Below are positions 1 to 64,000 of a stretch of DNA of 64,000 bases, piece after piece. Position numbers and translations under genes: made by a program. The stretch comes from an uncultured Clostridia bacterium (GTDB lineage: Bacteria > Bacillota > Clostridia > Oscillospirales > Acutalibacteraceae): NCBI GenBank assembly GCA_927362715.1, contig CAKMIX010000011.1:1-64000 (forward strand). The letters are read 5' to 3'. Position 1 is the first letter of the stretch; each line of letters opens with the position of its first letter. The notes below the pieces were generated by a model, which did not search any database, was not told where the DNA came from, and saw nothing but the letters and a program-made list of their open reading frames with translations.

Positions 1-3
1 TTT

Positions 4-168
4 AAGAGCTTCGGAGAACATTGTATCATATCTGCCTCACACTTGCGCGTTCGGCAATATGGTATAATAACCTCACGACACTCTAAAGAAAGCAAAGCTT
101 TCAAGAGTATCGGAGAACATTGTATCATACCTGCCTCACACTTGCGCGTTCGGCGGTATGGTATAATA
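4..168. repeat. Two-copy direct repeat, 99-bp period
   Basis: A ~66-bp element at about 4-69 recurs at about 103-168, offset by exactly 99 bp with only a handful of substitutions. Each copy ends in TGGTATAAT, which looks like an extended -10 element (TG-N-TATAAT) on the + strand. The reverse strand of each copy holds another -10-like TGATACAAT. Between the copies is a small hairpin (GAAAGC/GCTTTC around 86-101). No protein could be recognised here. The array may continue before the window starts. Confidence 0.8.
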
Positions 169-181
169 CGCCATCAAAGTA

Positions 182-216
182 AAACAGGCACGGTGGATTT
201 TCCGCCGTGCCTGTTT
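182..216. terminator. Bidirectional intrinsic terminator after thyX
   Basis: A 12-bp perfect stem (AAACAGGCACGG, 182-193, with its complement at 205-216) can extend inward to a three-base loop. It lies just beyond the thyX stop codon. The minus-strand tail reads TTTACTTTG and the plus-strand tail TTTG, so it could stop transcripts from either side. Confidence 0.7.
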
Positions 217-236
217 GTCGTAATTGGTTATGTATT

Positions 237-1628
237 TCAGACAAGATCCGTAAAAAGCTTCCGCATCTCGTCTATGCGCCCGCAGGAAAAGCGTCCCTCA
301 GGACAGCGTCCCTCCACAAAGCAGCTCGGCCCGTAATAGCGGAAAATCTCGGGCGCGGCCGTGCGCAGCAGCCGCAGTGCTTCAATCGCGTGTGCGCGGA
401 TCTCCCACTGTGCGCGCGTGCAGGTGCGCAGCCGCAAAAACAAAAGCAGCTCGCGCGCATTCATCGTGGAGACGATATCGACCGTGTTGCCGCTTAATTG
501 GTAATAGACCAGCGTCGTCTCCGGTACGCCGAGCGCGCGCAGCGCCTCATATTCCGCGCGCATCTTTTCAAACGCGGCGGTGTACTTTTGCAGCAGCGCC
601 GCGTTCGCCTGGATCGAAGGCGGAAGGATATGCCGGCTTCGATTGGTGCGCGTAAGCTCCGGCACTTCGATGGACTGCATGCGGTGGCGCGTGAAGTGCG
701 TCAGCCCGGAAAGGGAAACGCCGTTGTAACGCAGCGTGAAATTTACGCTTTCGAGTGCGCGCGGGCGGCTCGTTTTAACGAGGCGCTGCAAGACCCGTTC
801 CACGGTTTCGGGGTCTTCCGCCGCCGTTTTTGCCGCCGCCGTAGAACAGCCGGTATATTCGATCAGCGCGCTGATCGCGACCTGCTTCGCCGCATCCGGC
901 GTATAGCCCAGCAGCTCGACCGCTGCATCGGCTTTTTTGGCTTCGGACAGACGGACAAACGAAAGATCGGGCGTGTCATTCGCCGCATTTTCATTGCGCT
1001 GTTCAAATTCATATAGGATACCCGGCGTCCGTTCGCGTACCTGCCTAAGCAGCATTTCGCCTAAAGCACGAATTTCGGGGTATTTGCTGCCGCGCCCATA
1101 CAGCATCGCACGCAGCATGTTAAGCAGCTCGCGCCCGTTTATGCTGCAAAAGAAGTTGCTGTACAGGCAGTAGGGCAGCAGAAAGCGCGCATCCTCTTTG
1201 GGTATGCCTGCCTCGGTGAATTCCGCATACAGCTCAAAAAATGAGGACATATGTGCGCGGTAACGCTCGGTGAGCGCCTTATCCGAAAATTCCGGGACAA
1301 AAAAGCCCGCGTCCGAAAAATCCACATACCGCCGCGATTTCACGGTGAACGAGGCAAGCCGAAATTCGATGACAAATTGCTCGACCACCGCCGAAACGTT
1401 TTGGAACGCCAAATTATAATAGGTGTGCTCGACCACAGAGTTGTGCCCCGAGCGCGTGACCTTGTCAATGAGATTTGCGTTTTTCTGCGCATCCTGGCTT
1501 TTCTCCCAGATCCCGAGCGCCGTGCCCGGCTGCGTAGAGATGCGTCCGCCTGCTGCCGTGACCTTTTCACCGCAGTCGGAAAGCCCAATCAAAAAGACGC
1601 CGTGTGCCTGCAAATCGGAAACCGCCAT
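237..1628 (-). CDS. thyX: Tandem-domain FAD-dependent thymidylate synthase (ThyX-like)
   Basis: This 463-residue protein appears to hold two ThyX folds; single-domain ThyX is roughly 220-250 residues. The family makes dTMP from dUMP with methylene-THF, NADPH and FAD. The first half has the typical opening (SGHNSVVEH, 60-68) and a degenerate signature around R90-Y101 that keeps the S-x-R-Y end but has EFR instead of RHR. The second half has an intact RHR (314-316) with Ser319 but lacks the S-x-R end. It also has the C-terminal NARELLLFLRLR and RAQWEIR elements. A shorter N-x-R-E-L-L element near 164-169 supports duplication. ATG 1628 follows GGAGGAG by 7 nt. It is divergent from tmk, giving a dTMP/dTDP locus. 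The family call is firm; which half carries the active site is inferred. Confidence 0.85.
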   Translation of the reverse strand: MAVSDLQAHGVFLIGLSDCGEKVTAAGGRISTQPGTALGIWEKSQDAQKNANLIDKVTRSGHNSVVEHTYYNLAFQNVSAVVEQFVIEFRLASFTVKSRRYVDFSDAGFFVPEFSDKALTERYRAHMSSFFELYAEFTEAGIPKEDARFLLPYCLYSNFFCSINGRELLNMLRAMLYGRGSKYPEIRALGEMLLRQVRERTPGILYEFEQRNENAANDTPDLSFVRLSEAKKADAAVELLGYTPDAAKQVAISALIEYTGCSTAAAKTAAEDPETVERVLQRLVKTSRPRALESVNFTLRYNGVSLSGLTHFTRHRMQSIEVPELTRTNRSRHILPPSIQANAALLQKYTAAFEKMRAEYEALRALGVPETTLVYYQLSGNTVDIVSTMNARELLLFLRLRTCTRAQWEIRAHAIEALRLLRTAAPEIFRYYGPSCFVEGRCPEGRFSCGRIDEMRKLFTDLV

Positions 1629-1657
1629 ATCGTGTCTCCTCCAAATGATTTTGGACT

Positions 1658-1686
1658 ATTTTAACATATTTTTTACTGCGCCGCAA
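1658..1686 (-). promoter_or_regulatory. Promoter for thyX
   Basis: On the minus strand, TTGCGG (1686-1681), a 17-bp spacer and an extended -10 TGTTAAAAT with core TAAAAT (1663-1658) lie about 30 bp upstream of the thyX start codon. The -35 is poor but the extended -10 compensates. Confidence 0.5.
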
Positions 1687-1729
1687 TCGAATTGTTGAAG
1701 TTTTTTATCGCGGATTTTCCGTTTTATGA

Positions 1730-1758
1730 TTGTAAAAAAGGAAAAAATTTGTTATACT
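1730..1758 (+). promoter_or_regulatory. Promoter for tmk operon
   Basis: TTGTAA (1730-1735), 17 bp, TATACT (1753-1758). Transcription would start near 1765, upstream of the ATG at 1799 but on top of a possible TTG start at 1763. This supports the ATG. Confidence 0.65.
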
Positions 1759-1798
1759 ACCCTTGTATGCATATTACACGGAAACGGAGCGCAAGCAA

Positions 1799-2473
1799 AT
1801 GCAAAAACGCCTGATCGTTCTTGAGGGCCTTGACGGCAGCGGAAAGTCCACGCAAGCGTCTGCCTTGAAGGCGCGGCTTACGGAAAACGGCGTTTCGGTG
1901 CGGCAGATCAAGCTGCCCGATTACGAAGACCCTTCAAGCACGCTCGTGCGCATGTATTTGGACGGCGCGTTCGGGAGCAAGCCGGAGGATGTCAATGTGT
2001 ACGCGGCGTCCTCGTTTTACGCGGTGGATCGCTATGCGAGCTTTGTACGCCACTGGCGGGAGGATTATCTTGCCGGGCGGCTCATTCTTGCCGACCGTTA
2101 TACGACCTCCAACGCCGTGCACCAGACCGTTAAGCTCCCCGAAAGCGAATGGGAAGCGTACCTTCGCTGGCTTGCCGATTACGAATATGAAAAGCTCGGT
2201 ATCCCGAAACCCGATGCGGTTTTGTTTTTGGACATGCCCGTGGAGGTTTCGCAAAAGCTGTTAAGCGCGCGCTACGGCGGCGAGGAAGCGAAAAAGGATG
2301 TGCACGAGGCGAATGTGGCTTATCTGCACGCCTGCCGCAGGGCGGGGCTGTTTGCTGCGGAAAAACTCGGGTGGCGGGTCATTCCCTGTGCAAAAGACGG
2401 TGAGCCTTTGCCTGTTGCGGAAATTTCCGAGGCGATTTACGCCGCCGTTTCCGAAGTCATCGATATAGGGTGA
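1799..2473 (+). CDS. tmk: Thymidylate kinase
   Basis: A 224-residue dTMP kinase that makes dTDP from dTMP and ATP, directly complementing the divergent thyX. The P-loop GLDGSGKST sits at residues 10-18 and the family DRY motif at 99-101. Length is normal. An in-frame TTG at 1763 would add 12 residues, but it lies at the predicted transcription start, so ATG 1799 is preferred. The stop overlaps the next start by four bases (GTGA), implying translational coupling to the DUF2156 gene. Confidence 0.9.
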   Translation: MQKRLIVLEGLDGSGKSTQASALKARLTENGVSVRQIKLPDYEDPSSTLVRMYLDGAFGSKPEDVNVYAASSFYAVDRYASFVRHWREDYLAGRLILADRYTTSNAVHQTVKLPESEWEAYLRWLADYEYEKLGIPKPDAVLFLDMPVEVSQKLLSARYGGEEAKKDVHEANVAYLHACRRAGLFAAEKLGWRVIPCAKDGEPLPVAEISEAIYAAVSEVIDIG

Positions 2474-3366
2474 AGTTTGTGTTGGATTTTAAAACGCCGC
2501 AGCTTTCCGATAAAGCTTGGGTCAGCGCGATCATGCGCGAATCGGGCGAGCTTGCGTGCGAATACTGCTTCGGCAATTTGTATATGTGGTGTACCGTCTA
2601 CGGCAACACGATCGCACGGTACGGCGACCTGTTTTTGGCACGCGACGGTACGGAAAAACCTGCGTACCTGTTCCCCTGCGGTAAGGGCGATAAGAAAAAA
2701 GCCATTCTCGAATTGAAAGAGGCGGCAAAGGCGGACGGCTCTCCGCTTACGCTCTACTGCCTGACACCGAAGAAGGTGCGCGAGCTCGACTGTATGTTCC
2801 CCGGGGAATTCGACTTTCAACCAACACGCGAGTATTTTGATTATATCTACAACACGCAGGATCTTATCGATCTTGCGGGGCGGCGCTACCACGGTAAGCG
2901 CAATCACATCGCTTATTTCAAAAAGACGTTTGATTGGCACTATGAACCGCTGACCGAGCGCAATATGGCGGATTGCCTTGCGATGAATGAAAAATGGGAA
3001 GAGCGCAACCGCGAAAAGAATCCCGAAGATATCGACAACGAGCTTGTTGCCATCCACCGCGCGTTTGACAACTATTTTGATTTGGAGCTCACAGGCGGTG
3101 TGCTGTATGCCGACGGCGAGATCGTCGCCTACACATTCGGCGAACCGCTCAATGATACGGCGTTTTGTACGCACGTGGAAAAGGCGTTTGCCGATGTGCG
3201 CGGCGCATATCCCGCGATCAACCGCGAATTTGCCGCGAATGCACTGTCGGGCTTCCACTTTGTCAATCGCGAGGAGGACGCGGGCAGCGAAGGGCTTCGC
3301 CGCGCTAAGGAATCCTATTACCCGGTGGTACTGCTGCCGAAATATACGGCGGTTTGCAAGGAGTGA
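2470..3366 (+). CDS. DUF2156 / LPG-synthase C-terminal-like protein
   Basis: A 298-residue protein resembling the DUF2156 family, related to the C-terminal acyl-transfer domain of phosphatidylglycerol lysyltransferase. These proteins have a duplicated GNAT-like fold. Visible hallmarks are the LAGRRYHGKRNHI block (about residues 137-149) and the later INREFA and LRRAKESYYP segments. No membrane segment is present, so it is a soluble stand-alone version and not a full MprF. Its substrate cannot be read from sequence. Start GTG 2470 overlaps the tmk stop; GTG 2479 is an alternative. It is followed 4 nt later by another acetyltransferase gene. Confidence 0.75.
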   Translation: MKFVLDFKTPQLSDKAWVSAIMRESGELACEYCFGNLYMWCTVYGNTIARYGDLFLARDGTEKPAYLFPCGKGDKKKAILELKEAAKADGSPLTLYCLTPKKVRELDCMFPGEFDFQPTREYFDYIYNTQDLIDLAGRRYHGKRNHIAYFKKTFDWHYEPLTERNMADCLAMNEKWEERNREKNPEDIDNELVAIHRAFDNYFDLELTGGVLYADGEIVAYTFGEPLNDTAFCTHVEKAFADVRGAYPAINREFAANALSGFHFVNREEDAGSEGLRRAKESYYPVVLLPKYTAVCKE

Positions 3367-3370
3367 CTCT

Positions 3371-4237
3371 ATGGAGCTGCGCACCGCGCAAAGTCGGGAC
3401 ATCCCCGCGCTGCATGCGCTTTGGCACGAGGCGTTCGGCGATGATCGGGCGGCGATCGATGCCTTTTTCCAAACCTGCTACAAACCCGAAAATACACTCA
3501 TAGCCGCCGAAAACGGCATGCCGGTTTCGGTGCTCTATTGGATAGAAGCCGATTATCGATCGGGCGGCAAAACGTTTTCGGCGCGGTATATCTTCGCCGC
3601 AGCGACCGCAAAAAGCGCGCGTTCAAAAGGGTATATGTCCGCGCTCCTGGACTATGCCCGCCGGACTGCTGAAAAACGGCAGATCGATTTGCTGTTTTTA
3701 GTCCCCGCCGAGGAAACACTGTTCGCCTATTACGGCGCACGCGGATATATAAGCGCGTTTTCCAAAACCGTTTATAAGTTGACGGATGCACAGCTTTTAA
3801 CGTGCGCAGGCGCGTCGGCACAGCGGCGGGAAGCAACCGCCGAACAATGGGCGAGCGTGCGCGAAACGGCGCTTCATACAGTCCCGCATATCGTCTGGAG
3901 CGAACCGGCCTTGCAGTTGGCGCTTCGGTACGGCACAATATTCGATACCGAAATTTTCGTTACGGACAGCGGTTATTTTACTGCGGAACGCGACGGCGCG
4001 TCCGTGCTCGCATCGGAATTCTGTGCCGAAAGCGGCGCGCTTCCCGCACTTTGCGGCGCGCTTTCAGAAACAGCCCCTGCAAAACGATATACGCTTCATG
4101 CGCCGTGCGGCATGGAAGTACCCGTCGTGTTCGGGACGGGGGAGACGGTGCAAAACGGGATGCTTCTTCCCGTAAGCGCCCGTGCCGGGCGTTTGGCGGG
4201 CTTGAAAAACGCTTATATCGGCATCACCTTAGGATAA
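3371..4237 (+). CDS. GNAT family N-acetyltransferase with C-terminal extension
   Basis: A 288-residue protein. The first ~140 residues look like a GNAT acetyl-CoA-dependent acyltransferase, with an acetyl-CoA-loop-like ARSKGYMSALL segment and a FYGARGY-type motif (here FAYYGARGYIS). The remaining ~140 residues could be a second GNAT or sterol-carrier-like domain as in Eis-type proteins, but this is uncertain. ATG 3371 is 4 nt after the previous stop. The substrate is unknown. The two neighbouring acyltransferase-type genes may act together, which is inference from the tight spacing only. Confidence 0.7.
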   Translation: MELRTAQSRDIPALHALWHEAFGDDRAAIDAFFQTCYKPENTLIAAENGMPVSVLYWIEADYRSGGKTFSARYIFAAATAKSARSKGYMSALLDYARRTAEKRQIDLLFLVPAEETLFAYYGARGYISAFSKTVYKLTDAQLLTCAGASAQRREATAEQWASVRETALHTVPHIVWSEPALQLALRYGTIFDTEIFVTDSGYFTAERDGASVLASEFCAESGALPALCGALSETAPAKRYTLHAPCGMEVPVVFGTGETVQNGMLLPVSARAGRLAGLKNAYIGITLG

Positions 4238-4251
4238 ACGGAGGTCTTACC

Positions 4252-4794
4252 ATGATCTATGTATTCTTGGCGGACGGCTTTGAAGAGATCGAGGCGCTCG
4301 CGCCCGTGGATCTGCTGCGCCGCGCAGGGCTTACGGTGCAGACTGTCGGCGTGACGGGAAAGGTCGTCACAGGCAGCCACGGCATCGCCGTTACAGCGGA
4401 TATACTGCCCGCCGATTTGAATTTGAACGATGCTTTGCAGGCGGTCGTCTTGCCCGGCGGTATGCCCGGCGCAAAAAATCTGGATGCCAGCGCCGAAGTG
4501 CAGGCGGCGATCGACTTCGCCGCGCAAAACGATAAATTGGTCTGCGCCATCTGCGCCGCCCCGTTTATTTTGGGTAAAAAAGGTATGCTTTCCGGCAAAA
4601 CGGCGACCTGCTTCCCCGGCTTTGAGGAGCAGTTGACAGGCGCAAAAGTAAGCGCGGATTTCGTCTGCCGCGACGGCAAGTTTATTACAGCGAAAGGCAT
4701 GGGCGCGGCGGTCGAATTCGGGCTTGCCATCGTCGCGGCGCTGTGCGGCGAAAAAACAGCCGACGAGCTTCGTGCAACCATCCAGTGCCCGTAA
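4252..4794 (+). CDS. DJ-1/PfpI family protein
   Basis: A 180-residue cytoplasmic DJ-1/YajL-type protein. The FLADGFEEIEALAPVD opening provides the conserved Glu near residue 15, and AICAAP (about 100-105) carries the nucleophile-elbow Cys. Family members are described as glyoxalases, deglycases or oxidative-stress chaperones; the sequence does not decide among these. GGAGG at 4240-4244 precedes ATG 4252 by 7 nt. The stop codon shares one base with the next start (TAATG). Confidence 0.88.
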   Translation: MIYVFLADGFEEIEALAPVDLLRRAGLTVQTVGVTGKVVTGSHGIAVTADILPADLNLNDALQAVVLPGGMPGAKNLDASAEVQAAIDFAAQNDKLVCAICAAPFILGKKGMLSGKTATCFPGFEEQLTGAKVSADFVCRDGKFITAKGMGAAVEFGLAIVAALCGEKTADELRATIQCP

Positions 4795-5375
4795 TGGATA
4801 GTAAGGCCCAAAAAACGCACCTGCGAAAAACGCATTTGGCGGCGCGAAAGGCGCTGCCGCCGGAGGAAAAACAGCGGCTCGACCGCGCGGTTTTCACGCG
4901 CTTTACCGCGCTTTCGCAATATAAGGCGGCGAAAACCCTGCTGTGTTATGTTTCATCCGATATAGAAGTGGACACGCGCGCGATTTTGCAGCATGCCTTG
5001 CAAGCGGGCAAAACCGTTGCCGTGCCGCGCTGCATACCGGGAACAACTGAAATGGAATTCCACATGATCACTTCGTTGTCTGTGCTTTCTCCCGGCGCGT
5101 ACGGTATCTTAGAGCCGCCGCAGGACACGCCGCTGTGCACAGCACTTTCCGACGCGCTTTGCGTCGTCCCGGCGCTCTGCTTTGATAAACACGGCTATCG
5201 CGTCGGCTACGGCAAAGGCTATTACGACCGCTTTTTGGCCCGCTTTTCGGGTGAAACGCTTGGGCTTATCTACGAGGAAGACTTTGTGGCGGCTGTCCCG
5301 CGTGATGCGTTTGACCGCCGCGTGAGCTGCCTTGTGACCCCGCAGCGGACGCTGCGAACCGAACCGACCCCCTGA
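4794..5375 (+). CDS. 5-formyltetrahydrofolate cyclo-ligase
   Basis: A 193-residue protein of the MTHFS/YgfA family, which converts 5-formyl-THF plus ATP into 5,10-methenyl-THF. Seen are the N-terminal Lys/Arg-rich LRKTHLAARKAL region and the C-terminal signature GYRVGYGKGYYDRFL (about 137-151) that binds Mg-ATP and folate. Together with thyX and tmk nearby it hints at a folate/thymidylate neighbourhood. Start ATG 4794 overlaps the previous TAA by one base. An in-frame upstream start at 4743 would overlap the DJ-1 gene by 52 bp and is not favoured. Confidence 0.9.
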   Translation: MDSKAQKTHLRKTHLAARKALPPEEKQRLDRAVFTRFTALSQYKAAKTLLCYVSSDIEVDTRAILQHALQAGKTVAVPRCIPGTTEMEFHMITSLSVLSPGAYGILEPPQDTPLCTALSDALCVVPALCFDKHGYRVGYGKGYYDRFLARFSGETLGLIYEEDFVAAVPRDAFDRRVSCLVTPQRTLRTEPTP

Positions 5376-5423
5376 TTTTAACATATCCCGTACAGCTTGA
5401 ACGGAAAGGAGGCGCTTGCCGCC

Positions 5424-7211
5424 ATGCGCGATGATGATCTGAGAAATTTCTTCGATGAGGACGCTTACAACGAGCTATTGGCGGAATACGCCGAACGCGA
5501 CCAAAAGAAAAAGACACCCGAGCCCGATGAACCGGCACGCGCGCCGCATCGGTCGGCTGCACCGCAGCAGGAGACCCGGCGTGTCGAGCGCCGGGCGGCA
5601 TCTGAACGCGCCGCACAGCGCCGTGCGGCCGAAACGCCGGCAGCTTCTGCGCGCGCGGCGAGCCGGCAGAGCACGGCACAGCCGCGGCAAAGCCGCGTTC
5701 CCGCGCCCGAGCAAAGCGCGTCTGCGCCCCGCCGGACACCGCAGAACGGGCAGGCTTCCCAATCCCGGCCGCTGCAAAACACGCAGCCGGAGCACAGCCG
5801 CCCCGCATACCCGCGCATCGATGACGCGCCCATCCGGCCGCTGGAGCCTGCAAAGCCCCCGTTGAGCAAGGAGAATTTCAAGCTCGACATCCAGGGGCTT
5901 GACGAGGAATTTTCCCCTGCCACGCGCCGTCCGCGCCGCGCGGAACGCGGACAGCAGGGTGCGGGTGCATTTTCCGCATTCCCCGAAATCATCAAGAAGC
6001 GCGCGCCGCAGAGCGCGAAAGACGGCGCCGAGTTTATCGCGCACGATGTGCGTGAGCCGCTGCCTGACGGCGGCGCCGTTGCCGCAAAGCGTTTTCGCGT
6101 GCCGAGCAAGGCCGAGCTGAAAGCCTTTTTCATCCAAAACAAAAAAACGTGGATCATCCTTGGCGTTTGCGTGGCAGTGGCGATCTTTCTTTCGATCTAT
6201 ACCATCAGCTGCATCAACGACGTGCTGGCGATCAACCGCGACAGTGAGACCATCGTGACCGTCAGCATCCCCGCAGATGCCGACACGCGCACCGTACTCA
6301 AGATCCTCAAGGACAACAACCTCATCGAGCACCGCTTTTTCTGTGAGGCGGTCGCTTCGATCATGCGCTTCCGCGACGATAACTATTTAACGGGGATCTA
6401 TTATGTGACCGCCTCCATGGGCGTGGAAAAGATGCTCAGTACCTTTAAGGTCGCCCCGACTACGGGGGAAACGGTCACGCTCACATTCCCCGAAGGGTAC
6501 ACGGTCGATCAGATCGTGGCAAAGCTTGCGGAATACGAGGTCTGCTCTGCCGACGTGATGTACCAGACGATGCGCGAGGTGGATTTCAGCAGCGAGTACA
6601 GCTTCATTCAGGAAATGGATGATAAGGAAGATCGTTTCCGTATGCTGGAAGGGTATCTGTACCCCGACACGTACGAGTTCTATATCGGCGAGAACCCGTC
6701 GAGCGTGATCCGCAAGTTCTTAAACAACTTCCAGAAAAAGTGGACCGAAGAATACGCCAAGCAGGCAGAGGCGCTCAACATGACCGTGGACGACGTGATC
6801 ACGCTCGCCTCCATCATTCAAAAGGAGGCGTACGGCGAGGATCAGTCGCCGCTGGTATCATCGGTGCTGCATAACCGTCTGGACAATTCGGGTCTTTACC
6901 CGTCGCTGCAGTGCGATTCCACCACAGAGTATATCAACGAGTATATTGCAGCATCCGTAACGGACGCCGCCGAGCTTTCACGGTATACCGATCTCTACAG
7001 CTCCTACCGCTGTGCGGGCTTACCTGTGGGTGCGATCTGCAACCCGGGCGACGACGCGATCAACGCCGCGCTGTTCCCGGCGGATACAAACTATTACTTC
7101 TTCGCGCACGACGTGAACCGCAAGCTGTATCTTGCGCGCAATGACAGTGAGCGCCGGAAGAACAATCTGACCATCCTCACCGTGAACAGACAAGCGGAAG
7201 AAGAGGGATAA
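5424..7211 (+). CDS. mltG: Endolytic transglycosylase MltG (YceG-like)
   Basis: A 595-residue single-pass membrane lytic transglycosylase that cuts nascent glycan strands at the cytoplasmic membrane. Residues ~25-215 form a long Ala/Arg/Gln/Pro-rich, probably disordered cytoplasmic region. A membrane helix follows at about 241-262, then a LysM-like/YceG extracytoplasmic domain. The catalytic Glu is E468 in IIQKEAYGED, followed by the SVLHNRL and LQCDSTTEY family blocks. AAAGGAGG at 5404-5411 selects ATG 5424 over an in-frame TTG at 5397. A penicillin-binding protein gene lies 2 kb downstream. The cytoplasmic tail is much longer than in E. coli MltG. Confidence 0.92.
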   Translation: MRDDDLRNFFDEDAYNELLAEYAERDQKKKTPEPDEPARAPHRSAAPQQETRRVERRAASERAAQRRAAETPAASARAASRQSTAQPRQSRVPAPEQSASAPRRTPQNGQASQSRPLQNTQPEHSRPAYPRIDDAPIRPLEPAKPPLSKENFKLDIQGLDEEFSPATRRPRRAERGQQGAGAFSAFPEIIKKRAPQSAKDGAEFIAHDVREPLPDGGAVAAKRFRVPSKAELKAFFIQNKKTWIILGVCVAVAIFLSIYTISCINDVLAINRDSETIVTVSIPADADTRTVLKILKDNNLIEHRFFCEAVASIMRFRDDNYLTGIYYVTASMGVEKMLSTFKVAPTTGETVTLTFPEGYTVDQIVAKLAEYEVCSADVMYQTMREVDFSSEYSFIQEMDDKEDRFRMLEGYLYPDTYEFYIGENPSSVIRKFLNNFQKKWTEEYAKQAEALNMTVDDVITLASIIQKEAYGEDQSPLVSSVLHNRLDNSGLYPSLQCDSTTEYINEYIAASVTDAAELSRYTDLYSSYRCAGLPVGAICNPGDDAINAALFPADTNYYFFAHDVNRKLYLARNDSERRKNNLTILTVNRQAEEEG

Positions 7212-7218
7212 CAACAGA

Positions 7219-7250
7219 CACCGAACCCGCGCCCTGCGGGTTCGGTGTTT
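7219..7250 (+). terminator. Hairpin after mltG, weak terminator
   Basis: Perfect 12-bp stem (CACCGAACCCGC, 7219-7230; complement 7236-7247) with a 5-nt loop and only three Ts after it. It may be a partial terminator or a 3' end stabiliser between mltG and the U32 gene. Confidence 0.6.
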
Positions 7251-7269
7251 CGGAAAATGGAGAACGGAT

Positions 7270-8493
7270 ATGACAACAAGACCGGAGCTGCTTTGCCCCG
7301 CCGGGGATGCCGAGCGGCTGGCGGCGGCGCTGTATTTCGGCGCGGACGCGGTGTATTTGGGCGGCGAGGCGTTCGGGATGCGCTCGTCGCCGCAAAATTT
7401 TTCGGCTTCCGCGCTGCCTGACGCAGTGCAAAGGGCGCATGCGGCGGGTGCAAAGGTGTACCTGACCTGCAACACCCTGCCGCGTAACGATGAGATCGAG
7501 CGCCTTCCCGCGTTCTTGCAGCATGCCGCCGAATGCGGCGTGGACGCATTCATCGTGGCGGATATCGGCGTCTTGGCGCTTTGCAAGAAGTATGCCGAAA
7601 ACGTCGCCGTCCATATTTCTACACAGGCGGGTGTGGTGCACTATGCGGCGGCGCGCGCCTTTTATGACTTGGGGGCGAAGCGCGTGGTGCTTGCGCGCGA
7701 GCTCTCCCTTGCCGAAATCGCCGAGATCCGCGCCAAAACCCCGGACGATCTGGAACTGGAATGCTTTGTGCACGGCGCTATGTGTGTCTCCTTTTCGGGA
7801 CGGTGCCTGCTCTCCAATTACCTGACCGGGCGCGACGCGAATCGCGGTGCATGCGCGCAGCCGTGCCGCTGGGCGTTCGCTTTGAGCGAAAAATCACGCG
7901 AGGGGCAGTATTTTCCCATTTCCGAAGAACCGGACGGCACCTATATCCTCAATTCCAAAGATCTGTGCATGATCGAACATATCCCCGCGCTCGTCGCTGC
8001 GGGCGTGGACAGCTTTAAGATCGAAGGCAGGGCGAAATCCGCATATTATACCGCCGTGGTCACCAACGCCTACCGCGCCGCGATAGACGGGTATCTGCAA
8101 GACCCGTCACCCGACTACCGTCCTGCACCGTGGGTGGTCGCCGAGACCGAAAAGGTCAGCTACCGCGAGTATTGTACGGGCTTTTACTTTGACAGCCCCC
8201 AAACGACTGCGAATATCAGCCTTGCCGGCGGGTATCGGCGGCTCTGGGATGTCGTTGCGATCGTGCACGGCTGGGAAAACGGATATCTTCTTTGTGAGCA
8301 GCGCAACAAATTCTGTGTCGGCGACACGCTTGAAGCGCTCGAACGCGGCAAACCGCCTTTTATGTTTCGTGTAGAGACGCTGCAAAACGGCGAGGGCGAG
8401 CCGATCGACGCCGCACCGCACCCGACCATGTGCGTGCGGATACGCTGTGATACACCGCTGCCCGCCGGCAGCCTTCTCAGAAAGCAGGCATAG
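7270..8493 (+). CDS. U32 family peptidase-like protein (TrhP/RlhA type)
   Basis: A 407-residue U32 family protein. The opening ELLCPAGDAERLAAAL and the signature CFVHGAMCVSFSGRC, then GACAQPCRW, give the conserved Cys set that in characterised members holds an Fe-S cluster. Members such as TrhP and RlhA hydroxylate tRNA or rRNA with prephenate; older annotation as collagenase is doubtful. Which RNA is modified here cannot be told. Start ATG 7270 has a GGAGA site about 6 nt upstream. The next gene begins one base after its stop, so the two are coupled. Confidence 0.85.
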   Translation: MTTRPELLCPAGDAERLAAALYFGADAVYLGGEAFGMRSSPQNFSASALPDAVQRAHAAGAKVYLTCNTLPRNDEIERLPAFLQHAAECGVDAFIVADIGVLALCKKYAENVAVHISTQAGVVHYAAARAFYDLGAKRVVLARELSLAEIAEIRAKTPDDLELECFVHGAMCVSFSGRCLLSNYLTGRDANRGACAQPCRWAFALSEKSREGQYFPISEEPDGTYILNSKDLCMIEHIPALVAAGVDSFKIEGRAKSAYYTAVVTNAYRAAIDGYLQDPSPDYRPAPWVVAETEKVSYREYCTGFYFDSPQTTANISLAGGYRRLWDVVAIVHGWENGYLLCEQRNKFCVGDTLEALERGKPPFMFRVETLQNGEGEPIDAAPHPTMCVRIRCDTPLPAGSLLRKQA

Positions 8494-8494
8494 T

Positions 8495-9391
8495 ATGCAG
8501 ATCGCGTTCCCCGCCACGCTTTGTGCGCAGATCGGGCTGCCCGACGCGGCGCGCCGGTGCGCCTATGAAGCGTTTTATACCCGAAATGCAGAAATCGAAC
8601 GGATCCTCAGCGACCCCGAGCGCCGTTTTGTCCCTGTGTGTATGTGCGCGCTGCGGCGCGATCGCGGCGCGGGTGCGGCGCTGTCACTTGCGGCGGCGCT
8701 TGTGATCGCCGATGTTCACACGCGCAGGCTGTACGCCGAAAAAGGCTTGCCGCAGCAGGTGTTTGTAAATACGATGCGGGATATTTCCGTTTGGGTGCAC
8801 GATGCCGCGTGGGCGTATCGTGTCACGGGGCTTTGCAATGTTCCGTGGATCGCGCACATCCTGTTTTTGGAAATTTTTTGGATCGGCCGCCTGGAATTTG
8901 AATTCTCGAAAACAAATTTTGCCGCGGCACGCCTGCCGCTTGCAGCACGCAGACGTGTGCCGATCCCGGACAAAACGGCGGTTTTAAACGTCCACATCCC
9001 CGCAGACGGTAAGCTCCTGCCAAAGGCGGTGGAGGACGCCTTTTCGGCGGCGGAGCGCTTCTTTGCGGCGTACTTTCCGCAATATAAGTATGCGGGTTTT
9101 GTGTGCGATAGTTGGCTTTTGGATGAGAACAACCGCCGCTTTATGCGGAAAAAGTCCAATATTTTACACTTTGCGGATGCTTTCGATCATGTGGTGCAGA
9201 CAAGACGCTCAAACCACGAACTCCTGCGGCGGCTTTGGGGCGTGAAACATGTATCCCGCCAAAAGCTCCGCACGCTGCCTGAAGAAACAAGCTTGCAGGC
9301 TGCAGCAAAGGCATATTTGTGCGCTCGCGGGCGCAGCTTTAACGGCTATGGCATGCGTCTGCGCCGCGAAACGGAGCAGTCTCCCGTTTAA
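8495..9391 (+). CDS. Acyltransferase-domain protein (NAT_N/GNAT_C-like)
   Basis: A 298-residue protein I recognise only loosely. The SWLLDENNRRFM segment near residues 205-216 resembles the signature of the GNAT-like C-terminal domain found in clostridial acyltransferase-domain proteins, and the N-terminal part fits the paired N-acyltransferase domain. No signal peptide or membrane helix is seen. Start ATG 8495 is one base after the U32 stop with only a weak AGCAGG site, so translation is probably coupled. The substrate is unknown; the family assignment rests on one motif region. Confidence 0.6.
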   Translation: MQIAFPATLCAQIGLPDAARRCAYEAFYTRNAEIERILSDPERRFVPVCMCALRRDRGAGAALSLAAALVIADVHTRRLYAEKGLPQQVFVNTMRDISVWVHDAAWAYRVTGLCNVPWIAHILFLEIFWIGRLEFEFSKTNFAAARLPLAARRRVPIPDKTAVLNVHIPADGKLLPKAVEDAFSAAERFFAAYFPQYKYAGFVCDSWLLDENNRRFMRKKSNILHFADAFDHVVQTRRSNHELLRRLWGVKHVSRQKLRTLPEETSLQAAAKAYLCARGRSFNGYGMRLRRETEQSPV

Positions 9392-9437
9392 TTTGACCCT
9401 TCACGACCCATACTGAAAAGGATGGGAGTTGGTCAAA

Positions 9438-11039
9438 ATGCAAAAACGGGTGATCGTTCTGTTTTCACTGTTTGCACTTGGATTTGGGCTTTTGTGCGTG
9501 CAGATGCTGACAGTGATGGGCAGCGCCGCCGTGCAGAGTCGTGCGCAGGCGTCTACCTCGATCTCTGCCGTGGTCGGGACAACACGCGGCTATATTTATG
9601 ACTGTGATATGCGTCCGCTCGTCAACTGCGATACGCAGCTTGTCGCGGCAGTGAAGCCCTCTGTCGAGGCGCTCAACGAAGCGGGCAGTGTGCTCGTTTC
9701 GGAGGACAAGGACACGTTGTATGAAACGGTCACAAGCGGCAAGATCGCGGTGGCGGCGGCATCCGCGCCGCTGGAAACAGACAATGTCCAAACGGTCAGC
9801 CGCTATGTGCGCTACGGCGAAAATGCGCTGGCGCCCCACGTCATAGGCTATACCAACGCAGACGGCGACGGGGTGAGCGGCGTGGAAAAAAGCTACAACG
9901 AGCTGCTGAAATCCGCGTCAGGGACGCTTTGGGCGCGCTGTGGAGCGGACGCGCTGGGACGGGTGCTCGACGGCGCAGCGCTTGAGATCGATACCGACAA
10001 TTACAACTCCCCCGCAGGCGTAGTGCTCACATTGCAATACGATATTCAGCGTATCGCAGAAGAGGCCTTGGAAAAATTTGAGGTCAAAGCGGGCGCGGTG
10101 GTCGTGCTCGACACCGCGACGAGTGAGATCCGCGCCATGGCGAGCGTGCCGACCTTTGATCGCAACGACCCCGCCGCAAGCCTTGATGCGTCGGATGCGC
10201 CGTTCCTCAACCGCGCCGTCACGCCGTATGCCGTCGGTTCGGTGTTTAAGGCAATCACAGCGGCCGCCGCCTTGGAAAGCGGCTATACCGAGGATTTTTC
10301 CTATACCTGTACGGGCAGCATCACCATAGGCGGCACGACCTTCGGCTGTTTGGAGCACAGCGGCCACGGCGCGCAGGATATGAAAGAAGCCATGGCGAAC
10401 TCCTGCAACCCGTATTTTGTGCAGTTGGCGCTCCATACAGGCGCGGAAGCCGTCTGTTCCATGGGCGAGAATTTGGGACTCGGTGCAAAGATCGAGCTTT
10501 CAGACGGCGACTACACCAAACCCGGTAATATGCCTGCGGCATATACTTTGACCTCTTTGCAGGATCTTGCCAACCTTTCGTTCGGGCAGGGCGAGCTGCT
10601 CGCTTCACCCTTGCAAATGGCAGCGGTATATGCCGCTATTGCCAACGGCGGGGTGTACCGCGCGCCCAGTCTGATGCATGCGATCGTGGATGCAGGCGGT
10701 CAAGTGGTGCAGCGCGCGTTCCTGCCCACATCACGGCGCGTCATGTCTGAAGAGACCGCCGAGCGCGTCGGCGCGCTTTTGCATTATGCTACGGAAAACG
10801 GCAGCGGACGGCGCGCAAAGCCGGCGGGTACGACCGTGGCAGGCAAAACGGCGACTGCACAAAGCGGCTGGTACCGCGACGACGGTACCGAGATCACCCA
10901 TGCGTGGTACTGCGGCTATTTTCCGTACGAATCCCCGCAGTACAGCGTCGCCGTGCTCAAGGAGGACGGCCAGGGCGGTTCGGTGGACTGCGCGCCGATT
11001 TTCCGGTATATCGCAGAGGAGATCATGAAGCTGTCATAA
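9438..11039 (+). CDS. Penicillin-binding protein, transpeptidase (FtsI/PBP2-like)
   Basis: A 533-residue class B penicillin-binding protein, cross-linking peptidoglycan outside the membrane. An N-terminal signal anchor spans about 7-28. A short pedestal precedes the transpeptidase domain, which has SVFK (S268-K271) and SCN (S322-N324). The third motif reads KTA (K470-A472) instead of the usual KTG. GGGAG at 9424-9428 favours ATG 9438 over TTG 9429. The protein lacks a PASTA region and is shorter than SpoVD-type enzymes. It could be a FtsI paralogue used in division or sporulation; nearby MltG fits a cell-wall role. Confidence 0.85.
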   Translation: MQKRVIVLFSLFALGFGLLCVQMLTVMGSAAVQSRAQASTSISAVVGTTRGYIYDCDMRPLVNCDTQLVAAVKPSVEALNEAGSVLVSEDKDTLYETVTSGKIAVAAASAPLETDNVQTVSRYVRYGENALAPHVIGYTNADGDGVSGVEKSYNELLKSASGTLWARCGADALGRVLDGAALEIDTDNYNSPAGVVLTLQYDIQRIAEEALEKFEVKAGAVVVLDTATSEIRAMASVPTFDRNDPAASLDASDAPFLNRAVTPYAVGSVFKAITAAAALESGYTEDFSYTCTGSITIGGTTFGCLEHSGHGAQDMKEAMANSCNPYFVQLALHTGAEAVCSMGENLGLGAKIELSDGDYTKPGNMPAAYTLTSLQDLANLSFGQGELLASPLQMAAVYAAIANGGVYRAPSLMHAIVDAGGQVVQRAFLPTSRRVMSEETAERVGALLHYATENGSGRRAKPAGTTVAGKTATAQSGWYRDDGTEITHAWYCGYFPYESPQYSVAVLKEDGQGGSVDCAPIFRYIAEEIMKLS

Positions 11040-11072
11040 TCCTGAATGGCGGCGGAGCATAAGGAGACGATC

Positions 11073-11822
11073 ATGCGCATTTTAGCGACGGATTTTGACA
11101 ATACGCTGTTTCGCAACCGCGAGATCACGCGCGAGGACGCCGAGGCTGTCGCGCGCTTTCGAAGTGCCGGCAATCGCTTCGGGCTCGTTACAGGCAGGCA
11201 CCTCGCCAGCATCCGTGACGAACTTGCCCGGTGGGATCTGCCGCTGGATTTTGTGATCGCCTGTACGGGCGGCATTTTAACGGACGGGCAGTTCCATGTG
11301 CTTTCCGAGCACCGTGCGCCGAAAGCGGCGCTCGTGCCCTTATATGAAGCCGCCATGCAGCTGCACCCGCGGTATTTTTGCGTGTCCGTGGGCTTGGAAC
11401 GGTTCTGGTTCGATGTCGGCACGCCGCCGCCAAAGGGCGCCGATCCTCAGCTTCCCGCCGAAGCGCTGGAAAAACTGCCGGACTATCACGAAATGGGAAC
11501 CGGCTTTTTCACGGAGGATGAGGCGGCGCAGTACACAGCGCATTTCAACAAAACCTGTCCTGAGCTGCTTTGCGCGCATCAAAACGGCATCCATGTCGAT
11601 GTCTGTGCGCCGCATACGGGCAAGGTCAGCGGGCTTTACGAGGTGTTAAAGCTTTACGGCGCGCAAAAGGATGATCTGTTCGTCGCAGGGGATAACCTCA
11701 ATGACCTCTCAATGATTTGCGAGTTTTCCTCCTTTGCAATGCGGGATGGCCGTGCGGAATTAAAGCCCCACGCGATCGCGACGGTGGAAAGTATCGCCGA
11801 GATCGTAAAAATGCTGTTATAA
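11073..11822 (+). CDS. HAD superfamily hydrolase (Cof-type phosphatase)
   Basis: A 249-residue haloacid-dehalogenase-type phosphatase. Motif I is ATDFDNTLF (nucleophile Asp7, acid Asp9), motif II the VTGR segment near residue 42, and motif IV GDNLNDLSM with the metal-binding Asps near 206-210. The central insertion fits the Cof/IIB cap that recognises sugar phosphates or nucleotides. The substrate cannot be predicted. ATG 11073 follows AAGGAGA. It ends 60 bp before hisH, with a promoter in that gap. Confidence 0.85.
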   Translation: MRILATDFDNTLFRNREITREDAEAVARFRSAGNRFGLVTGRHLASIRDELARWDLPLDFVIACTGGILTDGQFHVLSEHRAPKAALVPLYEAAMQLHPRYFCVSVGLERFWFDVGTPPPKGADPQLPAEALEKLPDYHEMGTGFFTEDEAAQYTAHFNKTCPELLCAHQNGIHVDVCAPHTGKVSGLYEVLKLYGAQKDDLFVAGDNLNDLSMICEFSSFAMRDGRAELKPHAIATVESIAEIVKMLL

Positions 11823-11823
11823 A

Positions 11824-11852
11824 TTGCAAAGCTCTGTGTTTTGTGGTACAAT
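11824..11852 (+). promoter_or_regulatory. Promoter for hisHF
   Basis: TTGCAA (11824-11829), 17 bp, extended -10 TGGTACAAT with core TACAAT (11847-11852), about 30 bp before the hisH start. Confidence 0.6.
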
Positions 11853-11881
11853 GACCTACATATTTTTTTGGAGCAGGATAT

Positions 11882-12508
11882 ATGATCGCCATCTTGGATT
11901 ACGGGGCGGGCAATTTGCAAAGCGTCCGCAAAGCATTGGATTACATAGGGGCAAAAAACTGCATCACCGCCGACCGCGCACAGATCGAAGCGGCGGATGC
12001 GGTGATCCTGCCGGGCGTCGGCGCGTTCGGCACGGCGATGGACTGTCTGCGGCAGTCGGGGCTTTTGGAAACGGTGCGGGCGGCTGCGCTTTCCGATACG
12101 CCGTTTCTCGGTATTTGCTTAGGGCTTCAGATGCTGTTTGACAAAAGTGAGGAAAGCCCCGGTGCGGCAGGACTTTCGGTCATGCCGGGCGAGGTTTTGC
12201 GCTTCCCTAAAGAGATCGGGCTCAAGATCCCGCAGATCGGCTGGAATTCTATCCATACAGATCCCGATTGCCCGTTGTTTTCCGGCGTGCCGGACGGCGC
12301 GTATGTCTATTTTGTCCATTCATACTATCTCAAAGCGGCGAACCCGCAAAATGTCGCCGCCACGGCGGAGTACGGCATCGAGTTCCATGCGGCGGCGGCG
12401 GATACGGACAAAAAGCTGTTTGCCACGCAGTTCCACCCCGAAAAAAGCGGTGCGGTGGGGCTTCGGATCCTGCAAAATTTCGCCGCGATGCAAAAGGGGG
12501 GCAAGTGA
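11882..12508 (+). CDS. hisH: Imidazole glycerol phosphate synthase, glutaminase subunit
   Basis: A 208-residue class I glutamine amidotransferase that supplies ammonia to HisF. The catalytic triad is visible: Cys79 in FLGICLG, and His185 and Glu187 in [10 protein letters not shown]. The oxyanion strand PGVGAFG (44-50) is present. GGAG upstream supports ATG 11882. The stop overlaps the hisF start (TGATG). Only hisH and hisF are present; the other histidine genes are not in this window. Confidence 0.93.
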
Positions 12509-13293
12509 TGTACGCCAAACGGATCATTCCCTGTCTCGATGTAAAAGACGGCCGCGTGGTCAAGGGCGTGAGCTTTGTGAACCTGCGCGACGCGGGCGAC
12601 CCCGTGGAATGCGCCGTCGCTTATGACAAAAAAGGTGCGGACGAGCTTGTGCTGCTTGATATTACCGCCACGCACGAGGGGCGCGGCACCATGGTGGACA
12701 TCGTCTCGCGCGTCGCCGATTCGATCTTCATCCCCTTTACCGTCGGCGGCGGGATCCGTACGGTGGAGGATTTTAAGGAGCTTTTGCGCGCGGGGGCGGA
12801 TAAGATTTCCGTCAATTCCGCCGCGGTGCGCAATCCCGATTTGTTAAGCGAAGCGGCGGAACGCTTCGGCAGCCAGTGCGTGGTGTGCGCCATCGACGCC
12901 AAAAGGCGGGCGTCGGGCGGCTGGGAGGTCTACCTCAACGGCGGCAGACTGCCCACGGGGATCGATGCCGTCGAGTGGGCGTGCGAAGCGCGCCGGCGCG
13001 GGGCAGGGGAAATCCTGCTTACGAGCATGGATCAAGACGGGCAAAAGACCGGTTATGATATAGAACTGACGCGCGCGGTCTCCGAACGGGTGGATATTCC
13101 CGTCATCGCTTCGGGCGGCGCAGGTGCACTCGAGCATTTTTACGATGCGCTTACCGTCGGGCAGGCGGACGCTGTGCTCGCGGCATCTCTGTTCCATTTC
13201 AACGAGATCCCCATAGCTGAGCTGAAAGCGTATCTTGCTGCAAAAGGCATCCCTGTGCGGCCCGTACAGGAGTCGGCAGAGAACACGATATAA
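12508..13293 (+). CDS. hisF: Imidazole glycerol phosphate synthase, cyclase subunit
   Basis: A 261-residue TIM-barrel cyclase that, with HisH, forms IGP and AICAR from PRFAR and ammonia. Catalytic Asp11 (IPCLDV) and Asp130 (CAIDAK) are present, as is Lys99 at the HisH interface. The phosphate-binding GGG and GGAG turns are intact. The gene overlaps hisH by one codon edge, the usual arrangement for an obligate complex. A strong terminator follows immediately after the stop. Confidence 0.94.
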
Positions 13294-13325
13294 AAAGCTG
13301 CCCCGCAGAAGGGCAGCTTTCTTTT
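13294..13325. terminator. Bidirectional terminator between hisF and lipoprotein gene
   Basis: AAAGCTGCCC (13294-13303) pairs perfectly with 13311-13320 across a 7-nt loop, followed by CTTTT. The minus-strand tail is T-rich too (the complement of TAAAAA), so it serves the two convergent genes. Confidence 0.85.
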
Positions 13326-13334
13326 GGATGTATT

Positions 13335-13796
13335 TTACGCTGTAACCGGTGTTTCCGTTGGAGCCTGCGTCGGGGTGGGTTCGGTTTCCAGCGGCGCGGT
13401 CGGTTCTTCGGGCGGCTGCGTATCCTCTTCGGAAGCGGGTTCGTCCGGCGTCTCAGGCGTCTCAGGCGTTTCGGGCGACTCCGGGGCTTCGGGCGTTCCT
13501 TGCGGCGTATCCTGCCCACCGCTGTCTGTGTTTCCGCTGCTGCCGGGATTTGTTCTGTTCCCGCTGTTGCTTGGCGTGCGTCCTCCGGAAGAACTGTTTT
13601 GCGCTTCGGTCTCCTCCGGCTGCGTAGTGGTTTCCGATTCCGTCACGGGCGCGGCAGCCACTGCCTGTGTCAGGCTTTCTGTCTGAGAGGGCGCGGTGGT
13701 CTCGATTTTTTCAAATGTACGGCGCTTGCCGCAAGCGCAAAATAAAACTGCAAACATCAGCAGAAGAAGTGCGGCGATCAAACCTTTGCGCAGCAT
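13335..13796 (-). CDS. Putative lipoprotein, Pro/Thr/Glu-rich
   Basis: A 153-residue protein. Residues 1-20 form a typical signal with a lipobox-like LFCAC, Cys21 or 22 being the probable lipidated residue. The rest is almost entirely Thr, Pro, Glu, Ser and Gly, with repeated SPETPE/TPETPD-like units, suggesting a disordered spacer anchored outside the membrane. No folded domain is visible. A consensus-grade promoter upstream and a terminator downstream argue that it is a real, separately transcribed gene. The RBS GGGAGGG is 12 nt from ATG 13796, longer than usual. Function unknown. Confidence 0.7.
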   Translation of the reverse strand: MLRKGLIAALLLLMFAVLFCACGKRRTFEKIETTAPSQTESLTQAVAAAPVTESETTTQPEETEAQNSSSGGRTPSNSGNRTNPGSSGNTDSGGQDTPQGTPEAPESPETPETPETPDEPASEEDTQPPEEPTAPLETEPTPTQAPTETPVTA

Positions 13797-13835
13797 TTCT
13801 GCAACATACCCTCCCTACATGTTCTCTATGCGCAT

Positions 13836-13864
13836 ATTGTAAAGTATCCGGAAATTTTTGTCAA
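13836..13864 (-). promoter_or_regulatory. Promoter for the lipoprotein gene
   Basis: On the minus strand TTGACA (13864-13859), 17 bp, TACAAT (13841-13836). It lies about 40 bp before the lipoprotein start codon. Confidence 0.75.
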
Positions 13865-13966
13865 CCAACGATAGTTTGGACATCATATCTTCCTCTTATA
13901 CATACCTGTTTAAATTCTATTTTCACGGCAATACTAACGGAAAAAGAATTTACAGGGGGATTTTGG

Positions 13967-16321
13967 ATGAAAGCGGTTGTTCTCGCCGGCGGATACGGCA
14001 CACGGCTGCGTCCGTTGACCTGCACAAAGCCGAAACCCATGGTGACGCTGCTCGGAAAACCCGTGCTTTCTTACATTTTAGAGTGGCTGCACGCCGCCGG
14101 CGTGGAGGAAGCAGTGTTGACTACGGCATATCTGCCCGATTGCATCGATGCGTTCCTTGCATACGGCACACCCGCCGGGATGCGCGTGCGCACCGTACGC
14201 GAACACACCCCGCTGGGCACGGCGGGAAGCGTCAAAGCAGCCGCCGGCGAATGGGACGAGCCGTTCTTTGTGGTCAGCGGCGACTGTATCTGTGATTTTG
14301 ATTTGCGGCGCGCGCTGGAATTTCATCTGCAAAGCCGTGCGGAAGCAACGATCGTGACAACGCGGGTGCGCGACCCACGTGAGTACGGGCTCGTTTACGC
14401 GGATGAACACGGGCATGTCACAGGGTTCTGTGAAAAGCCGGATTGGAACGGCGTCGCCGCCGATGCCGCCAACACCGGGATTTATGTGCTGTCTCCCGCT
14501 GCACTGCACGGCGTGCCGACGGAACAGCCCTTTGATTTTTCCTGCGATCTTTTCCCCGAGCTTCTGCGGGACGGCGCGCCGCTGTATGCATATGCGGCGC
14601 ACGGGTATTGGTGCGATATCGGCGACCTGTCCGCCTATCGTGCCTGCCAGCGCGATATGCTGGATGGTCGGGTGCGCCTGCCGCTGCCCGCCGTTGCCGA
14701 CGGCATATATGCAGCGGGAGAACTGCCGCAGGGGGAATATCAGCTTATCCCGCCCGTGTATATCGGCGCGCATGTCGCGATCGAGCGCGGTGCGGCGATC
14801 GGTCCTTACACGGTGGTGGGCGACGGCTGCTATATCGGCAAAAACGTCAAACTCACAGGCAGTGTTTTGCTGGAGGATGCGGCGGTTTATGACAATGCCG
14901 TCGTAAATTTTGCCGTGATCTGTGAAAATGCCGCCTTAAAATCCGGCGCACAGGTGTATGAGGACAGTGCTGTCGGCGCGCGTTGTGTGCTTGGAAGCTC
15001 TGCGCGTATTGGGCCGAACGTCAAGCTGTGGCCCGAAAAGCGCATTGAAAACGGCGCGCGCGTGGCACATAACGTCAAATACGGCGCGCCGCGCACCGCG
15101 CTGTTTTCCGAACGCGGCATCTGCGGGCTTTCAGGTGTGGAATTAGGTCCCGCCGCCATTGCCGCTGTGGGCAGAAGTCTTGCGTCGTGCAGTCTCGGCG
15201 GCAAGATCGGCGTTGCGACCGATGCAAAACCTTTAAGCCGTGCGGCGTACCATATTTTGGCGGGATCTATGGCAACGCAGGGCAGCAGCGTGTGGAATTT
15301 CGGCGACTGCTTTTTGACACAGATGTATTTCTTCACCGCGTTTTGCTCGCTGCAAATGGGCGTTTTCATTTCGTCGGGCGCGGGGAAAGTACGCCTGCAT
15401 TTGTGCAGTACGGGCGGGCTTCCGCTGCCGCGGGGCGTGGAGCGCGAGATCGAAGCACGCTGCAAAAACGACGATTTTACCCGTGTCTCGCCGCAGTCGT
15501 GCAAAGAGATCTCCGATATGGCAAGCATGCAGGCGATGTATCTGCGTGAGCTCACGCGGGAGGCGGGCGTGCCGCTGCAAGGGCAGTGCGTCGGCGTGCA
15601 ATGTAAAAATGAGCGCGTGCAGATGCTTGTGGAGGATTGCCTGTATCGCCTGGGTGCGAAAAGCGGGGATGAAGTGACCTTGCGCTTTGGCGCGGACGGT
15701 ACGACGGTTTCGGCGTTCCACCGCACCTGCGGCTGGATCACGCATGACAAATTGCTGACGCTTTGCTGCAAGGCGGATCTGGAGGCGGGGCGCGATGTTG
15801 CGCTGCAAACAGAGGCGCCGTATACCATCACCCGTATTGCGCGTGCCTGCGGCAGACGTGCGCTGCGGTACGGCCGTTCGCCCGTCGGCGAGCACGACCG
15901 CGACGCAAGGCGCCTGGCGCAAAGCTGCTTGTATACGCGCGACGCACTTTTTTTAAGTATGCGGCTGTTAGGGATCTTGCAAAAGACAGGCAAAACGCTC
16001 GATGAGCTTGTATACGAACTCCCCGCGTTTTATGTCAGCCGAAAAAGCATACCGATCGGCTTTTCTCCCACGGAGCTTTTAGAGGTGCTCGGCAGCAAGA
16101 AGGCTGCCCCGCAGGAAGAGGGCGTTGCGCTGCAAACCGATAAGGGCAGGGTGCTGCTTGTGCCGCAGCGCTCGGGCAAACGGCTCTATCTGCTTGCGGA
16201 AGCGGCGAGCTTTGAAGCCTCACGCGAGCTGTGCGGCGACGTGGAAGCATACTTGCAAAAGGCAGGGAGAACGCAGCACGATACGGTTTCAAATGATGCC
16301 GGTCTGCCGAAACCGTATTAA
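13967..16321 (+). CDS. Nucleotidyltransferase fused to phosphohexomutase-like domain
   Basis: A 784-residue three-part protein. Residues 1-235 form a sugar-1-phosphate nucleotidyltransferase with GGYGTRLRPLT (8-18) and downstream KPKP, as in mannose-1-phosphate guanylyltransferases. Residues ~260-370 are left-handed beta-helix hexapeptides. From ~395 onward it resembles a phosphoglucomutase/phosphomannomutase, but the phosphoserine loop (normally T-A-S-H-N) is replaced by FISSGAGKVRLHL near 462-474, so mutase activity is doubtful. AGGGGGA at 13954-13960 fits ATG 13967. Such fusions occur in other bacteria; the nucleotide and sugar specificity is not readable. It probably acts in cell-envelope polysaccharide precursor synthesis. 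Confidence 0.82.
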   Translation: MKAVVLAGGYGTRLRPLTCTKPKPMVTLLGKPVLSYILEWLHAAGVEEAVLTTAYLPDCIDAFLAYGTPAGMRVRTVREHTPLGTAGSVKAAAGEWDEPFFVVSGDCICDFDLRRALEFHLQSRAEATIVTTRVRDPREYGLVYADEHGHVTGFCEKPDWNGVAADAANTGIYVLSPAALHGVPTEQPFDFSCDLFPELLRDGAPLYAYAAHGYWCDIGDLSAYRACQRDMLDGRVRLPLPAVADGIYAAGELPQGEYQLIPPVYIGAHVAIERGAAIGPYTVVGDGCYIGKNVKLTGSVLLEDAAVYDNAVVNFAVICENAALKSGAQVYEDSAVGARCVLGSSARIGPNVKLWPEKRIENGARVAHNVKYGAPRTALFSERGICGLSGVELGPAAIAAVGRSLASCSLGGKIGVATDAKPLSRAAYHILAGSMATQGSSVWNFGDCFLTQMYFFTAFCSLQMGVFISSGAGKVRLHLCSTGGLPLPRGVEREIEARCKNDDFTRVSPQSCKEISDMASMQAMYLRELTREAGVPLQGQCVGVQCKNERVQMLVEDCLYRLGAKSGDEVTLRFGADGTTVSAFHRTCGWITHDKLLTLCCKADLEAGRDVALQTEAPYTITRIARACGRRALRYGRSPVGEHDRDARRLAQSCLYTRDALFLSMRLLGILQKTGKTLDELVYELPAFYVSRKSIPIGFSPTELLEVLGSKKAAPQEEGVALQTDKGRVLLVPQRSGKRLYLLAEAASFEASRELCGDVEAYLQKAGRTQHDTVSNDAGLPKPY

Positions 16322-16374
16322 AAGAAAGGACCGACGCAATGCGGGGGCTTTCGGTATATCGTATGCCTTAAGCA

Positions 16375-16403
16375 TTGACACAAATCCGTTTTCGAGGTAT
16401 CAT
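16375..16403 (+). promoter_or_regulatory. Promoter for the rnj-ftsH block
   Basis: TTGACA (16375-16380), 17 bp, TATCAT (16398-16403), giving a leader of about 100 nt before the RNase J start. A second TATAAT at 16406-16411 is too far from the -35. Confidence 0.75.
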
Positions 16404-16512
16404 ATTATAATCGGTATTTTATCGTTTTATAAACTCGGACTTTCGCCTGCACGGTTGAGATACGGCAGGCGCTACATACAGGAAATACCATCAAAACAAT
16501 AAGGAGATTGGA

Positions 16513-18420
16513 ATGGCAAACACAAACAAAGAAGCTTCTAAAAGCTCTGTGCCGAAGAACGCGCCGCGTAAGCAGCGGGCGCCCGGCGCGGGGACAGCCG
16601 CAGCCGGCAAAAAAACAGGAACACAGCAAAAACGGCAGCCCAAAAAGGATTTGATGCAGGGCCTTTCGGACTCCGCCGCCGGCAAGCAGCAGCGGCGGTA
16701 TTACAACAGCCTCAAAAGCAACGCGCGCAAAGGCGCTGCGGCAGGCAAACGCAAAAAGCCCGCCGTGCCGCTGAAGATCGCCTTCCTCGGCGGCCTTAAT
16801 GAGATCGGCAAAAACATGACGCTCTACGAATGCGGCAACGACATGCTGCTCGTGGACTGCGGGCTGGAATTCCCGGATCCCGAAATGCTCGGCGTGGACT
16901 TAGTGATCCCCGATTTTACGTATGTGCTCGAAAACGCCGATAAGATCAGGGGGATCCTCATCACCCACGGGCATGAGGACCACATCGGGGGCCTTTCTTA
17001 CCTGCTCAAAAGTCTGAACATCCCCGTGTATTCCACAAAGCTGACCATAGGCCTTATCGAAGGCAAGCTGCGTGAGCACAGGATCCTTGACCAATGCACG
17101 CTCAATTGTATCAAGCCCGGCGACCGTGTCAAGCTCGGGTGCTTTGACGTCGAGTTCATTCACGTCAACCACTCGATCCCCGACGCCGTGGCGCTGGCGA
17201 TCCGTTCGCCTGCGGGCACGGTGGTGCAGACGGGCGACTTTAAGATCGATACCACGCCCATTGACGGCGGCGTGATCGACATGGCACGCCTTGCTGCGAT
17301 CGGGGAGGAGGGCGTTTTATGTCTGCTTTCCGATTCCACCAACGCCGCAAAACCCGGCTTTACCGAAAGCGAGCGCAAGGTCGGCGAGACCTTCGACGTG
17401 CAGTTCCGCCGTGCGGGCAACCGCCGCCTGATCGTGGCGACGTTCGCCTCCAACATCCACCGCGTGCAGCAGATCATCAACACCGCCGAAAAGCTCGGGC
17501 GCAAGGTAGCGCTTTCGGGCAGAAGCCTTGAAAACGTGGTCTCTGTCGCGGCGGAGCTTGGCTATATCAACGTCCCCGAGGGGATCTTGATCGGGCTTGA
17601 CAGCATCAACCGCTACCCGCCCGAAAAGCTGGTGCTCATCACCACCGGCAGTCAGGGCGAGCCGATGTCCGCGCTGTACCGCATGGCATTTTCCGAGCAC
17701 CGCCGTGTGGAGATTTGCCCGAATGATTATGTCATCATTTCCGCCACACCCATTCCCGGCAATGAAAAAATGGTCGGCAGGGTCGTGGATGAATTGCTAA
17801 AGCAGGGCGCGGAGGTCGTCTATGAAAAGATGTACGACGTCCATGTTTCGGGGCACGCATGCCAGGAAGAACTCAAGCTCATGATGAGCCTGACGCGCCC
17901 GAAGTATTTTATGCCCGTGCACGGTGAGCAGAAGCACCTGCAAAAGCATGCTGCGCTCGCCCGTGCTATGGGGATCCCGGATGAAAACATCCTGATCGCC
18001 GACAACGGCAAGGAAGTTGAACTGACGGCGGATAAGATCCGCATTTCCGGCGAAGTCCCCGCCGGCATGGTCTTTGTGGACGGCAGCGGCGTCGGCGATG
18101 TCGGCTCGGTCGTCCTGCGCGACCGCAAGCGCCTTGCCGAGGACGGTATCATCATCATCGTCGCGTCCATCGACCGCGAAAGCGGCGACGTGGTCTCCGG
18201 CCCGGACGTCGTGACGCGCGGCTTTGTATATGTCCGTGAATCCGAGCAGCTCATGGAGGAATCCCGGCGGCTTTGCGAAAGCGTGCTTGCCGAATGTGTG
18301 CAGCACCATGTGTACGATTTCTCCACGATCCGCAACCGGCTTCGCGATGAAATTTCCCGGCTGACCTATGCGCGCACCAAGCGTTCGCCCATGGTTCTGC
18401 CGATCCTGATGGGGGTGTAA
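16513..18420 (+). CDS. rnj: Ribonuclease J
   Basis: A 635-residue metallo-beta-lactamase/beta-CASP ribonuclease for mRNA turnover and 5' exonuclease activity. The Zn motif HGHEDH sits at residues 152-157, inside THGHEDHIGG, and the GGLNEIGKNM core start lies near 94-103. Before the core is an ~85-residue Lys/Arg/Ala/Gln-rich extension, absent from B. subtilis RNase J1 and likely disordered and RNA- or partner-binding. RBS AAGGAG precedes ATG 16513. It leads directly into gdpP (3 nt gap). Confidence 0.93.
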   Translation: MANTNKEASKSSVPKNAPRKQRAPGAGTAAAGKKTGTQQKRQPKKDLMQGLSDSAAGKQQRRYYNSLKSNARKGAAAGKRKKPAVPLKIAFLGGLNEIGKNMTLYECGNDMLLVDCGLEFPDPEMLGVDLVIPDFTYVLENADKIRGILITHGHEDHIGGLSYLLKSLNIPVYSTKLTIGLIEGKLREHRILDQCTLNCIKPGDRVKLGCFDVEFIHVNHSIPDAVALAIRSPAGTVVQTGDFKIDTTPIDGGVIDMARLAAIGEEGVLCLLSDSTNAAKPGFTESERKVGETFDVQFRRAGNRRLIVATFASNIHRVQQIINTAEKLGRKVALSGRSLENVVSVAAELGYINVPEGILIGLDSINRYPPEKLVLITTGSQGEPMSALYRMAFSEHRRVEICPNDYVIISATPIPGNEKMVGRVVDELLKQGAEVVYEKMYDVHVSGHACQEELKLMMSLTRPKYFMPVHGEQKHLQKHAALARAMGIPDENILIADNGKEVELTADKIRISGEVPAGMVFVDGSGVGDVGSVVLRDRKRLAEDGIIIIVASIDRESGDVVSGPDVVTRGFVYVRESEQLMEESRRLCESVLAECVQHHVYDFSTIRNRLRDEISRLTYARTKRSPMVLPILMGV

Positions 18421-18423
18421 GCC

Positions 18424-20391
18424 TTGAAAGCGGGTCAAGCCATCCGCACCTATCCTCTTACCTTTGTCGCGCTGCTCGCGGCAGGGGTGTTCTGTGTCGT
18501 CACGGCATTTTTCAATCTTGCGGCGGCGGGGATAGAGCTTTGCGTGCTGCTGGCGCTGGTGTTGATCGCCGTGCTGCGTGCGCGCAAGGATTTTCGGATC
18601 GTGCGCGAAACGGTCCTGGCACTTAGCGAAAGCTTTACGGCGGAGGAAAATTCTGCGCTGCAAAATTTTCCGCTGCCCGTTGTCGTATTCGACAACGCCG
18701 ACCGTGTGATTTGGTATAACTTGAAGTTCAAAAACGAGCTTTTGCCCGCACGTACCGTAAAATCTGCGGATGTCCGCCAGTTTACGGGCGGGCTGGGGCT
18801 TTCCCAGATCCGCAAAAAGGAACGCTTTGACGCGGTGGTGGACGGCAAGTCCTATACGGTGTATTTCAGCCATATCGATTGCCGCGGACGGCAGTCCTAT
18901 GTGCTGTTGTATGCGGAGGATACGCGCTTAAAGCAGATCGCGCACGCATACGAAATGGAAAAGCCCGCCGTTGCGATGGTTGCCATCGACAGCGTGGATG
19001 AGATCTACCGCGCCTATAAGGAAAGCGAGTATGCTGAGATCAGCGGTGCGGTGGAGCGCATCACCGAAGGGTGGTTTACGCAGTATCCGGGGCTGTTCCG
19101 CAAGCTCGGCAGCGGCCGTTTCCTTGCGGTCATCCCCGAAGAAGCGCTTTTGAAAATGGTCGCTTCCAAATTCCGCGTGCTCGAGCTTGTGCGTAAATAT
19201 ACATACCGCGATGTGCCCGTCGGCGTCACGCTGTCTATCGGTGTGGGCAGGGGCGATAACCTGTCCGATGCGGAAAGCAATGCGCGGCAGGCGCTGGATA
19301 TGGCGCTGGGGCGCGGCGGCGACCAGGCGGCGCTTAAAAATACAGACGAAACCTATCGCTTCTTCGGCGGCGTGTCCAAGGGCGTGGAAAAACGCACCAA
19401 GGTGCGTACGCGCGTAGTGGCTTCCGCCATAGGCGAGCTCATCCGCGGCAGCGACAATGTGCTGATCATGGGGCACCAATATTCCGACCTCGACTGCATC
19501 GGCGCTGCCATCGGCATGTGCAAGGCGGCGCGCGATCTCGGCAAAGATGCTTTCATTGTCACGAATGCCCGCACCACGCTTGCCGCGCCTTTGGTGGAAT
19601 ACGCCGCAAAGCAGGGTGCAGGGGACTGGTTCATTCTGCCCGAGCATGCCGACCGGCTGCTTTCGGAAAAAACGCTGCTGTTTGTGGTGGATACCCATAA
19701 GGCAAGCTTTGTTGAAGCGCCGGAGCTTTGCGAAAAAGCACCGGGCATCGTCGTGATCGACCACCACCGCAAAACGGTCGACTTTATTCAAAACGCCGTA
19801 ATTTTTTATCACGAGCCGCATGCTTCCTCAACGTGCGAAATGGTGACGGAGCTGCTGCAATACATGGGCGGCAAGCCTTTGGTCACGCCGCTTTGTGCGA
19901 ATGCGCTGCTTGCGGGGATTATCCTCGATACCAAGGACTTTGTGCTGCGCACGGGTGTGCGCACATTTGAGGCGGCGGCATACCTGCGTTCGCGCGGGGC
20001 GGACACCGTCGTGGTCAAGCGCTTTTTCAACAGCAGCATGGAAAACAAAAAGCTGCGCGGGCAGATCGTGCTCAATGCGCAAAGCTACCGCCGCTGTGCG
20101 GTCTCCGTGGCGGATGTGCAGACCAAGGATATCCGTGTCATCTGCGCGCAGGCTGCCGACGAGCTTTTGACGGTAAGCGACGTGGACGCTTCCTTCGTCC
20201 TGTTTGAAACGGACGACACAGCCAACATTTCCGCGCGTTCCATGGGCAATATCAATGTCCAGCTCGTTATGGAAGCGCTCGGCGGCGGCGGGCACCAGAC
20301 CATGGCGGCGGCACAGCTGCCCGACACGACGCTCGACGAAGCAAAGCAGAAGCTGTTTGAGGCGATCGACGCATATTTTGAAAATCAATAA
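18424..20391 (+). CDS. gdpP: Cyclic-di-AMP phosphodiesterase GdpP (YybT)
   Basis: A 655-residue membrane phosphodiesterase that degrades c-di-AMP. Two membrane helices lie at about 9-27 and 32-50, a PAS-like region at ~75-140, and a degenerate GGDEF domain at ~160-300. The DHH domain has GHQYSDLDCIGAA and the DHH triad D446-H448. The DHHA1 domain ends with GGGGHQTMAAAQ. Start TTG 18424 is chosen because no ATG lies nearby and the GGGGG run just upstream can serve as RBS. Synteny with rplI and dnaB is the classical Firmicute arrangement. Confidence 0.93.
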   Translation: MKAGQAIRTYPLTFVALLAAGVFCVVTAFFNLAAAGIELCVLLALVLIAVLRARKDFRIVRETVLALSESFTAEENSALQNFPLPVVVFDNADRVIWYNLKFKNELLPARTVKSADVRQFTGGLGLSQIRKKERFDAVVDGKSYTVYFSHIDCRGRQSYVLLYAEDTRLKQIAHAYEMEKPAVAMVAIDSVDEIYRAYKESEYAEISGAVERITEGWFTQYPGLFRKLGSGRFLAVIPEEALLKMVASKFRVLELVRKYTYRDVPVGVTLSIGVGRGDNLSDAESNARQALDMALGRGGDQAALKNTDETYRFFGGVSKGVEKRTKVRTRVVASAIGELIRGSDNVLIMGHQYSDLDCIGAAIGMCKAARDLGKDAFIVTNARTTLAAPLVEYAAKQGAGDWFILPEHADRLLSEKTLLFVVDTHKASFVEAPELCEKAPGIVVIDHHRKTVDFIQNAVIFYHEPHASSTCEMVTELLQYMGGKPLVTPLCANALLAGIILDTKDFVLRTGVRTFEAAAYLRSRGADTVVVKRFFNSSMENKKLRGQIVLNAQSYRRCAVSVADVQTKDIRVICAQAADELLTVSDVDASFVLFETDDTANISARSMGNINVQLVMEALGGGGHQTMAAAQLPDTTLDEAKQKLFEAIDAYFENQ

Positions 20392-20442
20392 TTCGGGCGC
20401 GCCACAAAACGGCGCATGCCCGGCTGGAAAGGAGCCACCGAT

Positions 20443-20883
20443 ATGGAGGTCATTCTGAAAAAAGACGTAAAAGGACTCGGCAAAGCGGGCGAAAAGGTCA
20501 AGGCGTCCGACGGCTATGCACGCAATTTTCTGTTCCCAAAAGGGCTTGCGGTCGAAGCAAACGCCCAGACGCTCACCGAATACAAAAACAGCGAAGCGGC
20601 AAAGCAGCATCGCGTGGATATGGAGATCGCCGCCGCAAAGGATGCACAGGCGAAGCTTTCCGGCAAAACCGTGAAGCTCACGGCAAAGGCGGGGCAGAAC
20701 GGCAGGCTGTTCGGCTCCGTGACCGCCAAGGACGTTGCGGCAGCAATCGAAAAGCAGCTTGGCGTATCGGTAGATAAGCGCAAGCTCTCCATGGCGGACA
20801 TCAAAAACTTCGGAACATATTCGGTGGAAATCAAGCTTTACAACGGCATTTCCGCCAAGCTCTCCGTCGAAGTGGGCGAATAA
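20443..20883 (+). CDS. rplI: Ribosomal protein L9
   Basis: A 146-residue L9 with the N-terminal [17 protein letters not shown] and [13 protein letters not shown] blocks, a long connecting helix and the C-terminal rRNA-binding domain. AAAGGAG about 9 nt upstream selects ATG 20443; a longer reading from 20416 lacks family support. It lies between gdpP and dnaB. Confidence 0.97.
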
Positions 20884-20913
20884 GACCCACACGGCGCAAA
20901 AGGGTGAACATAT

Positions 20914-22284
20914 ATGCCAATGGATAACCTGCTGTTTGACAAGCTCAGCGAGCCGTACAGCCTTGAAGCGGAACAGGCGGTGCTCGGTTCTATTTTGATG
21001 GATCCGGACTGCTTTGACCGCGTGTCGGGGATCCTGCGCGGCGCGGACTGTTTTTATATCCCGCAGCACAAGGAGATCTACAACATCATTGCCGAGCGCA
21101 AAATGCTCAACCAAAAGGTAGACGCACTCATTGTCGCGGAGGCGCTGAAAACAAGCGGCTCTTATGACGACGCGGGCGCGCGCAACTACCTTGCACAGTT
21201 AGCGGCGTCGGTGCCGAGCGTCGCGAATGTGGAATCCTATGCGAAGATCGTCAATGAAAAATACTATCTGCGCACCCTCATGGGGGCGGCAAGCGAGATG
21301 CTCAAAAGCGCCGCTGAGGAGGAGCTGCCCGCAGATACCATCATGGACGCCGCCGAGCAGAAGATCTATGACATCCGCCAGGGCGCGCATACCAGCGGTC
21401 CGGTAAAGCTCGCGGACATCATCACGAACGACGTGTACGACAACCTGCAAAAGCTCACCGATCCTGAGCTTGCCGCAGAATATAAGGGCATCCCCACCGG
21501 TTTTTCGCTTTTGGACAAATATATGACGGGGCTTAACCGTTCGGATCTAATCCTTATCGGTGCACGTCCTGCCATGGGTAAAACCAGCTTCGCACTGAAT
21601 CTTGCGCGCAACGTGGCGGTGCAGGCAAAGAAAAAGGTCGTTTTCTTCTCCCTTGAAATGGGCAAGGAGCAGCTCGCACAGCGTATGCTTTCCACCGAAG
21701 CGCGTGTGGAGGGCAGGAAGCTGCGCACAGGCGAACTTACGGACGACGATTGGCAGCGCATTGCCGAGGCAACCGTGACCTTGAGCGGCGCGGAGCTGTA
21801 TTTTGACGATACGGCGAACATCACCGTGCCGGAAATGAAGTCGCGCGTGCGCAAAATGCGTGACGTAGATTGTGTGATCATTGACTATTTGCAGCTGATG
21901 ACCGGTACCAAGCGCACGGAAAGCCGTGTGCAGGAGGTGTCCGAGATCACCCGCAGCTTAAAGCTGATGGCAAAGGATCTGCGCATCCCCGTCATTACCT
22001 GCTCACAGCTGTCACGTTCCACCGAAGGGCGCGGCAAATCGCACAAGCCGCAGCTTTCGGATCTGCGTGAATCCGGTTCAATCGAGCAGGATGCGGACAT
22101 CGTGCTGATGCTCTACCGTGAATCCTATTACGATTCCGAAAAAGATGAGACCGTTGTGGTCGACAACGATAAGGCGCAGGTCATCATCGCCAAAAACCGC
22201 CATGGCGGCACGGGCGAGGTCGACCTGCATTGGAACGGTATGTATACGCGCTTCTCCACGCCGGAGCTGCACCATGATGCGTGA
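20914..22284 (+). CDS. dnaB: Replicative DNA helicase DnaB
   Basis: A 456-residue hexameric replicative helicase. The N-terminal primase-interaction domain begins with EAEQAVLGSILMD. The RecA-like domain has Walker A ARPAMGKTSF (about 217-226), Walker B VIIDYLQLM, and the DLRESGSIEQDAD arginine-finger region. Length is typical and no intein is present. Its last 11 bases overlap the tilS start. Confidence 0.96.
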   Translation: MPMDNLLFDKLSEPYSLEAEQAVLGSILMDPDCFDRVSGILRGADCFYIPQHKEIYNIIAERKMLNQKVDALIVAEALKTSGSYDDAGARNYLAQLAASVPSVANVESYAKIVNEKYYLRTLMGAASEMLKSAAEEELPADTIMDAAEQKIYDIRQGAHTSGPVKLADIITNDVYDNLQKLTDPELAAEYKGIPTGFSLLDKYMTGLNRSDLILIGARPAMGKTSFALNLARNVAVQAKKKVVFFSLEMGKEQLAQRMLSTEARVEGRKLRTGELTDDDWQRIAEATVTLSGAELYFDDTANITVPEMKSRVRKMRDVDCVIIDYLQLMTGTKRTESRVQEVSEITRSLKLMAKDLRIPVITCSQLSRSTEGRGKSHKPQLSDLRESGSIEQDADIVLMLYRESYYDSEKDETVVVDNDKAQVIIAKNRHGGTGEVDLHWNGMYTRFSTPELHHDA

Positions 22285-23614
22285 ACGTGTGCTTGCTTTC
22301 CTTCGCGCACAGGGCGTGCAAGCGGGGGCAAAAATGATCGTCGGGCTTTCCGGCGGCGCGGATTCCGTCTGTCTGCTGCATGTGCTGCAAAGTCTCGATG
22401 CACTGCCGCTTCATCTCACTGCCGTCCACGTGAATCACGGCCTGCGCGGCGAGGAAGCGGCGCGCGACGAACAATTTTGCCGGCAGTTTTGTGAGACGCT
22501 CGGTGTGGAATTTTGCTCCGTCCATGTGGATGTCCCCGCCGAATCCGCAAAGACGGGCGAGGGGCATGAAGCCTGCGGGCGGCGGCTTCGCTACGAGGCG
22601 TTCCGAAAGGCGGCAGGGGAGGACGGATATATCCTGACGGCGCACACCGCCGACGACAACGCCGAGACCGTGCTTCTGCACCTGCTGCGCGGCACGGGCC
22701 TTTCGGGGCTTTGCGGCATCCCGCCCGTGCGCGGGAACATCCTGCGCCCGCTGCTTTCCTGCACGCGCGCGGACGTGGAACAGTATTGCGCACAACATGA
22801 TTTGACCTATATGACCGACAGCACCAACGAAAGTGATCTGTATCTGCGCAACCGCGTGCGTCGTGAAGTGCTTCCGGTTTTCAAAAGTATGAATCCTTCG
22901 GTGCTCGAAGCGTTTTCCCGCATGACCGAAGCGGTGCGCGCGGATGAACAGTATCTCAAAGCCTGTGCGCAGGAGGCGGCAAAAACCGTGCGCACACCGC
23001 ACGGCGGTGTAGACGAGCAGGCGCTTTTAAAGCTGCCGCCCGCCCTGCAGCGCCGCGTTTTGTATATGTGGCTGTGTACAAAAACGCATAGTGCACAGCA
23101 TCAAATCGAAAGCGTGCATGTCGAAGCGCTGCTTTCCCTTGTAGGCAGCGGTAAAAGTGTGACCTTGCCCGGGGCGTGTACCGTGCGCAGCCGTCAGGGG
23201 GTCCTTGAGTGCCCGCCGCCTACCGTGACGCGCTGGGAACAGCCCTTACGGCTCACGGCGCGCGCACAGACAGTGCAAACGCCTGCGGGAACGATCCATA
23301 TCCAGCTTTTTCGACAAAAAGATTTACAAAATCTTCACAAAGAATACTTGGCGAACGCTGTGGATTGTGCTAAAATGAATAGCAATTTGGTACTGCGCAG
23401 CAGATGCAGCGGCGACCGCTTTTCCGATTCGGCACGAGGGATCACCAAAACGCTGAAAAAATGGATGAACGAAAAAAAGATCCCACCCGAACTACGCAAT
23501 GCTGTCCCGGTGTTGGCAAGCGGCGATCAGGTGCTTTGGGTCGGCGGCTTCGGCACAAATGCACCGTTTGCTGTTTCCGATCGAACACAACAGTGTTTTG
23601 TGTTCATGTTTTAG
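22274..23614 (+). CDS. tilS: tRNA(Ile)-lysidine synthase
   Basis: A 446-residue PP-loop ATPase that converts C34 of the CAU-anticodon tRNA-Ile to lysidine. The SGGADS PP-loop is at residues 26-31, followed by VHVNHGLRG and the HTADDNAETVLLHLLRGTGL block. The C-terminal substrate-binding domain is present and ends normally. Two consecutive ATGs (22274, 22277) can start it, both inside dnaB, so translation is coupled. Neighbours hpt and ftsH match the conserved tilS-hpt-ftsH order. Confidence 0.95.
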   Translation: MMRERVLAFLRAQGVQAGAKMIVGLSGGADSVCLLHVLQSLDALPLHLTAVHVNHGLRGEEAARDEQFCRQFCETLGVEFCSVHVDVPAESAKTGEGHEACGRRLRYEAFRKAAGEDGYILTAHTADDNAETVLLHLLRGTGLSGLCGIPPVRGNILRPLLSCTRADVEQYCAQHDLTYMTDSTNESDLYLRNRVRREVLPVFKSMNPSVLEAFSRMTEAVRADEQYLKACAQEAAKTVRTPHGGVDEQALLKLPPALQRRVLYMWLCTKTHSAQHQIESVHVEALLSLVGSGKSVTLPGACTVRSRQGVLECPPPTVTRWEQPLRLTARAQTVQTPAGTIHIQLFRQKDLQNLHKEYLANAVDCAKMNSNLVLRSRCSGDRFSDSARGITKTLKKWMNEKKIPPELRNAVPVLASGDQVLWVGGFGTNAPFAVSDRTQQCFVFMF

Positions 23615-23634
23615 AAAGACGGTGGCAATACTAA

Positions 23635-24204
23635 ATGAAAACAGATAAACAAGTCTCGGCAGATGTCGAGCGCGTACTGTTGGATGAAGCGCAGCTGCAC
23701 GAAATCGTGGAACGTATTGCCGCGCAGATCGACCGCGATTACCGCGACTGTGCGCAGCCGCTGTTGCTCGTCGGCATTTTAAACGGCTCGGTCGTGTTTT
23801 TCAGCGACCTGATACGTGCGCTGCATATCCCTTGCTGTATCGATTTCATGTCGGTCAAAAGCTATGTGGGGACAGAGCCTTCGGGTGAACCGGAGATCCG
23901 CCTTGATTTAAAAGAACCGATCGCGGGCAGGCATGTGCTTCTGGTGGAGGACATCCTGGATACGGGGCACACGCTGGACGCGCTTCGCGGCATACTGTCG
24001 AAACGCGACCCTGCGAGCATCAAAATCTGCACGCTGCTGGATAAGCCTTCCCGCCGCGAGGTGCAAACGATGCAGGCGGACTATGTTGGCAAGGTCATCC
24101 CGGACGAATTTGTTGTGGGCTACGGGCTCGATTATGATGAAAAGTATCGGAACCTGCCCTATGTGGGCATTTTGAGATCCTCCGTATACGAACATAAGGA
24201 GTGA
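23635..24204 (+). CDS. hpt: Hypoxanthine phosphoribosyltransferase
   Basis: A 189-residue purine salvage enzyme that makes IMP or GMP from hypoxanthine or guanine and PRPP. The PRPP motif [11 protein letters not shown] spans 104-114, and the flexible-loop SVKSYVGT lies near 73-80. Start ATG 23635 is 20 nt after tilS. It is followed by ftsH with a 7-nt gap, as in B. subtilis. Confidence 0.95.
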
Positions 24205-24211
24205 ACATCTG

Positions 24212-26299
24212 TTGAAAAAAATCGATTGGAGAGCGGTGATCCCCTATATCGCTATCCCGCTTGCATTTGTGATCTGCATCGTGCTGTATATGACCATGGG
24301 GCAGACCACAAGAGAGAAAACCGAGTACTATCAGATCGTCAATCGATTTGAAAACCATGAGATCACGGAGTACTCGCTGAATCTCAGCAGCGGCAGGCTT
24401 GAGTATAAAATTGCCGGGGATGAAGCGACCTACGAATACACTGTGCCGAATGTCAACCTGTTTTTAGAGGACGTGCACAGCCAGGTCATGGAATACAACC
24501 GCGAGAATCCCGACGCACAGATCAAGGTAGACTATGAATCCGGCTCGGCGAACTCGTGGTGGGTCAGCCTCCTGCCGACGGTCGTCATCATGGTTCTTTT
24601 GATGGTGGTCATGTTCATCATGTTCCGCAAAATGAACCAGTCGGTGCAAAATGAAAACAACCGTGCGCTGTCGTTCGGCAAAGCGCGCATCAAAAAAGGC
24701 GGCGACGAAAACCGCAAGACCACCTTTGCAGATGTGGCAGGCGCAGATGAGGAAAAGGAAGAACTTGAAGAGATCGTCGAATTTTTAAAAGACCCGCAGG
24801 CGTTCAGCGCGCTGGGTGCACGTATCCCGAAGGGCGTGCTGCTCGTCGGCCCGCCCGGTACAGGTAAAACGCTGCTGGCGCGCGCGGTCGCGGGTGAAGC
24901 GGATGTTCCGTTCTTCTCGATTTCCGGTTCCGATTTCGTAGAAATGTATGTCGGCGTCGGCGCGTCGCGCGTACGCGACTTATTTGACCAGGCGAAAAAG
25001 AATTCTCCCGCGATCATCTTTATTGATGAGATCGACGCCGTCGGCCGTCACCGCGGCGCGGGCATGGGTGGCGGACACGATGAGCGTGAGCAGACGCTCA
25101 ACCAGCTGCTTGTGGAAATGGACGGCTTCGGCGCCAATGAGGGCGTCATCGTCATTGCGGCGACCAACCGCCCCGACATCCTTGACCCGGCGCTGCTGCG
25201 CCCCGGGCGCTTTGACCGTCAGGTCACCGTAAATTATCCCGACCTGCGCGGCAGAGAGGATATCCTCAAGGTCCACGCCAGAGGCAAGCCTTTGGGTCCG
25301 GACGTCAACCTCGGCAGCATTGCAGGCGCGACGGTGGGCTTTACGGGTGCGGATCTGGAAAATCTTTTGAACGAAGCGGCACTGCTTGCCGCACGCCGCA
25401 AGAAAAAGGCCATTACCATGGCGGAGATCGAAGAAGCGACCATGAAGGTGCTCGTCGGTACGGAAAAGAAATCCCACCGCATCACCGAGCGCGACAAACA
25501 GATCACCGCTTATCACGAGGCGGGGCATGCGGTCACGTCCTACTATCTGGATCATAAAGACCCCGTGACGCATATTTCCATCGTGCCGCGCGGTATGGCG
25601 GGCGGGTTTACGATGTACCAGCCCGAAAAGGATGAAATGCACCTGATGCGTTCGCGCATGCTGGATGACATCGTCGGGCTTTTGGGCGGCCGTGTAGCCG
25701 AGCAGATCATTTTCAACGATATTTCCACAGGCGCCTCCAACGACATCGAACGCGCTTCGGACATCGCGCGTAAAATGGTCACCAAATACGGTATGAGCGA
25801 AAAGCTCGGCCCCATTGCCTTCGGCAAGGATAACGACGAGGTGTTCTTGGGCCGCGATTACAACCATATGCGCAATTACTCCGAGGCCGTTGCCTCCGAG
25901 ATAGACGAAGAGGTTGAATCCATCGTCCTTGCGGCGTATAAGCGCACGGAGAGCATCCTGCAAGAGCATATCGATAAGCTGCACGTTGTTGCAAAGGCGC
26001 TTGTGGAACGCGAAAAGATCGATGCAAACGAGTTCTACGCGCTGATGGACGGCAAGGAGCTGCCCCCGCTGCAAAGCGCTGAGCCGCCGAAAGCGGACGA
26101 AAAACCGGCGGATGACGAAAATGCACAGCCGGAGGCACAAAACGCCGAAACGCAGGCACAGTCCGCCGATGCGTCCGCGCAAGGCGAGACCGTACCGAGC
26201 GAACAGCCCGCACAGAACGAAGAAGAAACGCCCGCGCAGCAAGCCGCGCAGGACAATCCTGCAACGCCTGACAGCGGCGCTGACAACCCGAATGCATAA
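24212..26299 (+). CDS. ftsH: ATP-dependent zinc metalloprotease FtsH
   Basis: A 695-residue membrane-anchored AAA+ protease. Membrane helices are at about 11-29 and 113-135. The Walker A GPPGTGKT is at 213-220, Walker [12 protein letters not shown] follows, and the zinc site HEAGH is at 435-439. The last ~85 residues form a Glu/Ala/Gln/Pro-rich tail, longer than in most homologues and probably disordered. The start is TTG 24212, supported by AAGGAG at 24196-24201 and the family-typical N-terminus. A terminator follows. Confidence 0.95.
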
Positions 26300-26307
26300 T
26301 GAACAAA

Positions 26308-26338
26308 AGCCGGATCCCTTGGGGTCCGGCTGCGTTTT
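26308..26338 (+). terminator. Terminator after ftsH
   Basis: AGCCGGATCC (26308-26317) pairs with 26322-26331 (one G-T wobble) across a CTTG loop, then GCGTTTT. It closes the rnj-ftsH block. Confidence 0.75.
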
Positions 26339-26370
26339 CAGAAAGACGGATTTTGAAAGGAAGATTTTGC

Positions 26371-26892
26371 ATGAACGAAGTTTTGGAAGCTATCCGCACC
26401 CGCAGAAGCATCAAAAAGTATAAGCCCGATTTGCCCGAGCAGGCGCTGATTGAGCAGGTGGCAGAGGCGGGTACCTATGCCGCGTCGGGGATGAACGCGC
26501 AGTCGCCGATCATCCTTGCCGTAACAAACAAGGCGCTGCGCGACCGCCTTTCCGCGCTGAATGCCGCAGTCTTAGGCGGCAGCGGCGATCCGTTTTACGG
26601 CGCGCCCGCCGTGCTCGTGGTGCTTGCCGATAAAGCCCGCCCGACGCGCATTTACGACGGCAGTTTGGTCATGGGCAACATGATGCTTGCCGCCCACGCG
26701 CTGGGACTCGGGAGCTGCTGGATCCACCGCGCCAAAGAAGTGTTTGAGAGCGACGAGGGCAAAGCGATCCTTGAAGAACTCGGCGTAGAGGGCGAATATG
26801 AGGGCATCGGTAATCTGGTGCTCGGCTATGCCGACGGCGAAGCGCCTGCCGCAAAACCGCGCAAAGACGGCTACATCCGATACGTAAAATAA
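26371..26892 (+). CDS. Nitroreductase family protein
   Basis: A 173-residue FMN-dependent nitroreductase-fold oxidoreductase. The N-terminal IRTRRSIKKY motif contacts FMN phosphate, and the LGLGSCWIHR block near 110-119 is typical. Such enzymes reduce nitro compounds, quinones or flavins with NAD(P)H; the physiological substrate is unknown. AAAGGAAG about 10 nt upstream supports ATG 26371. It sits alone between two terminators. Confidence 0.88.
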   Translation: MNEVLEAIRTRRSIKKYKPDLPEQALIEQVAEAGTYAASGMNAQSPIILAVTNKALRDRLSALNAAVLGGSGDPFYGAPAVLVVLADKARPTRIYDGSLVMGNMMLAAHALGLGSCWIHRAKEVFESDEGKAILEELGVEGEYEGIGNLVLGYADGEAPAAKPRKDGYIRYVK

Positions 26893-26919
26893 GCCGAATT
26901 CCTGCTCTAAATCAAAAAG

Positions 26920-26970
26920 TACGGCAACGGTCAAGAGACGTTCTATGACCGTTGCCGTATTGTAATTTTT
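26920..26970. terminator. Bidirectional terminator, nitroreductase/MATE
   Basis: A perfect 14-bp stem (TACGGCAACGGTCA, 26920-26933; complement 26946-26959) with a 12-nt loop and TTGTAATTTTT after it. On the minus strand the tail is ACTTTTTGAT, so it also terminates the MATE gene. Confidence 0.9.
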
Positions 26971-26977
26971 GGACGTA

Positions 26978-28339
26978 TTACCCTTGCACCTTTTCCGCTT
27001 TTTCAAACACCTGCGGGCTGTGCTTGCGGAAATGTGCCAAAAGGATGACGGCTAAAATGCCGGCGAGCAGTGCCGTCCCCGCAGGATTCAGCCAAAGCCC
27101 CGTCAGCTCCAGCTTCCAAAGCAAGGCGATGAGCAGCACGGGGAAGAAAAACGCCGTCGAGACCGAGATCACACAAGCATAGCCCGGTTTTTCGATTGCC
27201 AGCATGAAGCTCTGTGCGGCGAACGAAAACCAGCGTGTAATGAACGCGAGCGCAAACAGCCGCAGCGCATAGGCGGTCTCCTGCAACAGTGCGGCGTTTG
27301 CTGTCCCCAGGAAAAGTGCGCCGATCTGCGCGGGGAACAGGAACAAAACGGCTGCGGAGCAAAGCGAAAGCACACCGGTCGCGGTAAAGCAGCGTTTTTC
27401 GATCGCACGCACGCGCGCAAACTTGTTTGCGCCCCAGTTGCAGCCCACGGTGGGCTGCAAAGAGTCGCACATACCATAGAGAAGCGGTAGGATGAACCCT
27501 TCTGCGTACATCAGAACACCATATATGGAAACCGCAGATTCGCCGCCGAAACGCACGAGAAAAATATTCATGATAATAGAGGTCAGCCGTCCCGCAATGT
27601 TATTTAAAAAGTTCGGGCTGCCCGCCGTGGCGATCTGCCGCAGCATTGTGCCCGAAAAATGCGGACGGCAAAAGCGCAGCTGCATGTTTCCAAAGGCAAA
27701 GCAGCACAGCGCGATCACGGCACACAGACCCATCCCGAGGCAGGTCGCAAGCGCCGCCGCCCAAATGCCCCAGCGGAATACATATAAAAACAGAAATTCC
27801 AAAATGCAAATGAGCACCGACATAAAAATATTCAAAAACATGCTGCCGCGCACTTTGCCGCAAATGCGCAGGTAATTGTCCATGGCGAACACGATGGTGG
27901 TCACAGGCGAGCAGAGCGCGTATACGCGCAAGTATTGCACGGCAAGCCCGGCGAATTCGCCCTCGGCGCCCATCAGGCGGATGAGCAGCGGCGCGCTGAA
28001 AAACAGGATCGCGCCGAGTGCTGCGCCTGATGCGACGATCAGTATGCATGCGGCGGAAAAGATGTTGTTGGCTTCCTTGTCCTCTCTTTTGCCGAGATAA
28101 ATCGAAATCGGTACGGACGAGCCCACGCCGACCAGATCCGCCACCGCAAAGTTGATGATGACGAACGGCATGGCAAGGTTGAGCGCTGCAAACGGCGTTT
28201 CGCCCAAAAACCGTCCGACGAATATGCCGTCAAAAAGCTGGTAGAGAGCCGACGCAAGCATGCTCACAGCGCCGGGCAGTGCTGCACGGAAAAACAGCCT
28301 TGTGATCGGTGTTTCAGTGTATAATGTGTAAGCGGTCAT
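26978..28339 (-). CDS. MATE family efflux transporter
   Basis: A 453-residue polytopic protein with about 12 predicted hydrophobic helices in the two-fold MATE layout. The N-terminal PITRLFFRAALPGAVSMLAS and LYQLFDGIFVGRFLG blocks are hallmarks. These are Na+- or H+-coupled exporters of cationic drugs or metabolites. It overlaps the upstream marR by four bases, so it is the second gene of a regulator-exporter operon. The exported compound is not predictable. Confidence 0.9.
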   Translation of the reverse strand: MTAYTLYTETPITRLFFRAALPGAVSMLASALYQLFDGIFVGRFLGETPFAALNLAMPFVIINFAVADLVGVGSSVPISIYLGKREDKEANNIFSAACILIVASGAALGAILFFSAPLLIRLMGAEGEFAGLAVQYLRVYALCSPVTTIVFAMDNYLRICGKVRGSMFLNIFMSVLICILEFLFLYVFRWGIWAAALATCLGMGLCAVIALCCFAFGNMQLRFCRPHFSGTMLRQIATAGSPNFLNNIAGRLTSIIMNIFLVRFGGESAVSIYGVLMYAEGFILPLLYGMCDSLQPTVGCNWGANKFARVRAIEKRCFTATGVLSLCSAAVLFLFPAQIGALFLGTANAALLQETAYALRLFALAFITRWFSFAAQSFMLAIEKPGYACVISVSTAFFFPVLLIALLWKLELTGLWLNPAGTALLAGILAVILLAHFRKHSPQVFEKAEKVQG

Positions 28340-28815
28340 AATTTCTTTTTTCCTTTTTTCTTCTGTTCTTCGTCTGTAACCGCCTGTGAGAATATTTCCG
28401 TTTGGAAGCAGGCGGCAAAATATTGGAATGCGTCTATGAATTCAGGGGAGAAGCGTGCCAGCGTCTTTTCCATGGCTGCCTGTTCGGCGTGGTAAAGCGG
28501 CTGCAAAACCGTTTCGGCAAAGGCTTTTCCGGCTTCCGTCAGAATGAGCGCCTTTTCCCGCGTGTTTTCGATCGGCTCCAATTCGAGATAGCCCGCTTCC
28601 CGCAGCTCGCGCACATTCGTGCTCACGGTGGTTTTAGGGAGAAGCCAGTCGTCGCAAACCTGCTTTTGCGAATGTGCCTGCCCGTCGCCCAGTGCATAGA
28701 GCAGCGTCAGCGTGTTTTCGTTGATATGAAGCCGCCGCGCGAAATAATAATATGCACCGTCGTTTTTGGTCGCAGCGAGCGTCAAACGCCGGATGTTCTG
28801 AAAATCCTTTTGCAT
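28336..28815 (-). CDS. MarR family transcriptional regulator
   Basis: A 159-residue winged-helix MarR-type repressor. The recognition helix region KTTVSTNVRELREAGYLE and wing follow a dimerising N-terminal helix; the C-terminus is Lys-rich. It most likely represses its own operon, including the MATE exporter, and releases DNA on binding a ligand. ATG 28815 is chosen because AAAGGAG lies 7 nt upstream; an in-frame GTG at 28821 overlaps that site's spacing. A palindrome sits at the predicted transcription start. Confidence 0.9.
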   Translation of the reverse strand: MQKDFQNIRRLTLAATKNDGAYYYFARRLHINENTLTLLYALGDGQAHSQKQVCDDWLLPKTTVSTNVRELREAGYLELEPIENTREKALILTEAGKAFAETVLQPLYHAEQAAMEKTLARFSPEFIDAFQYFAACFQTEIFSQAVTDEEQKKKGKKKL

Positions 28816-28829
28816 AGACACACTCCTTT

Positions 28830-28845
28830 AGTACGAAATCGTACT
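28830..28845. promoter_or_regulatory. Candidate MarR operator
   Basis: AGTACGA-aa-TCGTACT, a perfect 7+2+7 palindrome, lies between the -10 and the RBS of marR, about +2 to +17 of the predicted transcript. Typical position and size for autorepression. Confidence 0.75.
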
Positions 28846-28853
28846 GAGTAGGG

Positions 28854-28882
28854 ACTATATCACAATTTAAAAACATTGTCAA
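28854..28882 (-). promoter_or_regulatory. Promoter for marR-MATE operon
   Basis: Minus strand TTGACA (28882-28877), 17 bp, TATAGT (28859-28854). The palindrome at 28830-28845 starts right after the expected start site. Confidence 0.8.
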
Positions 28883-28928
28883 GCATGAATTTGCAGACTC
28901 CGGAAACACAAAATACGCTTGAATAAAC

Positions 28929-28958
28929 TTGACGAATCCCCCATATATCGTGTAAAAT
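28929..28958 (+). promoter_or_regulatory. Promoter for parE-parC
   Basis: TTGACG (28929-28934), 18 bp, TAAAAT (28953-28958), about 50 bp before the parE start. Confidence 0.55.
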
Positions 28959-29009
28959 ATACTGCGGAATTTTGGAAATATCGGGAATATAAAGAACGGA
29001 AGGCATAAT

Positions 29010-30995
29010 ATGGCAAAAAAAGCGGCATATACGGAAGAAAGCATCTCACAATTAAAAGGCGCGGACCGCGTGCGCCTGCGTCCGGGCGTCATTTTCGGCT
29101 CGGACGGCATTGACGGCTGCCAGCACGCGATGTTTGAGATCTTGTCCAACTCCATTGATGAGGCACGGGAAGGGTTCGGCGACAAGATCATCGTTACCCG
29201 CTATCTGGACAAGTCTATTGAGGTGCAGGACTTCGGGCGCGGCATCCCTATGGAATACAACGAAAAGGAGAAGCGCTACAATTGGGAACTCGTATTTTGC
29301 GAGCTGTATGCCGGCGGTAAATACAACACCAACGACGGCGGCAGCTATGAGTATTCCTTAGGTCTTAACGGCTTGGGCCTTTGCTCCACGCAGTACGCCT
29401 CGGAATATATGGAAGCGGAGATCCACAAAAACGGTACGAAATACGTTATGCACTTCAAAGCGGGGGAGCCCGACGGCGAATTGCAGCGTGAGCCGTACCA
29501 TAAGCGCGACACGGGCACGCGCATCCGCTGGAAGCCTGATTTGAAAGTATTTACCGACATCGACATTCCGCTTTCCTATTATCAAGACACGCTGCACCGT
29601 CAGTCTGTTGTCAATGCAGGCGTGCGCTTTATCCTGCGCGACCAGATCGGGCCCAACAGCTTCGATACTTACGAATATCAATACGCGAACGGTATTGTGG
29701 ATTACGTCAAGGAGTTCGTCGGCGATGACGCACTTTCCGATGTGCAGGTCTGGCAGACCGAGCGCAAGGGCAGAGACCGTGCGGACAAGCCCGAATATAA
29801 AGTCAAGATCAATGCCGTGCTCTGCTTTTCCAACAAAAAGCAAATGAAAGAGTATTACCATAACTCAAGCTTTTTGGAGCACGGCGGCGCGCCCGAAAAG
29901 GCGGTCAAAAGCGCGTTCGTTTCACAGATCGATGCCTATCTGAAAACCAACGGCAAGTATTTAAAGACCGACGGCAAAATCAGCTTTCAGGATGTGGAGG
30001 ATTGTCTGGTGCTGGTCGTTTCTTCGTTCTCGACACAGACATCCTACGAAAACCAAACGAAAAAATCCATAACCAACAAATTCATTCAGGAAGCGATGAC
30101 CGAGTTTTTCCGTCATCAGCTTGAGATTTATTTTATCGAAAATCCGCTGGAGGCGGAAAAGATTGGCAATCAGGTGCTCGTCAATATGCGCTCGCGCGTT
30201 AAGGCGGAAAACACGCGCATCAATTTTAAAAAGACTTTGCAGACCGGCAGCGATCTCACCAGCCGCGTCGAGAAATTCGTGGACTGCCGCTCGAAAGACG
30301 TCAGCGAGCGCGAGATCTTCATCGTGGAGGGTGACTCGGCGCTCGGCGCGTGCAAGCAGGCGCGCGACAGCGCCTTTCAGGCGATCATCCCCGTGCGCGG
30401 CAAGATCCTCAACTGCCTGAAAGCGGAGTACAATAAAATTTTCAAAAGTGATATCATCGTCGACCTCATCAAAGTCCTCGGCTGCGGGGTGGAGGTCACG
30501 GGTAAGGCGAGCAAGGAGCTTTCCTCCTTTAACCTCGATAACCTGCGCTGGAGCAAGGTCATCATCTGTACCGATGCCGACGTGGACGGCTTTCAGATCC
30601 GCACGCTGATCCTCACCATGATCTATCGGCTGATGCCGACGCTCATCCGTGCGGGCAAGGTTTATATCGCCGAATCCCCACTGTATGAGATCAATTCCAA
30701 GGACGAAACCTGGTTCTGCTATACCGAAAAGGAAAAACAGGAAGTGCTAAGCGAGATCGGCGACCGCAAATTTACCATCCAGCGCTCGAAGGGACTTGGC
30801 GAAAACGAAGCGGATATGATGTGGCTGACCACCATGAATCCCAAGACCCGCCGCCTGATTAAAGTAGAGCCCGACTATTCGCCCGAGGCGGTCTCCGCAA
30901 AATTTGACCTGCTTTTGGGTGATAATTTGCAAGGCCGCAAAGAGCACATCGCCGAAAACGGGCACATGTATCTGGAACTTGCGGACATCTCGTAA
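29010..30995 (+). CDS. parE: Type IIA topoisomerase subunit B (ParE/GyrB-like)
   Basis: A 661-residue ATPase subunit. The GHKL region shows EILSNSIDEA and DFGRGIPME. The usual GLHGVG loop reads GLNGLGLCSTQYAS. The Toprim domain has IVEGDSALGACKQARD and the metal DAD in CTDADVDG. The C-terminus follows the ParE/GyrB pattern without a Gram-negative insertion. Several signature loops diverge from canonical GyrB, so this is probably the second (topo IV or clostridial variant) enzyme and not the housekeeping gyrase next to dnaA/recF. It is paired with parC 26 nt downstream. Confidence 0.85.
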   Translation: MAKKAAYTEESISQLKGADRVRLRPGVIFGSDGIDGCQHAMFEILSNSIDEAREGFGDKIIVTRYLDKSIEVQDFGRGIPMEYNEKEKRYNWELVFCELYAGGKYNTNDGGSYEYSLGLNGLGLCSTQYASEYMEAEIHKNGTKYVMHFKAGEPDGELQREPYHKRDTGTRIRWKPDLKVFTDIDIPLSYYQDTLHRQSVVNAGVRFILRDQIGPNSFDTYEYQYANGIVDYVKEFVGDDALSDVQVWQTERKGRDRADKPEYKVKINAVLCFSNKKQMKEYYHNSSFLEHGGAPEKAVKSAFVSQIDAYLKTNGKYLKTDGKISFQDVEDCLVLVVSSFSTQTSYENQTKKSITNKFIQEAMTEFFRHQLEIYFIENPLEAEKIGNQVLVNMRSRVKAENTRINFKKTLQTGSDLTSRVEKFVDCRSKDVSEREIFIVEGDSALGACKQARDSAFQAIIPVRGKILNCLKAEYNKIFKSDIIVDLIKVLGCGVEVTGKASKELSSFNLDNLRWSKVIICTDADVDGFQIRTLILTMIYRLMPTLIRAGKVYIAESPLYEINSKDETWFCYTEKEKQEVLSEIGDRKFTIQRSKGLGENEADMMWLTTMNPKTRRLIKVEPDYSPEAVSAKFDLLLGDNLQGRKEHIAENGHMYLELADIS

Positions 30996-31021
30996 GGTGA
31001 GCGCGAAAGGGAGTGAACAGA

Positions 31022-33262
31022 ATGCCGAGAAAACCAAAGCAAAAAACAGCGCAGCGCGATGAAACGGCGCAGCCGAACGCCCATATTTTGGGCGCGGGGG
31101 AGGTCGTCGAGCAATATATCACCGAAACGCTCGAAACGAACTATATGCCCTATGCCATGAGCGTCATCCTCTCGCGTGCCATCCCTGAGATCGACGGTTT
31201 TAAGCCCTCGCACCGCAAGCTGTTATATACCATGTATAAAATGGGGCTGCTCTCCGGCGGCACCATCAAATCCGCCAATATCGTCGGCCGTACCATGCAG
31301 CTCAACCCCCACGGCGACGGGCCAATCTATGAGACCATGGTGCGCTTGACCCGTGGCAACGAAGCGCTTTTGCACCCGTACATCCAGTCCAAGGGCAACT
31401 TCGGTAAGGCGTATTCGCGCAATATGCAGTGTGCCGCCTCCCGTTATACGGAGGCAAAGCTTGAGCCTATCGCCGCCGAACTGTTTGCCGACATCGACAA
31501 GGATACGGTGGATTTCGTAGACAACTACGACAACACCATGAAGGAACCGACGCTCTTCCCCGTGACGTTCCCGTCTGTACTCGTCAACGCGAATACGGGT
31601 ATCGCCGTCGGTATGGCGTCTTCGATTTGCTCGTTCAATCTGCGCGAGATCTGCGAAGCGACCGAAGCGCTCATCAAGGATGCGGACTTTGATATAAACG
31701 AGATTATCAAAGCACCGGATTTCGTCGGCGGCGGGCAGATCGTCTATGACGAAGCGCAGATGCGCGAGATCTTCCGCACGGGACGCGGCTCGTTCAAGGT
31801 GCGCTCAAAATATACGGTCGATAAAGCCAACCACTGCATCGACATCACGCAGATCCCGCCCACCACCACGGCGGAAGCGATCATTGAAAAGATCATTGAA
31901 AAGGTCAAAAGCGGCGCGGCGCGTGAGATCGCCGACGTGCGCGACGAAACGGATAAAAAAGGCTTAAAGATCACAATCGACTATAAACGCGGCACCGACC
32001 CCGATAAGCTGATGAAAAAGCTGTATAAGTCTACGCCGCTGGAGGATTCCTTTGCCTGCAACTTCAATGTGCTCATCGCCGGCGTGCCGCGCGTGCTCGG
32101 TGTGCGCGAACTGCTGCTCGAGTGGATCGCGTTCCGCTCGGAATGCGTGCGCCGCCGCACCTATTTCGATTTGAACCGTGCAAAGGATCGCCTGCATCTT
32201 TTGGAGGGCCTGCAAAAGATCCTTTTGGACATTGACAAGGCGATCCGTATCATCCGCTCCACCGACGAAGAAGCCGAGGTCGTGCCGAATTTGATGATCG
32301 GCTTCGGCATCGACAAAGTGCAGGCGGAATATGTCGCCGAGATCAAGCTGCGCCACTTAAACCGGGAATACATCCTTAAGCGTACCGCTGACATAGCCGA
32401 GCTGCGCGAGCGTATTGAGGATATGGAGGATATTCTCGAGAGCCGTGCGCGCGTCAAAAAGATCATCGTCTCGGAGCTGAAAAGCGTTGTGGAAAAATAC
32501 GCCATGCCGCGCCGCAGCGAGATCATTTTCGCAGATGCCGAGTCGGACGACGAAGCACTCGAAGAGATCCCCGATTACCCCGTACACCTGTTCTTTACAA
32601 AAGAGGGGTATTTCAAAAAGATCACGCCGCAGTCGCTGCGTATGAGCGGCGAGCAAAAGCTCAAAGACGGCGACAGCCTGCTTTTGACCGTAGAAGCGAC
32701 CAATAACACAGATCTGCTGTTCTTCACCGACCGCTGCCAGGTGTATAAGGCGAAAGCGGCGGATTTTGAGGACACCAAGGCAAGCGCTTTGGGCGATTTT
32801 GTCCCCTCCAAGCTGCATATGGACGCCGGGGAGTCCGCCGTTTATATGGCGGTCACGACTGATTACAAGGGGTACATGCTGTTTTTCTTTGAAAACGGCA
32901 AGCTCGCAAAGGTCGATCTGTCCGCGTATGCGACCAAAACCAACCGTAAAAAGCTCATTAAGGCGTATTGCGATAAGTTCCCGCTTGCCGCCGTCCGCCA
33001 AATTGCCGAGGACTGCGAACTCGTGGTGCAGTCTACGGCGGGGCGCATTTTGCTGCTCAATACGGGTGCGGTTGCGCCAAAGACTACAAAGGACACACAG
33101 GGCGTCGCGGTGATGACACTCAAAAAAGGACATCGCGTCGCCGGCGTGCGCGACTACCGCGAGGGCGAATTCCAAAAGCCCGCGCGCTACCGCACCCGCT
33201 CTCTGCCTGCTGCGGGCGCACTGCTTTCCGCTGAGGATGCGGGCGAGCAGCTCACGCTGTAA
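31022..33262 (+). CDS. parC: Type IIA topoisomerase subunit A (ParC/GyrA-like)
   Basis: A 746-residue DNA-breaking subunit. The catalytic Tyr lies in CAASRYTEAKL. The QRDR-type helix reads NPHGDGPIYETMVRL, with Gly where Ser is usual and Glu at the acidic position. The C-terminal region has a few beta-pinwheel-like blades but no visible QRRGGKG GyrA box, favouring a decatenase over a supercoiling gyrase. ATG 31022 follows GGGAG by about 9 nt; the GTG at 31013 is less likely. Confidence 0.87.
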   Translation: MPRKPKQKTAQRDETAQPNAHILGAGEVVEQYITETLETNYMPYAMSVILSRAIPEIDGFKPSHRKLLYTMYKMGLLSGGTIKSANIVGRTMQLNPHGDGPIYETMVRLTRGNEALLHPYIQSKGNFGKAYSRNMQCAASRYTEAKLEPIAAELFADIDKDTVDFVDNYDNTMKEPTLFPVTFPSVLVNANTGIAVGMASSICSFNLREICEATEALIKDADFDINEIIKAPDFVGGGQIVYDEAQMREIFRTGRGSFKVRSKYTVDKANHCIDITQIPPTTTAEAIIEKIIEKVKSGAAREIADVRDETDKKGLKITIDYKRGTDPDKLMKKLYKSTPLEDSFACNFNVLIAGVPRVLGVRELLLEWIAFRSECVRRRTYFDLNRAKDRLHLLEGLQKILLDIDKAIRIIRSTDEEAEVVPNLMIGFGIDKVQAEYVAEIKLRHLNREYILKRTADIAELRERIEDMEDILESRARVKKIIVSELKSVVEKYAMPRRSEIIFADAESDDEALEEIPDYPVHLFFTKEGYFKKITPQSLRMSGEQKLKDGDSLLLTVEATNNTDLLFFTDRCQVYKAKAADFEDTKASALGDFVPSKLHMDAGESAVYMAVTTDYKGYMLFFFENGKLAKVDLSAYATKTNRKKLIKAYCDKFPLAAVRQIAEDCELVVQSTAGRILLLNTGAVAPKTTKDTQGVAVMTLKKGHRVAGVRDYREGEFQKPARYRTRSLPAAGALLSAEDAGEQLTL

Positions 33263-33320
33263 AGGGAAACAGGCACAGCAGGGGAGAAACGACCTGCAAA
33301 GACCGAGATTATAACGAAAT

Positions 33321-33354
33321 GCCGCCGTCCCATGTCGGGACGGCGGCAATTTTG
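33321..33354. terminator. Bidirectional terminator, parC/E2-like gene
   Basis: GCCGCCGTCCC (33321-33331) pairs perfectly with 33337-33347 across a 5-nt loop, followed by AATTTTG. It lies between two convergent genes. Confidence 0.8.
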
Positions 33355-33373
33355 TATTTGTATGTGATGTAAA

Positions 33374-34291
33374 TCAGACCCACTCGCGGATCACACTCGG
33401 GTTTGCAAAGATCTCGTCGCATTTCACTAAGAAAGGCGCGACCTCGCCAAAGTCCACCGCACGGTGGTCAAACGCCATGCAAATCGGCAAAATCTGCCGC
33501 GCGTCAAACACCTTGTTCCCGTTTTCATCGGTCTTGACGCCGGCGCGTTCCTGAATGCCGCCGATGCAGAATGCACCGACCTGCGGCGGGATGATCTCCA
33601 GCAGGGAGACCTGCCCTTTTTGATAGCGATACACCGAGCCGACGTTCGTGACCGTTACGGTGCCCTGCTCGATGTCGCGGAAGGTCAGGCGGTCTTTTTC
33701 GGGGATCGCATAATATTCGCGCTTTGCTTTTCCCGTAAGGGTCTTAACCTTGTGCTTACCGGTCTTCGAGCCGATCAGGCGGTTGATGACCGTGGCGATA
33801 TGGCCTTTGCGCAGGGCCTTGAGGGTATTGTCCATCGAGACTTCAAACATGACCTCCGTGAGGTTCGTGTTGTTTGCACGGCGCACAACGTCCTGAATGT
33901 ATTCTGTCATTTCCGTAAGCGACTTGTTTTCAAAGTTGTGCAGGTTGATCGTCATCATCTTACCGTTCGGTAAAATCATCGGCATCGAAATGTTGATGTC
34001 ATCGTGCAGATCCAGCCGCCCGCGGACAAGCTTCCGATTGAATTCAATGGTGGAATTCAGCATCGGCGCCGCCTTTAAGCCCTCCACAATGACCTTGAGT
34101 ATGACGGTGTTGACGGTGAAGCGGTCCTCTTTGGCGCGCTCGGCGTTGAGCGATTTGAGCTCCAGCATGAAATCCGTGACGTCCGCGTCATAGATGAAAG
34201 AGGAATGCGGGATCGTCTCCCAGCTTTCCGAGGTCATGTTGGAAACGATCTTTCTTTGAATGTCAAAGTGGATGGATTGTGTGACTGCCAT
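33374..34291 (-). CDS. 2-oxoacid dehydrogenase E2-like acyltransferase, no lipoyl domain
   Basis: A 305-residue protein matching only the catalytic (CAT-like) domain of dihydrolipoamide acyltransferases. The active-site region reads FDHRAVDFGEVAPFL near 284-298, keeping His-x-x-x-Asp, although the usual Gly after Asp is Phe. The lipoyl and E3-binding domains are absent, and no E1 or E3 gene is nearby. Internal blocks such as INISMPMILPNGKMM and TVTVTNVGS fit the fold. It lies 43 nt downstream of a CoA-transferase gene in the same operon, so it may handle the same acyl-CoA; that is inference. Confidence 0.8.
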   Translation of the reverse strand: MAVTQSIHFDIQRKIVSNMTSESWETIPHSSFIYDADVTDFMLELKSLNAERAKEDRFTVNTVILKVIVEGLKAAPMLNSTIEFNRKLVRGRLDLHDDINISMPMILPNGKMMTINLHNFENKSLTEMTEYIQDVVRRANNTNLTEVMFEVSMDNTLKALRKGHIATVINRLIGSKTGKHKVKTLTGKAKREYYAIPEKDRLTFRDIEQGTVTVTNVGSVYRYQKGQVSLLEIIPPQVGAFCIGGIQERAGVKTDENGNKVFDARQILPICMAFDHRAVDFGEVAPFLVKCDEIFANPSVIREWV

Positions 34292-34334
34292 GTTCTGATT
34301 CCTTTACATTTATTTTATTTTTTATAAAACGGGT

Positions 34335-35663
34335 TTAGCTGACATGCGGCATGCCCGCCGCAGTCGGCGGAGCTTCCCCAAAGCGGCGGCGGTATTCCTC
34401 TTCAAGAGAGGGGCGGAAATCCGGGTGCGCAATACGGATAAGCGCCGCAGCGCGCTCTTTCAGCGTTCTGCCCTTGAGCTGTGCCACGCCGTATTCCGTT
34501 ACGACAAAGTTCACGTCGTTGCGCGGGGTCGTGACGGCGGAACCCTCCGTGATGAGCGGCACGACGCGCGAAATATTGCCGCCCTTCGCCGTCGAGCACA
34601 TCGCAATGATGGAACGGCCGCCATGGCTCATGGTCGCGCCGCGTACAAAATCCACCTGCCCGCCCACGGCGCTGAACTGCCGTAAGCCGATGGTGTCCGA
34701 AACGATCTGTCCGAGCAGGTCGATCTGTAAGCACGAGTTGATCGATACCATGTTGTCGTTCTGTGCAATGACCAGCGGGTTGTTGACGTAATCAATGGGG
34801 TGCAGCTCTACAGCCGGGTTGTTGTTTATGTAGCGGTTGATCTTGTCCGAGCCGAACGTTGCGCCGAGAATGCTGCGCCCACGGTTGATGGACTTTTTCT
34901 TGTTGTTGATGACGCCCGCTTCCAAAAGATCGACTACGCCGTCGCCGACCAATTCGCTGTGCAGCCCCAGATCCTTTTTGTCCCAAAGCTGCCGGCAAAC
35001 GGCGTTGGGCAGAGCACCGATGCCGAGCTGCAGCGTGTCGCCGTCGCGGACGAGGTCCGCGCAGTATTTCCCAATCTGCATTTCCACCTCGCCGACAGGT
35101 GCGTCCGGCAGCTGCGGCAGGGGACGGTCGATCTCGACGAACGCCGTGATGTCGCGCACGTGGATGTTGGCGTTGCCGAACGTGCGCGGCACATATTTGT
35201 TGATCTGTGCGATGATGACTTCGGCGTGGTCGCAGACGCCCTTGATATAATCCACATTGGTGCCGAAGGAGCAGTACCCATGCTCGTCCGGGGGCGAGAG
35301 CATGACGATCGCTACGCGCGGCCGGATGTAGACGCGCAGCATCTCCGGGATCTCATAAAAATGACAGGTCGTGAAATCCGCGATGCCGCTTGAGACCGCC
35401 TGCCGGTTGCTGGCGGAGGCAAACATGCAGTTGAGGCGAAAATGACCTTTCATCTCCGTGCGGATCCACGGTGAGTCGCCCATCGTCAGCATATTGACGA
35501 TGGTCACATCGTGAAACTGTTCATAATGCTCTACCATGGCGTCCTCAATGCCGAACGGCTCGCCGCAGGCGAAGCCGGTCACGACCGTGTCGCCGTCGCG
35601 GATCAGCGCAATGGCGTCTAATACGTCTTTTTGTTTGTTTTTGTAAATTTCCTGCCAAGCCAA
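34335..35663 (-). CDS. Acetyl-CoA hydrolase/CoA-transferase family (4-hydroxybutyrate/butyrate type)
   Basis: A 442-residue family I CoA-transferase of the Cat2/AbfT/butyryl-CoA:acetate type, which moves CoA between acyl-CoA and a carboxylate such as acetate. The block LGLHSELVGDGVVDLLEAG near 217-235 contains the probable catalytic Glu. GIGALPNAV and the C-terminal VTEYGVAQLKG and HPDFR blocks are family hallmarks. TTG 35663 is proposed as start because GAGG ends 8 nt upstream; GTG 35672 or TTG 35669 are alternatives. Which acid is used cannot be settled by eye. Confidence 0.85.
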   Translation of the reverse strand: MAWQEIYKNKQKDVLDAIALIRDGDTVVTGFACGEPFGIEDAMVEHYEQFHDVTIVNMLTMGDSPWIRTEMKGHFRLNCMFASASNRQAVSSGIADFTTCHFYEIPEMLRVYIRPRVAIVMLSPPDEHGYCSFGTNVDYIKGVCDHAEVIIAQINKYVPRTFGNANIHVRDITAFVEIDRPLPQLPDAPVGEVEMQIGKYCADLVRDGDTLQLGIGALPNAVCRQLWDKKDLGLHSELVGDGVVDLLEAGVINNKKKSINRGRSILGATFGSDKINRYINNNPAVELHPIDYVNNPLVIAQNDNMVSINSCLQIDLLGQIVSDTIGLRQFSAVGGQVDFVRGATMSHGGRSIIAMCSTAKGGNISRVVPLITEGSAVTTPRNDVNFVVTEYGVAQLKGRTLKERAAALIRIAHPDFRPSLEEEYRRRFGEAPPTAAGMPHVS

Positions 35664-35683
35664 ATTCAACACCTCACATGGTA

Positions 35684-35719
35684 CCTGTTAAGTATAACAG
35701 GGGAAATAATAAAAATCAA
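35684..35719 (-). promoter_or_regulatory. Promoter and palindrome before CoA-transferase gene
   Basis: Minus strand TTGATT (35719-35714), 17 bp, TATACT (35696-35691). The -10 lies inside the inverted repeat CCTGTT-N6-AACAGG (35684-35701), a plausible operator. The repeat resembles a Rex box but its arms are 2 bp too close. Confidence 0.65.
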
Positions 35720-35774
35720 TACTGAAAATAAAAACATTTTGTGTCTAATTATGAACAAATTGTAGACTTAGAGT

Positions 35775-35815
35775 ATAAAAAAGAACCGTCTACAGGAGAA
35801 AACCCCCATAGACGG
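35775..35815 (-). terminator. Terminator after ligA
   Basis: On the minus strand CCGTCTA (35815-35809) pairs with TAGACGG (35792-35786), with further inner pairing. A T-rich tail (TTCTTTTTT) follows. Confidence 0.75.
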
Positions 35816-35849
35816 CGGAAACAGTGAAAATGTTTAATTCAAAATTGGT

Positions 35850-37880
<2,031 letters not shown>

Positions 37881-37963
37881 TTATTGTAACATAAAAATCG
37901 AATTTTACAACACCCGTGCGCATATAGAATGGTAGAAAAAGCGTGTGAAGAGGGGTAATTTCC

Positions 37964-39136
37964 ATGAAGAGATTTTTGGTCGTGCTGCTTTGCGGATTGC
38001 TGCTTTGGTGCGCCGCCGTACCGGTATTTGCCGAAGAGCCTTCGACAAATACCGAGACGTTTCCCGCCATGCAGGTGGAAGTCAATGCCAAGGCCGCCGT
38101 GCTTATGGAGGCGAATACCGGCAGCGTGCTCATGGCAGCAAATGCGCATGAACAGTTGTTTCCTGCGTCCGTTACGAAGATCATGACGCTCCTTCTCGTT
38201 ATGGAAGCGGTCGAAAGCGGACAGATCGCACTTACCGACACCGTCACCGCCGGCGCCGAAGCAGTCAGCAAGGGCGGCTCGCAGATCTGGCTCGAGGAGG
38301 GCGAGCAGATGACGGTGGATGAGCTTATCAAGGCTGCGGCAGTCGCCAGCGCCAACGATGCGTGCGAGGCGCTCGGCGAATATGTCGCGGGCAGCAGCAC
38401 GGCGTTTGTAAAGCTGATGAACGAGCGCGCGCGGGAGCTTGGGATGCTGGATACCAATTTTGAGAACTGCACGGGGTTGGACGACACGACGGACACCCAC
38501 AAAACGAGCGCATATGACATCGCGCTGATGTCGCGCGAGCTTTTAAAGCATGAGCTCATCCGCGAGTATTCCACGATCTGGATGGATTCGCTGCGCGGCG
38601 GGGAAACGGAGCTTGTCAACACCAACCGCCTGGTGCGCTTTTACGACGGGATCACAGGGTTAAAGACCGGTACGACCTCCAAAGCGGGCTGCTGTGTTTC
38701 CGCGACCGCCGAACGCGACGGGCTGGAGCTTATTGCGGTCGTGCTCGGCAGCGACACGAGCGACGACCGCTTCAACGGTGCGCGCGCGATGCTCGATTGG
38801 GGGTTCGCCAATTACGAGGCACAGGCGCTTTCCGTAGATAAAACACGCATCCCGGCCGTCGGTGTGCTCGGCGGTACGGTGCCGTCCGTCATGCCCGTTA
38901 TCCCCGAAGCACAAAGCGTGGTGCTCAAAAAAGGTGCGTCGCAGGAGATCACGCAGGAGATCGACATGGCGGCGGAGGTCGCGGCGCCTGTAGAAAAAGG
39001 ACAGCTGCTCGGGTGGGTGTATTTTAAGCTCGACGGTGAAACCGTTTATACCTGCGACCTGCTTTGCGCCGAAGAGATCCCGCAACTCACGCTTTTAGAA
39101 GCGTTCCGCCGCGCTTTGCTCGCACTTTGCGGGTAA
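37964..39136 (+). CDS. D-alanyl-D-alanine carboxypeptidase (DacA/DacF-type)
   Basis: A 390-residue low-molecular-weight penicillin-binding protein that trims pentapeptides. A signal peptide covers residues 1-23 (cleavage near VFA). Active-site motifs are SVTK (S69-K72), SAN (S129-N131) and KTG (K234-G236). A PBP5-type beta domain follows and the C-terminus ends in a hydrophobic amphipathic stretch for membrane association. With spoIIR in the window a sporulation role (DacF) is possible but not shown. Confidence 0.92.
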   Translation: MKRFLVVLLCGLLLWCAAVPVFAEEPSTNTETFPAMQVEVNAKAAVLMEANTGSVLMAANAHEQLFPASVTKIMTLLLVMEAVESGQIALTDTVTAGAEAVSKGGSQIWLEEGEQMTVDELIKAAAVASANDACEALGEYVAGSSTAFVKLMNERARELGMLDTNFENCTGLDDTTDTHKTSAYDIALMSRELLKHELIREYSTIWMDSLRGGETELVNTNRLVRFYDGITGLKTGTTSKAGCCVSATAERDGLELIAVVLGSDTSDDRFNGARAMLDWGFANYEAQALSVDKTRIPAVGVLGGTVPSVMPVIPEAQSVVLKKGASQEITQEIDMAAEVAAPVEKGQLLGWVYFKLDGETVYTCDLLCAEEIPQLTLLEAFRRALLALCG

Positions 39137-39192
39137 AATGCCCGCCGCACCGCCGGGAAAGCAAGATTTTCTAAAAAATTCATAATTTCGTA

Positions 39193-39221
39193 TTGAAAAC
39201 AGAAGCGTTTTAGGATAGAAT
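39193..39221 (+). promoter_or_regulatory. Promoter for pgi
   Basis: TTGAAA (39193-39198), 17 bp, TAGAAT (39216-39221). The ~55-nt leader holds a perfect 7-bp hairpin (TGCCGCA/TGCGGCA, 39246-39262) that could protect the transcript end. Confidence 0.7.
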
Positions 39222-39283
39222 AAGAGCATAAAATTTATGGATTTTTGCCGCACGGTGCGGCAGCGAAAGGGAAACCCAAGGAC

Positions 39284-40624
39284 ATGACCATTCGATTTGA
39301 CACAAAATACGTGAACGGCTTTCTTTCCGAAAGCGATTTTGACGCGGTCGCCGCAGAGGCTGCCGCAGCGCATAAAGCGGTCCGCGAAAAAAGCGGCAAG
39401 GGCAACGACTTCCTCGGCTGGGTCGATCTGCCGGTAAATTACGATAAGGAAGAGTTCGTTCGCATCCAAAAGGCGGCGGAGAAGATCCGCTCCGACTCCA
39501 AGGTCCTTGTCGTCATCGGCATCGGCGGCAGCTATCTCGGCGCGCGTGCTGCGATCGAGTATTGCACCTCGCAGAACTACAACCTTGTGTGCAAGGATAC
39601 CCCCCAGATCTTTTTCTCCGGCAATTCCATCAGCGCTTCTACGCTCAACGAGATCGTCTCGCTTTGCGAGGGCAAGGACTTTTCCGTGAACGTGATCTCC
39701 AAGTCCGGCACAACTACGGAGCCGGCAGTGGCGTTCCGCGTGTTCCGCGAGCTTCTGGAGAAAAAGTACGGTAAACAGGAAGCCGCAAAGCGGATCTATG
39801 TCACCACCGATAAGGCGAAAGGTACGCTTAAAGCGCTTGCCGACCGCGAAGGGTATGAAACTTTTGTCGTGCCCGACGATGTCGGCGGCAGGTATTCCGT
39901 GCTCACAGCGGTCGGGCTTTTGCCGATCGCCGCGGCCGGTATTGATATTGAAAGCATGATGCAGGGCGCGCGCGACGCACGCGAAGCATATTCGAGCGAC
40001 GACCTTACTAAAAACGACTGCTGCAAGTATGCGGCGGCGCGCAACCTCTTGTACCGCAAGGGCAAGCGCGTGGAAATGATGGTCGCCTACGAACCGGATT
40101 ACACCATGATGAACGAGTGGTTCAAGCAGTTGTTCGGCGAGTCCGAGGGGAAAGACGGCAAGGGGCTGTTCCCCGCTTCCGCTGTGTTTTCCACGGATCT
40201 GCACTCCATGGGGCAGTATATCCAAGAGGGCGAGCGCCTGCTGTTTGAAACGGCGGTCATTTTCGAAAAACCGAAAACCGATCTGACCATTGCCGAGGAG
40301 ACCGAAAACGCAGACGGGCTCAATTTCCTTGCGGGCAAGACCGTGAGCTTCGTCAACCGCAAGGCGTTTGAGGGCACTGTGCTCGCGCATGTGGACGGCG
40401 GCGTGCCGAACCTCGTGCTGGAGCTTCCTGAGATGAACGCGTATACTTTCGGGTATCTCGTCTATTTCCTGGAAACCGCGTGCGCCGTTTCGGGTTATAT
40501 GCTCGGGGTCAACCCCTTTGACCAGCCCGGCGTTGAAAGCTACAAGAGCAACATGTTCGCGCTGCTGGGCAAGCCCGGTTATGAAGAAAAGACCAAGGCG
40601 CTCGAGGCACGTTTGCGCGGCTGA
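39284..40624 (+). CDS. pgi: Glucose-6-phosphate isomerase
   Basis: A 446-residue Firmicute-length PGI that interconverts glucose-6-P and fructose-6-P. The [16 protein letters not shown] block, the [14 protein letters not shown] sugar-phosphate loop and the C-terminal [11 protein letters not shown] signature with the catalytic-base region are present. ATG 39284 is chosen over the in-frame 39245 because family similarity starts here, although the RBS is only moderate (AAAGG, AAGGA). A small P-loop gene follows 57 nt downstream. Confidence 0.95.
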
Positions 40625-40681
40625 TTTTGTTCCGTTTTCCGCATTTTGCGGAGTACATATAAATTTACAGGAGGAGATTCT

Positions 40682-41101
40682 ATGGTATCTCTTATCATTG
40701 GGCACAAAGGCTCGGGAAAAACAAAGCTGCTGGTGGACAAGGTCAACGCCGCGATTGAAAAATCCGACGGCCATGTCATCTGCGTGGAAAAGGAGACAAA
40801 GCTTACATACGACGTCAACTACCGCGCGCGGCTCGTTGCGACCGACAGCTACTTTGTGTCCGGCTTTGACGCGTTTTACGGCTTCTTAAGCGGGCTCTGC
40901 GCCGGCGACCATGACATCACCGACATCTTTGTAGACGCCACCTTCCGCATCGGCGGCAGGGATTATGAGCAGCTTGCGGACTTTTTGAAAAAGGTAGACG
41001 ACCTTTCCAAAATGGCAGACACCAAATTCTGCTTCACCATTTCTACGGATCTGGAGAATCTCCCGGAGCGCATGTTCGCCTATTGCGAAAAGATCAACTG
41101 A
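40682..41101 (+). CDS. Small P-loop NTPase-like protein
   Basis: A 139-residue cytoplasmic protein with Walker A GHKGSGKT at residues 7-14 and a plausible Walker B-like IFVDATFRIGG near 82-92. It is too short for most ATPase families, and no other domain is visible. The Arg/Asp-rich middle and C-terminal ICFTIS-type strand fit a minimal RecA/KaiC-like core. AGGAGGAG just before ATG 40682 is a very strong RBS. It follows pgi and ends at a strong terminator, so the two are probably cotranscribed. Function unknown. Confidence 0.75.
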   Translation: MVSLIIGHKGSGKTKLLVDKVNAAIEKSDGHVICVEKETKLTYDVNYRARLVATDSYFVSGFDAFYGFLSGLCAGDHDITDIFVDATFRIGGRDYEQLADFLKKVDDLSKMADTKFCFTISTDLENLPERMFAYCEKIN

Positions 41102-41129
41102 CGGCGCAGTAGAATACCGAAGTTTTTAA

Positions 41130-41168
41130 GCGCACGTAAGCCCCAAGGGGCTTCGTGCGCCGTTTTTT
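41130..41168 (+). terminator. Terminator after the P-loop gene
   Basis: A long stem (GCGCACG...AGCCCC, 41130-41144, with GGGGCTT...GTGCGC, 41147-41160) followed by CGTTTTTT. Confidence 0.9.
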
Positions 41169-41232
41169 CACCGGGCAGGCTGCCGACAAACAGCGTATGC
41201 CTGTGGATTTTCCCAAAAACACAAACTTTTTG

Positions 41233-41261
41233 TTGACAAACCGAACCCGAGCCTATATAAT
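41233..41261 (+). promoter_or_regulatory. Promoter for yceD-rpmF
   Basis: TTGACA (41233-41238), 17 bp, TATAAT (41256-41261): perfect consensus with optimal spacing, as expected for a ribosomal-protein transcript. Confidence 0.9.
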
Positions 41262-41288
41262 ATTTGTTGCGTTAAGACGAGGTATGGT

Positions 41289-41774
41289 ATGTTTTTGGAT
41301 TTAGAGCCTGTTTTTAACAACATCGGGGCGCGGCTGCCGTTCGCGTATGCGTTCGTGCCTGCCGACAGCGGCATTTCCGAATCCGTCGAGGTTTCGGGCG
41401 CGGTGGAAAACCGTGCGGGCATCGTGACCCTTTCGGCTTCGGTCTCCTTTACCCATGAGACGGTGTGTGACCGCTGCTTAAAGCCTTTACGGGTCCCTTT
41501 TCAAAAGCAGTTTTCCCATGTGCTCGTGCAAACACTTGCGGATGAGGACGATGACGAGTTCATAGAAGTGCAGGATCTGCATTTCGATTTGGATTCGCTT
41601 GTGCGTGAGGATATTTTGCTTACGCTTGAGCCCAAAACGCTTTGCAAGCCGGATTGCAAAGGGCTTTGCCCTATGTGCGGCGCCGACTTGAACGAAACGG
41701 CGTGCAGCTGTAAAAAACCTACGGATCCACGGCTTGCGGTTTTGCAGCAGCTGCTGACAGATGAAATTTCGTAG
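41289..41774 (+). CDS. DUF177/YceD family protein
   Basis: A 161-residue YceD-type protein, the usual partner upstream of rpmF; family members have been linked to 23S rRNA or ribosome assembly. Conserved Cys residues appear as CDRCLKPL near 56-63 and in the C-terminal CKPDCKGLCPMCG block, perhaps binding a metal. ATG 41289 lies 7 nt after GAGG and only ~20 nt from the predicted transcript start. rpmF follows 22 nt downstream. Confidence 0.9.
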   Translation: MFLDLEPVFNNIGARLPFAYAFVPADSGISESVEVSGAVENRAGIVTLSASVSFTHETVCDRCLKPLRVPFQKQFSHVLVQTLADEDDDEFIEVQDLHFDLDSLVREDILLTLEPKTLCKPDCKGLCPMCGADLNETACSCKKPTDPRLAVLQQLLTDEIS

Positions 41775-41796
41775 ATCAAGATAAGGAGAGCTTACT

Positions 41797-41982
41797 ATGG
41801 CAGTACCGAAGAGAAGAGTTTCCAAAGCGAGACGCGACAAGAGACGTTCCAATGTTTGGAGAATGACCGCGCCTGAGCTTCAGAAGTGCCCGCATTGCGG
41901 CGAATACAAAAGGACGCACAGAGTCTGCGCTGCCTGCGGCTATTACAACGGCCGTCAGGTCGTCGTCAAGGAAGAGGCTTAA
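41797..41982 (+). CDS. rpmF: Ribosomal protein L32
   Basis: A 61-residue L32 with the typical MAVPKRRVSKARRDKRR start. The zinc ribbon is intact: CPHC (31-34) and CAAC (44-47), so this is the Zn-containing form. AAGGAGA lies about 8 nt upstream of ATG 41797. Confidence 0.97.
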   Translation: MAVPKRRVSKARRDKRRSNVWRMTAPELQKCPHCGEYKRTHRVCAACGYYNGRQVVVKEEA

Positions 41983-42013
41983 ACTGCGGCAAAATTCGCG
42001 TAAAAGTCAAAAG

Positions 42014-42044
42014 GGCGGAGAAGTGCAGTCTTCCCCGCCTTTTT
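42014..42044 (+). terminator. Terminator after rpmF
   Basis: GGCGGAGAAG (42014-42023 region) pairs with CTTCCCCGCC (one mismatch), followed by TTTTT at 42040-42044. Confidence 0.8.
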
Positions 42045-42069
42045 CTCGTGTGTGAAAGGGGGCGGCAAT

Positions 42070-43380
42070 ATGGCAGTCCAAATTAAAGCGGTACGGCGGT
42101 TTTCCCGCTGCTGGCTTGCAGGCGTTCGCGCGGGGGACAGACTCCTGACCGTGGACGGCAAGGAAATTGAAGATATTTTGGATTATGATTTCTATATGAG
42201 CTTCGCACCCGTCACCATGGAATTCTCCTGCCGCGGCGGCAAGATACGGCACGTGCATATGCCAGCGGCAGACACCGGGCTATCCTTTGAAACGTATCTC
42301 ATGGACAAGCAGCAGCACTGTAAAAACAAGTGCATCTTCTGCTTTATCGACCAGCTCCCGCCCGGTATGCGCGAAAGCCTGTATTTTAAGGATGACGACT
42401 CGCGCCTTTCTTTCCTGTTCGGCAATTACATCACGCTGACGAATATTTCCGAGCACGAGATCGAACGCATTATCGCCATGCACATCAGCCCCGTCAACAT
42501 TTCCGTGCATACTATGAACCCGGCGCTTCGCGTCAAAATGATGGGCAACCCCCACGCAGGCGAAGCGCTTTCCGTCCTAACACGCTTCGCCGAGGCGGGC
42601 ATTCAAATGAATACCCAGCTTGTGCTGTGCCCCGGCATCAATGACGGGAAGGAACTGGAATACAGCCTTAGAGAGCTCGGTAAGCTCTACCCGGCGGTGC
42701 AAAGCATCGCCGCCGTTCCCGTGGGGCTGACGCGCTACCGCGAGGGGCTTTTCCCGATCCAACCGTATACCGAAGAGGCGGCAGGGGAAGTGATCGATGT
42801 GATCGAACGCTTTTCGTCGGATTTCAAAGCGCACCACGGCGTGCGGCTTTGCTACCCGGCGGATGAGTTTTTCCTCAAAGCCAGCCGTCCGATGCCCGGC
42901 GGCGACTATTACGACGGCTATCCGCAGCTCGATAACGGCGTAGGGCTTTGGACTTCGCTGCGCGAGGAATTTTACGAAGCGCTGTGCGCATGCACAGCTG
43001 TTTCAAAATATTCAAAACTCACCTTGGCAACAGGCGCGGCCGCGTACCCGCTCCTGCAGGAGCTTTGCACCGCCGCCGCTGAAAAGATCGGCTGTGAGAT
43101 TCAGGTCGTTGCGATCGAAAACCGCTTCTTCGGCGAGCATATCACCGTCGCAGGCCTGCTTACAGGGCAGGATCTGCTCGAACAGCTTGCGGGTGTGGAA
43201 TTGGGAGAAGCGCTGCTCATCCCGCTCGTGATGACGATCGACTACACGTCCCGTCCTACCGAGAACAACAAATTTTTAGACGATATCACCGTAAAAGAAG
43301 CGCAAGCCCGCCTCGGCGTGCCCGTTATCCCGACGGGCAGCAACGGGCAGGAGCTGCTTCAAAATCTTTTGGGAGAGTGA
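42070..43380 (+). CDS. DUF512 radical-SAM-like protein with PDZ domain
   Basis: A 436-residue protein of the DUF512 family. An N-terminal PDZ-like segment (residues ~1-60) precedes a putative radical-SAM Fe-S motif CKNKCIFC (C84, C88, C91). A TIM-barrel-like core and the C-terminal DUF512 domain follow. The reaction is not established. AAAGGGGG precedes ATG 42070; an earlier in-frame start at 42052 lies in the RBS region. It sits directly upstream of der (4-nt gap), a conserved arrangement in Clostridia. Confidence 0.88.
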   Translation: MAVQIKAVRRFSRCWLAGVRAGDRLLTVDGKEIEDILDYDFYMSFAPVTMEFSCRGGKIRHVHMPAADTGLSFETYLMDKQQHCKNKCIFCFIDQLPPGMRESLYFKDDDSRLSFLFGNYITLTNISEHEIERIIAMHISPVNISVHTMNPALRVKMMGNPHAGEALSVLTRFAEAGIQMNTQLVLCPGINDGKELEYSLRELGKLYPAVQSIAAVPVGLTRYREGLFPIQPYTEEAAGEVIDVIERFSSDFKAHHGVRLCYPADEFFLKASRPMPGGDYYDGYPQLDNGVGLWTSLREEFYEALCACTAVSKYSKLTLATGAAAYPLLQELCTAAAEKIGCEIQVVAIENRFFGEHITVAGLLTGQDLLEQLAGVELGEALLIPLVMTIDYTSRPTENNKFLDDITVKEAQARLGVPVIPTGSNGQELLQNLLGE

Positions 43381-43384
43381 GGCT

Positions 43385-44728
43385 ATGGCACGTCCCGTGG
43401 TTGCGATCGTCGGCAGACCCAATGTCGGCAAGAGCACTCTGTTCAACAAATTGGTCGGTAAACGGCTGTCCATCGTGGACGATACGCCCGGCGTCACACG
43501 CGACCGTATTTTCGGCGACTGCGAGTGGCTCGGGCATCATATGCTGCTTGTGGATACGGGCGGTATAGAGCCGTATTCCGACGATGTGATCCTTTCGCAA
43601 ATGCGCACGCAGGCACAGCTTGCCGTCGAGAGCGCGGATGTGATCGTGCTGGTCACGGATCTGCGCACGGGCGTGACCGCAACGGATGAGGACGTTGCCG
43701 CCATGCTGCAAAAAAGCGGCAAGCCTATCGTGCTTTGCGTCAACAAATGCGATACCGTCGGCGAAGTGCCCGCCGAGTTTTACGAGTTTTATAATTTGGG
43801 GCTCGGCGACCCGGTCGCGGTTTCCTCCGTACATGGACACGGCACGGGCGATCTGCTCGACGCCGTGCTGGCGCTCCTGCCCACCGAGGCAGGGGAGGAG
43901 GAAGACGACGATACCGTGCGTGTCGCCGTGATCGGTAAGCCCAACGTCGGCAAATCATCGCTGGTCAACGCCCTGACGGGCGAGAACCGTGCAATCGTCT
44001 CCAATATCGCGGGCACTACGCGCGACGCGACGGATACACGGCTTGAAAACGAGCATGGCAAATTTGTGCTTATCGATACCGCCGGGCTTCGCCGCAAAAG
44101 TAAGGTGGAGGACAAGATCGAAAAATATTCCGTCCTGCGCGCGCAAATGGCGGTCGAGCGCGCCGATGTGTGCGTCATTCTCATTGATGCGACCGAAGGC
44201 TTTACCGAGCAGGATTCCAAGGTCGCAGGTATTGCACACGAAATGGGCAAGGCGTGCATCATCGCCGTCAATAAGTGGGATGCCGTCGCGAAAGACGGCG
44301 CGACCATGGATCGCGAGCGCAAAAAGCTGATGAACGATTTTGCGTTCATGAGCTATGCCCCGATCATCTTTATTTCCGCAAAAACGGGGCAGCGGCTTGA
44401 CCGCCTTTTGGAGCTTATCAAATTCGTTGATACGCAAAACGCCATGCGCATTTCCACGGGCAAGCTCAACGAGGTGCTTGCCGACGCCACCTTGCGCGTG
44501 CAGCCTCCCACCGATAAGGGCAGGCGTTTGAAGATCTATTATATGACCCAGGCTTCCACGCGCCCGCCCACATTTGTATGTTTTGTCAACCGCAAGGACC
44601 TGTTCCATTACAGCTACCAGCGGTATATCGACAACCGCATCCGCGAGGTGTTCGGGCTTGAGGGCACGCCCACGCGCTACATCATCCGTGAGCGCGAAAG
44701 CAAGGGCGGCAAAAAGGATACGAAATGA
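43385..44728 (+). CDS. der: Ribosome biogenesis GTPase Der (EngA)
   Basis: A 447-residue double GTPase for 50S assembly. The first G domain starts at GRPNVGKS (10-17) and the second at GKPNVGKS (184-191), each with DTAG/DTGG switch motifs. Between them is a short acidic linker (EAGEEEDDD). The C-terminal KH-like domain includes GRRLKIYYMTQ. Its stop overlaps the trmO start (ATGA). Confidence 0.97.
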   Translation: MARPVVAIVGRPNVGKSTLFNKLVGKRLSIVDDTPGVTRDRIFGDCEWLGHHMLLVDTGGIEPYSDDVILSQMRTQAQLAVESADVIVLVTDLRTGVTATDEDVAAMLQKSGKPIVLCVNKCDTVGEVPAEFYEFYNLGLGDPVAVSSVHGHGTGDLLDAVLALLPTEAGEEEDDDTVRVAVIGKPNVGKSSLVNALTGENRAIVSNIAGTTRDATDTRLENEHGKFVLIDTAGLRRKSKVEDKIEKYSVLRAQMAVERADVCVILIDATEGFTEQDSKVAGIAHEMGKACIIAVNKWDAVAKDGATMDRERKKLMNDFAFMSYAPIIFISAKTGQRLDRLLELIKFVDTQNAMRISTGKLNEVLADATLRVQPPTDKGRRLKIYYMTQASTRPPTFVCFVNRKDLFHYSYQRYIDNRIREVFGLEGTPTRYIIRERESKGGKKDTK

Positions 44729-45441
44729 CCGCGCAGAAAGAAAACACCGTCCCCATGCGCATCATCGCGCATATTCGAACGGATTTTCCCGAAAAATTCG
44801 GCGTGCCGCGCCAAAGCGGCGTAGTCGAAACGCTGCGGGGGAAAATCGTGTTCGAGCCGGAATTCCGCAATGCGGACGCGCTGCGCGGGATAGACGGCTT
44901 TTCGCACCTGTGGCTATTGTGGCAGTTCTCCGAAAATCCGCAAAAGTCGTGGTCGCCCACCGTCCGCCCGCCGAAGCTCGGCGGCAACCGGCGCATGGGT
45001 GTGTTTGCCACGCGCTCGCCGTTCCGTCCGAACCCGCTGGGGCTTTCCTGCGTGCGGCTTGAAAAAGTGGATTTGCATACGCCGAACGGGCCCATATTGG
45101 TTGTAACGGGCGCGGATATGACCGACAACACGCCGATCTTCGACATCAAGCCCTATGTACCGTATGCGGACGCGCATCCAAAGGCCTGCGGCGGCTTTGC
45201 CGTACCGCCCGCGGAAGTGCATTTGCAGGTGGATTTCCCGCAAGCGCTTTTGGAAAAGTTGCCCGAAGAAAAACGTGAAACGCTCATAAACGTGCTCGCG
45301 CAGGATCCGCGACCGGGATACCGGCAGGAGGATGTGCGGGTATACGGCTTTCCGTTCGCAGGCTTTGAGATCCGATTTACGGTATACGGCAAAACGCTCA
45401 CGGTCTGCGCAGTTGAAAAAATGGCGAACAGCGGCTTGTAA
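44725..45441 (+). CDS. trmO: tRNA (t6A37)-methyltransferase TrmO
   Basis: A 238-residue TrmO/YaeB-type SAM methyltransferase that makes m6t6A37 in some tRNAs. The family beta-barrel signature is clear: GIDGFSHLWLLWQF near 53-66 and GVFATRSPFRPNPLGLS near 93-109, the SAM-binding region. ATG 44725 overlaps der by four bases, so translation is coupled. Confidence 0.9.
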   Translation: MTAQKENTVPMRIIAHIRTDFPEKFGVPRQSGVVETLRGKIVFEPEFRNADALRGIDGFSHLWLLWQFSENPQKSWSPTVRPPKLGGNRRMGVFATRSPFRPNPLGLSCVRLEKVDLHTPNGPILVVTGADMTDNTPIFDIKPYVPYADAHPKACGGFAVPPAEVHLQVDFPQALLEKLPEEKRETLINVLAQDPRPGYRQEDVRVYGFPFAGFEIRFTVYGKTLTVCAVEKMANSGL

Positions 45442-45494
45442 TTTTACAGAAGCCGTGGTATCCTAACAACGAAACCAAAAAAGGAGAAACGCAT

Positions 45495-45746
45495 ATGTTG
45501 GAATACCGTTATGACACGCAGCTGCTCATCGAGGGCGAGGATCTCGATGAGGACGCCATCCACGACTACTTTTTAGAACATTTCAAGGGCGACTGCCTGC
45601 TGGCTGTCGGCGACGAGGATCTCATCAAGATCCATTTCCACACCAACGAGCCGTGGAAGGTGCTGGAATACTGCTCGACGCTCGGCGAGATCTATGACAT
45701 TGTCGTTGAGGATATGGACAGGCAGGAGCGCGGTTTAAAGGGCTGA
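45495..45746 (+). CDS. Stand-alone FakA middle-domain-like protein
   Basis: An 83-residue protein resembling the middle domain of fatty acid kinase FakA/YloV. The block GDEDLIKIHFHTNEPWKVLEY matches the family VVGDD-LVKVHVHTNxPGxVLEY region, including the His-x-His (H47, H49) that binds zinc in FakA. The preceding family YCTEF motif reads YDTQL here, so the Cys ligand is replaced. Neither the DhaL kinase nor the C-terminal domain is present. AAAGGAG supports ATG 45495. It is followed by a DUF6054-like gene. Function unknown; a fatty-acid-kinase link is inference. Confidence 0.75.
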   Translation: MLEYRYDTQLLIEGEDLDEDAIHDYFLEHFKGDCLLAVGDEDLIKIHFHTNEPWKVLEYCSTLGEIYDIVVEDMDRQERGLKG

Positions 45747-45766
45747 GCAAAGCGGGGGGCAGAGCT

Positions 45767-46105
45767 ATGGCAAAACTCGAAGCGACGCTGCACGGGGATT
45801 TTCAGGCAATCGTTTCGGATTTGGAAAATGAAATCATGCAGGGCAGTGCTTCCGCGTCCAAAGAGGATTCGGTTTTATATGAGAAAAACGGCGTGCGGTG
45901 CTATACCGGGGTTTTCGAGCGGTACAGCTACACGGGCGGCAACCGTGTGAGCATGACCGTTACGCTGTTCGGGGATGACACATCGTCTGATTTGTGCGTG
46001 ATCACCTCCGGCGGCAGCAGGGGGATGTTCTTTAAGTGGAACACCATCGGCGAGGAATCGTTTTTGGAAACCATCGAAGCCTGCGTGAAAAAGTACGAGG
46101 CGTGA
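45767..46105 (+). CDS. DUF6054-like small protein
   Basis: A 112-residue cytoplasmic protein. The FERYSYTGGNRVSMTVTLF and ITSGGSRGMFFKWNT blocks resemble a clostridial family I recall as DUF6054; this name should be checked. No signal peptide, membrane helix or catalytic motif is visible. GGGG/GAG upstream (about 45755-45762) precedes ATG 45767. It lies 20 nt after the FakA-M-like gene and may be cotranscribed. Confidence 0.65.
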   Translation: MAKLEATLHGDFQAIVSDLENEIMQGSASASKEDSVLYEKNGVRCYTGVFERYSYTGGNRVSMTVTLFGDDTSSDLCVITSGGSRGMFFKWNTIGEESFLETIEACVKKYEA

Positions 46106-46125
46106 CCGAAATTTGCCGTCAAATC

Positions 46126-46154
46126 TTGACAACGGCATTTTTTTGGTTCATAAT
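46126..46154 (+). promoter_or_regulatory. Promoter for the M-box/mgtE transcript
   Basis: TTGACA (46126-46131), 17 bp, CATAAT (46149-46154), ending about 20 bp before the conserved M-box core. Confidence 0.7.
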
Positions 46155-46169
46155 AGCTTTTGCAAAAAA

Positions 46170-46318
46170 CAATATCGGTAGGTAAGGCTCCCACAGGGAT
46201 ACGGGCTGCTGCCGCGAAACGGTGGAGACACCGTCAGCAGGTCAACAGGGCACATCGAAAGCGAAGGTGTGCTTTAATGCAGTTTCATCGCCCTCTGAAG
46301 CTAAAGCTTGAACGAAAA
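46170..46318 (+). ncRNA. M-box (ykoK) magnesium riboswitch aptamer
   Basis: The RNA shows the conserved M-box blocks in order: GGTAAGGCTCCCACAGGGAT, CTGCTGCCGCGAAAC, GGAGACACC, GGTCAACAGGGCAC, TTTAATGC, and CTCTGAAGCTAAAGCTTGAAC. M-box RNAs bind Mg2+ and lower expression of Mg2+ transporters when Mg2+ is plentiful. Here it precedes a terminator and mgtE, which fits. Edges are approximate. Confidence 0.92.
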
Positions 46319-46366
46319 CATAGTGCGCATACCGTCTTATTTTCGTTCGGCGGTATGCGCTTTTTT
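46310..46366 (+). terminator. M-box expression platform: terminator and antiterminator
   Basis: Terminator: GCGCATACCG (46325-46334) pairs perfectly with 46351-46360, followed by TTTTTT. Competing helix: GAACGAAAA (46310-46318) is perfectly complementary to 46340-46348 in the terminator loop. The two cannot form together. Because 46310-46318 overlaps the aptamer's 3' edge, Mg2+ binding would free the terminator. Confidence 0.8.
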
Positions 46367-46399
46367 GCGATTTGATTTTAAATTTGTGAGGTGAAACGA

Positions 46400-46507
46400 A
46401 TGGACACGGGAAGCACCAAAGGCACAGACCCGAAACCACCGCGAAGTAAGCGGCGGGAAGCGGCTGCTTTTCGTGCCGCCGTTTCGGAAATACGGCAGCG
46501 GATCTGA
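46400..46507 (+). CDS. Possible 35-codon leader peptide before mgtE
   Basis: A 35-codon ORF lies after the M-box terminator and 72 nt before mgtE. GAGGTG (46388-46393) is 6 nt from ATG 46400, a good RBS. The peptide begins MDTGSTKGTDPKPPRSK, with an acidic residue next to proline and three prolines at positions 11, 13 and 14, then turns strongly basic. Enteric MgtL is also a short proline-rich peptide whose poor translation at low Mg2+ induces the transporter. The resemblance is suggestive only; the ORF could be fortuitous. Confidence 0.4.
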   Translation: MDTGSTKGTDPKPPRSKRREAAAFRAAVSEIRQRI

Positions 46508-46579
46508 TCCACTGCCCCTAAAGGTCTTGTGCTTTGTTTCCTGATTACGCAAACATATGATCCACGGGAGGGAAACAAA

Positions 46580-47914
46580 GTGTACGAAAAAGTCACCGAG
46601 CTGCTGGAGAAAAAGGATTACCCGCAGCTCAAGGAAATTTTGTCCGACATGAACGAAGCGGACATCGCCACCGTGCTCAAAGAGCTGCCGCAGGAAAAGC
46701 TGCCGCTTCTCTATCGCATACTCCCCAAAGAGCTTGCGGCGGAGGTGTTCGTCAATATGGACTCCGACGACCAGGAGTTCCTGATCCGAGCGTTCAGCGA
46801 TAATGAGCTGCGCGAGGTGTTGGACGAGATGTATGTGGACGACGCGGTGGACGTTATTGAGGAAATGCCCGCCACCGTCGTCAAGCGCATCCTCCAGCAT
46901 ACCGATCCCGAGATGCGCAAAAGCATCAACGAGATCCTGCAATACCCTGAAGACTCCGCCGGGAGCCTGATGACGACCGAATATGTCGATTTGAAAAAAT
47001 ACATGACCGTGGCGGACGCTTTCACGCGCATCCGCCGCACGGGCGTGGACAAAGAGACCATTTATATTTGCTACGTCACAGATGAAAATCGAAAGCTCCT
47101 CGGGATCGTGACCGTCAAAGATCTGCTTTTGTCCGACCAGACCGACAAGATCTTTGAGATCATGGATACCAATATCATATCTACGACCACGCTGGAGGAT
47201 AAAGAGGTTGTCGCCGAAAAGTTCCGCAAATACGACCTTTTGGCGCTGCCCGTGGTCGATCGGGAAAACCGTCTGGTGGGCATCATCACCATCGACGACG
47301 CCATGGATGTCTTGCAGGACGAGAACACCGAGGACATCGAAAAAATGGCAGCGATCACGCCCACGGACAAGCCATACCTCAAAATGAGCGTGTTTGAGAT
47401 TTGGAAAAAGCGTTTTCCGTGGCTTTTGCTGCTGATGGTCTCCGCGACCTTTACGGGACGGATCATCCAGAATTTCGAATCGGCGCTGCAAGCATACGTC
47501 GTGCTCACGGCGTACATCCCGATGCTGATGGGCACGGGCGGCAACTGCGGCGCGCAGTCCTCCACGACCATCATCCGCGGCCTTTCTTTGGGAGAGATCG
47601 CTTTCCGTGATACGTTTAAAGTGGTCTGGAAGGAATTTCGCGTAGCGTTCTTCTGCGGGATCACGCTCGCCGCCGTGAATTTCGGCAGGCTTTTGCTGAT
47701 GGACCATGTTACGGTTCTGGTCGCGGGCGTGGTCAGCCTCTCCATGATCCTGACCATTATTCTGGCAAAGTTCATCGGCTGCTCTCTGCCGATCCTTGCC
47801 AAACGGATCCACCTTGACCCCGCCGTCATGGCGAACCCGTTTATTTCGACGATCGTGGACGCCATGTCCCTGCTCATTTACTTCCGGGTCGCAAAGCTGT
47901 TGCTGCCCTTTTAG
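46580..47914 (+). CDS. mgtE: Magnesium transporter MgtE
   Basis: A 444-residue MgtE Mg2+ channel. The N-terminal superhelical domain (about 1-125) and two CBS domains (about 130-250) form the Mg2+-sensing gate, followed by five membrane helices. The pore signature GTGGNCGAQSSTTIIRGL and the pore-region DPAVMANPFISTIVDA are present. GGGAGG at 46566-46571 is 8 nt from GTG 46580; an upstream in-frame start at 46529 lacks an RBS. Expression is likely controlled by the M-box terminator and perhaps by the upstream ORF. Confidence 0.93.
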   Translation: MYEKVTELLEKKDYPQLKEILSDMNEADIATVLKELPQEKLPLLYRILPKELAAEVFVNMDSDDQEFLIRAFSDNELREVLDEMYVDDAVDVIEEMPATVVKRILQHTDPEMRKSINEILQYPEDSAGSLMTTEYVDLKKYMTVADAFTRIRRTGVDKETIYICYVTDENRKLLGIVTVKDLLLSDQTDKIFEIMDTNIISTTTLEDKEVVAEKFRKYDLLALPVVDRENRLVGIITIDDAMDVLQDENTEDIEKMAAITPTDKPYLKMSVFEIWKKRFPWLLLLMVSATFTGRIIQNFESALQAYVVLTAYIPMLMGTGGNCGAQSSTTIIRGLSLGEIAFRDTFKVVWKEFRVAFFCGITLAAVNFGRLLLMDHVTVLVAGVVSLSMILTIILAKFIGCSLPILAKRIHLDPAVMANPFISTIVDAMSLLIYFRVAKLLLPF

Positions 47915-48150
47915 AGTACAGATCGCAGAGGTCAGACGTCAGATGTGGAATAATAGGGTTCTGCACAAAGCCGAAATCCGCACAACCCCGTAGGGACAGC
48001 CCTTGCGGCTGTCCGCGCGTCCGGAATTCAGCAATCAGAAATCAGAAATCAGAAATCAGAAGTCAGAAACTGTATAGACAAATTCGCACAAAGTATAAAT
48101 CTGTAGGACAAGGGGACGGTTCTGTGTCTCAAAGAACACAGAGCCGTCCT
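47915..48150. repeat. Composite intergenic repeat region
   Basis: No gene is seen here. A hairpin GGACAGCC/GGCTGTCC (47994-48001 and 48007-48014) is followed by five 7-bp units, mostly AATCAGA (48033-48067). Then comes the large inverted repeat at 48114-48149. Such modules recur in many gut clostridial genomes as I recall, and the combination looks like stacked small repeats or a MITE remnant. Confidence 0.6.
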
Positions 48151-48158
48151 TCCTTTTT
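48114..48158 (+). terminator. Terminator after mgtE within repeat
   Basis: GGACGGTTCTGTGT (48114-48127) pairs with 48136-48149 (one G-T wobble), then TTCCTTTTT. The sequence resembles a repeated intergenic element but can act as a terminator. Confidence 0.7.
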
Positions 48159-48221
48159 GCCTTTCGAACAGTCTGTCGTTACGTTTTTTCGCCGTAAATC
48201 TGCACAAAACGCACGCGCATC

Positions 48222-48239
48222 CTGTTAAAAAATTGTCAA
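48222..48239. promoter_or_regulatory. Weaker Rex-box-like site
   Basis: CTGTTAA-AAAA-TTGTCAA matches the Rex consensus TTGTTAA-N4-TTAACAA at 11 of 14 fixed positions. It starts 27 bp before the stronger site at 48249. Confidence 0.5.
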
Positions 48240-48248
48240 GGGAAACAG

Positions 48249-48266
48249 ATGTTAAAATATTAACAA
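48249..48266. promoter_or_regulatory. Rex operator
   Basis: ATGTTAA-AATA-TTAACAA matches the Rex consensus at 13 of 14 fixed positions and is symmetrical (TGTTAA/TTAACA). It lies just upstream of the rex -35, fitting autoregulation. Confidence 0.85.
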
Positions 48267-48273
48267 ATTCCCA

Positions 48274-48302
48274 TTGACAAGCGGGATTTCTTGCGCTATC
48301 AT
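48274..48302 (+). promoter_or_regulatory. Promoter for the rex-adhE-hydrogenase operon
   Basis: TTGACA (48274-48279), 17 bp, TATCAT (48297-48302), about 40 bp before the rex start and 8 bp downstream of the Rex operator. Confidence 0.85.
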
Positions 48303-48341
48303 GAAACCAATACAAGAATACTGATTGGGGCGATAGGGCTT

Positions 48342-48992
48342 ATGTGCAGCGCGCAAACGGGCGTTCGGAGCATCTCCAAACAAACGCTTCTGCGGCTTCC
48401 CATGTATCTCGATTACCTCAAACGTCTGCAAGGCGAAGAGGCGGCGCACATTTCCGCGCCGAAGATCGCCGCAGCCTTGGGGCTTAATGAGGTGCAGGTG
48501 CGCAAAGACATCGCCGCCGTCAGTTCTTGTGCGGGCAAGCCGAAAACCGGCTTTGAGACTGCCCGGCTCATCCGGGATATCGAAGCCTTCCTCGGCTACG
48601 ACAGCGTCAACGAAGCGGTGCTCGTGGGCGCAGGCAAGCTCGGCCGCGCGCTGCTCGGCTATGAGGGCTTTGCGCAGTTCGGCATCCGCCTGGTTGCGGC
48701 ATTCGACCGCAATGCCGACGCGGCGGCGATGTACGGCAAGGACGCGCCGATGATCCTCCCCATGGAAAAGCTCACCGACCTTTGCCGGCGTATGGGCATC
48801 CATATCGGGATCATCACCGTTCCCGCCGAAAGCGCGCAGGAGGTCTGCGATCTGCTCGTGTCCGGCGGGGTGCGCGCGATCTGGAACTTCGCGCCGACGC
48901 ATCTGCATGTCCCCGAAGGGGTGCTTTTGCAAAACGAGAATATCGCCTCGTCTCTCGCGGTGCTGTCCGCCCATCTAAAGCAGTCCATGTAA
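48342..48992 (+). CDS. rex: Redox-sensing transcriptional repressor Rex
   Basis: A 216-residue NAD(H)-responsive repressor; NADH binding releases it from DNA. The N-terminal winged helix (about 9-75) contains the typical SKQTLLRLPMYLDYL and GLNEVQVRKDIAAV. The Rossmann domain begins with VGAGKLGRAL (95-104). A C-terminal swap helix completes the fold. ATG 48342 is preferred; an in-frame start at 48291 lies inside the promoter. Start-site RBS is weak (ATAGGG). Rex boxes upstream indicate that it represses itself and the downstream adhE-hydrogenase genes. Confidence 0.94.
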   Translation: MCSAQTGVRSISKQTLLRLPMYLDYLKRLQGEEAAHISAPKIAAALGLNEVQVRKDIAAVSSCAGKPKTGFETARLIRDIEAFLGYDSVNEAVLVGAGKLGRALLGYEGFAQFGIRLVAAFDRNADAAAMYGKDAPMILPMEKLTDLCRRMGIHIGIITVPAESAQEVCDLLVSGGVRAIWNFAPTHLHVPEGVLLQNENIASSLAVLSAHLKQSM

Positions 48993-49018
48993 TCACGACG
49001 ATAAAGGAGTACGGTACA

Positions 49019-51628
49019 ATGGAAAAGACCAAGACTTACGAGATCGTGGATTCGGTTGAGAAGCTTGAACAGGCGCTCAAACGGGTCCGCAAGGCGCAGG
49101 AGACCTTTGCGACCTATACCCAGGAGCAGGTGGATAAGATCTTCCGCGCCGCCGCCATCGCTGCGAATAAGCAGCGCATTCCGCTCGCCAAAATGGCGGT
49201 GGAAGAAACCGGCATGGGCGTTGTGGAAGATAAGGTCATCAAGAACCACTACGCCGCCGAATATATCTATAACGCCTATAAAAACACGAAAACCTGCGGC
49301 GTTGTAGAGGAGGATCCCGCGTTCGGCATCAAGCGTGTCGCCGAGCCCATCGGTGTTATCGCAGCGGTCATCCCGACCACGAACCCCACCTCGACTGCGA
49401 TCTTTAAGACGCTCATTTCTTTAAAGACCCGCAACGGCATTATCATCAGCCCCCACCCGCGCGCGAAGAAATCCACCATTGCTGCGGCAAAGGTCGTGCT
49501 CGAAGCCGCTGTAGAGGCGGGCGCGCCTGAGGACATCATCGGCTGGATCGACATCCCGTCTCTGGAGATGACCACGCTTCTGATGAAAGAGGCGGACATC
49601 ATCCTTGCTACGGGCGGCCCCGGCATGGTCAAATCCGCATACTCCTCCGGCAAACCGGCGCTCGGCGTCGGCGCGGGCAATACGCCGGCGATCATCGACG
49701 ACACCGCCGACATCCTGCTTGCCGTCAACTCCATCATCCACTCCAAGACCTTCGACAACGGCATGATCTGCGCTTCCGAGCAGTCGGTCATCGTGCTCGA
49801 CAAGGTCTATAAGAAGGTCAAGGACGAATTCACCGCGCGCGGCTGCTATTTCCTCAAGAAAGCGGAGATCGAAAAGGTCCGCAAGACCATCATCATCAAC
49901 GGCGCGCTCAATGCGAAGATCGTCGGCCAGCCCGCGCACAAGATCGCAGAGCTTGCGGGCGTGAGCGTCCCCGAGACCACAAAGATCCTCATCGGCGAGG
50001 TCGAGAGTGTGGATATCTCCGAGGAATTCGCACACGAAAAGCTGTCTCCCGTGCTTGCCATGTATAAGGCGAAGGATTTCGACGAAGCCATGGATAAGGC
50101 GGAGCACCTCATCGCGGACGGCGGCTACGGCCATACCTCCTCCGTGTACCTCAACGCCGTGACTGAGCAGGATAAGCTCGCACGCTTCGGCGAGCGCATG
50201 AAGACCTGCCGCATCCTTGTCAATACGCCTTCCTCACAGGGCGGCATCGGCGACCTTTACAACTTCAAGCTTGCACCCTCTCTGACGCTTGGCTGCGGCT
50301 CCTGGGGCGGCAACTCGGTTTCCGAGAACGTCGGCGTCAAGCATCTGTTGAATATCAAAACCGTTGCAGAGAGAAGGGAAAATATGCTGTGGTTCCGCGC
50401 GCCCGAAAAGGTGTACTTCAAAAAGGGCTGCCTGCCCGTTGCGCTTGACGAGCTCAAAAATGTGCTCGGCAAGAAAAAGGCATTCATTGTTACGGACTCC
50501 TTCCTGTATAATAACGGCTACACCAAACCGATCGAAGACAAGCTCGACGAAATGGGCATCCGCCACACCTGCTTCTACGAAGTCGCGCCCGACCCGACGC
50601 TCCAGTGCGCCGAAAAGGGTACCGACCAGATGCGGCAGTTCGAGCCGGATACCATCATCGCCATCGGCGGCGGCTCGGCTATGGACGCCGCGAAGATCAT
50701 GTGGGTGATGTATGAGCATCCGGACGTGGACTTCTCCGACATGGCAATGGACTTCATGGATATCCGCAAGCGTGTCTATACCTTCCCGAAGATGGGCGAA
50801 AAGGCGTATTTCATCGCGATCCCGACTTCGGCCGGTACGGGCTCCGAGGTCACGCCGTTTGCGATCATCACCGACGCCGAGACCGGCGTGAAGTGGCCGC
50901 TTGCAGACTATCAGCTGATGCCGAATATGGCGATCGTGGACGCAGACCTGATGATGAGCGCGCCGAAGGGCTTGACCGCGGCTTCCGGTATCGACGCCGT
51001 AACGCATGCGCTTGAAGCGTATGCCTCCGTTATGGCGACCGATTATACCGACGGCCTTGCGATCCGCGCGCTGCAAATGATCTTCCGGTATCTGCCGCGC
51101 GCTTACGATAACGGACAAAACGACCCTGTTGCGCGTGAAAAGATGGGCAACGCCGCCACTATGGCAGGTATGGCGTTCGCAAATGCATTCCTTGGCGTCT
51201 GCCACTCGATGGCGCACAAGCTCGGTGCGTTCCACCACCTGCCGCACGGCATCGCAAACGCGCTGCTGATCGACAACGTCCTGCGCTACAACGCGGCGGA
51301 AGTTCCCACCAAGATGGGCACTTTCCCGCAGTATGACCACCCGCATACGCTTGCGCGTTATGCAGAGGTCGCCGACGCGCTGGGTGTGCAGGGCAAGACG
51401 GACGAAGAAAAGCTCGAAGGTCTTATCGCTAAGATCGACGCCCTGAAAGAACACTGCGGCGTGAAAAAGACGATCCGCGACTACGGCGTGGATGAGAAAT
51501 ACTTCCTTGACACCCTCGACGAAATGGTCGAGCAGGCGTTCAACGACCAGTGCACCGGCGCGAACCCGCGCTATCCGCTGATGAGCGAGATCAAAGAGAT
51601 GTATCTCAAGGCATATTACGGCGAATAA
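49019..51628 (+). CDS. adhE: Bifunctional acetaldehyde/alcohol dehydrogenase AdhE
   Basis: An 869-residue two-domain enzyme that reduces acetyl-CoA to ethanol with 2 NADH. The N-terminal aldehyde dehydrogenase has catalytic Cys251 in NGMICASEQS and the GVGAGNTP loop. The C-terminal iron-dependent alcohol dehydrogenase has GGGSAMDAAK and the metal-binding His region HSMAHKLGAFHHLPHG near 728-743. AAAGGAG at 49003-49009 is 9 nt from ATG 49019. It is the second gene of the Rex operon, a classical Rex target. Confidence 0.96.
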   Translation: MEKTKTYEIVDSVEKLEQALKRVRKAQETFATYTQEQVDKIFRAAAIAANKQRIPLAKMAVEETGMGVVEDKVIKNHYAAEYIYNAYKNTKTCGVVEEDPAFGIKRVAEPIGVIAAVIPTTNPTSTAIFKTLISLKTRNGIIISPHPRAKKSTIAAAKVVLEAAVEAGAPEDIIGWIDIPSLEMTTLLMKEADIILATGGPGMVKSAYSSGKPALGVGAGNTPAIIDDTADILLAVNSIIHSKTFDNGMICASEQSVIVLDKVYKKVKDEFTARGCYFLKKAEIEKVRKTIIINGALNAKIVGQPAHKIAELAGVSVPETTKILIGEVESVDISEEFAHEKLSPVLAMYKAKDFDEAMDKAEHLIADGGYGHTSSVYLNAVTEQDKLARFGERMKTCRILVNTPSSQGGIGDLYNFKLAPSLTLGCGSWGGNSVSENVGVKHLLNIKTVAERRENMLWFRAPEKVYFKKGCLPVALDELKNVLGKKKAFIVTDSFLYNNGYTKPIEDKLDEMGIRHTCFYEVAPDPTLQCAEKGTDQMRQFEPDTIIAIGGGSAMDAAKIMWVMYEHPDVDFSDMAMDFMDIRKRVYTFPKMGEKAYFIAIPTSAGTGSEVTPFAIITDAETGVKWPLADYQLMPNMAIVDADLMMSAPKGLTAASGIDAVTHALEAYASVMATDYTDGLAIRALQMIFRYLPRAYDNGQNDPVAREKMGNAATMAGMAFANAFLGVCHSMAHKLGAFHHLPHGIANALLIDNVLRYNAAEVPTKMGTFPQYDHPHTLARYAEVADALGVQGKTDEEKLEGLIAKIDALKEHCGVKKTIRDYGVDEKYFLDTLDEMVEQAFNDQCTGANPRYPLMSEIKEMYLKAYYGE

Positions 51629-51640
51629 GGAGGAGCATAT

Positions 51641-52390
51641 ATGAAACTCGAAAAGGTCATTGCGGTCCGTACCGCGAAAACCGTTTATCGTGACGGCAAC
51701 CGTGCCGTCAAAGTGTTCGACGAGGACTACAAAAAGTCCGATATCCTCAATGAAGCACTCAATCAGGCGCGCGCCGAGGAAACGGGTCTGCCCGTGCCGA
51801 AGCTGCTGGAAGTCGGCGTTGTAGACGGCAAATGGGCGATCGCGTCCGAATACATCGAGGGCAAGACCCTCGGTCAGCTCATGGACGAACATCCGGAAAA
51901 GGTCGATGAATATCTGGAGCTGTTCGTGGACATCCAGCTGCGCATCCACAACCAGAAAGCGCCGCTGCTCAATAAGCTCAAGGATAAGATGAACCGCAAG
52001 ATCAACGAGACCGATCTCGACGCGACCACGCGCTATGAGCTGCATACGCGCTTGGAGGGCATGCCTAAGCACAATAAGGTCTGCCACGGCGATTTCCGCC
52101 CGAGCAACGTCATCGTCGGAGATGACGGCGTCAACTATATCATTGACTGGGCGCATGTCACACAGGGCAACGCCTCTGCGGACGCGGCGCGCACCTATTT
52201 GGTCTTCTATTTGAAGGGCGAGACGGAGTTGGCGGAAAAGTATCTTAATCTGTTCTGCAAAAAGAGCGATACGGCAAAGCAGTATGTCCAGAAATGGCTG
52301 CCGATCGTCGCCGCCTCCCAAAGCGTCAAGCGTAACCCGGAGGAAAAAGAGCTGCTTATGAAGTGGCTGGACGTTGTGGACTACGAATAA
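51641..52390 (+). CDS. APH-fold small-molecule or protein kinase
   Basis: A 249-residue aminoglycoside phosphotransferase/choline kinase-fold protein. The catalytic loop CHGDFRPSN (148-156) has the Asp base D151, and the metal-binding Asp is D169 in IIDWAH. The N-terminal Lys-Glu pair is plausible (K24; E70 region). Antibiotic resistance is unlikely given its position, 12 nt after adhE and upstream of Fe-S genes. The substrate is unknown; it may phosphorylate a metabolite or a partner in this operon (inference). AGGAGGAG gives a strong RBS. Confidence 0.8.
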   Translation: MKLEKVIAVRTAKTVYRDGNRAVKVFDEDYKKSDILNEALNQARAEETGLPVPKLLEVGVVDGKWAIASEYIEGKTLGQLMDEHPEKVDEYLELFVDIQLRIHNQKAPLLNKLKDKMNRKINETDLDATTRYELHTRLEGMPKHNKVCHGDFRPSNVIVGDDGVNYIIDWAHVTQGNASADAARTYLVFYLKGETELAEKYLNLFCKKSDTAKQYVQKWLPIVAASQSVKRNPEEKELLMKWLDVVDYE

Positions 52391-52423
52391 GCGTCCGCAG
52401 CACTGTATAAAGGAGAATCAGCG

Positions 52424-52663
52424 ATGAAAGTGACTGTCTGTATCGGAAGCTCCTGCCATCTGAAGGGCTCGCGCGCCGTGGTCGAGCGGCTGCAGCAGCT
52501 TGTGGCGGAGAACGACCTCAAAGACCGTGTGGAGCTCAGCGGGAAATTCTGCATGGGCAACTGCCGCAACGGCGTTTCCGTGACCGTGGATGACGAGCTG
52601 TTCTCGGTTTCTCCCGAAACGGTCGATGATTTCTTCAAGCAGAACGTGCTTGCGAAGCTGTAA
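52424..52663 (+). CDS. Thioredoxin-like [2Fe-2S] ferredoxin (NuoE/HydC type)
   Basis: A 79-residue stand-alone thioredoxin-fold [2Fe-2S] protein. The four Cys follow the NuoE-type pattern: C6-x4-C11 and C43-x3-C47 (CIGSSC, CMGNC). Such subunits pass electrons in NADH-linked [FeFe] hydrogenases and hydrogenase regulators. AAAGGAG precedes ATG 52424. It lies just before the sensory-type hydrogenase gene and probably supplies its electrons or senses redox state. Confidence 0.88.
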   Translation: MKVTVCIGSSCHLKGSRAVVERLQQLVAENDLKDRVELSGKFCMGNCRNGVSVTVDDELFSVSPETVDDFFKQNVLAKL

Positions 52664-52704
52664 CAAAATAACAGAACACTTGCAGACGGAATCGGGGGAT
52701 CGAT

Positions 52705-54393
52705 ATGTCCAACTATATCAACCTGAAAAAGTCCAACTGCAAAAACTGCTACAAATGTATCCGCAACTGCCCGGTGAAATCCATCAGCTTTTCGGGTTCG
52801 CAGGCGCAGATCATCGAGGACGAATGCGTCCTTTGCGGAATGTGCTTTGTCGCCTGCCCGCAGAACGCCAAGGAAATTCGCAATGATTTATCATCTGCGA
52901 AGGCGCTGCTCGCGGGCGACGCGCCCGTATATGTAAGTCTGGCGCCCTCGTTTGCCGCAAACTACGAGGGCGTCGGCATTGCGGGTATGCGCAAAGCGCT
53001 CATGCAGCTTGGATTTGCCGATGCGCAGGAGACTGCCGTCGGCGCGACCATGGTGAAAAACGAATATGACCGCATGGCAGACGAGGGGACGCAGGACGTC
53101 ATCATCGCCACTTGCTGCCATACGGTCAATTTGCTCATACAAAAGCATTTTACCGAGGCGCTTCCCTGTCTTGCCAAGGTGCAGTCGCCCATGCAGGCGC
53201 ACTGCTCGCTTCTCAAAAAAGAGCATCCGGGCGCCAAGACACTCTTTATCGGGCCGTGTATCTCTAAAAAAGCGGAGGGGGAGGACTATCCCGGCATCGC
53301 GGACTGCGTGCTCACGTTTGAGGAACTCGACGAGTGGTTCGCCGAAGCGGGGATCACGCCTGAGCCAGTCCCGGAGGACGATGAGCCTGCGGGCAAGGCA
53401 CGCTTTTTCCCGACGGCGGGCGGCATCCTCAAATCCATGCGCTGCGACAGCCCAAAATACAGCTACCTTGCAGTGGACGGTATGTCGGCGTGTATCAACG
53501 CGATCCAGGACGTCATCAACGGGAACGTACACAACTGCTTTATCGAAATGTCCGCGTGCCCCGGAAGCTGCATCGGGGGGCCAACTATGCGCCGGTCGCA
53601 CCGTGCGCCTGTGCAGGGTTACCTTGCGGTGGAGAAATATGCTAAAAAAGCAGAAGGTGCGGATTTTCCCGTCGAACAGCCCGAGAGCGCGGAGCTTGCG
53701 AAAAACCTGATCTATCTCAAAAAAGAAAAACCGCGCGCGGGCAGCCGCGCTATTGAGGAGATCTTGCGCAAAATGGGCAAGGTGCGCCCTGAGGATGAGC
53801 TCAACTGCGGTTCGTGCGGCTACAACACCTGCCGTGAAAAGGCGCAGGCAGTGCTCGACGGCAAGGCGGAGCTTTCCATGTGCCTGCCGTTCCTTAAAGA
53901 AAAGGCGGAGACCTTCTCCGATACCATCATTCAGAATACGCCCAACGGCATTTTGATCCTCAACGAGGATATGGAAGTGCAGCAGATCAACGCCGCCGCA
54001 CGGCAGATCCTCAATATCCGCAATCAGAACGATGTTCTCGGCGAGCCGGTCGTGCGCATTCTCGAACCGTTTGATTTCATCGAAGTCCTTTCGGGCGGGG
54101 TGGGCATCCACGACAAGCGCGTCTATCTTGCGGAGTACGACAAATACGTTGAGGAGACCATCATTTACGACCGCCTGTACCACATCCTTATGTGCATCAT
54201 GCGCGACATCACGGAGGAGGAAAAGGAAAAGGCGAAAAAAGAGGAGATCAGCCGCCATACCATCGAGGTCACGGATAAGGTGATCGAAAAGCAGATGCGT
54301 ATCGTGCAGGAGATCGCCTCGCTCTTAGGCGAGACCACGGCGGAAACCAAAATTGCTCTGACCAATCTGAAGGAGTCTCTCAAAGATGAATGA
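52705..54393 (+). CDS. PAS-containing sensory-type (group C-like) [FeFe] hydrogenase
   Basis: A 562-residue protein. Two [4Fe-4S] ferredoxin motifs (C12, C15, C18, C22; C41, C44, C47, C51) precede the H-cluster domain. H-cluster loops are L1 ATCCHT (C137, C138), L2 GPCISKKAE (C185, K188, E191) and L3 EMSACPGSC (C285, C289). All cluster Cys are kept, but the two Met positions flanking the site in catalytic enzymes appear as G183 and S283, as I recall for the sensory hydrogenase of Thermotoga maritima. A further Cys4 FeS domain (C368, C371, C376, C393) and a PAS domain (~400-500) follow. Next to a SpoIIE phosphatase, it resembles HfsB or phosphatase-linked group C. It probably senses H2 or redox state instead of producing H2. 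Confidence 0.85.
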   Translation: MSNYINLKKSNCKNCYKCIRNCPVKSISFSGSQAQIIEDECVLCGMCFVACPQNAKEIRNDLSSAKALLAGDAPVYVSLAPSFAANYEGVGIAGMRKALMQLGFADAQETAVGATMVKNEYDRMADEGTQDVIIATCCHTVNLLIQKHFTEALPCLAKVQSPMQAHCSLLKKEHPGAKTLFIGPCISKKAEGEDYPGIADCVLTFEELDEWFAEAGITPEPVPEDDEPAGKARFFPTAGGILKSMRCDSPKYSYLAVDGMSACINAIQDVINGNVHNCFIEMSACPGSCIGGPTMRRSHRAPVQGYLAVEKYAKKAEGADFPVEQPESAELAKNLIYLKKEKPRAGSRAIEEILRKMGKVRPEDELNCGSCGYNTCREKAQAVLDGKAELSMCLPFLKEKAETFSDTIIQNTPNGILILNEDMEVQQINAAARQILNIRNQNDVLGEPVVRILEPFDFIEVLSGGVGIHDKRVYLAEYDKYVEETIIYDRLYHILMCIMRDITEEEKEKAKKEEISRHTIEVTDKVIEKQMRIVQEIASLLGETTAETKIALTNLKESLKDE

Positions 54394-55558
54394 CCTTTGT
54401 ACCGACATCGGCTTTATGAGCGTCAACAAATTCGGCGAGCAGCTCTGCGGGGACCATGTGGAGGTCATCGACCAAAGCGACGACAGCCATGTGGTGGTTT
54501 TGGCAGACGGTCTCGGCAGCGGGGTGAAAGCGAGCATTTTGTCTACGCTGACCTCGACGATCATTTCCACCATGGTTGCCAACGGCATGAGCCTTGAATC
54601 ATGTGTCGATACCATCGCCGCCACCTTGCCCATCTGCGAAGTGCGAAAAGTTGCATATTCTACATTTACCATCGTCAGAACTATTGACAACCGCGAGGCA
54701 GAAATTATACAATATGATAACCCGAAGCTCATATTGCTGCGCGACGGCAAAAGCTTTGACTATCCCCAGACCGAGACGAAGATTGACGGCAAGACGGTTT
54801 ATAAAACAAAAATCGATCTGCACGAAAACGATTTTCTGGTATTTACCAGCGACGGCGCGATCTGGGCAGGCGTCGGCACAACGATGAACTTCGGCTGGCA
54901 GCGCGAGGAGATTGTAGAATTCCTTGAAAAAATGGTTCGTCCGGATTTCACCGCAAAGACTGTTTCGTCTCTGCTTCTGGACGAGTGCTGCCGATTGTAC
55001 GGCGGAAAACCGGGGGATGACACCACCGTTTGCACCGTCAAGATCCGTCGGCGCAAATCCGTCAATCTGCTGTTCGGGCCGCCGCGCGACCCCAAGGATG
55101 TCAATAAGATGATGACCCTGTTCTTTGCAAAAGAGGGCAAGCACATCGTCAGCGGCGGAACGACCTCCACGCTTGCGGGGGAATTCTTAGGCAAGCCTGT
55201 GGAAACGCAGCTCGACTACCTCGACCCCGACATCCCGCCCATCGCGAAGATCGAGGGCGTCGATCTGGTCACCGAGGGCGTCATCACCATGAGCCGCGTG
55301 CTGGAATATGCCAACAGCTACGGCGAGGCGGACAGCATTTATGCGGATTGGAGCGTCAAGGAGGACGGCGCTTCGCGTATAGCGCGGCTGCTTTTGGAAG
55401 AGGCGACCGATGTCAATTTCTTCGTCGGTACGGCGGTCAACCCCGCGCATCAGAATCCCGACCTTCCGATCAACTTCAACATCAAAATGCATTTGGTGGA
55501 AGAGCTTTCCGAGCGGCTGAAATCGCTTGGCAAGCGCGTGAAGGTCAGCTATTTTTAG
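54386..55558 (+). CDS. SpoIIE/PP2C-type protein phosphatase
   Basis: A 390-residue protein. The first ~220 residues form a SpoIIE/PP2C Ser/Thr phosphatase with metal Asps at D41 (VLADGLGSG) and D211-D212 (KPGDDTTV). The C-terminal ~165 residues form a second domain without an obvious family. No membrane helix is present. Its start lies 8 bases inside the sensory hydrogenase gene, so the two are translationally coupled and likely form a signalling pair. The target phosphoprotein is not identified. Confidence 0.88.
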   Translation: MNDLCTDIGFMSVNKFGEQLCGDHVEVIDQSDDSHVVVLADGLGSGVKASILSTLTSTIISTMVANGMSLESCVDTIAATLPICEVRKVAYSTFTIVRTIDNREAEIIQYDNPKLILLRDGKSFDYPQTETKIDGKTVYKTKIDLHENDFLVFTSDGAIWAGVGTTMNFGWQREEIVEFLEKMVRPDFTAKTVSSLLLDECCRLYGGKPGDDTTVCTVKIRRRKSVNLLFGPPRDPKDVNKMMTLFFAKEGKHIVSGGTTSTLAGEFLGKPVETQLDYLDPDIPPIAKIEGVDLVTEGVITMSRVLEYANSYGEADSIYADWSVKEDGASRIARLLLEEATDVNFFVGTAVNPAHQNPDLPINFNIKMHLVEELSERLKSLGKRVKVSYF

Positions 55559-55571
55559 AGGAGAAACCGGA

Positions 55572-57020
55572 ATGGGAAAAGAAGGACGCAAATTCGATAC
55601 CAAGGTGCAGTACCTGAAATACAAGGTGCTGCGTGAGGTGGCGCGCATTGCTTTTGACGGCGACGAATTCCAGCTCGCCAACAGCTTCAACGATATTGCA
55701 AAGGTCGTGGCGCCCGGTCCGAAAGCCACCATGCGCTGCTGTGTTTACAAAGAGCGCGCCGTCATTGCCGAGCGTATCAAAATGGCATGCGGCGGGGATA
55801 AGACCAACCCCAATGTCATTGAGGTCATTGAGATCGCCTGCGACGAATGCCCCGCCAGCGGCTATCAGGTCTCGCAGGACTGCCGCGGCTGCATTGCGCA
55901 CCGCTGTGAGGATGTCTGCCCGAAAGACGCGATCACCTTTGACGAGAACCAGAAGGCGCATATCGACAAAACCAAGTGCGTCAACTGCGGCGCATGCGCC
56001 AAGGTCTGCCCGTATTCGGCGATCACCAATTATGTTCGCCCGTGTGAGCGCGCCTGTAAGGTCAAGGCGATCTCCATGAAAAACGACGAGATGCGCGCCG
56101 CACACATTGACAACGATAAGTGCATTTCCTGCGGCGCGTGCGAATATATGTGCCCGTTCGGCGCGATTGCCGATAAATCCTATATTCTGGATGTTATCAG
56201 CATGCTTAAAAAGAGCCAAAACAATACGGCATATAAGACCTATGCCATCGTCGCGCCCTCTATCGCGAGCCAATTTACCTATGCCAAGCTCGGGCAGGTC
56301 ATTGCCGCGATCAAAAAGCTCGGCTTTTACAGCGTCATCGAAGCGGCGCTCGGCGCGGATATGGTGTCCTATACCGAAGCGCAGGAGCTTGCGGAAAAGG
56401 GCTTTTTAACAAGCTCGTGCTGTCCTGCGTTCGTAGATTATATCCGCAAGAGCTTCCCGAAGCTCGCGGACAACATCTCCCATAACCTTTCGCCCATGGC
56501 GACGATCGCAAAATATATCCGCGATCGTGAGCCGGACTGCAAGATCGTCTTTATCGGGCCCTGCACGGCGAAGAAGATGGAGATCCAGCTCGATCGCGTC
56601 AAGCCCATCGTAGATTCCGTTTTGACCTTCGAGGAATTGCAGGCGCTGTTTGACAGCCGCGACATCGACTTTTCCGCACTGCCCGAGGAGGCGCTCGACA
56701 ATGCTTCGTATTTCGGACGTATTTTCGCGCGCAGCGGCGGACTTCGCGACGCGGTGGAGCAGGCGCTGAAAGAGCAGAATATTGACTTTGACTATAAGCC
56801 GATCGCCTGCGACGGCATTGAGGAATGCCGTCTGGCGCTTCTTAAAGCGTCGAAAGGCGTGCTCCCGAACAACTTTATCGAGGGTATGGCGTGCGTCGGC
56901 GGGTGTATCGGCGGCGCAGGCTGCTTAACGCATGAAGCGCGCGACAAGAATGAGGTCGACAAATACGGCCGCGAGGCAATGGAAAAAACCATCACCGACG
57001 CCATCAGCGTGCTCAAATAA
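55572..57020 (+). CDS. [FeFe] hydrogenase, group B-like
   Basis: A 482-residue hydrogenase. [4Fe-4S] motifs lie at C104-C116, C136-C146, C158/C162 and C184-C194. H-cluster loops are L1 TSSCCPAF (C283, C284), L2 GPCTAKKME (C331, K334, E337) and L3 GMACVGGC (M439, C441, C445). The proton-relay Cys283, Lys334, Glu337 and Met439 are kept, so it should be catalytically competent if maturases HydE/F/G exist elsewhere. It resembles HfsD-type group B enzymes that take electrons from ferredoxin. It is the last operon gene and is followed by a strong terminator. Confidence 0.9.
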   Translation: MGKEGRKFDTKVQYLKYKVLREVARIAFDGDEFQLANSFNDIAKVVAPGPKATMRCCVYKERAVIAERIKMACGGDKTNPNVIEVIEIACDECPASGYQVSQDCRGCIAHRCEDVCPKDAITFDENQKAHIDKTKCVNCGACAKVCPYSAITNYVRPCERACKVKAISMKNDEMRAAHIDNDKCISCGACEYMCPFGAIADKSYILDVISMLKKSQNNTAYKTYAIVAPSIASQFTYAKLGQVIAAIKKLGFYSVIEAALGADMVSYTEAQELAEKGFLTSSCCPAFVDYIRKSFPKLADNISHNLSPMATIAKYIRDREPDCKIVFIGPCTAKKMEIQLDRVKPIVDSVLTFEELQALFDSRDIDFSALPEEALDNASYFGRIFARSGGLRDAVEQALKEQNIDFDYKPIACDGIEECRLALLKASKGVLPNNFIEGMACVGGCIGGAGCLTHEARDKNEVDKYGREAMEKTITDAISVLK

Positions 57021-57029
57021 TGATTTTGC

Positions 57030-57060
57030 AAAGGCGGCGGGAAATCCTGCCGCCTTTTTT
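57030..57060 (+). terminator. Terminator of the rex-hydrogenase operon
   Basis: AAAGGCGGC (57030-57038) pairs with 57049-57057 with additional inner pairing, ending in TTTTTT. Confidence 0.9.
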
Positions 57061-57075
57061 GAAGGGAATAAACCT

Positions 57076-57519
57076 ATGCATATTGAACGTCTGCACACCG
57101 CCGATTTACAGGCGGTCATGCAGATCTGGCTTTCCGGAAATTTACAGGCGCACGCCTTTATCCCAAAAGCGTATTGGGAAAGCAACCTGCCTTTGGTGGA
57201 GAAGCAGCTGCCGCAAAGCGAGGTGTATACAGCGAGGGAAAATGACCTTGTGTGCGGCTTTATCGGACTTTGCGGCGGGCATATCGAAGGGTTGTTTGTA
57301 GACGAAGCCTGCCGCGGACAGGGGATCGGCAAAGCGCTTTTGGACTTTGCTAAGACAAAGTATCCTGTTCTCACGCTCTGTGTCTACCAAAAGAACACAC
57401 GTGCCGCCGCATTTTACAGGCGCGAGGGGTTTTCCTTGGAGCGCGCCGGCACGGATGCAAGTACAGGGGAACCCGAACTGCAAATGCGCTGGCAGGCCGA
57501 AAAGGAAAAATTTGTATAA
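57076..57519 (+). CDS. GNAT family N-acetyltransferase
   Basis: A 147-residue single-domain GNAT enzyme. The acetyl-CoA loop is CRGQGIGKALLDFA near 79-92, and a Phe-Tyr/Arg-Glu-Gly-Phe segment (FYRREGF) follows near 116-122. Residue pattern resembles YiaC/PhnO-like amino-group acetyltransferases. GAAGGG about 9 nt upstream supports ATG 57076. The substrate is unknown. Confidence 0.85.
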   Translation: MHIERLHTADLQAVMQIWLSGNLQAHAFIPKAYWESNLPLVEKQLPQSEVYTARENDLVCGFIGLCGGHIEGLFVDEACRGQGIGKALLDFAKTKYPVLTLCVYQKNTRAAAFYRREGFSLERAGTDASTGEPELQMRWQAEKEKFV

Positions 57520-57534
57520 TCGATTAAAATTCCG

Positions 57535-57586
57535 TCAATCCTTTTGTTGCGAGAAGCAAAACCGCTTTTCAAAACGAAAGGATTGA
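57535..57586 (+). promoter_or_regulatory. Hairpin sequestering the spoIIR RBS
   Basis: TCAATCCTTTTGTT (57535-57548) is complementary to 57573-57586 (one G-T wobble). The right arm contains the AAAGGA ribosome binding site (57577-57582) of spoIIR, and the left arm contains its anti-sequence. Folding would hide the RBS. Confidence 0.7.
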
Positions 57587-57593
57587 AACATAT

Positions 57594-58232
57594 ATGCAGA
57601 CAAAACGAAAATTCCGCCTGACCAAAGAGACCCGCCGCAAAGCGGAGCTGTCCGTACTCTGCGGCTTCCTGATCGCCGCATTGCTGAGCGTCACGTCGTT
57701 CGGTGCGGTATGCGGGCAAGTGCGAGAGGATGTGCTTCGCATGCATGTTATCGCCAATTCCGACAGCGAAGCAGACCAGGCGGTCAAGCTCAAAGTGCGC
57801 GACGCGGTGCTGGAAGCGGGCGGCGCGCTGTTCGACGGAACGATGACCGTCGAGGACGCGCAGCAGGTGCTGCAAAGCGATATCGACCATCTGCAAAAAG
57901 CGGCAGAGGACGTGCTCGCGGAAAACGGTATGGATTACGGCGTCACGGTCGAGATCGGGCAGGACTTTTTTGCAACGCGTACCTATGACGACGCGGTAAC
58001 GCTGCCCGCGGGCGTTTACACGGCGGTGCGGGTCATCCTCGGAAACGGCGAGGGACAAAATTGGTGGTGCGTGATGTTCCCGCCGCTTTGCCTGCCTGCC
58101 GCCGAGGGCGAGGTGACGCTCGACGATGCGCTGACCGATGAAGAGGAGGACGTCGTGACGCGCAGCCCCCGGTTTGAAGCGCGTTTTAAGATCGTGGAGC
58201 TCTTTGAAAAAATCGCCGAGAAAATCCGATAA
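57594..58232 (+). CDS. spoIIR: Stage II sporulation protein R
   Basis: A 212-residue SpoIIR, the forespore signal protein that activates SpoIIGA and thus pro-sigma-E processing in the mother cell. A signal/TM segment spans about 19-38. Hallmarks are LRMHVIANSDSEADQAVKLK and the GVYTAVRVILGNGEGQNWWC block, then MFPPLC. A ~25-residue acidic linker precedes the C-terminus. ATG 57594 follows AAAGGA, which is buried in a hairpin. Its presence indicates a spore-former. Confidence 0.94.
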   Translation: MQTKRKFRLTKETRRKAELSVLCGFLIAALLSVTSFGAVCGQVREDVLRMHVIANSDSEADQAVKLKVRDAVLEAGGALFDGTMTVEDAQQVLQSDIDHLQKAAEDVLAENGMDYGVTVEIGQDFFATRTYDDAVTLPAGVYTAVRVILGNGEGQNWWCVMFPPLCLPAAEGEVTLDDALTDEEEDVVTRSPRFEARFKIVELFEKIAEKIR

Positions 58233-58339
58233 AAGGCTTGCAAAACCCCGCGTGATTTGTCATAATGTCTTTGTGCGCTGTATGTCGGTGCACGGGATAT
58301 TTTCGCGCGGGGATCCGCATGCTTCCGGGAGGAATTGTT

Positions 58340-59905
58340 GTGCTGAAATATAATATCGTGCCCAAGCCCAACCGCTATACGAAGGAGCCGGGCAGCTATA
58401 CCGTGTCGTCGGGCACACAGGTGCTTTGTGCAAAGGAATTTTTGGATGCAGGGAATTATTTGACCGCTTATCTGAAGACCAAGCCGCGTGAGGACGAGGG
58501 CGCGATCAAGATCAAAAAGGCGGAGGGGATGGCAGCGGAAAGCTACCGCCTGCGCGTTTCGAATGAGGGCATTTTGATTGAGGCCTCCGACCCGTCGGGT
58601 GCGTTTTACGGTGCTGTGACGCTGCGCACGATTTTGATGCAGGCAAAAAAGCAGAACGGCAAAGCGACCGTGGAAGGGCTTTTCATTGAGGATGCGCCGC
58701 TTTATAAATACCGTGGGGTACAGATCGACGACGCGCGCCATTTCTTCGGCAAGGATATTGTGAAGCGCGTGCTCGATTCCATGGCGATGCTCAAGCTCAA
58801 CACGCTGCACTGGCACCTTTCCGACGACCAGGGCTTCCGCGTGGAAAGCAAGCTGTTCCCCGAGCTTACGTCTGTCGGCGCGAAGCGCAAATACGCGGGC
58901 TTTGAAGGCTGCGGGCTGGAGCACCGCGGCGGGGAATATTTCCACTACTATACGCAAGAGGAGATCCGCGAGGTCGTGGCTTACGCCGCGTCGCTGCACA
59001 TCGACGTGATCCCCGAATTCGACATCCCCGGGCACACCACGGCGATCCTTGCGGCGTATCCGCAGCTTTCCTGCTTCGGCGAATCGGTGGAGGTCGCTTG
59101 TGAGAACGGGATCTTCGACACGATCCTCTGCGCCGGGAACGACGAGGTCTATGCCTTCTTAGATACCCTGTTCGGCGAGCTTTGCGCGCTGTTTCCCGGC
59201 AAATATTTCCACATCGGCGGCGACGAGGCGTCGAAGGGACATAAGGTCTGGGAAAAATGCCCGAAGTGCCGCGCGCTTATGGAGGAGAACGGCTTAAAGG
59301 ACGGCAAGGCGCTGCAGGGGCTGTTTATGAGCCGCGTCAACGAGATCGTCAAGAAATACGGAAAAACCACCATCGCGTGGAACGACTGCATCGGCGACGG
59401 CTTTGACGAAAGCATCATCTGCCAGTTCTGGCACCCGTTCAACCGCAGCGCGGTGCGTGCGCAATCCTATAAGCGCGACTTCATTTTGTCGCCGGACGCC
59501 TTTTTCTATCTGGATATTTCTTATGCGAACATCCCGCTGAAAAAGACATACAGCTTTAAGCCATCCAAGGTCGGTTTCAGCAAGCCGAACCAGCGCGTGC
59601 GCGGCATAGAGTGTACGCATTGGTCGGAGTGGCTCGATTCCGAGCAGGCGCTGCAGTTCGCCATGTTCCCGCGCATCGCCGCCGTCGCGGAGGTCGCGTG
59701 GACAAAGCCTGAATTGCGCCGCTACAAGGATTTCCATAAGCGGCTCGATTGGCTCAAGACCTATTGGCGCAAGACGGGCGTGTACTACTCCCGGCTTGAA
59801 AAACGCAAATGGAACGTCAAACGCGTTCCGCTCTATCACCTCGGTGCCGACGGCAAGGAGTTCCGAATCAGCGAACAGCTCCGCGCCGCGAAAGAAAATA
59901 CATAA
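58340..59905 (+). CDS. Glycoside hydrolase family 20 (beta-N-acetylhexosaminidase)
   Basis: A 521-residue GH20 enzyme. The catalytic pair is D295-E296 in HIGGDEAS. An N-terminal GH20b-like domain leads into the TIM barrel (YRGVQIDDARHFF; LHWHLSDDQGFR). No signal peptide is visible, so it is probably cytosolic and acts on imported GlcNAc- or GalNAc-containing saccharides or recycled peptidoglycan or host-glycan fragments. GTG 58340 is selected because GGGAGGA (58327-58333) is 6 nt upstream. DegV follows 21 nt later. Confidence 0.92.
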   Translation: MLKYNIVPKPNRYTKEPGSYTVSSGTQVLCAKEFLDAGNYLTAYLKTKPREDEGAIKIKKAEGMAAESYRLRVSNEGILIEASDPSGAFYGAVTLRTILMQAKKQNGKATVEGLFIEDAPLYKYRGVQIDDARHFFGKDIVKRVLDSMAMLKLNTLHWHLSDDQGFRVESKLFPELTSVGAKRKYAGFEGCGLEHRGGEYFHYYTQEEIREVVAYAASLHIDVIPEFDIPGHTTAILAAYPQLSCFGESVEVACENGIFDTILCAGNDEVYAFLDTLFGELCALFPGKYFHIGGDEASKGHKVWEKCPKCRALMEENGLKDGKALQGLFMSRVNEIVKKYGKTTIAWNDCIGDGFDESIICQFWHPFNRSAVRAQSYKRDFILSPDAFFYLDISYANIPLKKTYSFKPSKVGFSKPNQRVRGIECTHWSEWLDSEQALQFAMFPRIAAVAEVAWTKPELRRYKDFHKRLDWLKTYWRKTGVYYSRLEKRKWNVKRVPLYHLGADGKEFRISEQLRAAKENT

Positions 59906-59926
59906 AACAAAACGGGAGACAAAACC

Positions 59927-60817
59927 ATGCGATCTGATTTTATTTTATCTTGCTGCTCGACGGCGGATCTGCCGCTGTCGTATTTTGAGGAACGCGATAT
60001 TCACTTTACCTGCTTCCATTTTCAAATGGGCGGCAAGGAATACCTCGACGACCTCGGGCAGTCCATTCCCTTTGACGAGTTTTACCGGCGCATCGCCGAC
60101 GGCGCGCAGCCGACCACCTCGCAGATCAATGTCCAGCAGTATGTGGAATACTTCGAGCCATTTTTGAAAGCGGGCAGGGAAGTGCTGCACATCGCGTTTT
60201 CGAGCGGGCTTTCGGGCTCTGCAAACTCGGCGCGCATCGCGCGGGAAACGCTTACGGAAAAGTATCCGGACGCGAAGCTGTATATCGTCGATTCCCTTGC
60301 GGCTTCTTCGGGGTACGGGCTTTTGGTGGACAAAGCCGCCGATCTGCGCGACAGCGGGAAATCCGCCGAGGAAGTCTGCGATTATCTGGAGCAAAATAAG
60401 CTGCGTCTGCACCATTGGTTCTTCTCGACGGATTTGACCAGCTATATTCGCGGTGGGCGCGTCACGCCCGTGGCGGGCTTCTTCGGCACGGTGCTCAAGA
60501 TCTGCCCGCTGTTGAATGTCAACAACGAGGGTAAGCTCATCCCGCGCCAGAAATGCCGCGGTAAGGTGAAAGCGATCGACGAGATCGTCTCCAAAATGGT
60601 GGAACACGCCGAGGGCGGGCGCGATTACAGCGGCAAATGCTTTATCTCGCATTCCGCCTGCGAAGCGGATGCCCGTGCGGTCGCCGACCGTGTGGAAGCG
60701 ACTTTCCCGAAGCTTGACGGCAAGGTGATGATCAACAGCATCGGTACGGTCATCGGCGCGCACACAGGCCCCGGCACGGTTGCCCTGTTCTTCTTCGGCG
60801 ACGAGCGCGGCGCGTAA
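59927..60817 (+). CDS. DegV family fatty-acid-binding protein (FakB-like)
   Basis: A 296-residue DegV protein. These bind fatty acids or acyl-phosphate and can serve as FakB subunits of fatty acid kinase. Seen are the FSSGLSGSANSA loop (about 89-100), the YIRGGRVTPVAGFFGTVL block near 172-189, and the C-terminal GAHTGPGTVALFF. A FakA-M-like protein is encoded 14 kb upstream, but a full FakA is not in this window. GGGAGA supports ATG 59927. A strong terminator follows. Confidence 0.93.
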   Translation: MRSDFILSCCSTADLPLSYFEERDIHFTCFHFQMGGKEYLDDLGQSIPFDEFYRRIADGAQPTTSQINVQQYVEYFEPFLKAGREVLHIAFSSGLSGSANSARIARETLTEKYPDAKLYIVDSLAASSGYGLLVDKAADLRDSGKSAEEVCDYLEQNKLRLHHWFFSTDLTSYIRGGRVTPVAGFFGTVLKICPLLNVNNEGKLIPRQKCRGKVKAIDEIVSKMVEHAEGGRDYSGKCFISHSACEADARAVADRVEATFPKLDGKVMINSIGTVIGAHTGPGTVALFFFGDERGA

Positions 60818-60835
60818 AATTTACCGGGCATAAAG

Positions 60836-60867
60836 AAAGCGGTATCGCAAACGCGATACCGCTTTTT
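60836..60867. terminator. Terminator between degV and fucO
   Basis: A perfect 13-bp stem (AAAGCGGTATCGC, 60836-60848; complement 60853-60865) with an AAAC loop and TTTTT. It lies between convergent genes. Confidence 0.9.
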
Positions 60868-60883
60868 GTATACTGTATTTCGG

Positions 60884-62032
60884 TCAGATCAGCGATTCGT
60901 ACAGCGCCTTGATCTCCGCAACGCTTGTGTCTCTCGGGTTGCCGGGGCGGCACGCATCGTCATAAGCGGACTGCGCCAAGAAGTCCAGATCCTCGGGCTT
61001 GACGATCTCCTTGAGATCGGCGGGGATGCCCACATCCTGCGAGAGCTGCCGCACCGCATCGATCGCCGCCTGGCGCGCATCCTCCAAGGACATTTCATCC
61101 ACGCCCGCAACGCCCATGGCCTTTGCGATGTCACGATATTTCTCACCGGTCGCGGGGGCGTTGTACGCCATGACCGTCGGCAGGATGATCGCGTTCGCCA
61201 CGCCGTGCGGGGTATCATACAGCGCGCCGAGCGGGTGCGCCATGGAGTGCACGATGCCAAGACCCACGTTCGAGAAGCCCATGCCCGCGATGTACTGGCC
61301 GAGCGCCATGCCTTCGCGTCCTTCGTCCGTGTTTTCCACTGCGCCGCGCAGGAATTTCGAGATGATCTCAATAGCCTTTAAGTGGAACATATCGGAAAGC
61401 GCCCATGCACCTTTCGTGATATAGCCTTCAATCGCGTGGGTGAGCGCATCCATGCCGGTAGCGGCTGTCAAGCCCTTCGGCATGCTCGACATCATATCCG
61501 GGTCAACAACGGCGACTACGGGGATGTCATGCACATCCACACAAACCATTTTGCGGTTTTTCTCCGCATCGGTGATGACGTAGTTGATCGTGACTTCCGC
61601 CGCCGTGCCCGCCGTGGTGGGCACCGCAATGATCGGCATCGCCTTGTTCTTGGTGGGCGCGACGCCCTCCAAGCTGCGGATATCATAGAATTCGGGGTTT
61701 GCCGCCACAATGCCGATGGCTTTCGCCGTGTCCATGGAGCTGCCGCCGCCGATGGCGATCAGATAATCCGCGCCCGAAGCCTTGAACGCATCCACGCCGT
61801 GCTGGCAGTTTTCAATGGTGGGATTGGGCTTAATGTCGGAATAGATCTCATACGCGAGCCCTTTTGCGTCCAGAATATCGGTGACCTTTTTCGTAACGCC
61901 GAACTTCAGAAGATCGGGGTCGGAGCAGAGGAAGGCTTTTTTAAAGCCACGGGCGATCGCCTCATCTGCAATGCTCTGGATCGCGCCTTTGCCGTGATAA
62001 GAGGTTTCATTGAGAACAAACCGGTTTGCCAT
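60884..62032 (-). CDS. fucO: Lactaldehyde reductase / 1,2-propanediol oxidoreductase (FucO-like)
   Basis: A 382-residue group III iron-dependent alcohol dehydrogenase very similar in wording to E. coli FucO, including IAIGGGSSMDT, TTAGTAAEVTINYVITD, the DALTHAIEGYITKGAWALSD region and GQYIAGMGFSNVGLG. It reduces L-lactaldehyde or other aldehydes with NADH, consistent with fucose or rhamnose fermentation. ATG 62032 is chosen because AAAGGAG lies 8 nt upstream; an upstream GTG 62041 is inside that site. A Rex-like operator lies upstream. Confidence 0.93.
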   Translation of the reverse strand: MANRFVLNETSYHGKGAIQSIADEAIARGFKKAFLCSDPDLLKFGVTKKVTDILDAKGLAYEIYSDIKPNPTIENCQHGVDAFKASGADYLIAIGGGSSMDTAKAIGIVAANPEFYDIRSLEGVAPTKNKAMPIIAVPTTAGTAAEVTINYVITDAEKNRKMVCVDVHDIPVVAVVDPDMMSSMPKGLTAATGMDALTHAIEGYITKGAWALSDMFHLKAIEIISKFLRGAVENTDEGREGMALGQYIAGMGFSNVGLGIVHSMAHPLGALYDTPHGVANAIILPTVMAYNAPATGEKYRDIAKAMGVAGVDEMSLEDARQAAIDAVRQLSQDVGIPADLKEIVKPEDLDFLAQSAYDDACRPGNPRDTSVAEIKALYESLI

Positions 62033-62086
62033 ATAGGACACTCCTTTGATTCAGTTATTGCCGCGCGGGTAATTTCCCCGTAGCTT

Positions 62087-62104
62087 ACGTTAAAATTTTA
62101 TCAA
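62087..62104. promoter_or_regulatory. Candidate Rex box upstream of fucO
   Basis: ACGTTAA-AATT-TTATCAA matches the Rex consensus TTGTTAA-N4-TTAACAA at 11 of 14 fixed positions. It lies 55 bp before the fucO start. Confidence 0.55.
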
Positions 62105-62194
62105 ACCTATCGAGAAAAAACAAGGGGATTTTGCAAACATTTTATGAACTTTTCCGAAATTTTCCTGCGGGAAAAATAAAGCCGCGCTACCGTC

Positions 62195-62223
62195 TTGACG
62201 GCGTTGCTAAAATATAGTATACT
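62195..62223 (+). promoter_or_regulatory. Promoter for the Crp-type regulator
   Basis: TTGACG (62195-62200), 17 bp, TATACT (62218-62223), about 40 bp before the regulator start. Confidence 0.7.
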
Positions 62224-62263
62224 CCAAATACTGTATCATATGAGACAGAAATGAGGCGAAAAT

Positions 62264-62905
62264 ATGACGGAAGCATTGAAAAAAGAATGTACGGCCGCGC
62301 TTTTGTGCGCGGACATTTTTTCCGAGCTTTCGCCCGCCCAGATCGACACGCTGTTAGAAAGCGCCGCATCTGTCCATACTTACAAAAAAGACGACTTGAT
62401 TTTTTCCCGCGAAAGCCGTGCGCGCTGCATCGGCGTGCTGCTGCGGGGAGAAGCGCGGGTGATGAAGGACCATGTGACCGTCAGCGTTTTGAAACGCGGC
62501 GGGCAGTTCGGTACAGTCACGCTGTATAACCGCGCCGAGGGGTTCGTGAATTCGATTATTGCAAAAACCGCCTGCCGGGTGCTGTTTCTCGAAAAACCGG
62601 GCGTGGATGCATTGATGGCGCAAAGCCGTGATTTTACCGTGGCGTACATCACCTACCTTTCGGAACGCATCTACTTCCTGAACCGCAAGATCGAGGCATA
62701 TACCGCCCCGAGCGCGGAGGAACGCCTGTTCGCGCATCTGCAAAGCGTCTGCGGCGATGACGGTACACTTTGCAATGTCAACGTCACCGAGCTATCCCGC
62801 CAGATCAACGTCAGCCGTGCGGGTGTTTACCGTGCGCTGGAAAGCCTCTCTGAAGAGGGTAAGCTGCACTATGCGGGCAAAACCATTACACTCACAAATG
62901 TTTAG
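62264..62905 (+). CDS. Crp/Fnr family transcriptional regulator
   Basis: A 213-residue Crp/Fnr-type regulator. The N-terminal cyclic-nucleotide-binding-like beta barrel has no visible Fnr-type Cys cluster and no convincing cAMP-binding set. The helix-turn-helix LSRQINVSRAGVYRALESL (about 170-188) follows a dimerisation helix. It is 36 nt upstream of an ABC importer solute-binding gene and probably controls it in response to an unknown ligand. Confidence 0.88.
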   Translation: MTEALKKECTAALLCADIFSELSPAQIDTLLESAASVHTYKKDDLIFSRESRARCIGVLLRGEARVMKDHVTVSVLKRGGQFGTVTLYNRAEGFVNSIIAKTACRVLFLEKPGVDALMAQSRDFTVAYITYLSERIYFLNRKIEAYTAPSAEERLFAHLQSVCGDDGTLCNVNVTELSRQINVSRAGVYRALESLSEEGKLHYAGKTITLTNV

Positions 62906-62941
62906 GCGTCGCTTTTGCGTCGCCGTGAAAGGAAGATCCAT

Positions 62942-63931
62942 ATGAAAAAAACCATCGCATTGCTGTTGAGTCTCCTGATGGTATTCTCGCTTGCCGCCTG
63001 CGGCAGCAGCGATACGACCACAGATGACACACCGGCGCAAAAGGCAGTCGTGCGCCTTGGCACCCTCATGGGCCCGACGGGTGTCGGCACCGTGAAGCTC
63101 TGGTCGGATGACGACGCAGGCACTGCGGCCAACGACTACACCATCACGCTTTCCACCGATCCTACGGAGATCTCCGCAGGCATGATTGCCGGCAATTACG
63201 ACATCGCCGCATGCCCGCTGAACATGGCTTCGGTATTGTATAACAAGCTGGAAGGCAATATCCAGATGCTCGCCATCAATACGCTCGGCACGCTGTATCT
63301 GCTGTCCGCGCAGCCGCTGGAAAGCATCGCGGATCTCGCGGGCAAGACCGTGATTTCGGCGGGGCAGGGGGCTACGCCCGAATATGTGCTCAATTATCTT
63401 TTGGAACAAAACGGCCTTACCGACAGTGTTACGGTGGAATACCGCTCCGAGCATGCCGAGGTCGCTACGCTTGCCGCTGCGGCGACTACGGGGGACGATA
63501 CGCTGTATCTGCTGCCCGAGCCGAATGTGACCTCCGCGCTGTCGCAAAACGAAGCGCTGCAAACCGTACTTGATCTTTCCGACGCTTTTGAAGAAGCCAG
63601 CGGCGTAGCGCTCGCTATGGGCTGTATCGTGGCACGCAAGGATTATGTAGAACAGAACAAAGAGACCGTGGACGCCTTCCTTACGGAGTATCAGGCGTCT
63701 GTCGAATACACGCAGACCAATCTGGATGAAACGGCAGCGCTTTGCGAGACCTACGGCGTGATCCCGAAAGCCGCAGTTGCAAAGCAGGCGATCCCGCGCT
63801 GCAGCATCACGTTCCAAAGCGGTACGGCCATGCGCGATATTGCTACGGCAAACCTGACGGTGCTGTATGAGGCAAACGCGCAGTCCGTCGGCGGCAGCCT
63901 GCCCGGCGATGATTTCTGGTATGGCGTCTGA
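62942..63931 (+). CDS. ABC transporter substrate-binding lipoprotein
   Basis: A 329-residue periplasmic-type binding lipoprotein with a type II signal (LAAC, Cys20) and an NMT1/TauA-like substrate-binding fold, as in sulfonate, nitrate or thiamine-precursor importers. GNYDIAACPLNMASVLYNK and GKTVISAGQGATPEYV fit the family. AAAGGAAG precedes ATG 62942. It overlaps the next gene by 11 bases, so it is the first gene of an importer operon. The ligand is unknown. Confidence 0.88.
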   Translation: MKKTIALLLSLLMVFSLAACGSSDTTTDDTPAQKAVVRLGTLMGPTGVGTVKLWSDDDAGTAANDYTITLSTDPTEISAGMIAGNYDIAACPLNMASVLYNKLEGNIQMLAINTLGTLYLLSAQPLESIADLAGKTVISAGQGATPEYVLNYLLEQNGLTDSVTVEYRSEHAEVATLAAAATTGDDTLYLLPEPNVTSALSQNEALQTVLDLSDAFEEASGVALAMGCIVARKDYVEQNKETVDAFLTEYQASVEYTQTNLDETAALCETYGVIPKAAVAKQAIPRCSITFQSGTAMRDIATANLTVLYEANAQSVGGSLPGDDFWYGV

Positions 63932-64000
63932 GCGCGGCAGCCGGAAAAAAGAGATCGGCAAAAAAGCTGCACGCATTGTCCTTTCGGCGTGCGTGTGGCT
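63921..64000 (+). CDS. Start of ABC permease gene (partial)
   Basis: An ORF begins at ATG 63921, inside the solute-binding gene, and runs off the window without a stop. The 26 visible residues start with a basic, Lys/Arg-rich cytoplasmic stretch and enter a hydrophobic segment (RIVLSACVW), as expected for a permease. Called from position and overlap only. Confidence 0.6.
   Translation, partial: MASERGSRKKEIGKKAARIVLSACVW

Follow-up and report, generated by a model that had tools for sequence, protein, structure and literature searches.

The choice between ethanol and hydrogen in fermenting gut and rumen bacteria is usually ascribed to Rex and thermodynamics. The closest described system to the operon analysed here is a gene cluster of the rumen bacterium Ruminococcus albus, reportedly first described by Zheng in 2014 (J Bacteriol). 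In co-culture with an organism that consumes H2, this eight-gene cluster drops 111-fold (PMC6776011); it is presented as one regulated unit in the sections of two reports that deal with it (PMC6776011; PMC10838669). In Thermoanaerobacterium, hfsABCD brings together the PAS hydrogenase HfsB, the serine phosphatase HfsC and the hydrogenase HfsD (PMC11837493; PMC5707799). Excerpts of one of these papers state that in T. saccharolyticum higher ethanol accompanied higher rex expression, which is opposite to simple repression, and that NADH-ADH activity changed without a change in NADH-ALDH activity (PMC5707799).

The locus that we describe lies in the window, by which we mean the whole 64,000-nt stretch of DNA that was analysed; all positions are in its numbering and all features listed are on the + strand. 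The first-pass annotation had claimed a run of seven genes, and this is borne out by their order, the small gaps and one overlap between them, the flanking hairpins, the Rex-type promoter and the gene contents. The run opens with rex2 (48342..48992, ATG start; NCBIfam NF003994), which encodes a divergent Rex paralogue, and continues with adhE for a bifunctional acetaldehyde/alcohol dehydrogenase (49019..51628; NF010378, 1416 bits), an APH-fold kinase gene (51641..52390; PF01636), the gene of a thioredoxin-like [2Fe-2S] protein of the NuoE C-terminal type (52424..52663; PF01257), hydS for a sensor that resembles an [FeFe] hydrogenase and contains Fe-S and PAS domains (52705..54393; PF02906, PF04060, PF00989), a SpoIIE-type PP2C phosphatase gene (54386..55558; PF07228) and the gene of a HydA2-like monomeric [FeFe] hydrogenase (55572..57020; TIGR04105, 563 bits against a cut-off of 450). 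Intergenic distances from rex to hydA2 in the list of open reading frames are, in order, 26, 12, 33, 41, −8 (the overlap) and 13 nt. A TTG start for rex at 48291 was rejected as unlikely because this position precedes the −10 box.

Upstream of the unit, after mgtE, a pattern scan found a strong terminator-like hairpin with 16 pairs and a T-rich tail (48112..48151). The promoter TTGACA-17-TATCAT (48274..48302) matches 11 of 12 positions in a scan that returned 10 promoter-like sites, compared with 6.4 in shuffles, and it is kept in three relatives (L038, L039 and L040), with one changed base in the −10 box of L040. Downstream lies an intrinsic terminator-like hairpin of 12 pairs with a T run (57030..57057), which is absent from the list of the terminator pattern scan; its z score is −4.14, and none of 200 shuffles was equally stable. 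The one internal promoter-like match (54684-54713, 11/12), inside the phosphatase gene, is kept in three aligned relatives but was rejected as a sign of a broken unit, since the surrounding coding sequence shows 94% identity in any case; the conservation of the match is accounted for by coding constraint and is not decisive. The seven genes are predicted to form one transcript in this organism.

HydS combines an H-cluster domain with a PAS domain in one chain (PF02906, PF00989/PF13188), as in sensory group C [FeFe] hydrogenases, and its best NCBIfam match, TIGR04105, is sub-threshold at 174 bits against the cut-off of 450. Its C-terminal tail, IASLLGETxAETKxAL, is strongly conserved in relatives, and hydS overlaps the phosphatase gene in 74 of 80 adjacent pairs. 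Kinase and phosphatase motifs are kept in relatives, those of the kinase being HGDF..SN and DW, which we take to be catalytic. The phosphatase structure model has a pLDDT of 86.3, and its fold search gave 50 rows, the best of them aligning about 225 columns with SpoIIE-type PP2C domains; the C-terminal part of about 160 aa, which is conserved and has no Pfam match, is taken to be unmatched in this search.

Scanned from the TTG start, the Rex protein of the operon matches NF003994 at 262.7 bits (cut-off 130). It carries the DNA-binding N-terminal and CoA-binding/Rossmann domains and matches solved Rex structures (3wg9, E 2.7e-31). Although these domains are shared with the Rex family, the protein is a divergent paralogue, here called Rex2, separate from the ordinary Rex of its own genome, and in a 55-row tree Rex2 and ordinary Rex form cleanly separate groups with 100/100 support. 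The lineages also differ in the stretch after the recognition helix, which reads RKDLAxVS..GKPKxGY in Rex2 and RQDLNCFGGFGQQGYGY in ordinary Rex. An FGxFGxxGxGY-like stretch at this place, presumably the DNA-contacting wing, is present in 3wg9 and in the ordinary Rex rows of the tree and is absent from the operon Rex, which has VSSCAGKPKTGF there instead. The operator of Rex2 would be changed as well, and its DNA binding is expected to be released by NADH. No Rex paralogue with a different operator is named in the titles and abstract openings of the Rex literature searched.

One classical and one proposed operator precede rex2. The classical Rex operator, ATGTTAAAATATTAACAA (48249..48266), has 1 mismatch to TTGTTAAN4TTAACAA and is kept in L038, L039 and L040; the whole genome of the organism holds such operators at ≤1 mismatch in four places. 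The earlier claim that 48222-48266 contains Rex-type sites stands for this operator and carries little weight for 48222-48239 alone, a weak operator-like site that departs from the classical operator by 3 mismatches. Two of the three close relatives (L038 and L039, not L040) retain the core of this weak site, and at ≤3 mismatches the window holds 3 classical-operator matches against 1.26 expected; since 12 of 100 shuffles give as many, the site by itself means little. The second, proposed here to be that of Rex2, is a dyad at 48306..48325, which overlaps the expected transcription start and has 1 mismatch to ATCRRTA-N6-TAYYGAT (consensus ATCRRTA-N6/7-TAYYGAT). Set in the Rex frame, as read from base counts, it becomes TCGATAA-N4-TTATCGA, with the 18-bp layout of the classical operator TTGTTAA-N4-TTAACAA, two of seven half-site positions changed, and the innermost base of each half (A on the left, T on the right) kept only weakly.

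In its own genome, the N6 form of this box occurs at ≤1 mismatch in four places: before the operon, before an electron-bifurcating hydrogenase operon and twice overlapping open reading frames, one of these at the first codons. The only exact copy is that at the bifurcating-hydrogenase operon, about 45 nt upstream of the likely −10, an atypical place for a repressor. In Caldicellulosiruptor, Rex is proposed to act as an activator from a comparable upstream position (PMC8579813), so control there could be either repression or activation.

The gene order, the operators, the conservation and the association of the box with rex2 are visible in the sequence. In counts that drop near-copies but otherwise ignore the relatedness of the genomes, the box at ≤1 mismatch lies upstream of 32 of 36 rex2-led HydS operons and of 7 of the 74 others; three of those 74 (L180, L208 and L212) have a rex farther upstream in the same locus. 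Among loci retrieved once the motif had been defined, the figures are 10/12 and 7/33, and shuffled upstream stretches of rex2-led operons contain the box in 3 of 1440. Of at least 564 confirmed relatives, the best 80 make up the named loci, and the later 60 regions represent, by hand count, all but three (G077, G123 and G266) of the 63 strongest HydS matches; L037 (37% identity) was excluded, 14 of 143 loci were dropped for near-identical HydS, and 19 of 129 for contig ends or a cut first gene. The N7 form was scored in the sequences retrieved from upstream of operons and rex genes, and genome-wide counts refer to the N6 form.

It is unlikely, in our estimate, that a single Rex logic applies, with the operon's Rex bound to the classical operator at 48222-48266 and the second dyad unrelated to it. 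The classical operator, with 1 mismatch, sits 75 nt upstream of rex, and at ≤2 mismatches it is found in 9 of 36 rex2-led operons, but it is not commoner there than in other HydS operons (27/74) and was rejected as a feature marking rex2-led operons, whereas the second dyad is commoner before them by the counts above and Rex2 differs after the recognition helix. Since the classical site is also present before many HydS operons without a leading rex, it probably answers the genome's ordinary Rex. The first-pass annotation had paired the operon's Rex with the sites at 48222-48266; the evidence instead favours two Rex proteins with two operators.

The box also follows the gene itself: within 250 nt upstream at ≤1 mismatch, it is found at 23 of 34 rex2 genes (absent from 11) versus none of 18 ordinary rex genes, and, by a hand count that leaves out the genes at hydS loci, which overlap the operon count, at 12 of 21 rex2 genes. 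A prediction that Rex2 should be present elsewhere in genomes whose hydS operon is preceded by a box but not led by rex was right in six of seven, compared with Rex2 in 8 of 28 control genomes that have such an operon but no box. The genomes of L180, L208 and L212 (G227, G061 and G141), which lie outside this control, have Rex2, and adding them gives 11/31. G099, a genome 88% complete, has the box and no Rex match at all. Across 295 genomes of the order, the exact N6 box is present in 30 of the 59 that have Rex2 and in 33 of the 236 that lack it (p about 1e-8), and genomes with Rex2 hold 53 exact sites versus 1 for the reversed pattern. We opened 33 of these 53, setting aside the organism's own genome, and sorted them by hand: 7 lie before rex2, 3 before adhE, 5 before iron alcohol dehydrogenases and 1 before a bifurcating hydrogenase, with 10 inside open reading frames and 7 unassigned.

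These placements could also suit another regulator that often travels with rex2 and reads the second dyad, for example an H2-responsive factor under the kinase/phosphatase pair. Hydrogenase and alcohol dehydrogenase genes are among those preceded by the box, the phosphatase and kinase require a target, and the assignment of the box to Rex2 is drawn from sequence; moreover, the order holds 89 exact N6 boxes, and 36 of them are in genomes with no Rex2 match (11 for the reversed pattern there), one of them, in G002, before an iron alcohol dehydrogenase gene. We nevertheless regard this as quite improbable, as the box also fronts rex2 genes distant from hydS and shares its 18-bp dyad layout with the classical operator. 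A similarly low probability attaches to an ordinary published hydS/hydA2 operon with the box as a lineage-specific promoter feature: the gene order equals that of R. albus, and box and rex2 could have been inherited together because related genomes share ancestry, which our counts ignore beyond near-copies, but the box follows rex2 even where rex2 is not beside hydS, and their pairing spans several families of the order and Pelolinea, a Chloroflexota member.

We consider it fairly likely that this is a hydS-type, R. albus-like operon, one unit gated by ordinary Rex and Rex2 at separate operators. We also lean, by a little, towards Rex2 being a second Rex lineage with a rewired operator, TCGATAA-N4-TTATCGA, and a dedicated hydrogen/alcohol switch beside ordinary Rex, two NADH sensors with different DNA codes then sharing out the redox regulon. 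Ordinary Rex would occupy the classical operator at 48249-48266 and Rex2 the second dyad over the transcription start at 48306-48325, and therefore two NADH sensors would gate the unit. As H2 accumulates, NADH would rise and both repressors would be released, allowing the HydS system and HydA2 to be made together with AdhE, whose ethanol would serve as electron sink; it is plausible, as first annotated, that the NADH level sets the amount of the H2-sensing system. Through the same box Rex2 would control its own gene and the bifurcating-hydrogenase operon; next to these and the HydS-AdhE-HydA2 operon, its proposed regulon takes in stand-alone alcohol dehydrogenases. HydS may detect H2 or redox state through its H-cluster domain; its PAS domain and conserved tail would relay the signal to the PP2C phosphatase, which is co-translated with it and would oppose the APH-fold kinase on a common target, with AdhE, Rex2 and HydS itself as candidates. 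We infer the binding partner of each box, whether regulation is positive or negative, and all phosphorylation steps.

If this is true, one of two NADH sensors is encoded within the H2-sensing operon, hydrogenase and alcohol genes could be switched as a group separately from the remaining Rex regulon, and the box would serve as a motif for finding the Rex2 regulon in genomes. The proposal that HydS senses H2 becomes testable because the two proposed control sites in the promoter can be mutated separately.

The gene combination itself is not new. Its full order, rex-adhE-phosphotransferase-[2Fe-2S]-hydS-SpoIIE phosphatase-hydA2, is found on plasmid pRUMAL01 of R. albus 7 (NC_014824.1, about 139.0-147.9 kb), with identities to the window of 48, 78, 68, 63, 58, 62 and 70% in gene order, and the R. 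albus cluster is already in print. HydS operons without rex, adhE or the kinase are common, and the full gene set is therefore not obligatory. The plasmid-borne unit of R. albus 7 also carries the second dyad, without mismatch and in the N7 form; it has two [2Fe-2S] genes where the window operon has one, and within 300 nt upstream of rex its closest match to the classical operator differs at 5 positions. The kind of operon is one already published, and the pairing of Rex2 with the box is probably new. Judged by domains against published descriptions, the PAS hydrogenase, phosphatase and hydrogenase are adjacent (B-C-D) in both hfsABCD and the window. At the position of HfsA, before HfsB, the window has the 79-aa [2Fe-2S] protein, and adhE (beside Tsac_0415) and rex, which here belong to the run, are treated apart from the four-gene hfs operon in the relevant sections of PMC5707799.

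Family searches place seven genes on the plus strand in the order rex, adhE, APH-fold kinase, small [2Fe-2S] protein, the PAS-bearing [FeFe] hydrogenase HydS, SpoIIE-type PP2C phosphatase and a monomeric [FeFe] hydrogenase (HydA2). The run is bounded by hairpins at 48112-48151 and 57030-57057, and its genes are spaced by 12 to 41 nt, with one 8-nt overlap between hydS and the phosphatase gene, which confirms the closely packed unit and the gene contents claimed in the first-pass annotation. Four [FeFe]-hydrogenase matches were found in the source genome, two of them in this operon. A classical Rex operator (TTGTTAAN4TTAACAA) is present at 48249-48266 with one mismatch, and both this site and the promoter are kept in three close relatives.

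HydS relatives were collected as the best 80 from a scan of genome contigs and from 295 genomes surveyed across the order; in the latter set, 60 regions around the strongest matches were fetched, one being the already included L016. Removal of near-copies left 129 distinct loci including the window, 110 with readable upstream DNA. With contigs that end downstream counted as they stand, the hydS run contains the phosphatase in 107 of the 110 loci, the [2Fe-2S] gene in 102, hydA2 in 84 and adhE in 46, and is headed by rex in 36. Based on these counts, the phosphatase is a near-constant partner of hydS, and rex, adhE and the kinase are optional extras. The complete order is kept in 23/110 loci.

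The source genome encodes two Rex proteins. The divergent paralogue of the operon, here Rex2 (rex2, 48342-48992), has NF003994 as its best model, and the ordinary Rex, on contig C23, has NF003990. Rex identities fall into two groups, 46-58% for Rex2 and at most 35% for ordinary Rex (27 of 35 genomes with a Rex match), and Rex2 matches at E <= 1e-40 in the order survey reach as low as 44%. A midpoint-rooted tree of 55 Rex proteins, built without an outgroup, gives full support to the split between 36 Rex2 and 19 ordinary Rex. The segment that follows the recognition helix, which we take to be the DNA-contacting wing, typically reads RKDLAxVSxxGKPKxGY in Rex2; for ordinary Rex it is RQDLNCFGGFGQQGYGY.

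A second dyad, ATCRRTA-N6/7-TAYYGAT (the box), was first spotted in rex-led loci and counted afterwards at up to one mismatch. In the window it occupies 48306-48325 with one mismatch (as good in 1/200 shuffles) and, being directly past the -10, lies over the expected transcription start. The box precedes 32/36 rex2-led hydS operons versus 7/74 others, 10/12 versus 7/33 among loci fetched after the motif was noticed, and appears in 3/1440 shuffled controls. Base counts over 28 N6 boxes give a Rex-frame form of about TCGATAA-N4-TTATCGA, with a dyad layout equal to that of TTGTTAA-N4-TTAACAA. The classical site, at up to two mismatches, is not commoner in rex2-led operons (9/36 versus 27/74 in the rest, including 15 of the 20 adhE-led operons there).

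If Rex2 reads the box, a genome whose hydS operon has the box but no leading rex should encode Rex2 elsewhere. This was found in 6/7 such genomes (in one of them, G096, the Rex2 gene heads a second hydS operon) versus 8/28 chosen as box-less, and in five of those eight the rex2 gene itself bears the box. A second prediction, that rex2 genes bear the box, gave 23/34 versus 0/18 ordinary rex genes, some of the 34 being promoters already in the operon count; by hand count, 12/21 rex2 genes away from hydS loci carry it. Across the 295 genomes, an exact N6 box occurs in 30/59 with Rex2 versus 33/236 without (Fisher p ~1e-8, relatedness ignored), amounting to 53 and 36 sites, respectively; with the pattern reversed, the site counts are 1 and 11. 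Because of this background in Rex2-free genomes, the box pattern alone is not specific. In other Rex2 genomes, 16 of 33 opened boxes front rex2, adhE, iron alcohol dehydrogenases or a bifurcating hydrogenase. A dedicated Rex2 with its own box was not found in the open literature, a search that left the main Rex regulon study outside.

The source genome holds one exact N6 match, three with one mismatch (one at the operon under study and two that overlap ORFs) and none of the reversed pattern. The exact box fronts an operon (1932-6908 of the fetched region L142, contig C5) encoding a NuoE-like protein, an ATPase-domain-like ORF, a [2Fe-2S] protein, and HydB and HydA of bifurcating type, the last two named from sequence resemblance and an [FeFe] match. 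The ORF between the NuoE-like and [2Fe-2S] genes, of 187 aa, resembles by eye a histidine-kinase-type ATPase domain, and is possibly a second signalling element linked to hydrogenases.

On the signalling side, the Fe-S cysteines of HydS are retained and its tail is unusually conserved: among 128 rows, two of which are the window, each column of IASLLGET and AETK is conserved in at least 97%. The phosphatase (54386-55558) keeps, as invariant columns, the aspartates typical of PP2C, and its model (good, pLDDT 86) matches SpoIIE-type PP2C domains across ~225 columns. Its conserved C-terminal part, residues ~230-390, has many invariant residues; Pfam gave no match there, and the best SpoIIE fold matches do not extend over it. 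The kinase retains its HGD..SN and DW motifs. The natural reading of these sequences is a relay in which the HydS tail would signal to the phosphatase, with the kinase opposed to it; against this, the kinase, present in 62/110 hydS runs, is missing from 48.

That Rex, AdhE and H2 sensing are linked within a single unit is not new, and the operon is of a kind already published from Ruminococcus albus. The Chloroflexota genome Pelolinea submarina (L043) also has a full rex2-led operon preceded by the box, at 59-79% protein identity, which suggests horizontal transfer. In two species the hydS cluster lies on large records listed as plasmids; that of R. albus (pRUMAL01, L035) is complete, and that of Monoglobus (L036) lacks rex, adhE and the kinase. 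According to a 2012 survey (PMC3561251), the genes for sensory hydrogenases usually lie upstream of those for bifurcating enzymes, and a kinase gene often stands in between. A published proposal has the PAS domain of HydS relaying a signal to the adjacent Ser/Thr kinase (PMC5707799). For R. albus, an eight-gene cluster is reported to drop 111-fold when the cells share a culture with an H2 consumer (PMC6776011), and HydA2 and HydS are described as a single unit, the HydA2 transcript being 90-fold lower (PMC10838669). A tblastn search of plasmids led to R. albus 7 pRUMAL01, whose annotation gives the gene order of the window operon, although the [2Fe-2S] gene is doubled there and single in the window. 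The R. albus enzyme is assigned to group A1 in print (PMC6776011), whereas the window HydA2, its 70% relative, is B1 by NCBIfam.
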